Shown here: positions 1-28,913 of the stretch, piece after piece
Layout: the number at the start of each line of letters is the position of its first letter
Numbering within the stretch: position 1 is the stretch's first letter
IMG/VR virus record: IMGVR_UViG_3300031933_000062
Location: 1 to 28,913 of that record
Origin: a virus
DNA: 28,913 nucleotides
Strand: one strand, 5' to 3'
The notes under the pieces: model-generated
The model's database searches: none
The model's input: the letters and a program-made list of their open reading frames with translations, nothing else
Told to the model about the DNA's origin: nothing
Position numbers and translations under genes: made by a program

Positions 1-1
1 T

Positions 2-115
2 CCAGAAATCGTCAAGAAATATACAGAAATGAATATGGAGTTCTGGAAAGAAGGGCATAAAATTGATGCTGATATTATTGATAAGTTAGATAAGAAGTTT
101 ATAGAATATAAATGA
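2..115 (+). CDS. 3' end of an unidentified CDS
   Basis: An open frame enters from the left edge and encodes 37 residues ending in KFIEYK before a TGA. The tail is lysine- and glutamate-rich (KKYTEMNMEFWKEGHK). The stop overlaps the ATG of the next gene in an ATGA junction, the same coupling seen through the downstream glycan cluster, so it is probably the preceding member of that operon. Too little is present to name a function. Confidence 0.7.
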   Translation, partial: PEIVKKYTEMNMEFWKEGHKIDADIIDKLDKKFIEYK

Positions 116-816
116 TTTCACACTTTATCATAACATCAGCAATATATACTTCTTATGGCAAATGTTCCACAGAAGAACGCATAAAACAAACCAGAGAAAC
201 TCTAAAGTCTATTGAGACTTATGCTACTGGTTCTTCTATGGTAATCATAGATTGTGGTGAGAAGAGTGTAAATGGAGATTTATTTGATTGTGAGGTGATT
301 GATTATACAGCAAATGAAGAAATTCAATATTATCTTCAGGAATACTTAAAGAAGAATACAGACCTTGAACCAGATATTATTATTAAGTCAATGTTAGAGA
401 TAATGATGTTTGGAAATTATCTAAAAAGTATTACAAGTTCTTATGATAGAATATTCAAAATCAGTGGTAGATATAAATTAAATTCCAAGTTTGATTATTA
501 TAAACATCAAGAAGCAAAGAATAAGGTTGTAATATTACCTCATTATACCAGTCAAAACTTATATAATTTTGATGTAAAGTCTAGTATGTTTCAATATATG
601 ACCCGGTGTTGGAGTTTTGATGGTAGATTACTCTTGAATATGATAGAGACCTATGATAAAATGAAGAAAGATATTATATATGCATCAACAACAAAAAAAC
701 AAGCAGACATAGAGCATCTACTTTATCAGCACTTAAATAAAAAACTGGTGAAATATACAGCAGTGATGGGTGTAGAAGGTAAATGGGCGCCAAGAGGAAG
801 TTGGATTGAAGAATGA
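112..816 (+). CDS. Probable glycosyltransferase-like protein
   Basis: A 234-residue cytosolic-looking protein with no signal peptide or membrane segment. The N-terminus alternates hydrophobic strands (FIITSAIYT, SMVIIDCG) as in a Rossmann-type sugar-nucleotide fold, and a later stretch, RIFKISGRYKLN (about residues 112-123), resembles the conserved core of phage and cyanobacterial glycan transferases. No DXD motif is obvious. It starts by ATGA overlap with the previous gene and overlaps the next gene by four bases, so it is translationally coupled in a glycan-modification cluster. The role (modifying a virion or host surface glycan) is inferred from neighbours; the exact family is not certain. 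Confidence 0.45.
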   Translation: MISHFIITSAIYTSYGKCSTEERIKQTRETLKSIETYATGSSMVIIDCGEKSVNGDLFDCEVIDYTANEEIQYYLQEYLKKNTDLEPDIIIKSMLEIMMFGNYLKSITSSYDRIFKISGRYKLNSKFDYYKHQEAKNKVVILPHYTSQNLYNFDVKSSMFQYMTRCWSFDGRLLLNMIETYDKMKKDIIYASTTKKQADIEHLLYQHLNKKLVKYTAVMGVEGKWAPRGSWIEE

Positions 817-1628
817 AACTTGAAATTATCTTAAGAATACACGATGGTAAAAATATTCACGGAGACAAACCAAGGTATATTGATGTTCCTAAAAAAGACT
901 TGATACATGGTTGCTTATCTTCCTTGATTAACTCTGCAAATGTGGTCGCAAATACAGAGATTTCTTTTGTTGTTCTTAATGACCACTGCACGAATGATTG
1001 TATTTCTAAAGTGCATAAAATCTTTAAACACTCAAAGCACCCATATGAACTTATAAACCTTGAAGTTTCCGGATTTCATCATAGTGGTCTTAAGCAGTTT
1101 GAGTATTGCAAAAACTCTACTGCTGATTTAGTATATTCTGTAGAAGATGATTATCTACACTGCACAGAAGCAATACAAGAAATGATATTTACTTATGGGT
1201 ACTTAAAGTCTTATTATCATTTAGAAAAAGAACTTTGCATTTATCCTTTTGATAATAGAGAGGATTATGAGTATACCTTTGTAATACCTGGAAGATTGTT
1301 TAGAACACCAACAAGACACTGGAAAGAAGGAATATGGACTACTTTTACGATGATGACGACACCTAAAGTTTTCCAAGACTACTGGAAAATCTTTGAGAAA
1401 CTTGCATCCCAATATACACCCTGGAATGGAATAGATCCAATAAAAGAACTGGTTCACGAAGGAAATACCATCTCAAATATCTGGGAACATTATGTAACTC
1501 GTGTAAATCCTGTACCTTCTCTTGCTCTTCATATTCAATTTGAGAAGCAACGAGACCCTCATATCAACCATCTAGACTGGTGGGATAAATACTCAAAACT
1601 CAAATCATTTGGAGTGACTTATGACTGA
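813..1628 (+). CDS. Probable glycosyltransferase (EDDYLH motif)
   Basis: A 271-residue protein. After an N-terminal strand region (ISFVVLNDH) there is VYSVEDDYLHC at about residues 108-118; the acidic EDD cluster after a hydrophobic strand is what a GT-A type transferase uses to hold a metal-bound nucleotide sugar. The same EDDYLH motif recurs in the gene two positions downstream (1877-2641), and both have a later RTPTRHW or TTPSSHW segment, so the two are likely divergent paralogues. It overlaps the flanking genes (ATGA upstream, 8 bases downstream). The family is inferred from motif placement, not from a search; acceptor and donor are unknown. Confidence 0.55.
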   Translation: MKLEIILRIHDGKNIHGDKPRYIDVPKKDLIHGCLSSLINSANVVANTEISFVVLNDHCTNDCISKVHKIFKHSKHPYELINLEVSGFHHSGLKQFEYCKNSTADLVYSVEDDYLHCTEAIQEMIFTYGYLKSYYHLEKELCIYPFDNREDYEYTFVIPGRLFRTPTRHWKEGIWTTFTMMTTPKVFQDYWKIFEKLASQYTPWNGIDPIKELVHEGNTISNIWEHYVTRVNPVPSLALHIQFEKQRDPHINHLDWWDKYSKLKSFGVTYD

Positions 1629-1893
1629 AAAACCTGTAAGAAGATATGAACTTTGTACTGAAAGACTTGAAACACTTGAAGATGTAAAGAAAGTTTTAAA
1701 AGCACTACAAATAAGAATAGATACTGATAATCCACTTTATGAAGAACTTGAGTACTATTTCTCAACAGAAGTGGTTCCTCTGGGATATTTAAAAGTATAT
1801 GAAAAAGTCGGTGATAAAATTTATGAAATGAGTATGGAAGAAATCGCACAAATGGGAAGTGAACTTTTAAATCAAAATGAAGAAACCAATTGA
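1621..1893 (+). CDS. Small conserved-looking hypothetical protein
   Basis: A 90-residue acidic protein, predicted mostly helical, beginning MTEKPVRRYELCTERLETLEDV. It has no membrane segment, cysteine pair or recognised domain. It overlaps both neighbours (8 bases upstream, 17 downstream), sandwiched between the two EDDYLH transferase-like genes, so it is probably co-translated with them and may be an accessory factor of that cluster. I do not recognise the family. Confidence 0.6.
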   Translation: MTEKPVRRYELCTERLETLEDVKKVLKALQIRIDTDNPLYEELEYYFSTEVVPLGYLKVYEKVGDKIYEMSMEEIAQMGSELLNQNEETN

Positions 1894-2641
1894 AGTATTT
1901 TTAAGACATTGTTATTACTCAAAACTTCAAGAACTTCCAGACCGCACAAGACCACAATGGTTTAATAAGATTAAAGTCTTTGAGAACTTTAAGAATACAC
2001 TTACCCTAGACCTTGTAAACTATACGATTGTTTATGATGAGTTTTATGGTAGTATTGATAAGACCTTTCTCGCAAAAGAAAAGAATGTAGAGATTATCAA
2101 ATGTGGAAGTGAGACTGATAGTTTTCTAAAAACATTAGAAATCATTCAATCTAAAAACTTAAGTGATGATACAATTGTCTATCTATTAGAAGATGACTAT
2201 TTGCATCGTCCGGGATGGTGTGATATAATGTTAGAAGGATTTAGTATTAACTCTCATTATCTCACTCTTTATGACTTTGATTTCTTTATTGCAAAAGGAT
2301 ACTTATGTGAAATATTTACAACACCAAGTTCTCATTGGAGAGCAGTACCAGCAACGACTAATACCTTTGCGTGTAAATATGAGACCCTTATAGAAGACTT
2401 GGAGATACACCAAAAATATTCTGTAGATGGTGTAAAGGAAGAAGAAGGATTTCATTACTCAAAAGATTATGATAAGTTCTGGGAACTACATAAACAACAT
2501 AAGTATCTTATTTCACCAATGCCCGGTTGGAGTACTCACTGCGATGCAAATCACATTAGCCCAGTGATAGACTGGAGACAAGTTATAAATGAGACTTATA
2601 TTCAAGACCAACAGCAACTCATATCATTAAATTATAAATGA
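1877..2641 (+). CDS. Probable glycosyltransferase (EDDYLH motif)
   Basis: A 254-residue protein. A hydrophobic strand followed by the acidic cluster TIVYLLEDDYLHRPGW sits at about residues 96-111 and fits a GT-A type metal and nucleotide-sugar site. Later segments FTTPSSHWRA and MPGWSTHCDANH are shared in style with the 813-1628 product, suggesting duplication and divergence. It is coupled to the next gene by an ATGA overlap. As a member of the glycan cluster it probably adds a sugar to a phage or host surface structure; the substrate is unknown. Confidence 0.55.
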   Translation: MKKPIEVFLRHCYYSKLQELPDRTRPQWFNKIKVFENFKNTLTLDLVNYTIVYDEFYGSIDKTFLAKEKNVEIIKCGSETDSFLKTLEIIQSKNLSDDTIVYLLEDDYLHRPGWCDIMLEGFSINSHYLTLYDFDFFIAKGYLCEIFTTPSSHWRAVPATTNTFACKYETLIEDLEIHQKYSVDGVKEEEGFHYSKDYDKFWELHKQHKYLISPMPGWSTHCDANHISPVIDWRQVINETYIQDQQQLISLNYK

Positions 2642-3597
2642 CTACAATTATAACATTAGATGGTGGACTTGGAAGAATAATCACGGCAATTCCGGCACTT
2701 CTCAAATATCATAATAATCATCCAGATGAAGAGTGGTACATTACAATTCCGGGATGGGACTTTATCACCTGGGGATTTACAGAACTTCAGGAAAGAACTT
2801 TTAATCCAGACTCAAAGGGTTCATTTGATTTATTTTGGAAAGCAAATCATATAATCTCACCAGAACCTTATCGCCTTCCTGCGTATTATCGTAATGAGAT
2901 TTCATTAAGAGAAGCATTTGATGTCTGTATCAATAACTCAACAGATCATCAAGACCTTCCTTCAATGAAACTGAATATCTCAACTCCAGAAAAGAGAAAG
3001 GCATTTGAAATCATAGAGGAGGCAAAATCAAAACATAAAAAATTAAAGACGATTGTGCTACAACCTTATGGTTCTACCGCAACTCCTCACTCATCTGGTA
3101 TTTTTGATGATAGTTTAAGATCTATTCCAAAACCGATGTTAGACTACTTTATCAAAGAACTCTCAAAGGATTATAATCTAATCTTTATGGGAGCAAAGGA
3201 GTTTCACGATATAAGAACTTATAAACCAGACCCAGATCCAAACTTAAGAGAGTGGTCTGCGATTATTGGTGCTGCCGATTACTTTGTTGGTTGCGATAGT
3301 TGCGGTCAGCACATCTGTAAGGCACTGAATAAAAAGGCATCAGTGGTGATTGCCGGAACTCATCGGGTGAATGTGACTTATGATGGTTTTCATATTATTG
3401 AGAGGGATGTGAAGTTTTATCCGGATGCCATGAGAATATCAGGTTTCCAAGCACATATGTCCTCTAGATTGAATGAACCACGAATTGATTTTACACAGAA
3501 AGAAATAGAAACTGCCTATCGGGATATACTCAAAAACATAGGAGACGAAAAAGTAGTACAGAAACCAAAAGAAATCAAAGGACTTTCCTACCAATGA
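2638..3597 (+). CDS. GT9-like (heptosyltransferase-type) glycosyltransferase
   Basis: A 319-residue protein. The N-terminus TIITLDGGLGRIITAIPAL matches the glycine-rich start of GT9 family (ADP-heptose:LPS heptosyltransferase) proteins. The C-terminal half carries LREWSAIIGAADYFVGCDSCGQHICKAL (two pieces at about residues 208-235), corresponding to the GT-B nucleotide-sugar site where GT9 enzymes have an 'LaaliarAdlfiGvDSGpmHlAaAl'-like stretch; here the Gly-Pro pair is Cys-Gly. The start is an ATGA overlap. It probably transfers a sugar to a glycan built by this operon. Donor identity cannot be read from sequence. Confidence 0.65.
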   Translation: MTTIITLDGGLGRIITAIPALLKYHNNHPDEEWYITIPGWDFITWGFTELQERTFNPDSKGSFDLFWKANHIISPEPYRLPAYYRNEISLREAFDVCINNSTDHQDLPSMKLNISTPEKRKAFEIIEEAKSKHKKLKTIVLQPYGSTATPHSSGIFDDSLRSIPKPMLDYFIKELSKDYNLIFMGAKEFHDIRTYKPDPDPNLREWSAIIGAADYFVGCDSCGQHICKALNKKASVVIAGTHRVNVTYDGFHIIERDVKFYPDAMRISGFQAHMSSRLNEPRIDFTQKEIETAYRDILKNIGDEKVVQKPKEIKGLSYQ

Positions 3598-3950
3598 AAA
3601 TCACAATTCCAGTATCGGTAGGAGAACTGATTGATAAGATTACAATTCTTGAAATTAAGGCACTATTCACGGATAATGAATATGTAAAAAAAGAACTTAA
3701 AGAACTGAATGAAATCCAAAGTATAATCACGCAATTTATCTTTAATTATGTAATTGAGTTAAGAGAAGTCAATCAATCCTTATGGAAAGTGGAAGACCAA
3801 TTAAGACAAAAAGAAAGTCACCAAGTATTTGATGAGGAGTTTATAGAGTTAGCAAGAAGTGTTTATAAGTTAAATGATAAAAGAGCGAAGATTAAAAGAG
3901 AGATTAACGAGATATGTAACTCATCCTATCAAGAAGTTAAGTTATACTAA
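3594..3950 (+). CDS. DUF6165-like protein
   Basis: A 118-residue protein beginning MKITIPVSVGELIDKITILEIK, which I recognise as the start of the DUF6165 family, small helical proteins usually found beside glycosyltransferases. The middle (VNQSLWKVEDQLRQKE) and the end (YKLNDKRAKIKREIN) look like paired helices or a coiled coil. No enzyme motif is visible. It overlaps the GT9-like gene by four bases and closes the glycan cluster, consistent with a partner or regulator of those transferases. The function is unknown. Confidence 0.65.
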   Translation: MKITIPVSVGELIDKITILEIKALFTDNEYVKKELKELNEIQSIITQFIFNYVIELREVNQSLWKVEDQLRQKESHQVFDEEFIELARSVYKLNDKRAKIKREINEICNSSYQEVKLY

Positions 3951-3955
3951 TTAAA

Positions 3956-3962
3956 ATAAATA
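3956..3962 (+). promoter_or_regulatory. T4-like late promoter (ATAAATA)
   Basis: ATAAATA followed by C lies in the short gap between the DUF6165 gene and glutaredoxin. The T4 late box is TATAAATA, recognised by gp55-type sigma with gp33, and cyanophage late boxes are similar. Transcription would start near 3968, giving a leader of about 16 nt before the glutaredoxin ATG. Confidence 0.5.
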
Positions 3963-3983
3963 CTTACAACCAAAGAAAATCAT

Positions 3984-4220
3984 ATGAACTTTACGATATA
4001 TTCCAAAGACAATTGCCCCCACTGCTACAAGATTAAACAAGTTCTGGAATTGACAGGAAGTGCCTTTGTGGTGTATAATCTTGAAGAGCACTTTACCAAA
4101 GATGAGTTTTATGCCGAGTTTGGTGAGGGTTCCACATTTCCTCAAGTCATCTGTAATGATAAAAAATTAGGAGGAGCTTCACAAACAGTCAAGTTTCTTC
4201 AGGAAAATCATATTGTTTAA
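3984..4220 (+). CDS. Glutaredoxin
   Basis: A 78-residue thioredoxin-fold protein, the usual length for a phage glutaredoxin. The active site is CPHC at residues 10-13 (YSKDNCPHCYKIKQ), followed by the strand FVVYNLEE, the cis-proline loop GSTFPQVICND at about residues 50-60, and the glutathione-binding GGASQ segment. It reduces disulfides using glutathione; in T4-like phages glutaredoxins serve ribonucleotide reductase and general redox balance. It is driven by a probable late box at 3956 and shares a TAATG junction with the next small gene. Confidence 0.9.
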   Translation: MNFTIYSKDNCPHCYKIKQVLELTGSAFVVYNLEEHFTKDEFYAEFGEGSTFPQVICNDKKLGGASQTVKFLQENHIV

Positions 4221-4396
4221 TGTCTAACCTAAATAACAATATCACACCAAATCGTGGTATTGAGTTAATATTAAGCGGAGGAAAACAAAAGAAATCACAA
4301 CCTTTTGGTATTATTTACGAAAAGTTAATTCTTCTCTTTAAGAAAGAAATAACTATCTACTTTGAATTATCGATCAAAACTCGTAAGATCGAATAA
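4220..4396 (+). CDS. Small basic hypothetical protein
   Basis: A 58-residue open frame whose ATG overlaps the glutaredoxin stop by one base (TAATG), the start-stop coupling used across this genome. The product is basic: MSNLNNNITPNRGIELILSG at the start, then a lysine-rich segment, then EKLILLFKKEITIYFELS. No domain is recognised. It is supported by tight packing between two genes and by complete filling of the gap, not by homology. Confidence 0.5.
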   Translation: MSNLNNNITPNRGIELILSGGKQKKSQPFGIIYEKLILLFKKEITIYFELSIKTRKIE

Positions 4397-4417
4397 CTTC
4401 CTCACCGGAGAAAACAA

Positions 4418-4687
4418 ATGTTAGCTACAAGTTTAGTTTTCGGTTCGTTCATTATCATAATGTTTTTTGTTGTGGGAATAATGGTTGGATGGGTTTCTAG
4501 AGAATATATGATGAATTATCGTGAGATACCCAGACAGCATCCAGAACTCTTTGATAGAGACGGAAACTTGATCGCTGATGAAGTGGTTTCTTTAAGTGTT
4601 TCGCCAGATTTTTATGAAGGATTTCAACAAGAATATGGAGGTCTGTTTAATGATGACGACGATGACGACGATGATGATGAAGAATAA
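4418..4687 (+). CDS. Small single-pass membrane protein with poly-Asp tail
   Basis: An 89-residue protein. Residues about 4-26 (SLVFGSFIIIMFFVVGIMVGWV) form one hydrophobic transmembrane helix, then a soluble part, and the C-terminus is a run of nine aspartates plus two glutamates encoded by mixed GAT/GAC codons. A GGAG Shine-Dalgarno element lies about 9 bases before the ATG. It resembles small inner-membrane or virion proteins common in cyanophages next to the DUF6433 gene. The function is unknown; the acidic tail could bind metal or a basic partner (inference). Confidence 0.65.
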   Translation: MLATSLVFGSFIIIMFFVVGIMVGWVSREYMMNYREIPRQHPELFDRDGNLIADEVVSLSVSPDFYEGFQQEYGGLFNDDDDDDDDDEE

Positions 4688-4690
4688 TCA

Positions 4691-4697
4691 CTAAATA
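4691..4697 (+). promoter_or_regulatory. Late promoter (CTAAATA)
   Basis: CTAAATA directly after the stop of the membrane protein and about 30 bases before the next ATG. The same heptamer recurs before several tail and late genes in this window, which supports its being the cyanophage variant of the T4 late box. Confidence 0.5.
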
Positions 4698-4726
4698 TTT
4701 TCAACTTATTATTTAATAAAATAACT

Positions 4727-5323
4727 ATGACCGCGACAAAAGCAAAAACACCAGTTACAAAACCAAAGGTATCACAATCCGTACCAGCGGTTGATAGTCT
4801 TCCGGCAAATCCATTTGTCTTTGAAGTTCTTACTCTTGTATCAAAACAAAGAACTAACTTAAAGAAAGTTGAGGTTCTTCAGCGATATATGGACCCATCA
4901 TTAAAGTCCATTCTAATTTGGAACTTTGATGAGAGTATTAAATCAGCTCTTCCCGATGGAATTGTTCCTTACTCAAGTGTTGGGGAACAAGGTTCTTTTA
5001 GTGGAACACTATCCGGCAAAATTGAAGATGCCGTTGGTAAAATGGAAGAACTTAATTCCCGATCACTTGGATCTCAAGATCAGGGAAGATCATCTATTCG
5101 TAAAGAATATACAAAGTTTTATAATTTCATCAAGGGTGGAAATGATGGATTGAGTTCTCTTCGTAGAGAAACGATGTTTATTAATGTTCTCGAAGGTCTT
5201 CATCCTCTTGAGGCAGAAATCCTTTTTCTTGTCAAAGATAAGAAACTTGAAACTAAATATAAGATAACAAAAGAGATTGTCTCACAAGCATATCCCGATA
5301 TTAAATGGGGAGGTCGTTCGTGA
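4727..5323 (+). CDS. DUF6433-like conserved T4-like phage protein
   Basis: A 198-residue protein with a low-complexity Lys/Pro/Thr start (about residues 1-25), then a helical region with NPFVFEVLTLVSKQRTNLKKVEVLQRYMDP, and a conserved-looking end, EAEILFLVKDKKLETKYKIT. I recognise this as the DUF6433 type found in T4-like cyanophages and relatives, where it has no established function. It shares a GTGA overlap with the following gene. Placement after a late box suggests late expression, perhaps a virion or DNA-packaging-associated role (inference only). Confidence 0.65.
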   Translation: MTATKAKTPVTKPKVSQSVPAVDSLPANPFVFEVLTLVSKQRTNLKKVEVLQRYMDPSLKSILIWNFDESIKSALPDGIVPYSSVGEQGSFSGTLSGKIEDAVGKMEELNSRSLGSQDQGRSSIRKEYTKFYNFIKGGNDGLSSLRRETMFINVLEGLHPLEAEILFLVKDKKLETKYKITKEIVSQAYPDIKWGGRS

Positions 5324-5673
5324 GTAGGCTTCGTGATGTAGTTGAGAGAGCAAAAAATACGGAAACACTAATGAACTGGTCCCCTGAAGAAAAAAAGTCA
5401 CTTCCACCACAATATAGTTGTGAGGTATTAGTTTCTGATGGTTCGGTTGATGATGTGAGGTCTCCCAATTATCCAAGTGATGCCTATATTGTATTTTATG
5501 AAATTGATGGCAAAAAGCATCTGGACTTATGTAGAGGAAAGAGAGTAAGTATCTTTGATATGTATTATGATAAGTTTGGTGTCGGAGTGATTAAAAAAAT
5601 TGATTTTGGATGTGGAAAAATAAATCCAAGATCGTGGGGTTATAAACCAGCCGAAAGAAAAAGGCGAAAGTGA
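5320..5673 (+). CDS. Hypothetical protein, GTG start
   Basis: A 117-residue protein. I chose the GTG at 5320 because it forms a GTGA overlap with the upstream stop and has a GGGGAGG Shine-Dalgarno element six bases before it (inside the upstream gene); an in-frame ATG at 5305 sits before that element and is less likely. The N-terminus is MSRLRDVVERAKNTE, the middle is beta-rich (CEVLVSDGSVDD, YIVFYEIDGKKHLDLCRG), and the C-terminus is basic (KPAERKRRK). I do not recognise the family. It is the last gene before a strong terminator. Confidence 0.65.
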   Translation: MSRLRDVVERAKNTETLMNWSPEEKKSLPPQYSCEVLVSDGSVDDVRSPNYPSDAYIVFYEIDGKKHLDLCRGKRVSIFDMYYDKFGVGVIKKIDFGCGKINPRSWGYKPAERKRRK

Positions 5674-5728
5674 TTTCCCAGAAGGGCGAAAAAATCTCCC
5701 CAAAAATTTTGCCCCAAAAGGTTTTTTA

Positions 5729-5758
5729 AGAGAGAATTGACTAATTCTCTCTTTTTTT
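5729..5758 (+). terminator. Rho-independent terminator with promoter in its loop
   Basis: Perfect 10-bp stem AGAGAGAATT / AATTCTCTCT with the four-base loop GACT, followed by a run of T (5752-5758). It ends transcription of the 4727-5673 genes. The -35 box of the next promoter lies across the loop (see 5737-5765). Confidence 0.85.
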
Positions 5759-5765
5759 GTATAAT
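5737..5765 (+). promoter_or_regulatory. Sigma70-type promoter nested in a terminator
   Basis: TTGACT at 5737-5742, exactly 17 bases, TATAAT at 5760-5765. The -35 box spans the stem end and loop of the 5729-5758 terminator. It drives the operon of two small genes, thyX and following genes, and is readable by the host sigma70 holoenzyme, so early or middle expression is expected. Confidence 0.85.
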
Positions 5766-5787
5766 AGGAACAGTATGAACTCGTTAA

Positions 5788-5934
5788 ATGGATAGAGATA
5801 AAATTAAATTGATTTTGAGAAATATGGAACTTCTTCTCGATAGTCTTAAGGTAGAGATTTTAACCGACGAGACATATAAAATATCTGATATTGTTCCATT
5901 AGAAGAAGATTATGATGAGGTTTTTGGAGAATGA
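5788..5934 (+). CDS. Small acidic hypothetical protein
   Basis: A 48-residue frame, MDRDKIKLILRNMELLLDSL at the start and an acidic end (EEDYDEVFGE). It is the first gene after the strong promoter at 5737-5765 and is joined to the next gene by an ATGA overlap. It is probably helical, with no recognised domain. Operon position and coupling support it as a real gene. Confidence 0.6.
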   Translation: MDRDKIKLILRNMELLLDSLKVEILTDETYKISDIVPLEEDYDEVFGE

Positions 5935-6095
5935 GTAAGAGAGCACGGCAACTGGTAAAACTTTTAGAGAAACTGATTAGACAGGATCATCTTTATAGTG
6001 ACGAACAACTGAAACAAATGAAATCACAATTGCGGGTGATTAAGGAAGAACTCGCAATTCTTGAGACAAAAACATCAAAAGGATTTGGAAAATGA
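5931..6095 (+). CDS. Small basic helical hypothetical protein
   Basis: A 54-residue frame (MSKRARQLVKLLEKLIRQDH at the start), with heptad-like leucines and isoleucines suggesting a short coiled coil, ending in KTSKGFGK. ATGA overlaps on both sides place it firmly between the 48-residue gene and thyX. The function is unknown. Confidence 0.6.
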   Translation: MSKRARQLVKLLEKLIRQDHLYSDEQLKQMKSQLRVIKEELAILETKTSKGFGK

Positions 6096-6847
6096 AACCG
6101 ATTAAAGCAAAGGATTTATTAGAACTGGATCATCGTATGCAGGTTGTGATGATCCGGCAGACACAACTTCCACAAACTCTTGTATGGCAGGCGGGTAAAA
6201 ATGATTATAGTGAAGAACCAATTCACACCAAGTTTCCTCCAAATGAGAAGGAATGTGGTGAGTGGGCGGTAGAGCACCTACTTGCTAACGAAAGAGGGCA
6301 CTGGGGACCACTAGAACATCCTTCCATTACTTTGGATTGTGTTGGGTTCGTTCATAATGTAATGGTTCAGGCAAGAACTCATCGTATTGGAGTTTCTTTT
6401 GACGTACAATCGCAAAGATATACTGGTCGTCGCGTACTGAAGGTTGCGACCGGAGAACTTAAACCCGAAGAGGTTTTCTATGTGCGTCCAGAAGGTCTCT
6501 ACCTTGACCGTAAAGGGCACAAGTATGAATGGACGAAGAATGACTACGAAAGGCAGTTAAAGTTCTGTCTGGCGGCATCTGAGAGGTTTGCGGAGGGTTA
6601 TAATACTCGGGGTATGGCAGAAGAACATTTGAGAGACTATCTTCCTCAAAATATTCGCCAGAACTTTGTGGTTACATTCTCTCTTCGCTCTGCCCTACAC
6701 TTTCTGGACTTAAGAGCAAAGTTAGACGCTCAAGTAGAAATCCAAGCATTAAGTGAAGGAATGGTGTCAGTAATGAGAGAATGGGTTCCAGAAATCTTTG
6801 GTTATTATGAAGATCGCAGATTACACAAAGCGCGTCTCGCTCCCTAA
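6092..6847 (+). CDS. thyX: FAD-dependent thymidylate synthase ThyX
   Basis: A 251-residue protein of the usual ThyX length. It makes dTMP from dUMP using methylene-tetrahydrofolate and NAD(P)H with bound FAD. The signature is RTHRIGVSFDVQSQRY at about residues 94-109, matching the ThyX motif (RHRxxSxNxxSxRY) in a variant with an inserted Thr after the first Arg. HWGPLEH near residue 70 and the C-terminal RSALHFLDLRAKLDAQVEIQ segment (about 199-218, the family's 'NaRslrhfl..R....AQ.Ei' part) also fit. It supplies dTMP for phage DNA synthesis in the same operon as recombination and replication genes. Confidence 0.93.
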   Translation: MKPIKAKDLLELDHRMQVVMIRQTQLPQTLVWQAGKNDYSEEPIHTKFPPNEKECGEWAVEHLLANERGHWGPLEHPSITLDCVGFVHNVMVQARTHRIGVSFDVQSQRYTGRRVLKVATGELKPEEVFYVRPEGLYLDRKGHKYEWTKNDYERQLKFCLAASERFAEGYNTRGMAEEHLRDYLPQNIRQNFVVTFSLRSALHFLDLRAKLDAQVEIQALSEGMVSVMREWVPEIFGYYEDRRLHKARLAP

Positions 6848-6850
6848 ATA
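6844..6850 (+). promoter_or_regulatory. Late promoter overlapping the thyX stop codon
   Basis: CTAAATA in which the TAA is the stop codon of thyX. It sits 21 bases before the next ATG and matches the late heptamer seen at 4691 and 16281 (the latter also embedded in a stop). Confidence 0.45.
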
Positions 6851-6871
6851 TTTTGTAAATTATTATACCTT

Positions 6872-7114
6872 ATGTGCCCGACTTATAGATTTGAGAATAC
6901 AGAAACAGGAGAAATCTTCGAGAAATGGATGTATATGGCAGAAAAAGAACCATATCTCAAAGAAAATCCTTATATTAGACCTCTTATTCCAACACAAATG
7001 AATGTTGGAGAAGCGGGGGATTGGCGGGACAAATTAACCGCCAAGCACCCTTCGTGGAATGAAGTACTCGGCCGGGCACAAAAAATGCCAGGATCAACTG
7101 TAAAAAAACTCTAA
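6872..7114 (+). CDS. Small FmdB-like protein lacking zinc cysteines
   Basis: An 80-residue protein beginning MCPTYRFENTETGEIFEKWM, reminiscent of the FmdB or zinc-ribbon regulator start (MPTYEFxCxxCGxxFE), but the paired cysteines are gone and only Cys2 remains. The remainder (EPYLKENPYIRP, then GDWRDKLTAKHPSWNEVLGRAQ) is of a type common in cyanophages. It lies between thyX and phoH with tight spacing. The function is unknown; the FmdB relation is a suggestion from the first 18 residues. Confidence 0.65.
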   Translation: MCPTYRFENTETGEIFEKWMYMAEKEPYLKENPYIRPLIPTQMNVGEAGDWRDKLTAKHPSWNEVLGRAQKMPGSTVKKL

Positions 7115-7120
7115 CCACTT

Positions 7121-7873
7121 ATGGCAAGAAGAAGAAAATCAGATCAACCAATCGGTGTTGGTCTTACAGCAAAACAAGCGAAGCGTAAAAAACCGATTAG
7201 TTTGGATTATCTGGTTGATATTGACCCTCTTACAGAAAATCAAAAACTTCTATTCAAGTATTATGATGAGGGAAAAAATATTTTCGCTCACGGTGTTCCT
7301 GGTTCTGGTAAAACTTTTTGCCTTCTTTATAAGGCACTTAAAGATGTTCTCGACGAAACTACTCCCTATGAAAAGATTTATATCGTTCGTTCTTTAGTTC
7401 AAACTAGAGAAATTGGATTTATGCCCGGCGGAGAGGACGATAAGAAATCATTATTTGAAATACCATATAAGAATATGGTAAAATATATGTTCCAGATGCC
7501 GAGTGATGTAGATTTTGAGATGCTTTATGGAAATCTAAAGTCACAGAATACAATTTCATTCTGGTGTACTTCTTTTATTCGTGGAATTACTTTAGACAAT
7601 TCAATCATTATTGTAGATGAGGCACAAAATTGTTCAGCCCACGAGAGCTTTTCTGTAATTTCAAGATGTGGTGAGGATACTAAAATTATGTTTTCGGGAG
7701 ACATCGAACAGAGTGATTTAACTAGAGCAAGTGAAAAAACCGGAATTATTGATTTTATTCGTGTAATTGAGGCGATGCCTTCTTTTGAAAAACTTGAGTT
7801 TGGTATTGATGATATTGTAAGATCAAATTTAGTTAAAGAGTTTGTAATTGCGAAAAAATCACTTGGTCTGTGA
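7121..7873 (+). CDS. phoH: PhoH-like ATPase
   Basis: A 250-residue P-loop NTPase. Walker A is GVPGSGKTF at about residues 58-66 and Walker B is IIIVDEAQN at about residues 161-169, with the PhoH-typical RSLVQTREIGFMPGG after the P-loop and FSGDIEQSDL as sensor region. The basic N-terminus (MARRRKSD) may be a tail for nucleic acid binding. PhoH is widespread in marine phages; an RNA-helicase-like or phosphate-stress role has been suggested but is not settled. It lies six bases after the previous gene in the thyX operon. Confidence 0.92.
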   Translation: MARRRKSDQPIGVGLTAKQAKRKKPISLDYLVDIDPLTENQKLLFKYYDEGKNIFAHGVPGSGKTFCLLYKALKDVLDETTPYEKIYIVRSLVQTREIGFMPGGEDDKKSLFEIPYKNMVKYMFQMPSDVDFEMLYGNLKSQNTISFWCTSFIRGITLDNSIIIVDEAQNCSAHESFSVISRCGEDTKIMFSGDIEQSDLTRASEKTGIIDFIRVIEAMPSFEKLEFGIDDIVRSNLVKEFVIAKKSLGL

Positions 7874-7898
7874 TATAATATAAAAAACGAGAATTATA

Positions 7899-8579
7899 AT
7901 GTTTAATCATCTTGATGTTGAATTGCCAAAACTCGAAAGACAAACAATCGATGGAGTTCGTTACTATGATGTTACTGATGGAGATAAACTTCTAAAATTA
8001 GTTTCAATCACTTCTGTTACTAGTCATTTTAATCGTGAAATATTTGTCAAATGGCGTAAAAGGGTTGGTGAGGATGAGGCGCAAAAGATCACTAAAGCGG
8101 CTACTTCTCGTGGCACGGACATGCATTCTCTTGTGGAAAACTACCTTTATAATAAAACTCTGCCGTCAGTTCCGCCTTTGCCGGATTTTCTTTTTAAGAT
8201 TGCGAAGGCGGAACTGAATAAAATTAATAATATCCACTGCCTCGAAGGACCACTTTATAGTCTTCAACTTGGAGTTGCCGGAACAACCGATTGTATTGCC
8301 GAATATGATGGTGAACTCGCTGTAATTGACTTTAAGACTTCTAAAAAACCAAAACCAAGAGAGTGGATTGAGAATTATTTCGTCCAAGCGATGTTTTATG
8401 GTATGGCATATTATGAGATGACGGGAACTCCAATTAAGAAACTTGTGATTATTATGGCATGTGAAGATGGTGAGTCCGTTGTCTATGAAGAAAGTGACCT
8501 AAAAAAATATATGAAGTTGGTGGTTAAGTATATCAAAAAGTTTGTGAATGATAAACTTGAACTCATGGGGGTTGACTAA
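7899..8579 (+). CDS. PD-(D/E)XK nuclease (exonuclease)
   Basis: A 226-residue protein with the RecB/Cas4-like PD-(D/E)XK pattern: a conserved RGTDMHSLVE (about residues 70-79), GVAGTTDCIAEYD (Asp of the motif, about 124-136), AVIDFKTSKKP (the D-x-K catalytic pair, about 140-150), and a downstream Gln-containing helix VQAMFYGMAYY (about 162-172). Cyanophages of this group carry such a single-domain nuclease near phoH and replication genes, probably acting in recombination or host DNA degradation. Its stop codon overlaps the -35 box of the gp33 promoter. Confidence 0.85.
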   Translation: MFNHLDVELPKLERQTIDGVRYYDVTDGDKLLKLVSITSVTSHFNREIFVKWRKRVGEDEAQKITKAATSRGTDMHSLVENYLYNKTLPSVPPLPDFLFKIAKAELNKINNIHCLEGPLYSLQLGVAGTTDCIAEYDGELAVIDFKTSKKPKPREWIENYFVQAMFYGMAYYEMTGTPIKKLVIIMACEDGESVVYEESDLKKYMKLVVKYIKKFVNDKLELMGVD

Positions 8580-8605
8580 TACATTATTTTAAGTTATACT
8601 AAATA
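8572..8605 (+). promoter_or_regulatory. Promoter for gene 33 (sigma70-like plus late box)
   Basis: TTGACT at 8572-8577 overlaps the stop of the nuclease gene, then 17 bases, then TATACT at 8595-8600. CTAAATA at 8599-8605 overlaps the -10, so the site could be used early by host sigma70 and also late. Confidence 0.65.
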
Positions 8606-8621
8606 TAAAATACATTAAATT

Positions 8622-8951
8622 ATGCCAAACATTTTGGAAAGTCTTTTAGAGATTAAAATAGAAAACATGAAATTAGAACCCCCAGATTTAGAAAAATATA
8701 ACGAGCAATTAGAAAAGGAAATTAATGATAAGTTTCTTTCTCCATCCAAGTTTTCACTCGAAATTGAGAATATAGTTGTTGAGGAAAAATGTAATTATAT
8801 CGACGCTATTATTATGTTTTGCGAACAAAATAATATTGAAATTGAATCAGTAACTAAACTGATCTCGAAACCATTAAAAGATAGATTAAAGTATGATGCG
8901 ATGAATCTTAATTTTATGAAGAAAACTTCGAAAGCCAAATTGCCTATCTGA
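8622..8951 (+). CDS. 33: gp33-like late-transcription coactivator
   Basis: A 109-residue protein whose second half lines up by eye with T4 gp33: FSLEIENIVVEEKCNYIDAIIMFCEQNNIE (pieces at about residues 45-74) corresponds to T4 'IIEKMVEEFGMSYLEATTAFLEENSIPE', followed by KLISKPLKDRLKYDAMN and the short C-terminal hydrophobic end (KLPI) that in T4 contacts the sliding clamp. In T4, gp33 bridges RNA polymerase and the clamp to activate gp55-dependent late promoters. Position next to 59 and 32 matches T4 synteny (33-59-32). It is the factor expected to act on the many late boxes in this window. Confidence 0.8.
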   Translation: MPNILESLLEIKIENMKLEPPDLEKYNEQLEKEINDKFLSPSKFSLEIENIVVEEKCNYIDAIIMFCEQNNIEIESVTKLISKPLKDRLKYDAMNLNFMKKTSKAKLPI

Positions 8952-8956
8952 TGTCA

Positions 8957-8964
8957 ACTAAATA
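8957..8964 (+). promoter_or_regulatory. Late promoter of predicted small RNA A
   Basis: ACTAAATA. Counting six bases on from the end of the box, as for T4 TATAAATA promoters, puts +1 at G8970, the base immediately before the first hairpin of the predicted RNA. Modules B and C have a box at the identical distance. Confidence 0.55.
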
Positions 8965-8969
8965 ATGGT

Positions 8970-9022
8970 GCCTGACTTAGGTGACACTTTTCAGGTAGAA
9001 GAGGGCAATTGTTGCCCTTTTC
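8970..9022 (+). ncRNA. Predicted antisense small RNA A (to endonuclease 1)
   Basis: Predicted about 52-nt RNA. Hairpin P1 is CCTGA (8971-8975) / TCAGG (8991-8995) with a 15-nt loop; the second hairpin is the 9002-9018 terminator. The loop holds CTTAGGTGACA (8976-8986), exactly complementary to the 5' end of the endonuclease 1 mRNA (TGTCACCTAAG at 9038-9048); if P1 opens, pairing extends to 14 bp including one G-U. The design repeats at 10710 and 12450 with different but matched seeds. It probably represses endonuclease translation in trans, or in cis on read-through RNA. Expression is not shown; this rests on promoter placement, structure and covariation. Confidence 0.6.
9002..9020 (+). terminator. 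Terminator after gene 33 / of small RNA A
   Basis: AGGGCAA / TTGCCCT stem with loop TTG, then TTTTC. It would end both the gene 33 transcript and the predicted small RNA, only a few bases before the next late promoter. Confidence 0.8.
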
Positions 9023-9025
9023 TTG

Positions 9026-9051
9026 TATAAATACTTATGTCACCTAAGTTA
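9026..9051 (+). promoter_or_regulatory. Late promoter and seed-target leader of endonuclease 1
   Basis: TATAAATA at 9026-9033 is a perfect T4 late box; predicted +1 is G9039. The leader starts with the target arm TGTCACCTAAGT (9038-9049), the reverse complement of 8975-8986. The arm ends directly against the purine-rich ribosome binding region (AAGAGTAGAA) of the ATG at 9061, so pairing would block initiation. Confidence 0.65.
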
Positions 9052-9060
9052 AGAGTAGAA

Positions 9061-9456
9061 ATGTATTACGTTTATCTCTGGGTAAGAGAGAATAGAACTC
9101 CTTATTATGTTGGTAAGGGTAAAGAATATAGAGCATATGTAAAACATACTTGGGGAAAAAGATGGATTTCTCCTCCGCCAAAGGATAGAATAGTAATAGT
9201 TAAATATTTTGATAATGAAGAAGAAAGTTATTTATTTGAAGAGTGGTTAATATCCGTATATAAAAGAAAAAGTGAGGGTGGTATTCTTATTAACAGAAGT
9301 ATTGGTGGAAGAAATAGATCAAGTTTAATAAGAACTCAAGAAGAAAAAGAAAAATTAAGAATTGAAGCGTTAAAAAAATATCAACAGTCCGAAAAAGGAA
9401 AAGAAACACAAAGAAAATGGGTGGAAAGAAATAAAGAAAGAGTAATAAAAAAATAA
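9061..9456 (+). CDS. GIY-YIG homing endonuclease, C-terminus frameshifted
   Basis: A 131-residue product from the ATG at 9061. MYYVYLWVRENRTPYYVGKG holds the GIY-YIG strand pair (YVY...YYVG), followed by KEYRAYVKH with the catalytic Arg region and an ESYLFEEWLI helix with the metal-binding Glu; INRSIGGRNRS is the usual end of the nuclease domain. I preferred 9061 to the ATG at 9037 because the latter lies before the predicted late start and inside the seed-target arm. The frame stops in a run of seven A; the rest of the basic repeat tail continues in another frame (9449-9724). Freestanding endonuclease between genes 33 and 59. Confidence 0.8.
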   Translation: MYYVYLWVRENRTPYYVGKGKEYRAYVKHTWGKRWISPPPKDRIVIVKYFDNEEESYLFEEWLISVYKRKSEGGILINRSIGGRNRSSLIRTQEEKEKLRIEALKKYQQSEKGKETQRKWVERNKERVIKK

Positions 9457-9724
9457 GAAAAAATATGCGGATAATAATAGAGAAAAACTAAATGAAAAGG
9501 GGAGGAATAGTAAAACAAAAAAGGAATGTAATAAAAAGTATAGAGAAAAAAATAAAGAAACAATAAAAGAAATTCAAAAACAATATCGAATAAAAAATAA
9601 AGAAAAATTAAGAGAATATCATAGACAGTATTATCAAAAAAATAGAGAAAAATTAATAGAATATCAAAGACAGCGTGACATAATGAAAAACCTTGAGAAT
9701 GCTCCTCTGGATCCGGAGTCTTGA
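9449..9724 (+). pseudogene. Out-of-frame tail of homing endonuclease 1
   Basis: An open frame one base out of register with the 9061-9456 gene, encoding a lysine/glutamate-rich repeat tail (KYREKNKETIKEIQKQY, EYHRQYYQKNREKLIEYQRQ) of the kind that follows GIY-YIG domains in freestanding endonucleases. The two frames meet at A7 (9447-9453); six A would restore one gene of about 220 codons. It could be a true inactivating insertion, a slippage site or a base-calling error. Its TGA is part of the gp59 promoter's -35 box. Apart from this it explains the otherwise gene-less stretch before gene 59. Confidence 0.7.
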
Positions 9725-9749
9725 CTAGAACCAGAGTTCCTGCTATAAT
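9721..9749 (+). promoter_or_regulatory. Sigma70-type promoter of gene 59
   Basis: TTGACT at 9721-9726, 17 bases, TATAAT at 9744-9749. The -35 overlaps the stop codon of the endonuclease remnant. Predicted start is near 9756, about 17 nt before the gp59 start. Confidence 0.85.
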
Positions 9750-9772
9750 ACATAGAGTTATAATGTAGCACT

Positions 9773-10369
9773 TTGAAGGTGACACCCTATCAAGTTTATG
9801 TTGAATACCTTTCCCAAAAATCACATTTTAGTAATGTAAATTACGATTACTTCTTGTATAATAAAAAGGTTAGGGCATCAGAAAGTTCTTTTCTTCGTAG
9901 AAAAGATCGTTATTTTTTCGAGAAAACATCAAGAAAATATAATGACAAAGAAATTGTAGATTTTTTAGTATCAAACTTTATAGCGGCAGACAATCCCCAG
10001 AGCATATGGATCGGACACATTATCAATTCTGGCGAAAGAACATACGCAGAATGGATGAAAAGACAACAGAGTTTAACCTACTTATTCAAAGAACAATCAA
10101 CGGCATTATTCTCGGGGAAAGAATTAAAAAGTGTCTTCGACTGCTCGAAGGGTCATCCAATTATTCTAAAGACATTCTTAAGAAATGATATATCAATTGA
10201 GAATATGGTAATATATGATACAATATTTTCATTTTCTAAAGAGTATGATAAAAAACTTATAGACCCTATATGGGAAATGACATCTCTTAAAATTAAAAAA
10301 TATAAACCTTTTATACATATTGATATATTCTATTATAAAAAACTATTGCGAGACATTATTAATGAGTAA
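9773..10369 (+). CDS. 59: Loader of DNA helicase, gp59
   Basis: A 198-residue protein aligning by eye to T4 gp59: SFLRRKDRYFFEKTSRKYNDKEIVDFLVSNFIA (pieces at about residues 39-72) matches T4 'YQKRRDKYFFQKLSEKYKLKELALIFISNLVA', followed by IWIGHI matching 'AWIGDI'. gp59 loads the gp41 helicase onto gp32-coated forked DNA. The start is uncertain: TTG at 9773 or GTG at 9779 (VTPYQVYVEYL), with no good Shine-Dalgarno for either and no suitable ATG. It overlaps the next gene by eight bases. T4 synteny with 33 and 32 is kept. Confidence 0.88.
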   Translation: MKVTPYQVYVEYLSQKSHFSNVNYDYFLYNKKVRASESSFLRRKDRYFFEKTSRKYNDKEIVDFLVSNFIAADNPQSIWIGHIINSGERTYAEWMKRQQSLTYLFKEQSTALFSGKELKSVFDCSKGHPIILKTFLRNDISIENMVIYDTIFSFSKEYDKKLIDPIWEMTSLKIKKYKPFIHIDIFYYKKLLRDIINE

Positions 10370-10691
10370 TTTTTTTAATTCTGAACTGGTTCAGAAAGAA
10401 CTAAAAGAAATTAATGAACTTTCAGAAACTCTTTATGAGAGTCTGTTTTCATTTACTATGGGTCCTCGTGAAGAAAAAATAGAACATATTAATAAAATGA
10501 CGGAACTTCTTGAAAAACAGCAGATTATGTATACGAGAATATCATTATCTGATGATCCGGAAGCAATTGAAATCAGAGAAAATCTAAAGAAGTCAGTTGT
10601 CATTATGGGATTCGCCCAAGATACTGATATGAGTATTCTCTTTGGTAATATGAAACAAACTATCGAATCCCTTAAAAATTATCTTGACTGA
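10362..10691 (+). CDS. DUF1825 family protein
   Basis: A 109-residue helical protein beginning MSNFFNSELVQKELKEINEL, the recognisable start of DUF1825, a family shared by cyanobacteria and their phages. A further typical stretch is EKQQIMYTRISLSDDPEA (about residues 44-61). I chose the ATG at 10362 rather than the upstream in-frame ATG at 10320 because family members start MxFFxSELVQKE and the start overlaps the gp59 stop. The function is unknown. Presence in a cyanobacteria-restricted family supports a cyanobacterial host. Confidence 0.85.
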   Translation: MSNFFNSELVQKELKEINELSETLYESLFSFTMGPREEKIEHINKMTELLEKQQIMYTRISLSDDPEAIEIRENLKKSVVIMGFAQDTDMSILFGNMKQTIESLKNYLD

Positions 10692-10696
10692 TTGGT

Positions 10697-10704
10697 AATA
10701 AATA
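10697..10704 (+). promoter_or_regulatory. Late promoter of predicted small RNA B
   Basis: AATAAATA; predicted +1 is G10710, one base before hairpin P1, the same spacing as modules A and C. Confidence 0.55.
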
Positions 10705-10709
10705 CAAAT

Positions 10710-10763
10710 GCCTGATCGGGTGACACTTTTCAGGTTAGATTGGAGTGCTTCGGTGCTCCTTTC
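10710..10763 (+). ncRNA. Predicted antisense small RNA B (to endonuclease 2)
   Basis: Same architecture as RNA A. P1 is CCTGA (10711-10715) / TCAGG (10730-10734) with a 14-nt loop containing TCGGGTGACA (10716-10725). This is complementary to the start of the endonuclease 2 mRNA (TGTCACCCGA, 10779-10788); opening P1 extends the pairing to 13 bp. It ends in a UUCG-loop terminator. Relative to RNA A the seed changes CTTAGG to TCGGG and the target changes to match, which argues for real pairing. Confidence 0.6.
10742..10762 (+). terminator. Terminator after the DUF1825 gene / of small RNA B
   Basis: GGAGTGC-TTCG-GTGCTCC followed by TTTCTT. The stem has two G-U pairs but is closed by the extra-stable C(UUCG)G tetraloop. 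Confidence 0.7.
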
Positions 10764-10766
10764 TTG

Positions 10767-10791
10767 TATAAATACTTATGTCACCCGATTA
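10767..10791 (+). promoter_or_regulatory. Late promoter and seed-target leader of endonuclease 2
   Basis: TATAAATA at 10767-10774, predicted +1 G10780. The target arm TGTCACCCGAT (10779-10789) is the reverse complement of 10715-10725 and abuts the AGAGAAGA ribosome binding site of the ATG at 10799. Confidence 0.65.
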
Positions 10792-10798
10792 GAGAAGA

Positions 10799-11449
10799 AT
10801 GAAAAAGTATTTTTATGTCTATTACTCTTATGAAGAGTTTGGTAATGGATATATTGGAAAAAGAGAATGTAAATGTCTTCCAGAAGAAGATATAAATTAT
10901 TTTGGAAGTTTTAGAGACAAAACTTTTAAACCAACTCAAAAAATCATTTTAGAAACTTTTGATAGCGTAGAAGATGCACTTGAGGCAGAATGTGTTCTTC
11001 ACGACTTTTATGAAGTAGATAAAAATCCTCATTTTGCCAACAAAGCAAGGCAAACTTCTAAAAAGTTTTATTATATTACTCCAAGTGAAAATATGATTGG
11101 TGAAAATAACCCAGCAAAAAGACCAGAAGTTAGAAAGAAAATATCAGATTCTGCTAAAAATAGAAAAGCATCTGAAGAAACCAAAAGAAAAATGAGTAAA
11201 TCACATATGGGAAGAATATCCCCAAAAGGAATGCTTGGTAAAAAACTTACAGAAGAGCAGAGGGAGCAAATAAGAGAAAGAAAAGTAGCAAGAGATAATA
11301 AAACTTGGGTAATGAAAGATCCGGAAGGAAAAATACATACCACAAATAATCTCAAATATTTTTGCGAACAAAATAATCTGACCGATTCAGCTATGCATCA
11401 TGTAATTTGTGGTAAAAGAAATCATCATAAAGGTTGGACGAGGGCTTGA
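10799..11449 (+). CDS. GIY-YIG homing endonuclease (SegG-like position)
   Basis: A 216-residue freestanding endonuclease. The nuclease domain starts YFYVYYSYEEFGNGYIGKRE (residues 4-23; GIY-YIG strands with the Arg), then CKCLPEED, DKTFKPTQKIIL, and EAECVLHDFYEVDKNPHFANK with the catalytic Glu. About residues 105-155 hold NUMOD3-like DNA-binding repeats (SEETKRKMSKSHMGR), and the end (NNLKYFCEQNNLTDSAMHHVI) looks like a helix-turn-helix of NUMOD1 type. It is a paralogue of the 12539-13363 product. It lies just upstream of gene 32, the location of segG in T4. A clear GAGAAG ribosome site precedes the ATG. Confidence 0.85.
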   Translation: MKKYFYVYYSYEEFGNGYIGKRECKCLPEEDINYFGSFRDKTFKPTQKIILETFDSVEDALEAECVLHDFYEVDKNPHFANKARQTSKKFYYITPSENMIGENNPAKRPEVRKKISDSAKNRKASEETKRKMSKSHMGRISPKGMLGKKLTEEQREQIRERKVARDNKTWVMKDPEGKIHTTNNLKYFCEQNNLTDSAMHHVICGKRNHHKGWTRA

Positions 11450-11474
11450 CATCCCTTTATAAATCTTCTATAAT
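11446..11474 (+). promoter_or_regulatory. Sigma70-type promoter of gene 32
   Basis: Consensus TTGACA at 11446-11451, 17 bases, TATAAT at 11469-11474. The -35 contains the TGA stop of endonuclease 2. Leader of about 37 nt to the gp32 ATG. A consensus promoter fits the large amounts of gp32 a T4-like phage needs. Confidence 0.9.
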
Positions 11475-11517
11475 AAAGTTGTCATAAAAACAAATCCAAT
11501 TTATCCAAAAAATCCAA

Positions 11518-12432
11518 ATGTCATTTGCAAATCTTAAAAAACAATCCAAACTAGGTTCTTTAACTGAAAAACTAGTTAAAGAAGTTCAAAAAATGAATAA
11601 TAGTAGTAGTTCGGGGGATGAGCGTTTCTGGAAACTCGAATGCGACAAAGCAAATAATGGTTATGCGGTAATTCGCTTTCTTCCTGCTCCTGATGGAGAA
11701 GACCTGCCATTTGTAAAACTTTATAGTCACGCATTTCAGGGAACCGGAGGTTGGTATATTGAAAATAGTAGGACTACTATTGGAGAAAAAGATCCAGTTT
11801 CGGAATATAATTCAGGTCTCTGGAACTCTGGTATAGATTCCAATAAAGAAATTGCTCGCAAACAGAAACGCAAACTGACTTATATTTCTAACATTTATGT
11901 CGTAAAAGACCCCGCTAATCCAGAAAACGAAGGTGGTGTTTTTCTGTATAAATTCGGTAAAAAAATCTTTGACAAACTTACTGCAGCGATGCAACCTGAG
12001 TTTGAGGATGAGGAATCAATTGACCCATTTGATTTCTGGAAGGGTGCTAACTTTAAACTGAAGGCAAAGAATGTTGCCGGATATCGTAATTATGATTCGA
12101 GTGAGTTTGCCGTTCCCGGACCTCTTCTGGATGATGATGATGCTCTGGAGGCACTATGGAAGAAGCAGAACTCTCTTGCTGAACTTGTTGCCCCAAGTCA
12201 GTTTAAGTCTTATGAAGAACTGAAGACTCGTCTTGATTCTGTTCTTGGAACTAAAGGTTCTCGTCGTACTGATGAAGAAGTTAATGATGAGGATGACTAT
12301 CGTGGTTCGGCACCATCACTAACCGAGGATCTTCGTGGAGAACTCAATAGTCTGAAATCATCTCGCTCTGTTGCGTCTGATGATGAGGATTTTGATGAAT
12401 TGTCATATTTCGAAAAGTTAGCTTCAAATTGA
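11518..12432 (+). CDS. 32: Single-stranded DNA binding protein gp32
   Basis: A 304-residue protein (T4 gp32 is 301). The basic N-terminus SFANLKKQSKLGSLTEKLVKEV corresponds to the cooperativity domain; the OB-fold core follows (GDERFWKLECDKANNGYAVIRFLPAP, pieces at about residues 37-62, then SHAFQGTGGWYIENSRTT and DPVSEYN); the C-terminus is strongly acidic (DDEDFDELSYFEKLASN) as in T4, where it docks partners such as gp59. The T4 zinc site is not seen: only one cysteine is present, as expected of cyanophage versions. It coats ssDNA in replication, recombination and repair. It has its own promoter and terminator. Confidence 0.95.
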   Translation: MSFANLKKQSKLGSLTEKLVKEVQKMNNSSSSGDERFWKLECDKANNGYAVIRFLPAPDGEDLPFVKLYSHAFQGTGGWYIENSRTTIGEKDPVSEYNSGLWNSGIDSNKEIARKQKRKLTYISNIYVVKDPANPENEGGVFLYKFGKKIFDKLTAAMQPEFEDEESIDPFDFWKGANFKLKAKNVAGYRNYDSSEFAVPGPLLDDDDALEALWKKQNSLAELVAPSQFKSYEELKTRLDSVLGTKGSRRTDEEVNDEDDYRGSAPSLTEDLRGELNSLKSSRSVASDDEDFDELSYFEKLASN

Positions 12433-12436
12433 TATA

Positions 12437-12444
12437 ACTAAATA
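12437..12444 (+). promoter_or_regulatory. Late promoter of predicted small RNA C
   Basis: ACTAAATA; predicted +1 is G12450, again one base before hairpin P1. Confidence 0.55.
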
Positions 12445-12449
12445 ACTAC

Positions 12450-12501
12450 GCCTTAACTGACTGCAATCTATAAGGTAGGAGAGGAGAAATCCTCTCTTTT
12501 T
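12450..12501 (+). ncRNA. Predicted antisense small RNA C (to endonuclease 3)
   Basis: Third copy of the module and the most diverged. P1 is CCTTA (12451-12455) / TAAGG (12471-12475), a compensated change from the CCTGA/TCAGG of A and B. The 15-nt loop holds ACTGACTGCA (12456-12465), complementary to TGCAGTCAGT at 12517-12526 at the start of the endonuclease 3 mRNA. It ends in a strong terminator with a GAAA tetraloop. Structure, spacing and promoter positions are kept although the seed sequence is unrelated to that in A and B. Confidence 0.6.
12477..12501 (+). terminator. Gene 32 terminator / end of small RNA C
   Basis: AGGAGAGGA / TCCTCTCTT stem (one G-U pair) closed by a GAAA tetraloop, then a T run. 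Strong Rho-independent terminator after gp32. Confidence 0.88.
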
Positions 12502-12504
12502 CAT

Positions 12505-12526
12505 TATAAATAATAATGCAGTCAGT
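12505..12526 (+). promoter_or_regulatory. Late promoter and seed-target leader of endonuclease 3
   Basis: TATAAATA at 12505-12512, predicted +1 G12518. The target arm TGCAGTCAGT lies at 12517-12526, the reverse complement of the RNA C loop, about 12 nt before the ATG at 12539 and next to the weak AAAGAGCGG ribosome region. Confidence 0.65.
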
Positions 12527-12538
12527 CAAAGAGCGGTT

Positions 12539-13363
12539 ATGGAACTCAAAGAGTATCATTATGTCTATTACTCCTATGAAGAATGGGATAGGGGATATTT
12601 TGGTAGTAGAACTTGTAAATGCTTACCAGAAGAAGACATAAGATATTTTGGTTCTTATGCAGATAAAACATTTAAACCAACTCAAAAGATAATCTTAAAG
12701 GATGATTATGTTACAAGAGAAGAAGCATACACAGATGAGATTATCTTACAAAATTACTATAAGGTAGTTGAGAATCCACACTTTGCCAATAGGTCATATC
12801 AAACTTCTACTGGGTTTAGTCAAAAAGGAAGAATTGCTTGGAACAAAGGAATCCCTAGAGATCCAGAAACTATAAGAAAAATGAGTGAAAGTAGGAAGGG
12901 AAAACCTTCTTCCAACAAAGGAAAAAAGATGAGTTTGGAACATAGGCAAAAATTAAGTATTGCTTGTAAGGGCAGGAAGGTGTCAGAAGAAACAAAGAAA
13001 AAAATAAGCAAAACGACAAAAGGAAAAAAATTAACTGAAGAACATAAAAGAAAAATTGCAGATGCAAATAAAGGAACTCCAAAAACTATGACTGAAAAAA
13101 GGAAACAATCAGACATAGAAAAAGGTTTAAAGGCAAGAGGAAAACTGAAAAAAAAGTTTAGCGAAGAAACTAAAAGAAAAATAAGCGAAGCAACTAAAGG
13201 AAGAGTTCCTTGGAATAAAGGATTAATGGGAGTGCAAAAAAATCCAAGATCAATAAAAGTATGTTATGGTGGGATAATATACGAATCCATAAAAGATGCT
13301 ATGGAAAAAAATAATAAATCACGGAATTATATTAAAAAATACGGAAATATGTTGTTATCTTAA
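12539..13363 (+). CDS. GIY-YIG homing endonuclease with NUMOD3 repeats
   Basis: A 274-residue freestanding endonuclease. The nuclease domain starts YHYVYYSYEEWDRGYFGSRT (residues 5-24), with CKCLPEED, DKTFKPTQKIIL and NPHFANRSYQTS shared with endonuclease 2, so the two are paralogues. Residues about 100-235 contain serial NUMOD3-type repeats of the form K-x-S-E-E-T-K-x-K-I-S-x-x-x-K-G-K that bind DNA along the minor groove. The C-terminal YGGIIYESIKDAMEKNNKSRNYIKKY resembles NUMOD1. It lies directly after gene 32 and converges with gp53, the stop codons one base apart, with no separate terminator between them. Confidence 0.85.
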   Translation: MELKEYHYVYYSYEEWDRGYFGSRTCKCLPEEDIRYFGSYADKTFKPTQKIILKDDYVTREEAYTDEIILQNYYKVVENPHFANRSYQTSTGFSQKGRIAWNKGIPRDPETIRKMSESRKGKPSSNKGKKMSLEHRQKLSIACKGRKVSEETKKKISKTTKGKKLTEEHKRKIADANKGTPKTMTEKRKQSDIEKGLKARGKLKKKFSEETKRKISEATKGRVPWNKGLMGVQKNPRSIKVCYGGIIYESIKDAMEKNNKSRNYIKKYGNMLLS

Positions 13364-13364
13364 T

Positions 13365-14012
13365 TCAAGGCATCGTGACTCTTGTATTCTCGGTGCGAAT
13401 TAACTTATCATTTACATACTGCGATGATTTATCATAAGTCATCGCTTTTCTTGTATCGTTAATTACTTGCTGAAGATATGAAGGTCTAAGAACATAGATA
13501 TTTCTTTTTTTATTATTTTTTCTGGTTTCATACACATAATTACTGATTCCTGTGACAGGATTTAATGTCGCCAAGTAATCATTTGGTTTTGGAATCGTAA
13601 AGTTATAATCTACGACCTTACCCGCTGGAAGTATCAATCTTCCATTAGAATCTTTGACCTCTGTGGTTTCATAATGATGTATGGCATTTAGATCATTTCC
13701 ATAAACTTGTTCCGCATATGTGTATAAGTCCTTATTAGAAAGAGGCCATTCATCCCTGACATTTATAATACCAGCACCAATCAATACAACCCAATCATAT
13801 TGAGAACTTCCATAAAGTTCTTCTGCGACTGTATCAGGTCTTGCTCCTTCTTCAATTTCATACTTATTGAATATGGTGAAAACATTCTGTAAATCATCAC
13901 GAAGTTTTACACGACGAAATACATTTTTTACCAATAAGTATTCATCAGATCCCCTACTACTTGATAGGAATGATTGGTATTCTAGGTTTGGTAATTCTCT
14001 GAAATATGACAT
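13365..14012 (-). CDS. 53: Baseplate wedge protein gp53
   Basis: A 215-residue protein (T4 gp53 is 196). MSYFRELPNLEYQSFLSSSR at the start, then VAEELYGSSQYDWVVLIGAGIINVRDEWPLS (pieces at about residues 61-92), the well-conserved gp53 core; gp53 links wedges to the central hub in the T4 baseplate. A LysM-like flavour has been noted for this family. It is translated four bases after gp48 on the same transcript. Confidence 0.88.
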   Translation of the reverse strand: MSYFRELPNLEYQSFLSSSRGSDEYLLVKNVFRRVKLRDDLQNVFTIFNKYEIEEGARPDTVAEELYGSSQYDWVVLIGAGIINVRDEWPLSNKDLYTYAEQVYGNDLNAIHHYETTEVKDSNGRLILPAGKVVDYNFTIPKPNDYLATLNPVTGISNYVYETRKNNKKRNIYVLRPSYLQQVINDTRKAMTYDKSSQYVNDKLIRTENTRVTMP

Positions 14013-14016
14013 TTTT

Positions 14017-14940
14017 TTAGAATCCTGTTCCTTGACTTCCTGTACCTGTTTCGTAATCTTCTGCGTAAATTGGAGTCAGTTCTCGAAATGTTAATGCCAT
14101 AGTCATATGAACCGGCGTGGCATCTGAATAAGTCGCATAAGTTCCTGACCCAGTATAATTTACCGTTATATTCATAAGAGCGCACATCTTAAATCTATTT
14201 AGATATGGATGTGGGCTTCCTCCACTCATATATTCTATTCTAAAAACTTCGGGTGCCTTAAGAAACAATCCAGCGGCACCCTCCGCTACTGTACCTTTTT
14301 TTGCGGCGCTGTGTATTTTAAATTTTCTAATTATATTCTTAACCTCCGTTGCTTCTCTTTCAGAACGAGGAACAATATCATAGGCAAAAGTAAATGGTTG
14401 TCTCAAAGTAATCCCACTAAAAAGTAATTCAATATTTGAGTTAAATACTGCTCCAGCAAACCTTGAAGTAAATAGTGATGTTTCCGTATTTTTTCCGGAA
14501 AGTATATTTGCCATCAAACCTGTGATTGCTCCCTGTGTCATTCTTTGTGTTGTTCCAGAAGAGGCGGCTCCTAAAAATTTTTGGAATCCTGCTCCAACTT
14601 TAGATTTAATCTCTTCAAAATTTCTAGATGAAAGTAACCCTTCTCCGGCAGCGGCAACTGCTGCTTGTAAAGGTCCCATCGAACCTTCACCCCATGTCAC
14701 ACTATTACTATCTTGTATATTATCGGGAATTGGCAGTATAACAGTCCCCTTTTGCTGTGGTCTATCATTCGGGTCTCCTACATTACCATATACATCATCA
14801 GAAGATCTTAAGGAAAGTGTGCCTGGACTATAACCAAGTCCCGGTGCCACATACTGAAGAAAAGTAATTTTTAAATAATCATCAGATGTTGTGAGTTTTG
14901 TAAGTGGATATCTATAAATAAAACCAGCAGAGATTGCCAT
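14017..14940 (-). CDS. 48: Baseplate tail-tube cap gp48
   Basis: A 307-residue protein (T4 gp48 is 364). The N-terminus AISAGFIYRYPLTKLTTSDDYLKI, then VILPIPDNIQDSNSVTWGEG at about 67-86, an Ala-rich middle, and NIELLFSGITLRQPFTFAYDIVPRSEREA (pieces at about residues 171-199), then YTGSGTYATYSDATPVHMTMALTFRE in pieces near 267-292, the tube-like fold shared with gp19 and gp54. With gp54 it starts polymerisation of the tail tube on the baseplate. The upstream minus-strand late box is at 14955-14961. Confidence 0.88.
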   Translation of the reverse strand: MAISAGFIYRYPLTKLTTSDDYLKITFLQYVAPGLGYSPGTLSLRSSDDVYGNVGDPNDRPQQKGTVILPIPDNIQDSNSVTWGEGSMGPLQAAVAAAGEGLLSSRNFEEIKSKVGAGFQKFLGAASSGTTQRMTQGAITGLMANILSGKNTETSLFTSRFAGAVFNSNIELLFSGITLRQPFTFAYDIVPRSEREATEVKNIIRKFKIHSAAKKGTVAEGAAGLFLKAPEVFRIEYMSGGSPHPYLNRFKMCALMNITVNYTGSGTYATYSDATPVHMTMALTFRELTPIYAEDYETGTGSQGTGF

Positions 14941-14954
14941 TTATCTTTTTTAGT

Positions 14955-14961
14955 TATTTAT
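14955..14961 (-). promoter_or_regulatory. Minus-strand late promoter of gp48-gp53
   Basis: Reads ATAAATA on the minus strand in the 49-base gap between gp4 and gp48, about 14 bases upstream of the gp48 ATG. Confidence 0.45.
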
Positions 14962-14989
14962 TCTAATTTTACTTGTTTTATTGATTCGC

Positions 14990-15427
14990 CTATTTCCCAT
15001 AAAGTTCTTTTTCTGTAATTACTCTAAAGGTCCATCCTTTGTCCTTACAATATTCTCTTGCTGCTTCCCATTTTGATTGGTTCTTGGCGTACTCATATGC
15101 TTCATAGATATATCCTTTGGTCTGCCTTTTTGGTTTTGGTGGCGGCATCGTTTGCTTATAAGGTTTAATCTCAATCAAATATTTTTTAATGCTTCCATCT
15201 GGTTCCTTGACTTTTATATAAGCATCAGGAAAATATCTATGAACTTTACCATCTATCGGGGAACGATAGGGAATGGCAAGTTCTTCGGAGGCATATTCTA
15301 AAATGTTTTCATTCGTATCACAGTATTTGAGAAACTTCAATTCCCACAGAGACCGGTAGATAATATTTGTCGGGTCTCCAACATACTTTTCCGGAAATGA
15401 TGGTTTAAACTTTCCCTTATAAGACAT
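14990..15427 (-). CDS. 4: Head completion protein gp4
   Basis: A 145-residue protein (T4 gp4 is 150). SYKGKFKPSFPEKYVGDPTNIIYRSLWELKFLKYCD near the N-terminus (pieces at residues 2-37) is the recognisable gp4 start; the centre has FPDAYIKVKEPDGSIKKYLIEIKPY with an acidic D...EIK arrangement typical of PD-(D/E)XK nuclease folds. In T4 gp4 completes filled heads before tail joining. It is the first gene of a minus-strand late operon, divergent from gp54. Confidence 0.85.
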   Translation of the reverse strand: MSYKGKFKPSFPEKYVGDPTNIIYRSLWELKFLKYCDTNENILEYASEELAIPYRSPIDGKVHRYFPDAYIKVKEPDGSIKKYLIEIKPYKQTMPPPKPKRQTKGYIYEAYEYAKNQSKWEAAREYCKDKGWTFRVITEKELYGK

Positions 15428-15434
15428 CTAAATA
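15428..15434 (+). promoter_or_regulatory. Late promoter (CTAAATA) of gp54
   Basis: CTAAATA followed by C starts immediately beyond the first base of the divergent gp4 gene; predicted start near 15440, a leader of about 29 nt before gp54. Confidence 0.6.
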
Positions 15435-15460
15435 CTTATACTATTAAGACTCATAAAAGG

Positions 15461-15467
15461 TATTTAG
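15461..15467 (-). promoter_or_regulatory. Late promoter of gp4 (minus strand)
   Basis: Reads CTAAATA followed by C on the minus strand, the same octamer as the plus-strand box 27 bases away. The two late transcripts overlap for a few bases in opposite directions. Confidence 0.6.
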
Positions 15468-15468
15468 A

Positions 15469-16284
15469 GTGCCTAGTATCCGCAGAATATCCGACTTTAA
15501 ACCACTATTTACCAATTTAGCACAAACTTCTCATTATCAGTTAATATTTGGCGGTCTTCCATCAGATCTACAAAGTTACCTTATAAAAAGAGGAGTTTCT
15601 CCATTTTTTATTGGTGAATCTGCTGGTCTTTTGTGCTATAACGCATCATTACCTGCGTCTAATCTTACTACCAAAACTGTTGATGGAAATTTTACCGGAG
15701 TTTCTGAAAACTTTGCCGTTGCCAGAACATATGGAGAAATAACTCTTGATTTTTATGTTGATTCGAACTACTTAATGATAAAATTTTTAGAGTCTTGGAT
15801 GGAGTTTATTTCGAGTGGGTCTCATAATCCCATAGGAAATCAATTCGCAGGTCCCGTACATCAAGGAGAATCAAATTATTTCGTAAGAATGCAGTATCCG
15901 GAAACTTACAAGACAAGTTTTACTAAAATTATTAAGTTTGACAGAAATTATGAATACTTTAATCAAATAGAATACACTTTTGTTGGACTTTGGCCTGTGA
16001 GTATAAGTCCTCCGGCAGTTGCTTATAATCAATCAGATGTGTTAAAGATTTCGGCAACTTTTAAATATGATCGTTATATTGCTGGTAGAGCATTAAGTTT
16101 GAATAGATTTATTGGTAATGATAATAATCAGGAAAGTACTGTCAAGAGTAATTCTACTGGAACTTTAGTCCCAGTTAGAGGAACTAGTGGTGTTGTTTTT
16201 TATGATCGAAGTATTGATACAAAAACTACTGCAGAAGTAAATAGAAGATTTTTCAATTCTTATGGTGATCCAATTATTAACTAA
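15469..16284 (+). CDS. 54: Tail tube initiator gp54
   Basis: A 271-residue protein beginning at a GTG (MPSIRRISDFKPLFTNLAQT), with AAAGG about eight bases upstream. YQLIFGGLPSDLQSYLIKRG, LLCYNASLPASNL, FTGVSENFAVARTYGEITLDFYVD (pieces between residues about 23 and 102) and the later QIEYTFVGLWPVSISP carry the tail-tube fold of gp54 and gp19. In T4 gp54 sits on gp48 and starts tail tube polymerisation. The non-ATG start overlaps the minus-strand late box region. Confidence 0.88.
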   Translation: MPSIRRISDFKPLFTNLAQTSHYQLIFGGLPSDLQSYLIKRGVSPFFIGESAGLLCYNASLPASNLTTKTVDGNFTGVSENFAVARTYGEITLDFYVDSNYLMIKFLESWMEFISSGSHNPIGNQFAGPVHQGESNYFVRMQYPETYKTSFTKIIKFDRNYEYFNQIEYTFVGLWPVSISPPAVAYNQSDVLKISATFKYDRYIAGRALSLNRFIGNDNNQESTVKSNSTGTLVPVRGTSGVVFYDRSIDTKTTAEVNRRFFNSYGDPIIN

Positions 16285-16287
16285 ATA
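16281..16287 (+). promoter_or_regulatory. Late promoter overlapping the gp54 stop codon
   Basis: CTAAATA in which TAA is the gp54 stop, 28 bases before the gp26 ATG. Same arrangement as at the end of thyX. Confidence 0.5.
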
Positions 16288-16314
16288 TACTTAATATGAT
16301 TTGAATTAAAAAAA

Positions 16315-17034
16315 ATGCCTTTACCAAAGATTGTAACGCCGACATATAGTTTAGAAATACCATCTATTAAGAAAGAAATTAAATATAGACCTTTTCTCGT
16401 AAAAGAAGAAAAGATTTTAATTATTGCTATGGAAAGTGAAGATCCAAAGCAAATTGCCGAAGCACTTAAGACCGTAATTGGAAATTGTATTATTACCAGA
16501 GGTATTAAAGTAGATCAATTATCAATTTTTGATATTGAATATATTTTCTTAAACGTTCGGGGGAAATCTGTCGGAGAAGACGTTGATGTTCTTTTAACTT
16601 GCCCTGACGATGGAATAACTCAGGTTCCGGTAACAATAAATCTTGATGATATTTCGGTTGTGGTAAAACCCGAACATTCTAGAGATATTAAACTTGATGA
16701 TACTTTGAAATTAAGAATGAAGTATCCTTCTATGAAGGAGTTTATTAAAAATAATTTCTCAAATGATGGGGGAATGGGTGTAGATGATACTTTTGAGATG
16801 ATTGTATCTTGTATAGATCAAATTTACTCAGAAGAAGAGTCTTGGCCTGCATCAGATTCTACCAAAAAAGAACTAGAAGAATTTTTAGAGCAATTGACTT
16901 CTCAACAATTTAAAGAGATTGAAAAATTCTTTAATACGATGCCTAAACTTTCTCATACAATTTCAATCAAAAATCCCAATACTGGTGTGGAAAGTGATAT
17001 TACATTAGAAGGGCTAACAAGTTTTTTCGCCTAG
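16315..17034 (+). CDS. 26: Baseplate hub assembly protein gp26
   Basis: A 239-residue protein of the T4 baseplate (gp26-type) family: LPKIVTPTYSLEIPSIKKEIKYRPFLVKEEKILIIAMES (pieces at residues 2-41), then IITRGIKVDQLSIFDIEYIFLNVRGKSVGE in pieces at about 64-94, typical of the family. It acts in assembly of the central hub. The frame ends TSFFA-stop, but the preceding TTTTTTC and a stem-loop suggest that a fraction of ribosomes shift -1 and continue into gp51 (17028-17210). Confidence 0.85.
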   Translation: MPLPKIVTPTYSLEIPSIKKEIKYRPFLVKEEKILIIAMESEDPKQIAEALKTVIGNCIITRGIKVDQLSIFDIEYIFLNVRGKSVGEDVDVLLTCPDDGITQVPVTINLDDISVVVKPEHSRDIKLDDTLKLRMKYPSMKEFIKNNFSNDGGMGVDDTFEMIVSCIDQIYSEEESWPASDSTKKELEEFLEQLTSQQFKEIEKFFNTMPKLSHTISIKNPNTGVESDITLEGLTSFFA

Positions 17035-17060
17035 GATTGGCGCATGAGGATCTTGCGTCA
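17022..17060 (+). promoter_or_regulatory. Probable -1 programmed frameshift signal
   Basis: Slippery heptamer T-TTT-TTC at 17022-17028, in the right phase (AGT TTT TTC in the gp26 frame, re-pairing as TTT TTT). Nine bases on is a 7-bp stem TGGCGCA (17038-17044) / TGCGTCA (17054-17060), one G-U pair, nine-base loop. The zero frame stops at 17032 (TAG), inside the spacer. Confidence 0.75.
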
Positions 17061-17210
17061 TATTATAAAACTAATTTTTCTCTAATTCAACATCATAAAT
17101 ACTCTTTAGAAGAGTTGGAAAATATGATTCCTTGGGAGAGAGAAATTTATATAAATTTACTTCATCAGTATATTGAAGAAGAAAATATGAAGAACCAATC
17201 TAATGGATAA
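17028..17210 (+). CDS. 51: gp51-like hub assembly segment (frameshift product of gp26)
   Basis: The -1 frame after the slippery site encodes RLGLAHEDLASYYKTNFSL and later HKYSLEELENMIPWEREIY, about 60 residues, the recognisable cyanophage gp51-type segment. It has no credible start of its own: the ATG at 17044 is in another frame, TTG at 17037 has no spaced ribosome site, and the first in-frame ATG would lose the conserved beginning. Expression as a gp26-gp51 fusion by -1 shift is the simplest reading, analogous to tail assembly chaperones of lambda-like phages (G/GT). Its end overlaps the next gene by eight bases. Confidence 0.75.
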   Translation, partial: RLGLAHEDLASYYKTNFSLIQHHKYSLEELENMIPWEREIYINLLHQYIEEENMKNQSNG

Positions 17211-18714
17211 AGAAAATTCCGTACCATCAACTTCTTTGGTTGGTCTTCAGGATCAACTCAATACCATTCGTTCGGAAATTTTTACAACAAATGTTAATCT
17301 TCAAGGTATTGGAAAGATACTAGAATCTGATAGATCACTAGATCAAAGGTATCTTTTAGAAGAAAGAGATGAAGAAAAAAAACTTTTAGAATCAAAAATT
17401 AGACAAGGAGCAGAAAATCAACTAGAACAAAAAGTTTCTGCTTCTCTTCAATCGCCATTAAGTTCCACCGAAAAAAATCTAAATTCAATTTTTAGCAAAA
17501 TAACTACTGCTCTTGGAGCATTATTTGGATTTTTTGGCAATAAAATCCTACAAGGATTTAAATTAAGTGCTAAACTTGGAATTGGAGCACTTACTGGAAT
17601 TGGAAATCTTCTAAAAGGATCTTTTGGATTTATTACTTCCACATTAGGAACATTAAGTAAAGGTTTTACCTCTGTACTATCAGGAATTGGAGGAATTACT
17701 GGAAAAGTTATTAAATCTTTATCAGCACTTGCTGCATCTCCATTTAAGGCAATCGCAGGTTTAGTCACCTCATTATTATCAGGACTTAGAATTGCCGCTC
17801 CTGTTGCTGCTGTTGGCGCTGGTGCATCTGGTATATTATCGTTTTTAACTAAAGCACTTGGTATTGGTGCTAGAATTTCCACCGCAACGGATGCTTTTAC
17901 AAATATTCAAGAAGGAGATTACGCTACGGGTGCTGTAAATGCTGCAGCAACCTTTGCTCCTATTCCATTACCAGCTTATATTCTTGGTGGAATGAAAGCG
18001 ACCGGAAATGAATTAGATCTTTCTAATTTTAATCCTTCTGGAATTGTCGAATCGGTAAGTTCTGGATTTTCTGGACTTATGAAATCCGGGTCAGATTTTT
18101 TGTCTGGATCTGGATTAGATCTTGGTTTTTTAAATAATCCGGCACCAGAAGTAAAAGGTACTGTAGAGGAAGGAACGCCGCAACCATCAGTCCAACCACA
18201 AAGTCCTATGATTCCTTCTGCTGCTCCAAAACCATCACCGGCAGCAGAACCACAATCACCGGCAATTCCTCCACCAACTCCTGAAATGGTGAATAAATTC
18301 CAAATGGCTTTTGACAATAGAGATAAATCTTTTGCAAGAGGCAGAATTGAATCTGCTTGGAAAAATATGAGTCCGGTAGAACAACATCAAGCAAAACGAT
18401 GGGTAGAATCTAAAGGACATTCTTGGAGCGTAATGAAATTGCCGGAACCAAATCCAATTCCAATACAATCTCCATCTGGACCAGTTAGTCTTGAAGTACT
18501 TCCATTTAACCCACAATCACCACCAAAACCGAATCTTGGAAATTTGCCAGAACCACCAGCAGATGTAGTAGTACTTGGGAATAATAAGGAGCAACCATCA
18601 TCTGTGATCGCAAGTGATTCACAAACAATTACGGATGTTCCTCTCATTCCTTCTGGAAATCCTGATAATTTTTATACATTATATTCTCAGGTTAATTATA
18701 ATGTAGTGTTCTAA
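17203..18714 (+). CDS. Tape-measure-like baseplate hub protein
   Basis: A 503-residue protein. Residues about 10-90 are charged and helical (coiled coil), about 95-270 are Gly/Ala-rich hydrophobic segments (LGIGALTGIGNLLKGSFGF, SALAASPFKAIAGLVTSLLS, AAPVAAVGAGASGILSFL) of the kind tape-measure proteins insert in the membrane, and about 315-470 are Pro/Ser-rich. The C-terminus (PSGNPDNFYTLYSQVNYNVVF) may dock to the hub. The location between gp26/51 and gp27 matches T4 28-29, so it is a gp29-type candidate, though shorter than expected for a long tail. The start overlaps the gp51 frame. Confidence 0.6.
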   Translation: MDKENSVPSTSLVGLQDQLNTIRSEIFTTNVNLQGIGKILESDRSLDQRYLLEERDEEKKLLESKIRQGAENQLEQKVSASLQSPLSSTEKNLNSIFSKITTALGALFGFFGNKILQGFKLSAKLGIGALTGIGNLLKGSFGFITSTLGTLSKGFTSVLSGIGGITGKVIKSLSALAASPFKAIAGLVTSLLSGLRIAAPVAAVGAGASGILSFLTKALGIGARISTATDAFTNIQEGDYATGAVNAAATFAPIPLPAYILGGMKATGNELDLSNFNPSGIVESVSSGFSGLMKSGSDFLSGSGLDLGFLNNPAPEVKGTVEEGTPQPSVQPQSPMIPSAAPKPSPAAEPQSPAIPPPTPEMVNKFQMAFDNRDKSFARGRIESAWKNMSPVEQHQAKRWVESKGHSWSVMKLPEPNPIPIQSPSGPVSLEVLPFNPQSPPKPNLGNLPEPPADVVVLGNNKEQPSSVIASDSQTITDVPLIPSGNPDNFYTLYSQVNYNVVF

Positions 18715-18715
18715 A

Positions 18716-20785
18716 ATGGCAATATCATCACCAATTTCTTTGTTAAGATCGACTACCTCACAAACTACAAAGACAACAAAATCAATTCAAAATACATTAA
18801 CCGTAGGAATATCCAAAAAGAAAAATTTATTATCTAGTGTTAAAATTTTTAAGAATAGACGCCGTGATTTTGACAGAAGAGAAATCCAAAAAAATGTAAT
18901 TACTAATCCTGCTTTTCTTACTAAATCTGGTGGTGCTAGATCTTTATCCTTATCTGATGGAGGTTTAAACATTACAGATAGATTATTTGGATTTGTTAAG
19001 TATCTTACTGCTGGATGGATATTGGGAAATCTTCCGACCTGGATTAGTCTAGGAGGGCAATTTGTTGGAAGACTTGGAACTGTTGGATCTATTTTAAAAA
19101 ATTATGGTGACGAAACATTTAATGTGATGAAAAGTATAACAGGCATTTTTGATTCAGCTTTAAAAAATCTTTCTGCATTTGATTTTAGTGACAATTCTGG
19201 ATTGATGGAAAGTTCTATTGGCGAATTAACAAAATCTCTTGATGATTTGGGAGATGGACTATCATCTGCTCTTGATGTTTTATTTGCGCCATTTAAGGAT
19301 GTTCCTCCAATCGGTGAAATTACTCAAGAACCTGATGCATATACTGATCCACCACAGCAACCTTCACAGCAATCTCCTATAGACGGCAAGAACTCTGATT
19401 TTTGGACCTTAGTAGCAGTTGCATCTAGAGAAGATGGTGATGCTCAGGGGCAGGCAGATGTAGCTCAATCAATTTATAATCGTGCGAGATCTGGTAAGTT
19501 TCCGGGAGGAACAAGTATTAGAAATATAATATTGTATCGCACACAATATGAACCAACTCGCAGATATCCAAAACCAAATCCATCTAGAGATACAAATCCC
19601 GAGTGGTTTCAGATTAAAGATGCCGAGTCTGCGGCAAAAGCAACCGGATTAAAAGTTTCTGAAATACAAAATGTTGCTCGAAATATAATGAATCCTTCTT
19701 TACAAAAAAAAGCAGCTGAATTTATTGAAAACAGAACTGACTTTGTGGGGAAGAATATTATTCCCAGTACTCCGGCTGGCCCATCTACGACAGGTATAGT
19801 ACAAAGAAATCCTGATGATAATAAATTTGGGACTTTTGTTGGTTCGGGGTCTAGAACCTCTGGAACACAATACAAAGGTCAACCGGCACCTGTTCCTTCT
19901 TCCTTTAAGCAAAATCAGTCACCCAATACAACAGCACCTTCTAGACCGCCAGTACAATCACCATCAGGACAACGACGCCTAGGAACAGGAGATGTCTTTA
20001 CAAAATCTCTTGGCAAGGGTGTAGATAGTATTATAATTACAAGTCTTGTTGGAGATCCTAGAGAACACGGAGTTCATAAAGGAATTGATATTGGTGCTCC
20101 CCAAGGAACTTATATTGCATTAAGAGTAGATTGCGAAGTTGTATTTGCCGGTAATGTTGGTGCTTATGGAAATGTTATGGATGTTTGGGTTTCTGAATTG
20201 GGAGTTCAACTAAGATTGGCTCACTTGAGTTCTTTTTTAATTCGATCTGGTAAAATTAAAGCAGGAACTTCTTTTGCTAGAGTTGGAATGACCGGGGGAA
20301 CTTCTACTGGCCCACACATTCACCTAGAATATGATACAAAGAAAGGTGCTAGTCGAGGTGGAGGATCTTATAATGATAATCCTACAAATTATGCCGCTAT
20401 TTTAGATCAATATGTTCGTTTATTATTACTCAGTAAAAATCCAAATAATGGAAAATTCTCAGCTGCTAATACACCAACTGCACCATCACCAAATCCTCCA
20501 AAACCTTCTACTCCTTTAGTTCCCAGTACTCAACAACCTTCTATTCCTAATCAAGAACAGTCAATTGAAATGCAAAATAATGATTATACTATGAATCTTT
20601 TACAAGGAATAGTTCAAGAAAGACAAGGTAGGAAAATAGTTGTTATTGATGATCGTTCATCAACCGGGCAGCAAATGATATCCTCTGGTGGGGGTGGTGG
20701 AAGTTATATACAAATGAGTTCTGAATATTCTATGTTAAATACCTTTATGAAAAACAAACTCTTATTAGATTTAACTTACCTATAA
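18716..20785 (+). CDS. Tape-measure-like protein with SleB-like and M23 peptidoglycan hydrolase domains
   Basis: A 689-residue protein. The N-terminal third has a hydrophobic stretch (FVKYLTAGWILGNLPTWISL, about residues 92-111) and helices as in tape-measure proteins. Residues about 226-345 resemble a SleB cell-wall hydrolase: FWTLVAVASREDGDAQGQAD with the catalytic Glu, then AQSIYNRARSG. Pro-rich linkers flank an M23 metallopeptidase at about 440-545 with HGVHKGIDIGAP (H-x3-D zinc pair), LRLAHLSS, and GPHIHLEYD (HxH). The end (MLNTFMKNKLLLDLTYL) looks like a hub-docking tail. It probably cuts peptidoglycan during tail penetration, replacing the lysozyme that T4 carries in gp5. Confidence 0.8.
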   Translation: MAISSPISLLRSTTSQTTKTTKSIQNTLTVGISKKKNLLSSVKIFKNRRRDFDRREIQKNVITNPAFLTKSGGARSLSLSDGGLNITDRLFGFVKYLTAGWILGNLPTWISLGGQFVGRLGTVGSILKNYGDETFNVMKSITGIFDSALKNLSAFDFSDNSGLMESSIGELTKSLDDLGDGLSSALDVLFAPFKDVPPIGEITQEPDAYTDPPQQPSQQSPIDGKNSDFWTLVAVASREDGDAQGQADVAQSIYNRARSGKFPGGTSIRNIILYRTQYEPTRRYPKPNPSRDTNPEWFQIKDAESAAKATGLKVSEIQNVARNIMNPSLQKKAAEFIENRTDFVGKNIIPSTPAGPSTTGIVQRNPDDNKFGTFVGSGSRTSGTQYKGQPAPVPSSFKQNQSPNTTAPSRPPVQSPSGQRRLGTGDVFTKSLGKGVDSIIITSLVGDPREHGVHKGIDIGAPQGTYIALRVDCEVVFAGNVGAYGNVMDVWVSELGVQLRLAHLSSFLIRSGKIKAGTSFARVGMTGGTSTGPHIHLEYDTKKGASRGGGSYNDNPTNYAAILDQYVRLLLLSKNPNNGKFSAANTPTAPSPNPPKPSTPLVPSTQQPSIPNQEQSIEMQNNDYTMNLLQGIVQERQGRKIVVIDDRSSTGQQMISSGGGGGSYIQMSSEYSMLNTFMKNKLLLDLTYL

Positions 20786-22141
20786 ATGTCAATAAAGCAA
20801 TCTGTATTTCAAGAAATAGTTATAGAATCTAATGATAGGTCCCGAAGAGTTGATATCGCTCTGGGATCTGTGATGATTGATTATTATGAAGATATTTTTT
20901 CACCAACTATTACCGCTAAAATAAGAGTTGTAAATACCGGAAATACTGTCGTAGCACCAAATAGTAAAGACACACAAAAACAATCCATTTACAACGGACT
21001 TCCTCTAAGAGGTGGAGAAAGAGTTTCTATAAAAATTGCCGGTAATTCTTCAACGAATCCTGGATTAGATTTTTCTACAGATTCAAAAACTTATCTTTAT
21101 GTATCCAGTATTTCTGATATAATTTCTGAAAATAATACGGAAAGTTTTACATTACACTTAGTATCAAGGGAGGCGATTACAAATGAAACTACAAGAGTGG
21201 CAAAAAAATATTCATTACCCATAAATGAATCGGTATCTAAAATTCTAAATGACGTTCTAAAGGCAAATAAAATTGGTACAATTGATAAAACATCAAATCG
21301 TTATAATTTTATTGGAAATATGAGAAAACCCTTTACAGTATTAACTTGGTTGGCGGCAAAAAGTGTTCCTTCCTCTTCTGATGATAAAACAAGTTCAGTT
21401 TCGGGGCAAGGAACTGCTGGATTTTTCTTTTACCAAACTGTAGATGGATTTCAATTTAGATCGATTGATTTTCTAAGTTCACAACCCAAAAAAACAACAA
21501 TTACTTATAGTGAAGCAACTGTATCTTATGGTGTTGATGGTGAAAGATCTGCCGATCAAAATAATTTTAAAATTCTCAATTATAACACAGAAAGAAATCA
21601 AAATTTAATTGAAAAATTAAGACTAGGTTCTTATGCCTGTCATAGAGTATTCTTTAATCCTCTTTATGGAACAATTACGTCTCCTGGAAAAACAGATTTT
21701 AAACTATCGCAGTATAAAAATAAAACGATAAATCTAGGACAAGAAGAACTTAAATTGCCAAATATTAATGATAATTCTTCAGTAAATCTTGGAGATATTC
21801 CATCCAGAATTATTACCGGAATATTGGATATTGGTACTGTAGAAGTTGGAGTTTCAACAGCAGCAAATGCTGACCCTATGGAGCACCAATCTCAGGCATT
21901 AATGAGATATAATTTTTTATTCACCCAATCATTAAATGTGATGATTCCATCTAATACAAATTTAAGGGCAGGTGATAAGATTGAATGTTTGTTCCCTAGA
22001 ATCACAAGAGGTTCTGCTACGGAATATGATACTGAAACAAGTGGTCTATATATGATTAAAGAACTTTGTCATCATTTTGATGCTAATAACTCATATACAT
22101 CATTAAAATTAATAAGAGACACTTTTGGAATTAAAAAATAA
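20786..22141 (+). CDS. 27: Baseplate hub protein gp27
   Basis: A 451-residue protein (T4 gp27 is 391). SIKQSVFQEIVIESNDRSRRVDIALGSVMIDYYEDIFSPTITAKIRV (pieces at residues 2-48) is the recognisable start, then LPLRGGERVSIKI and the C-terminal NVMIPSNTNLRAGDKIECLFPRI (pieces near residues 390-412), as in gp27/VgrG-N hub proteins. It forms the trimeric hub ring that links the tail tube to the spike gp5. The ATG lies directly after the previous stop. Confidence 0.9.
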   Translation: MSIKQSVFQEIVIESNDRSRRVDIALGSVMIDYYEDIFSPTITAKIRVVNTGNTVVAPNSKDTQKQSIYNGLPLRGGERVSIKIAGNSSTNPGLDFSTDSKTYLYVSSISDIISENNTESFTLHLVSREAITNETTRVAKKYSLPINESVSKILNDVLKANKIGTIDKTSNRYNFIGNMRKPFTVLTWLAAKSVPSSSDDKTSSVSGQGTAGFFFYQTVDGFQFRSIDFLSSQPKKTTITYSEATVSYGVDGERSADQNNFKILNYNTERNQNLIEKLRLGSYACHRVFFNPLYGTITSPGKTDFKLSQYKNKTINLGQEELKLPNINDNSSVNLGDIPSRIITGILDIGTVEVGVSTAANADPMEHQSQALMRYNFLFTQSLNVMIPSNTNLRAGDKIECLFPRITRGSATEYDTETSGLYMIKELCHHFDANNSYTSLKLIRDTFGIKK

Positions 22142-24217
22142 ATGTTAGATCAATCACTACTTCAAAGTCATTTTATTGGTAGAGACGGATTCCGTTGGTG
22201 GATAGGGCAGGTTGCGCCAGAAGAAGTTCAGAAGCAACTCAATAAAGATGGATGGGGAAATAGAGTTAAGGTTCGTATTCTAGGATACCACCCAGAAGAC
22301 GTAAATGAATTACCAAATGAAGATCTTCCCTGGGCTCAAATTCTTTTATCCACATCTGCTGGATCTGGCGCATCTCAATATGCAACAAGTCATACAGTAA
22401 GACCGAGTGATGTTGTATTTGGATTTTTTCTGGACGGAGATAACGCTCAAATCCCCGTGATCGCAGGGTGTTTTGGAAGAACAAGTCAATACACAGATGA
22501 AGAATATAAATTTCCATTCGTTCCTTTTACAGGATTCACAACACGAATCCAAAATGATGGATCTAGAGTAGAAGCAGGTCAAACAAACGAACAGACAAGA
22601 ACGGCACAAACAACTCCTAGTCCTCTACCACCACAAATTGCAAATAGTATTGGCGCACTTCCTCAGTTTGGTGGAGATGGAGATATAATCCAATTTGCGA
22701 CAACAAAACCCGGTTCCAAGATGGAAAAAATTTCCACAGAACTGGAAAATGCGATTAAGTATCTACAGGACCTAAAATCATTTCCAAATCTGGCACAAGA
22801 ATGGATTGATGCTAGAGTCGAAGAATTATGCGAACAGATCTCTCAAAAAATACAGGGGATTAGCACGGAAATAGTTTCGGGAGTTGTGAATGGTACTTAT
22901 GAGAAATTAGAACCAGCTTTACAACAAGGTGTGGCACAAGTATATGACGCAGCAAAAGCGGCGGCACAATCGCAAGGTGAATCTACGTCACATTTAGCGG
23001 GAGTAGAAGCGCAGAAGGCAACAATTGAACCCATAAAACAATTACAAAAACTAATTCCCTGTTTAATTGCGAGCATTATAGAAAGTCTTGGGGGACTTAT
23101 AAGTGATATGGTCTGTGCCTTGTTGAAGAATGTTGCGAATGTTGTGTCTTGCGTCATCGACCAATTTCTTGGAGGATTACTCAACGGAATTATTGATTTA
23201 ATCATAGCAGGAATGTCCGCTGTTCTTGGAGCACTTTCTTTTATCTTAAGTTTTAGTAATTTTAATCTTGAAGATTCTATAAGAGAACTTGCCGGAGGTC
23301 TTCTTGGTATTCCAACGTCACTCAATTGTGGAGAAGAAGAACCGGATCTTGGTGTTGAGAAATGGATGATTGGTTATGGACCAATTCAATCCTCATCGTT
23401 TGATATAAATGCTATTTTGGATCTTGCAAATAATGCTAAATCAATTGTAGATACGGTGACCGAAAATCCATTATCACCCCTTGAAAGTATCATAGGACCT
23501 CTCGATTTCTTAAATCCCGCAATTAGTGACCCGAACTTTATTGGTAGTGGATTGAGTAATTGTTTTGGTGGAATACCAACAGTATGTAATCCTCCATCGA
23601 TTAATATTTTTGGTGGCGGTGGTATTGGGGCATCGGCACTTCCAATCTTTGGGTCAATTAGTGGAGATACCGGAAGTATTATTGGAGCAATTCTTACATC
23701 CGGCGGTTCTGGTTATAACTATCCACCATTCGTATCAATTACTGATAATTGTGGAAAAGGATATGGTGCCGTGGCTCAATCTATCATCGAGAACGGGCAG
23801 GTTGTGGCAATTGTAATGAATTCTGATGGTGAAGGTTATACATTAGGAAACCAACCACAAGTTGGTGATATTATTGGTACTGATGGTGGTACTGATGGTG
23901 ATACTAGTACTGGGGATACCAATACTACACTCACGGACCAACAGAATATCACGATTTCTAATGTCTTAATTATAAATCCAGGGTACAACTATCAACCTGA
24001 AGATACCGTAACCGACAACTTTGGAAATGAATATGATGTTGTGATTGATAATGGATCAATCGTTAGTATTACTCCAATAAATATTAGTGACATTACAGAT
24101 TTACCAATACTTAGAGTGGTAAGTAAAACTGGTTCTGGAGCAAAATTAAAACCAGTATTTGGATTTAGAACTTCATTCCAGGGTGAAATAAAACAAGTTA
24201 TTGATTGTGTGGTATAA
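22142..24217 (+). CDS. 5: Baseplate hub spike protein gp5, without lysozyme domain
   Basis: A 691-residue protein. Residues about 10-120 are the gp5 OB-fold (DGFRWWIGQVAP, WGNRVKVRILGYHPED, DNAQIPVIAGCFG). No T4 lysozyme-like domain follows. Instead there is an Ala-rich helical region (about 230-320), hydrophobic segments (SCVIDQFLGGLLNGIIDLII), and two or more beta repeats of the GSGYNYPP / GEGYTLGNQP / PGYNYQPED type (about 520-650). The needle beta-helix is encoded by the next gene. So the T4 gp5 functions seem split: OB domain here, needle at 24220, hydrolase at 18716. Confidence 0.85.
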   Translation: MLDQSLLQSHFIGRDGFRWWIGQVAPEEVQKQLNKDGWGNRVKVRILGYHPEDVNELPNEDLPWAQILLSTSAGSGASQYATSHTVRPSDVVFGFFLDGDNAQIPVIAGCFGRTSQYTDEEYKFPFVPFTGFTTRIQNDGSRVEAGQTNEQTRTAQTTPSPLPPQIANSIGALPQFGGDGDIIQFATTKPGSKMEKISTELENAIKYLQDLKSFPNLAQEWIDARVEELCEQISQKIQGISTEIVSGVVNGTYEKLEPALQQGVAQVYDAAKAAAQSQGESTSHLAGVEAQKATIEPIKQLQKLIPCLIASIIESLGGLISDMVCALLKNVANVVSCVIDQFLGGLLNGIIDLIIAGMSAVLGALSFILSFSNFNLEDSIRELAGGLLGIPTSLNCGEEEPDLGVEKWMIGYGPIQSSSFDINAILDLANNAKSIVDTVTENPLSPLESIIGPLDFLNPAISDPNFIGSGLSNCFGGIPTVCNPPSINIFGGGGIGASALPIFGSISGDTGSIIGAILTSGGSGYNYPPFVSITDNCGKGYGAVAQSIIENGQVVAIVMNSDGEGYTLGNQPQVGDIIGTDGGTDGDTSTGDTNTTLTDQQNITISNVLIINPGYNYQPEDTVTDNFGNEYDVVIDNGSIVSITPINISDITDLPILRVVSKTGSGAKLKPVFGFRTSFQGEIKQVIDCVV

Positions 24218-24219
24218 AA

Positions 24220-24783
24220 ATGACTAGAGAAGCAAATTGGGAAGGAAGAACTTATTGGAAACGGGGACCTGACTACGGAACAGATGTTAAAAATCCACAG
24301 TTAGGATTGGATGGTCCTGATGTTTATACTACATACTGTGTTACCACCGACAAGGATATTAATATACAGAGTTTAAGTGATGGCAGTGGAACGTTTAAGA
24401 TTTCTAATGATCGCTCAATTCAAATTACTGCAGGGCAAAAAAATTCTGGCGGAGGAGTGGATATTCTAATTACCGGTAAGAATGGCGATATAACAATCAC
24501 GGCAGAAAAAAATGGTAATATCAAAATCCGAGGAAAAAATATCATTATTGATGCCGATGAAAATATTAATTTGACCGCAGGTAGAAATGTAAATATTAAG
24601 GCCGGTTCTCGTTTTGTAATTCAATCAAATCAGGCAGATTGTGTAGCAAAGACTGGTAATCTTGCTCCTAAAGGAACCTCTACCGGAGAAAAAATATTTC
24701 CTGCCAATTCTCCCTGCGGTGCCGATAATATTGCAAACACTTTCCATGCCGGTGGTACGGTTCAATACGGGGCGATAGCATAG
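24220..24783 (+). CDS. Spike beta-helix (gp5 C-terminal-like) protein
   Basis: A 187-residue protein from the ATG at 24220, two bases after the gp5 stop; an in-frame ATG at 24205 lies inside gp5 and is rejected. The N-terminus TREANWEGRTYWKRGPDYGT is an adaptor. Residues about 85-140 are regular short beta repeats (GDITITAEKNGNIKIRGKN, ADENINLTAGRNVNIKAGS) as in the triple beta-helix needle of T4 gp5 and VgrG proteins. The rest (CVAKTGNLAPKG, FPANSPCGAD) may cap it. It probably forms the cell-puncturing needle with gp5. Confidence 0.75.
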   Translation: MTREANWEGRTYWKRGPDYGTDVKNPQLGLDGPDVYTTYCVTTDKDINIQSLSDGSGTFKISNDRSIQITAGQKNSGGGVDILITGKNGDITITAEKNGNIKIRGKNIIIDADENINLTAGRNVNIKAGSRFVIQSNQADCVAKTGNLAPKGTSTGEKIFPANSPCGADNIANTFHAGGTVQYGAIA

Positions 24784-24787
24784 TCAT

Positions 24788-25501
24788 ATGGCAGACAAGA
24801 CATATCTAGATAATTCAATAAACTTTAATCAACCTCCAGTTTGCTGGCAGGGTCTTGAAGTTTATCCCGGAAATGGTGCCGCTTCTAATCTTTATGGAAC
24901 TCTGAATGTAATCAAAAATCCAAAAGAACTCATTACTCCTGATATTAATACTGATGGTAATGTGAATGTTAAGAAGAGTGTGAATGTTAAAATAGATGTT
25001 AATGTAGAGGGGGATACTAATGTAAGTGGTGATATTAGTGTGGATGGAAATATTAACGCAGACGGGCAAATTGTTTCGCAAACACAAGTTACAGCTAGTG
25101 GTACTACTCTAACCTCAAGAAAACCTTTTGATATTCCTCATCCAAATAAAAAAGGATGGAGACTTCGCCATGTTTGCTTAGAGGGTCCTGAATCTGGAGT
25201 TTACTTTAGAGGAAGAATCAAAAATAAAACTGAAATTGATTTGCCTAATTATTGGAAAGATCTTGTGGATATTGATAGTATTACTGTAAATTTAACTTCT
25301 ATAGGATCTCATCAAGATGTGATTGTAAATACATGGAATGAAGATAAAGTATATTTACAGTCTAAAGAAGGTTTGCCAATTGACTGTTTTTATTACATTT
25401 GTGCCGAAAGAATAGACGGTGAAAAATTAATCGTTGAATATGAGGGAACTTCAATTAATGATTATCCAGGCGATAATACAATTTACAGTATTAATAAGTA
25501 G
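24788..25501 (+). CDS. Virion fibre or spike protein with beta repeats
   Basis: A 237-residue protein. Residues about 48-95 are a ladder of short V/I-x-V repeats (DGNVNVKKSVNVKIDVNVEG and so on), a small beta-helix. The C-terminal half opens with SRKPFDIPHPNKKGWRLRHV and CLEGPESGVYFRGR (about residues 109-143), a motif I know from the ends of many cyanophage fibre and baseplate proteins. Placement after the spike genes suggests a tail tip or short fibre part. The exact role is not readable from sequence. Confidence 0.65.
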   Translation: MADKTYLDNSINFNQPPVCWQGLEVYPGNGAASNLYGTLNVIKNPKELITPDINTDGNVNVKKSVNVKIDVNVEGDTNVSGDISVDGNINADGQIVSQTQVTASGTTLTSRKPFDIPHPNKKGWRLRHVCLEGPESGVYFRGRIKNKTEIDLPNYWKDLVDIDSITVNLTSIGSHQDVIVNTWNEDKVYLQSKEGLPIDCFYYICAERIDGEKLIVEYEGTSINDYPGDNTIYSINK

Positions 25502-25513
25502 GAGGAAATTTTA
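25500..25513 (+). promoter_or_regulatory. Unusually strong Shine-Dalgarno sequence
   Basis: AGGAGGA at 25500-25506, seven bases before the fibre ATG. Most other genes here have weak or no such element, so this gene is set up for independent, strong translation. Confidence 0.8.
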
Positions 25514-26773
25514 ATGGCAAAAAATTATTATTATATTGATGACGCTACCGCTCAGGGACCAAACACTTTATTGGCAATTGCGAATGAATCCGCAAGATTT
25601 GGTATTGGAGCAACAACTAGTATTGATTCGATTTCTCTTAATGGCGGACCATTAGCAGGATTTCGTAACTTAGCCATAAACGGAAACTTTGATATCTGGC
25701 AACGAGGTACTACAACTACTGGCACTGTGGGAGTAGTTGGACCCTTCCGTGTAGCTGATAGATGGGCTTCTGGTATAAATCCATCAGCACCAGCATACTC
25801 ACCATCTGGATCATTCACAGTCTCACAACGAAATTGTACTTCAACTGAATTTTCTTATTTTAACGCATCTTATTATCAAAGATTAACTCATACTAATGTT
25901 AATTTTGGTACAAATCTCAATACTTTAGTGAATGATGCCGCATCTTCAGTATTGGCAATTCAAGGAATTGAAAATGCGTTTTCTGTGCTAGGGAAAACAT
26001 TAACTCTTTCATTCTGGGCCCGGGCATCGACTTCTACAAAAATACTTTCAGAACAACAAATACACTCTTTAACATCTCCAGTTTGGACTCCTACGATATG
26101 TAAAACATTTGATCTTACGACGACTTGGCAAAAGTTCACTCATACTTATACTATGCCAACATATTCGCAGGTGATTGCTGCCGGATATAATCCTAGTACA
26201 GTTGATGTAAGTTTAACTAATCCAACATATACTCCAATCGGAGAGTCTGCAACTCTTCCATTAGTTGATTGGCTCTTCCAAATTGATATAAAACCAGCAT
26301 GGTCTTTGAGTGAATGGAGAAGACATGGTAATGCTTATTCAGGTTCTCGTCCTTCAGGATTTGAAGGTACGGAACAGACCTTGACGGAAATGCAAAATAT
26401 GAATAATAGTTTTATTGCGAATGGGTATTATGACATCGCTCAAATACAATTGGAGCCGGGTCCGGTTGCGTCATCTTTTGAACTGCGTCCAAGAACAATA
26501 GAACGTAAATTATGTGAAAGGTATTATTATTCGGCGTCTGGACAGGGGTATTGGTTCTTTCCGGCATCCACGAACGATCCAAATGGAAAATGTAACGTTA
26601 TGTTCAAGCAATCTATGCGGATAGTTCCTACATGCACGGCAACTGTAAGTAGTAGTGGAACTCCTTCTGTAACTTTTGACTCAGTTACTACAGATGGAGT
26701 AACTATAGCTTTGCAAAGTTGGGGAAATCTTGCTGCTCAACTTCAGAGTCTTACTGCCACCGCCGAACTGTAA
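25514..26773 (+). CDS. Tail fibre-like carbohydrate-binding protein
   Basis: A 419-residue protein. After a short adaptor, LAGFRNLAINGNFDIWQRGT (about residues 47-66) starts a jelly-roll-type module with FSVLGKTLTLSFWARAST and a closing IAQIQLEPGPVASSFELRPR (about 309-328), then KLCERYYY and a C-terminal beta domain. This 'NGNFDIWQRG ... QLEPG..ASSFELRP' layout recurs in phage tail fibre and receptor-binding proteins. It probably binds a host surface glycan. Its strong ribosome site and position at the end of the tail cluster fit an exchangeable host-range module (inference). Confidence 0.75.
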   Translation: MAKNYYYIDDATAQGPNTLLAIANESARFGIGATTSIDSISLNGGPLAGFRNLAINGNFDIWQRGTTTTGTVGVVGPFRVADRWASGINPSAPAYSPSGSFTVSQRNCTSTEFSYFNASYYQRLTHTNVNFGTNLNTLVNDAASSVLAIQGIENAFSVLGKTLTLSFWARASTSTKILSEQQIHSLTSPVWTPTICKTFDLTTTWQKFTHTYTMPTYSQVIAAGYNPSTVDVSLTNPTYTPIGESATLPLVDWLFQIDIKPAWSLSEWRRHGNAYSGSRPSGFEGTEQTLTEMQNMNNSFIANGYYDIAQIQLEPGPVASSFELRPRTIERKLCERYYYSASGQGYWFFPASTNDPNGKCNVMFKQSMRIVPTCTATVSSSGTPSVTFDSVTTDGVTIALQSWGNLAAQLQSLTATAEL

Positions 26774-26779
26774 TCAGCC

Positions 26780-27217
26780 ATGTATCAACTAACCACAAGC
26801 ACCAATATCAAGCGCCTCTCTGATTGTGCGTTCATCCCTAATGACCCCCGCAATCGAGACTACAGGGAATATTTAGACTGGCTCGATGAGGGCAACACTC
26901 CTTTACCTGCACCACCTCCACCACCTCCACCACCAAACTACCTCTCTTTCTGGGATACATTACTATTCAGTAGCGTATATGCCTCCATTCGCACACAGAG
27001 TTTCACCAGTTTGCCGATGAATACTCTTGCGACCGAGTTTATCGCTTTAATTGGTGACGCAAAAGCAGGTCGCCCCAATACTGTTGCCATTCAATCCAGT
27101 ATGAGTGCCATTTTCGGCACCGGCACTTTCACTAATGATGATGTGGAAGAGTTTAATAATATATTGACGGCTGGGCATCTTAATGATATTTACAGTTTAA
27201 GCATCCCATCCCCTTGA
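26780..27217 (+). CDS. Tail fibre assembly chaperone-like protein
   Basis: A 145-residue protein. The start (MYQLTTSTNIKRLSDCAFIP, then NRDYREYLDWLDEGNTPLPA) resembles small phage proteins encoded just after fibre genes, whose first half reads 'Ip.dp.N.dy.eYl.WlaeGntp.pa'. A run of eight prolines (about residues 45-52) separates a helical C-terminal half (LATEFIALIGDAKAGRPNTV). It is probably a chaperone for the preceding fibre. Codon use is richer in GC than in the core tail genes. The last codons overlap the next promoter's -35. Confidence 0.55.
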   Translation: MYQLTTSTNIKRLSDCAFIPNDPRNRDYREYLDWLDEGNTPLPAPPPPPPPPNYLSFWDTLLFSSVYASIRTQSFTSLPMNTLATEFIALIGDAKAGRPNTVAIQSSMSAIFGTGTFTNDDVEEFNNILTAGHLNDIYSLSIPSP

Positions 27218-27242
27218 CACCTGCCCCAGAATGCCCTATAAT
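27214..27242 (+). promoter_or_regulatory. Consensus sigma70 promoter
   Basis: TTGACA at 27214-27219, 17 bases, TATAAT at 27237-27242. The -35 contains the TGA stop of the 26780 gene. It drives two small genes and possibly the tRNAs, so early expression is expected beside late tail genes. Confidence 0.9.
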
Positions 27243-27270
27243 ACCAAGGTAATCAAAAAAACCGCTCCCG

Positions 27271-27456
27271 ATGCCCGCTGAAGAAGTCCTGACCCGCTGT
27301 GTTGTTGATACTCTCGCTCGTAAGTTTTATCTTTATTCAAGTGAAGGTGGCGAACGAACCGTTGAGTGTCAAAGTATGAACCAGTTTATGAATGTACTGG
27401 AAGTTGTTCGCAATCAGGTAAGTGATGATTGCCTAGCATATACTAGTCCTCTTTGA
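27271..27456 (+). CDS. Small hypothetical protein
   Basis: A 61-residue protein (MPAEEVLTRCVVDTLARKFY, then SEGGERTVECQSMNQFMNVL). It looks beta-rich first, helical after. It is the first gene after a consensus promoter, leader about 22 nt. I know similar short proteins in cyanophages but none with a function. Confidence 0.65.
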   Translation: MPAEEVLTRCVVDTLARKFYLYSSEGGERTVECQSMNQFMNVLEVVRNQVSDDCLAYTSPL

Positions 27457-27459
27457 CAA

Positions 27460-27645
27460 ATGGAAATGTTTACGGTAGAAGAATTTCAAGAAGACTTCGA
27501 TAATCTACTAGAAAGAGTAGAGAATGGCGAGTCCTTCTTAATTAAAAGCGAAAACGGAGATGCTATGTTAATTCCTTATGGTGAGTACATGGAAGATGAC
27601 GACCTTCTTATACGAATACACACAGACCACGAAGAAGGTTGTTGA
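27460..27645 (+). CDS. Phd/YefM-like small protein (possible orphan antitoxin)
   Basis: A 61-residue protein. MFTVEEFQEDFDNLLERVEN followed by GESFLIKSENGDAMLIPYGEYM fits the N-terminal DNA-binding fold of Phd/YefM antitoxins (pattern: 'vs..e.r.nl..ll..v..ge.v.it..g.pvavlvp...y'). The C-terminus (DDDLLIRIHTDHEEGC) is short and acidic, where antitoxins neutralise their toxin. No toxin gene is next to it. The start may be 27460 or the ATG at 27466. It could bind DNA as a regulator or counter a host toxin; both are inference. Confidence 0.6.
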   Translation: MEMFTVEEFQEDFDNLLERVENGESFLIKSENGDAMLIPYGEYMEDDDLLIRIHTDHEEGC

Positions 27646-27669
27646 GTCAAGGCAACCTATGAGTCTTAT

Positions 27670-27691
27670 AAGTTGCTTCAAGGCAACTTTT
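27670..27691 (+). terminator. Probable terminator after the Phd-like gene
   Basis: AAGTTGC (27670-27676) / GCAACTT (27683-27689), six-base loop, then TT. The U run is short. CAAGGCAAC occurs twice nearby (27648, 27679), so the stem strand could pair with either copy. Confidence 0.5.
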
Positions 27692-27693
27692 AT

Positions 27694-27781
27694 GCGAGTG
27701 AGACTTGGTAGTCAGGGGAGTCTTATAAACTCTTTGCCCCAGATTAGGGCCTTTGAGGCGGATCGTAACCGCCCACTCGTA
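27694..27781 (+). tRNA. tRNA-like gene with long variable arm (class II), identity uncertain
   Basis: An 88-base cloverleaf: acceptor GCGAGTG / CACTCGT (first pair G-U) plus A73; D arm GAC-TTGGTA-GTC with the expected GG; anticodon stem GGAGT / ACTCT around the loop CTTATAA; variable hairpin GCCC-CAGATTA-GGGC; T stem GGCGG / CCGCC with the atypical loop ATCGTAA. A long variable arm points to Leu, Ser or Tyr, but the loop centre reads UAU. It may be a degenerate tRNA or a misplaced anticodon. It lies three bases before the tRNA-Met. Confidence 0.5.
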
Positions 27782-27784
27782 TTT

Positions 27785-27856
27785 GCTCGTTTAGCAATCT
27801 AGGAATGCAGCGTTCTCATAAAGCGCCGAAGGTCGGGGCAGAACCGACAACGAGCA
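27785..27856 (+). tRNA. tRNA-Met (CAU)
   Basis: 72 bases: acceptor GCTCGTT / AACGAGC (perfect) with A73, TA at 8-9, D stem GCA / TGC with GG in the loop, anticodon stem GCGTT / AGCGC with the loop CTCATAA (anticodon CAU), five-base variable loop CGAAG, T stem GTCGG / CCGAC. The T loop GGCAGAA departs from TTCRANY, so folding or modification may differ. CAU could also be an Ile2 tRNA if lysidinylated. Confidence 0.75.
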
Positions 27857-27888
27857 CTTGACTATTATATTATAATGGTCTTACATAC

Positions 27889-28159
27889 GCCCGTATAGCC
27901 CAGCGGAAGAGGCAAGAGACTTATGAAAATTGAGCCTCATTTAGGAAACTTTATGAGTGTAATTCCTCAAATTCGGTGAAACCTGTAAAATGGCAATACC
28001 GAGCCAAGCATCACAAGATGAAGGTGTAGAGACTAGACGGGGAACACCTAAACCGAAAGGTATGGTGAAGGTATAGTCCAGACCACAAACCGAAAGGGTA
28101 ATGAAAATTATAGTGGTAAGAAAATCTCTCAAGCGGTGGTTCGAATCCACTTACGGGTA
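27889..28159 (+). tRNA. Intron-containing tRNA, predicted anticodon UAA
   Basis: Exon 1 is 27889-27922 and exon 2 is 28121-28159; spliced they give exactly 73 bases: acceptor GCCCGTA / TACGGGT (first pair G-U), D arm with GCC / GGC, anticodon stem AGAGA / TCTCT around CTTAAAA, a five-base variable loop, and a normal T arm GGTGG-TTCGAAT-CCACT with A73. The intron sits between positions 34 and 35, the site of the cyanobacterial tRNA-Leu(UAA) intron. The anticodon UAA would read leucine UUA, but the short variable loop is not that of a leucine tRNA. TTGACT at 27858 and TATAAT at 27871 lie upstream but are badly spaced. Confidence 0.8.
27923..28120 (+). other. Group I intron (cyanobacterial tRNA type, IC3-like)
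   Basis: 198 bases with all four core elements in order: P (AATTCGGTGAAACC), Q (AATACCGAGCC), R (GTAGAGACTAGACGG) and S (AAGGTATAGTCC). It closely resembles the Anabaena tRNA-Leu intron: AAAATTGAGCC near the start, GTAAG at the end with the terminal G. P1 is the exon CTT with intron GAG, giving the conserved U-G pair at the 5' splice site. It has no internal open frame; an endonuclease gene lies just outside the tRNA. Confidence 0.92.
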
Positions 28160-28162
28160 TGA

Positions 28163-28205
28163 ACCGATAAACTTATATAAATAACTATATAATGCGTTTA
28201 TCGGT
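28163..28205 (+). promoter_or_regulatory. Hairpin with enclosed late promoter controlling the HNH gene
   Basis: Perfect inverted arms ACCGATAAAC (28163-28172) and GTTTATCGGT (28196-28205), 23 bases apart, the second ending at the base before the ATG. TATAAATA at 28176-28183 lies between them; predicted start is near 28189. RNA reading in from the tRNA would fold the start region shut; RNA from the late box lacks the first arm. No separate terminator, unlike modules A-C. Confidence 0.7.
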
Positions 28206-28913
28206 ATGAAACATTCATATACAATAGAAGAATTTAAAAAAGCTGTTCAAGGAAGTTATTCTATTGCTCAGGCACTTACTAAACTTGGTGTATCTCCAAG
28301 AGGAGGTAATTACAGAGTATTTAAAAAATTTGAAAATCTTTATGCGGTAGATACTTCTCACTTTACTGGTCAAGGTCATTTAAAAGGAAAAACACATAAC
28401 TTTAATACTATTCCATTAAGTGAGATATTGGTTAAAGATTATGAATATAGTTCAAATAAACTTAGAAAAAGATTAATAAGTGAAGGAATAAAGGAATATA
28501 AATGTGAATGCTGTGGATTGAAAGAATGGTTGGGAGATCCTATTCCCTTAGAATTAGATCATATTGATGGGGACCATTATAATAATACATTAGAAAATTT
28601 AAAAATCTTATGCCCAAATTGTCACGCTAAAACCCCAACATATCGTGGTAAAAATAAAAGAAGTAAAAATTCACAAACATTAAAAAATAAAAATCAAATA
28701 GAAAAAATTAAAAAAGTTTATAATTGCTCTTCTTGTAAAGTTGAATTAAAAAGAAAATCCAAAACTGGTCTTTGCTTTTTATGTCATTCAAAATCTCAAA
28801 GAAGAGTTGAAAGACCTTCTAAAGAACAATTATTACAAGAAGTAAAAGAAAGTTCTTATCTTGCTGTAGGTAAAAAATATGGAGTTAGTGATAATTCTAT
28901 TCGTAAATGGTTA
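28206..28913 (+). CDS. HNH homing endonuclease (3' end beyond window)
   Basis: 236 codons without a stop, running off the window. The N-terminal helix-turn-helix is YTIEEFKKAVQGSYSIAQAL. The HNH domain (about residues 98-145) has YKCECCG and CPNCH as zinc pairs around LELDHIDGDHYNNTLENLKI, with the catalytic His-Asn-His. A second zinc finger has CSSCK and CFLCH (about 176-200), and the end (SYLAVGKKYGVSDNSIRKWL) is another helix-turn-helix. It is freestanding, 46 bases after an intron-bearing tRNA, the arrangement seen when an endonuclease drives spread of a neighbouring intron. No clear Shine-Dalgarno element; the region before the ATG is the hairpin arm. Confidence 0.88.
   Translation, partial: MKHSYTIEEFKKAVQGSYSIAQALTKLGVSPRGGNYRVFKKFENLYAVDTSHFTGQGHLKGKTHNFNTIPLSEILVKDYEYSSNKLRKRLISEGIKEYKCECCGLKEWLGDPIPLELDHIDGDHYNNTLENLKILCPNCHAKTPTYRGKNKRSKNSQTLKNKNQIEKIKKVYNCSSCKVELKRKSKTGLCFLCHSKSQRRVERPSKEQLLQEVKESSYLAVGKKYGVSDNSIRKWL

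Follow-up and report, generated by a model that had tools for sequence, protein, structure and literature searches.

The antisense RNA of IS10, RNA-OUT, prevents translation of the enzyme with which this mobile element cuts DNA. The antisense RNA c4 is encoded upstream of ant, in the same orientation, and is processed from the ant transcript. In c4 of phages P1 and P7 the antisense stretches are probably located in loops and pair around the ribosome site of the target, blocking translation, with a specificity that differs between P1 and P7 (PMC12197685, in excerpt); c4 antisense RNA is Rfam family RF01695 (PMC2864571, in excerpt). For the homing endonucleases I-TevI, I-TevII, I-TevIII and segB, and for Aeh1 mobE, complementary RNA upstream restrains translation, and the placement of a late promoter lets late RNA escape (PMC2988022, in excerpt). 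CfrI, annotated in the S-PM2 record, is an antisense RNA of this T4-like cyanophage and lies near F-CphI and psbA (PMC2984593, in excerpt). According to the excerpted part of a review on post-transcriptional regulation in T4, no small trans-acting regulatory RNA from T4 has been functionally characterised, and T4-related genomes might suggest candidates (PMC3014915).

The window analysed here, the whole 28,913-nt stretch covering positions 1 to 28,913 of IMG/VR virus record IMGVR_UViG_3300031933_000062, contains three elements (A, B and C) in which a predicted antisense RNA precedes an endonuclease gene. A search of open-licence papers, within their accessible text, returned no description of this promoter-RNA-promoter-nuclease arrangement. 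The statement of the earlier note that no equivalent has been described was too strong, c4 and the cis hairpins at T4 ribosome-binding sites being partly alike. Going by the excerpts, c4 resembles the elements in being a phage antisense RNA whose seeds, probably carried in loops, are directed at the ribosome site of its target, a pairing that is predicted here. It differs in controlling an antirepressor, whereas the elements have a nuclease as target, a separate late promoter and terminator, and about a hundred seeds; their own promoter and terminator argue against processing from the transcript of the target, unlike c4. The Rfam covariance model of c4 gave no match in the window. The T4-type hairpins share with the elements the homing endonucleases and a late promoter between the arms, but the excerpted source describes single cis stems, with no small RNA, no upstream promoter at fixed spacing and no terminator between the arms. 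CfrI, as excerpted, is likewise a T4-like cyanophage antisense RNA touching a homing endonuclease gene, but it is about 225 nt long and lies on the opposite strand, whereas the elements lie upstream on the same strand with short complementarity. The two promoters of an element point in the same direction, so the opposite-strand arrangement of CfrI is not found, and an element scan of the S-PM2 region examined yielded none. RNA-OUT is convergent with and overlaps its target, in contrast to the two tandem promoters and separately evolving complementary segments seen here.

Organization of the elements in the window

Each of the three modules runs, as the earlier note had it, from late promoter P1 through hairpin RNA, terminator, late promoter P2 and loop-complementary leader to the endonuclease gene. 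Re-reading of the sequence placed arms, loops and promoters where they had been reported, with 51, 53 and 51 nt from arm to arm in A, B and C (Table 1). The predicted RNA is short, as claimed, but measures about 52-56 nt in A-C and not 50 nt; the loop-leader pairing is exact, but complementarity often continues along the 5' side of the stem. Hairpin plus terminator are more stable than shuffled sequences (z values in Table 1), with equally stable shuffles in 0/200 cases for A, 0/200 for B and 1/200 for C. An Rfam scan of the window at E up to 1 found no family at elements A-C. That scan matched the window once, at 27913-28102, to a group I intron.

Table 1. Features of elements A, B and C and of the genes behind them; promoters and RNAs are predicted.
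Feature	Position	Strand	Remarks
A, late promoter P1 (ACTAAATA)	8957..8964	+	TAAATA from 8959; 5 nt before predicted +1 at 8970
A, predicted antisense RNA	8970..9023	+	fold z -4.1; stem covariation
A, hairpin	CCTGA 8971-8975 / TCAGG 8991-8995		15-nt loop; seed ACTTAGGTGACA 8975-8986
A, terminator stem and T-run	8997-9023	+	
A, late promoter P2 (TATAAATA)	9026..9033	+	TAAATA from 9028; predicted +1 at 9039
A, leader target	9038..9049	+	perfect complement of 8975-8986
Endonuclease gene A, frameshifted	9061..9724	+	GIY-YIG-like by motif; phrog_10829, phrog_314; initial frame extends no further than 9456
Sigma70-type promoter TTGACT-17-TATAAT	9721..9749	+	overlaps gene A stop codon, before gp59; 11/12 matches
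B, late promoter P1 (AATAAATA)	10697..10704	+	TAAATA from 10699; predicted +1 at 10710
B, predicted antisense RNA	10710..10765	+	fold z -3.6
B, hairpin and terminator	10711-10715/10730-10734; 10742-10765	+	seed ATCGGGTGACA 10715-10725
B, late promoter P2 (TATAAATA)	10767..10774	+	TAAATA from 10769; predicted +1 at 10780
B, leader target	10779..10789	+	complement of seed 10715-10725
Endonuclease gene B	10799..11449	+	NUMOD3; GIY-YIG-like by motif; 216 aa
Sigma70-type promoter TTGACA-17-TATAAT	11446..11474	+	overlaps gene B stop codon, before gp32; 12/12 matches
C, late promoter P1 (ACTAAATA)	12437..12444	+	TAAATA from 12439; predicted +1 at 12450
C, predicted antisense RNA	12450..12501	+	fold z -3.0
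C, hairpin and terminator	12451-12455/12471-12475; 12478-12501	+	seed ACTGACTGCA 12456-12465
C, late promoter P2 (TATAAATA)	12505..12512	+	TAAATA from 12507; predicted +1 at 12518
C, leader target	12517..12526	+	complement of seed 12456-12465
Endonuclease gene C	12539..13363	+	NUMOD3; GIY-YIG-like by motif; 274 aa

Related elements and covariation of seed and leader

The same layout occurs in viral contigs, as found by DNA-pattern scans requiring neither complementarity nor an endonuclease. Many viruses infecting cyanobacteria share it. All loci collected amount to at least 268 distinct elements with at least 101 different 10-nt seeds. Among the matches listed, the seeds form 19 groups when those differing at no more than 2 bases are merged, and hairpin and terminator are present in 271/278 candidates, most of the 7 dropped resembling real elements just below a threshold. 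Nearly all nameable genes behind the elements are nucleases, and unrelated nucleases are preceded by the same layout. Five cultured phages carry elements, which makes the hypothesis set out below testable now. When nine whole phage records were scanned with a narrow pattern, S-SRM01, which carries 6 elements, alone matched, at 5 places of which 4 are elements; the known elements of B23 and S-B68 were missed, so that the zeros of this pattern mean little. Cellular genomes gave 9 matches to a P1-CCT/AGG-P2 pattern, all with at most 4 contiguous Watson-Crick pairs, and the element was thus not seen in them with that pattern.

Promoter P1 stands at identical spacing in 40/40 elements that were found without reference to it, and is absent, degenerate or shifted in a few others (L016; S-CREM2, MA01). 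P2 reads TATAAATA in 170/180 elements among the matches listed, and late promoters of this kind have been reported for cyanophages (PMC2984593, in excerpt). The predicted RNA starts with a purine in 179/180, the purine being itself part of the pattern scans. In a scrambled-P1 control the clean scrambles AATATA and ATTAAA gave 4 matches each versus 199 for the real hexamer; part of this control has no value, as several of the scrambled hexamers coincide with stretches of genuine promoters (counts for ATAATA 73, AATAAT 107 and AAATAT 28). A search for arms behind hexamers gave 168 for TAAATA versus 11 for AATAAA, 6 for TTAAAA and 3 for ATTTAA, with 29 for AAATAT; ATAAAT and TATAAA do not serve as controls, since both overlap the promoter.

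At least 119 distinct matches were obtained with a complementarity-free pattern, and 92 of them have at least 9 contiguous Watson-Crick pairs between the hairpin and its own leader, compared with 1/2,380 for shuffled leaders and 80/2,364 for the leaders of other elements. As a pattern blind to complementarity still yields 92/119 paired, the pairing is not due to chance. With nothing dropped, 119/143 unique hairpin-leader pairs among the matches listed are complementary at no fewer than 9 positions out of 10, versus a mean of 3.8 and a maximum of 10 after leaders were swapped and re-anchored (200 swaps). Earlier swap tests (own 355/368 versus swapped 161 +/- 9.6; own 685/736 versus swapped 291.5 +/- 13.4) were biased toward pairing, since pairs below 7 Watson-Crick matches were dropped beforehand (3/77, namely L100, L135 and L156; 15/143) and swapped leaders were not re-anchored; the effect persists without either. 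The carrier stem also covaries (own score 5.20 versus 4.14 +/- 0.06 after 30 swaps, 157 distinct pairs). At the level of sequence, seed and leader change together, and compensatory changes across many seeds preserve the predicted pairing. Loci that keep the hairpin but have lost the complementarity, of the kind the earlier note named as speaking against its proposal, are few: L024 is an RNA unit alone, L135 has a decayed leader and gene, and in L127 at 3388 P2 and leader are degenerate. In L102 pairing is kept and no nuclease is evident behind it.

Mismatches in 92 non-redundant pairs keeping at least 7/10 positions comprise 30 G.U, 1 A.C and 24 others (920 cells), and those of the first pattern alone 13 G.U, 0 A.C and 3 others (460 cells); common G.U and scarce A.C mismatches indicate that selection acts on RNA. 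This bears on the idea that the inverted repeats act as DNA, serving as operators to which the endonuclease binds; operator-based autorepression is known for I-TevI (PMC2988022, in excerpt). DNA symmetry does not predict tolerance of G.U with hardly any A.C, nor would an operator fit the same layout before unrelated nucleases or seeds that differ between endonucleases 85% identical (L008 versus gene B). Seed turnover in near-identical endonucleases together with the G.U bias disfavours this idea, to which we give hardly any weight.

Probable antisense repression and other readings of the pairing

With a probability of roughly 70%, a late antisense RNA of about 50-60 nt pairs with the first 10-16 or so nucleotides of the nuclease mRNA encoded behind it and prevents its translation. 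Each element would serve to regulate a mobile nuclease cassette. P1 would give rise to the RNA late in infection, the terminator would end it, and its short hairpin would offer the antisense stretch of 10-16 nt in the loop and the 5' strand of the stem. P2, just 3' of the terminator, would yield the nuclease mRNA with the target at its beginning; the loop, acting in trans, would meet this 5' end, the leader would invade the hairpin, and the resulting duplex would keep ribosomes off. Predicted duplexes have -20.8 to -25.3 kcal/mol for cognate and -4.8 to -13.5 kcal/mol for non-cognate pairs. The predicted duplex stops 5-13 nt upstream of the start codon in 141/158 elements and adjoins the ribosome site, in agreement with the earlier note. 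Because late promoters that lie side by side would drive both RNA and target, the brake would scale with copy number, and limitation of damage may be the reason for it. If true, this would constitute a whole family of such RNAs, available in cultured phages and rich in naturally occurring seed variants, a natural library for the rules of antisense recognition, and would show how selfish DNA-cutting genes stay bearable to their carriers.

A cis hairpin alone, of the kind described for T4 I-TevI and segB and for Aeh1 mobE, would act differently: in early or middle read-through RNA arm 1 would hide the start region by pairing with arm 2, and late RNA from P2, having no arm 1, would be translated. 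The arms do flank P2, as they flank the late promoter in the T4 examples (PMC2988022, in excerpt), read-through RNA with both arms would fold them into an extended stem with an MFE of about -36 kcal/mol, and arm covariation with a G.U bias is compatible. Such a hairpin, however, has no need of the hairpin 3' strand, which covaries, nor of P1 at fixed spacing, nor of a terminator between the arms, which could reduce the read-through RNA. The T4 stems moreover hide the ribosome-binding site itself (same source), whereas the pairing here mostly ends before the start codon as given above; in the read-through folds of A and C it reaches somewhat further than the duplex. Part of what a cis hairpin predicts coincides with the antisense reading, but we regard this alternative as unlikely.

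Pairing at the 5' end might instead stabilise or activate the nuclease mRNA, for example against 5'-end-dependent decay, and the duplex indeed includes the very 5' terminus of the transcript predicted from P2. An activator would, however, find no inhibitory structure to open in the predicted leaders of A, B and C (fold z 0.6, 0.0 and 1.2), and a duplex adjoining the ribosome site argues against activation, which is left with a slim chance compared with antisense repression.

Seeds and the nuclease genes behind them

A private seed for each endonuclease had been proposed. The seeds of A-C differ, but those of A and B have the 7-nt core GGTGACA in common and are not fully private; predicted duplexes of these two have -21.6 and -25.3 kcal/mol when cognate versus -13.5 and -12.8 kcal/mol when crossed. 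The same hairpin is present twice in one contig. Selection of seeds for orthogonality was considered and found no support, as non-cognate matches of at least 8 are not rarer within records (16/162, with TAAATAAATA promoters counted once and the loci of one contig that lacked mapping to it treated as separate records) than between records (3.9%).

It is conceivable, if rather doubtful, that the element acts as a regulatory cassette that can be exchanged and that nucleases of at least three folds, TnpB among them, have acquired. Seeds would then define incompatibility groups, a resident or left-behind RNA (as in L024 and L135) would silence an incoming nuclease with the same seed, and seeds would diversify much like plasmid copy-control RNAs, the sigma70 promoter at the 3' end keeping the downstream essential gene expressed.

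The assignment of A, B and C to the GIY-YIG nucleases is based on the Y-x-Y...YIG/YVG motif, recognised by eye, and by relatives, but the Pfam GIY-YIG model was matched by none of the three at E 0.001; it was matched by 5/56 and 2/18 related proteins in two sets. The start codon of gene A is ATG 9061, in line with its relatives, and ATG 9037 lies upstream of the predicted P2 start. The frame of gene A ends after residue 131, whereas 6/6 relatives examined continue (7 loci, one incomplete). No sigma70 promoter was found at the 3' end of gene C. The gene that follows gene C is convergent and gp53-like.

Layout and occurrence of the elements

The window is part of a T4-like cyanophage genome, with endonuclease genes interspersed among genes for a late-transcription coactivator (gp33-like), gp59, a DUF1825 protein and gp32. 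The three-element layout described in an earlier note is present as claimed ahead of endonuclease genes A, B and C. In 5' to 3' order an element consists of a late-promoter hexamer (P1), five bases, a purine, a hairpin (5-6 bp stem and 14-15 nt loop in A-C), a terminator, a second late promoter (P2, TATAAATA in A-C) and a leader, whose start in A-C is the complement of the hairpin loop. The complementary loop stretch is termed the seed; seed and leader target are the arms. Features are located in the table, where L-numbers denote loci from other viral contigs or phages.

Locations of features in the window and at other loci
Feature	Location	Remarks
Gene A	window 9061..9724 (+)	phrog_314
Frameshift in gene A	window 9430-9490	within A-rich run
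Near-consensus sigma70 promoter	window 9721-9749	overlaps stop codon of gene A, faces gp59
Gene B	window 10799..11449 (+)	phrog_314, NUMOD3
Near-consensus sigma70 promoter	window 11446-11474	overlaps stop codon of gene B, faces gp32
Gene C	window 12539..13363 (+)	phrog_314, NUMOD3
Group I intron	window 27913-28102	Rfam RF00028, 64.3 bits
L143, outlier	3849-5151	element ahead of TnpB-type gene (PF01385 and PF07282); 243-kb viral contig with further elements
L084, outlier		HNH_3
L059, outlier		endonuclease VII
L268, outlier		HNH/endonuclease VII
L096, outlier		HNH
L111, outlier		homing endonuclease phrog_655
L069, outlier	11591	solely families without named function
L440 (phage MC09)	570-700	endonuclease gene opposite to neighbours; late-promoter hexamer close upstream, no complementary RNA element
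L102	4400-4698	complete element, pairing intact
L135	minus strand from 1931	RNA unit and P2 intact
L024, gp32/gp53 site	1891-1960	P1-hairpin-terminator unit alone

For 42 of the 48 gene B relatives in viral contigs the upstream stretch was inspected, the other six matching weakly or without a gene start. The element is absent in five (L022, L029, L038, L046 and L049), the stretch is ended by the contig end in two (L019, L020), and P1 is missing from the element in one (L016); the remainder carry it, several with changed yet still complementary arms. A first pattern scan of viral contigs, demanding both promoters and a CCT/AGG hairpin only, with no complementarity required, gave at least 119 distinct matches over the loci collected. 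Nine or more contiguous Watson-Crick pairs to the own leader occur in 92 of these, compared with 1/2,380 for shuffled leaders and 80/2,364 for leaders taken from other, in many cases related, elements. A second pattern (GCTC/GCTT hairpins) delivered at least 57 distinct matches, 47 with at least 8 pairs and 10 with at most 6. Over all loci, hairpin and terminator are found in 271 of 278 candidates among the matches listed. The collapsed set comprises at least 268 elements at 231 loci. Their 101 distinct 10-nt seeds fall into 19 groups when seeds at most two bases apart are joined and are thus less independent than 101 separate codes; many elements share descent, therefore sequence counts are not event counts.

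A P1-blind search in loci fetched by endonuclease similarity yielded 45 candidates, of which four were left out for want of a terminator or hairpin and one (L035 at 3448) is attributed to chance. P1 is equally spaced in all other 40 (TAAATA in 38, TATATA in 2), including two script-flagged solely through a stem lengthened by one pair.

Cultured phages with elements are Synechococcus phage S-SRM01 (six), B23 (two), S-B68 (one), S-CREM2 (one, P1 degenerate) and MA01 (one, P1 shifted, with 8 pairs, a mismatch and further pairs). No element was found near the endonuclease in the regions retrieved for S-PM2, three ACG-2014f isolates, Sf-CH5, S-B43, S-N03 and Alteromonas phage AD45-P4, nor in MC09, ME01, S-H34, RN05-S, Ec_Makalu_001, phiN3 and VBP47; these phages are a selection of similarity matches, each represented by the stretch around one endonuclease.

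Pairing and proposed mode of action

With both patterns combined and nothing dropped, 119 of 143 unique pairs among the matches listed show at least 9/10 matching positions between hairpin and own leader, while 200 re-anchored leader swaps averaged 3.8 such pairs, with 10 at most. Departures in the 92 non-redundant pairs with at least 7/10 matches (920 cells) are G.U or U.G in 30 cases, of A.C type in one and others in 24. Recognition of an inverted repeat at the DNA level would give G.U and A.C types equally and is disfavoured by these counts; the pairing is therefore read in coding-strand RNA. The loop-carrying stem, which takes forms as diverse as CCTGA/TCAGG, CCTTA/TAAGG, CTCTAA/TTAGAG and GTCTGT/ACAGAC, also covaries (own score 5.20, swapped 4.14 +/- 0.06).

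Predicted RNA-leader duplexes of A-C reach -20.8 to -25.3 kcal/mol for cognate and -4.8 to -13.5 kcal/mol for non-cognate partners, the A-B crossing being strongest; in S-SRM01 each of the six cognate duplexes is stronger, at -18.8 to -24.1, than every non-cognate one (-3.8 to -14.6). The duplex spans the first bases predicted for the P2 transcript. In 141 of 158 elements it stops 5-13 nt upstream of the start codon, and a block of translation would be the natural reading of this position. The predicted P1 RNA would pair in trans with the leader of its own nuclease mRNA. Read-through RNA is also predicted to fold arm onto arm in cis, the mode known from T4 (PMC2988022), and both may act. Since the cis model leaves the covarying carrier hairpin, P1 and the terminator unexplained, a putative trans-acting RNA is favoured. 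The private seed for each endonuclease, as formerly proposed, holds only in part, and orthogonality of the seeds within a genome found no support: non-cognate matches of at least 8 occur in 16/162 ordered pairs (33 records) versus 3.9% between records, and an identical hairpin occurs twice in one contig (51855 and 67057).

Nuclease genes and insertion sites

Genes A-C match homing-endonuclease families, and a profile of 18 relatives hits the PDB entry 1i3j, an I-TevI chain (E 0.0013); the GIY-YIG model of Pfam stays below threshold in all three. Relatives read through the frameshift position of gene A in 6/6 examined, and a perfect 12-nt seed is still in its RNA element.

A reading frame follows the leader in 261 of 268 distinct elements among the matches listed, 24 of these frames running off the contig; of the other seven, five show remnants of an endonuclease and none is evident at L102 and L357. 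One similarity cluster takes in 242 of the 261 proteins. Scanning of a sample of 56 representatives, drawn from a set of 158 compiled earlier, gave phrog_314 'homing endonuclease' in 40, NUMOD3 in 30 and GIY-YIG in 5. Outlier representatives scanned singly, some small outliers (including L113, L331, L363 and L378) being left out, had nuclease matches in 6/7. As these matches span several families, the layout tracks a way of life, not a single protein fold.

Site A is closed in S-SRM01, where gp33 and gp59 overlap, as is site C, with a gp32-gp53 gap of 29 bases, which suggests that the element arrives together with the endonuclease. The element's terminator would be expected to harm the downstream gene, and the cassette apparently comes with a terminator and a promoter of its own. 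Sigma70 promoters with at least 11/12 consensus bases occur at 46 of 231 distinct 3' ends of nuclease genes (shuffles 4/1,155; inside nuclease genes 0/231). At least 10/12 bases match at 89 ends, 31 of them sharing a register in which the -35 box overlaps the stop codon. Such matches precede 60/133 same-direction next genes versus 2/20 convergent ones (Fisher p 0.003), and 24/65 where the direction is unclear. Gene C, ahead of a convergent gp53-like gene, has no 3' sigma70 promoter.

At L102 the contig ends soon after the element, and the reading frame starting 54 nt after P2 is not nuclease-like. At L135 the leader match is lost and no intact endonuclease gene follows. The unit at L024, with no P2, leader or endonuclease, is either a relic or an orphan antisense RNA.

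Follow-up and report, generated by a model that had tools for sequence, protein, structure and literature searches.

A candidate −1 frameshift joining gp26- and gp51-like segments of a probable tail assembly chaperone in a T4-like phage contig related to cyanophages

In phage lambda, the tail assembly chaperone (TAC) is made as gpG and gpGT, and Xu and colleagues reportedly described in 2004 this pair and other tail assembly chaperones that depend on a −1 frameshift. The lambda slippery site is GGGAAAG. Chaperones of this G/GT type come in two forms at a fixed ratio, the long one in the minority; they bind the tape measure protein, do not occur in the virion and are needed for tails to form. 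In Vandenendeviridae and Andersonviridae, a conserved poly-T −1 site with the motif GTTTTT lies at the end of TAC-N, and the tail encoded beyond it was earlier annotated separately or not at all (PMC12846349). PMC10885494 and PMC12846349 both credit Vladimirov, Gautam and Davidson (2022) with identifying the chaperone genes of T4-like phages. The first of these citing papers relates, with reference to the 2022 study, that some T4-like phages carry short and long chaperone genes in place of frameshifting, and the second attributes to it the poly-T slippery sites in T4-like TAC-N genes. T4 gp26 and gp51 are both listed as hub assembly chaperones (PMC3004832), and the annotation of Acinetobacter phage Apostate names gp26 and gp51 as tape measure protein assembly chaperones. 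Going by the two citing papers, the idea of a shared origin of hub and tail chaperones, also raised in the first-pass annotation of the locus described here, is already published (Vladimirov 2022), and for these phages a system of this type has essentially been described before, its central idea included. Given that earlier work and the Apostate annotation, the present locus would be a new and well-supported instance of something known.

The locus lies in a viral contig of 28,913 nucleotides (IMG/VR record IMGVR_UViG_3300031933_000062), analysed over its whole length and called the window below. Its relevant features are as follows.

15469–16284, + strand: tail tube protein gene, upstream context (PF23849, E 5.6e-13; phrog_45)
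16315–17034, + strand: gp26-like short form (TAC-N), 239 aa, 0 frame (PF12322, phrog_150; predicted N-terminal fold like the HK97 TAC)
17008–17013, + strand: weak internal Shine-Dalgarno (SD)-like GAAGGG, 8 nt ahead of the heptamer (sequence comparison)
17022–17028, + strand: slippery heptamer T_TTT_TTC, in phase (ORF phase, conservation)
17022–17210, + strand: −1 frame tail, gp51-like, 62 codons and a TAA stop (phrog_634, C-terminal part of phrog_150, purifying selection)
17032–17034, + strand: 0-frame TAG stop of the short form (ORF reading)
17038–17060, + strand: putative stimulatory hairpin, 7-bp stem 17038–17044/17054–17060, spacer 9 nt (folding, covariation)
17203–18714, + strand: gene overlapping the end of the tail; possible tape measure protein, weakly assigned (tape-measure PHROGs, E 1e-4 only)

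A PF12322 (T4_baseplate) domain spans the whole short form, matching profile positions 2–219 of 219 (E 2e-75; 253.7 bits against a cut-off of 24.5), as expected of the T4-like gp26/gp51 family, and the best PHROGs assignment is phrog_150 (baseplate hub; E 1.5e-82). Among cultured phages, the closest relative to turn up was Synechococcus phage S-SRM01, with identities of 78% for gp26 and 85.5% for the tail; a genome-contig search returned no chromosomal relatives. An alignment of 18 diverse rows proved too variable for scanning. The gene ends in ...AGT TTT TTC GCC TAG, in which T_TTT_TTC is phased as a tandem −1 slip requires and stands three codons ahead of the gp26 stop; the ORF phase thus confirms the in-phase heptamer reported in the first-pass annotation. 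Read in the −1 frame from 17022, the sequence is open until TAA at 17208–17210 (FFRLGLAHEDLASYYKTNFSLIQHHKYSLEELENMIPWEREIYINLLHQYIEEENMKNQSNG), and the predicted long form (TAC-NC) would comprise 298 aa, with a junction peptide that spans TSFFRLGLAHEDLASYYK.

An in-phase heptamer near the end of a short gene, with the −1 frame open beyond it, is the arrangement of G/GT-type genes, and a short and a long form arising from a −1 slip at this place would be common to this locus and lambda. The genomic position may also be alike, between a tail tube gene, firmly assigned here, and a possible tape measure gene, weakly assigned from PHROGs matches and with no Pfam match to the product of 17203–18714. 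Unlike GGGAAAG of lambda, the heptamer of the window is T_TTT_TTC, and a search for sequence matches between the window proteins and lambda-type −1 frameshift chaperone families found none. In having a poly-T −1 site that ends TAC-N and a tail that is mis- or unannotated, the locus resembles the TACs of Vandenendeviridae and Andersonviridae, which belong to other phage families and have GTTTTT instead.

Conservation of the heptamer was a check set beforehand, with its loss among relatives to count against frameshifting, and its outcome favoured the frameshift. Among 269 loci with a gp26-like gene, grouped into 144 clusters at 85% identity, an in-phase TTTTTTN is kept in 133 clusters, each with an open −1 tail, and its last base is C in 103, A in 20, G in six and T in four of them. 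The remaining 11 clusters comprise six T4-type loci with separate genes 26 and 51 and five loci of Ackermannviridae. As background, the same genes hold 22 in-phase TTTTTTN at 28,345 other codon sites. The codon preceding the heptamer is variable (Ser, Ala, Asp, Asn or Thr) but ends in T in every one of the 133 clusters; the first Phe codon is TTT throughout and the second heptamer codon is Leu in 26 clusters. A variable yet always T-ending preceding codon and the exchange of Phe for Leu indicate that nucleotides, and not a Phe-Phe pair, are being conserved. Codon usage gives a log10 P of about −31 for the T-ending preceding codon and about −18 for TTT as the first Phe codon, values that ignore shared descent and therefore overstate the significance. 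The heptamer is spread over Kyanoviridae and some Straboviridae (phages of Vibrio, Aeromonas and Citrobacter) and occurs as well in rhizobial, Caulobacter, Stenotrophomonas, Acidovorax and Pseudomonas phages.

A 7-bp stem-loop nine bases past the heptamer, also part of the initial description, is indeed present. Together with a small inner helix it folds at −10 kcal/mol, which by itself is within the range of shuffled sequences (z −0.86; 38 of 200 shuffles were equally good), so that the case for it rests on comparison with relatives. Over 132 clusters, the 45 bases past the heptamer have a mean fold-energy z of about −2.6, against values near 0 at positions elsewhere. The stem of the window is part of an 11-bp stem found in many relatives; in 42 of these, 96% of the cells of the extended stem are paired, both sides have changed in 16 cells, and one pair displays a compensatory U-A/G-C/A-U exchange. 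Its covariation score was reached by none of 500 shuffles. Another clade has a different hairpin in the same place. No Rfam family matched the region.

A second candidate stimulatory element lies upstream. An internal SD sequence is known from E. coli dnaX, and the SD-like element that precedes the heptamer in relatives of the window resembles it. Of 125 clusters, 62 have GGAGG exactly 10 nt ahead of the heptamer and 36 more have GAGG or GAGGG at 9 nt, the background frequency of GGAGG being 0.7%. This element coincides with a conserved LEG motif, the Glu of which is encoded by GAG in 96 of 115 cases (29% in the background), yielding GGAGG upstream of the heptamer. The window itself has a weak version, GAAGGG only.

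The −1 frame runs into a conserved gp51-like segment, as had been proposed: the tail has matches to phrog_634 (‘baseplate hub assembly catalyst’; E 1.1e-27) and to the C-terminal part of phrog_150 (E 7.7e-8), the latter a hint that some members of this family carry the tail in one chain. It is open in all 133 clusters, with a length of 57–69 codons wherever its end is present in the sequence, while shuffling yields a stretch open over 57 codons in only 0.8% of cases. Where codons of paired relatives differ at a single position, 70% of the differences are synonymous in the −1 frame, the other two frames giving 18% and 8%. By this measure, the tail evolves as a protein in the −1 frame only and under purifying selection.

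Every sequence test run supports frameshifting, and three other accounts of the locus have to be set against it. Public records annotate the tail as a gene of its own (‘gp51, baseplate hub assembly catalyst’), and it might be a separate small protein translated by reinitiation just past the gp26 stop, without any frameshift. The statement in the first-pass annotation that the tail lacks its own start is accurate only in part: in the window, a TTG not preceded by an SD stands in frame five codons past the heptamer, and an ATG lies within six codons of the heptamer in 78 of the 133 clusters, some with overlapping TGATG or TAATG. What stands is that an SD-like sequence precedes such a start codon in only one of the 133 and that 33 have no ATG, GTG or TTG within 12 codons of the heptamer, leaving frameshifting as the only ready route to the tail there. 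Moreover, reinitiation would leave TTTTTTN, its phase and the hairpin unconserved, and in T4-type phages the homologous tail is fused to a gp26-like domain. Pure reinitiation is thus very improbable. Somewhat more room, within what is still an unlikely account, exists for both routes operating together, i.e., a frameshifted long form plus some reinitiated free tail protein in those phages that have an ATG. An ATG at codon five past the heptamer is the first start codon more often than any other (62 of 133 clusters), but it comes without an SD-like sequence, the Met may be kept simply for the sake of the protein, and the window has TTG.

The third account, in which the heptamer is there by chance or a pseudogene or sequencing error has split a single gene, has a negligible probability. 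In-phase TTTTTTN does occur four further times in the checked genes of this AT-rich window; however, the same site, phase and tail recur in 133 clusters, which come from many samples and span several phage families, and the tail is under purifying selection. Chance, a pseudogene and pure reinitiation were accordingly all rejected on conservation.

The preferred reading, which we consider very probable on sequence grounds, is that one message gives rise to both a short and a −1 frameshifted long form of a tail assembly chaperone; the gp26-tail fusion originally suggested is supported by the conserved heptamer, −1 coding and hairpin covariation. We infer the slip itself, its frequency and the chaperone activity of the products. 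Most ribosomes would halt at TAG 17032 and release the short form of 239 aa. A minority would shift back by one base on U_UUU_UUC, where tRNA-Phe could pair again in the P and A sites, with help from the hairpin that follows and, for most relatives, also from the SD-like sequence about 10 nt upstream. The slipped ribosomes would read 60 further codons to complete the long form of 298 aa. If the products act as lambda gpG/gpGT do, coating of the tape measure protein would probably fall to the short domain and recruitment of tail tube subunits to the C-terminal tail.

Structure prediction suggests, in addition, a TAC-like fold. In a model of the short form (pLDDT 87.8; alignment rows from the window and viral contigs only), residues 1–95 are nearest, in VIA-align, to HK97 gp13 (2ob9, Z 8.0), Rbstp2171 (3fgx, 7.8) and YqbN (3klu, 7.1), values around 8 being borderline by the guidance of the program itself; a PICI protein follows at Z 5.0 and unrelated chains at 4.1 or below. 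The proteins of 2ob9, 3klu and 3fgx are all described as TACs (PMC9603447). The protein of the window differs from them in being about 140 residues longer and in an identity of 5–10%. Foldseek of the same model against the PDB gave nothing significant (2ob9, E 1.9), searching solved structures by sequence gave no relative, and a model of a T4-type gp51 (pLDDT 82.3, 8 rows) had no TAC match in either PDB comparison. Because of the Foldseek result and the gp51 model, the TAC-like fold predicted for the short form is regarded as suggestive. The missing match of gp51 is perhaps due to the 8 rows of its alignment and does not mean a different fold.

The contrast originally drawn with T4, in which genes 26 and 51 are separate, holds insofar as there are two genes, but gp51 is not just a small C-terminal piece. 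In T2, the two genes are divergent neighbours, and both products match PF12322 over its full length (E 9e-64 and 4e-55). In the phrog_150 alignment, gp51 reaches position 280 of 282 and gp26 stops at 235. An HMM built from the −1 tails picks out the C-terminal end of each of the eight T4-type gp51 proteins tested (positions 200–245 in T2) and none of five gp26 proteins. Judged by these matches, T4 gp26 and gp51 are paralogs, gp51 consisting of the same domain plus a homologous tail; T4 gp26 is therefore the counterpart of the short form and gp51 that of the long form, within the same PF12322/phrog_150 family, and T4 obtains both forms from two genes. T4-type phages thus differ from the window in having two paralogous genes without the heptamer, where the window has one gene and a proposed frameshift.

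A tree of these proteins contains a branch (98/91) that separates T4-type gp26 and gp51 from the proteins of the frameshift loci and Ackermannviridae, and a divergent Campylobacter gp51 groups with the latter side. The tree is unrooted and has long branches, and the placement of gp26 of Cronobacter phage leB in it is uncertain; a duplication in the T4-type lineage would fit it. In leB (L106, 3001–4294), gp51 and gp26 lie in tandem on one strand with an overlap of a few bases, an arrangement that may stand midway between a single frameshifted gene and the divergent genes of T4. In Campylobacter phage IBB_35 (L095, 2422–3162), a fused long-form gene is present and no gp26 lies beside it in the stretch examined. 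In Ackermannviridae, a 51-like tail follows gp26 in the −1 frame without a TTTTTTN heptamer: gp26 stops at 2741 (L097), 2804 (L102), 2744 (L103), 2723 (L104) and 2714 (L105), its 0 frame ends in ATT TTC ATT TAA, CTT TTC AAG TAA or GCT TTC ATG TAA, and an overlapping TAATG is present in three loci and absent in two. Slightly short of an even chance, in our estimate, is the scenario in which marine and freshwater T4-like cyanophages have in common a dnaX-like cassette of three parts (internal SD about 10 nt upstream, T_TTT_TTN and covarying hairpin), the T4 lineage replaced it by duplication, and Ackermannviridae, with a −1 tail but no standard heptamer, use another, undescribed route.

The frameshift reading would correct many cyanophage annotations, which omit the tail or give it a gene of its own under the name ‘gp51 hub assembly catalyst’. 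It supports the view of T4 gp26/gp51 as short and long tail assembly chaperones. It also offers a compact and deeply sampled case of a two-form requirement solved by frameshifting or, in other relatives, by two genes. In the records of cyanophages S-WAM1 (L003), DSL-LC03 (L004), S-SRM01 (L005) and P-SSM2 (L006), the annotation of the tail is inconsistent, e.g., a separate gp51, a hypothetical protein or nothing at all, and it is joined to gp26 in none of the records opened.

Elsewhere in the window, two NUMOD3 homing-endonuclease-like genes (10799–11449 and 12539–13363) flank the gene of the gp32 single-strand-binding protein (11518–12432). An ORF cut at the contig end (28206–28913) has an HNH-like CxxC...LDHIDGD...CPNCH motif in its translation and, from this motif, probably encodes another homing endonuclease.
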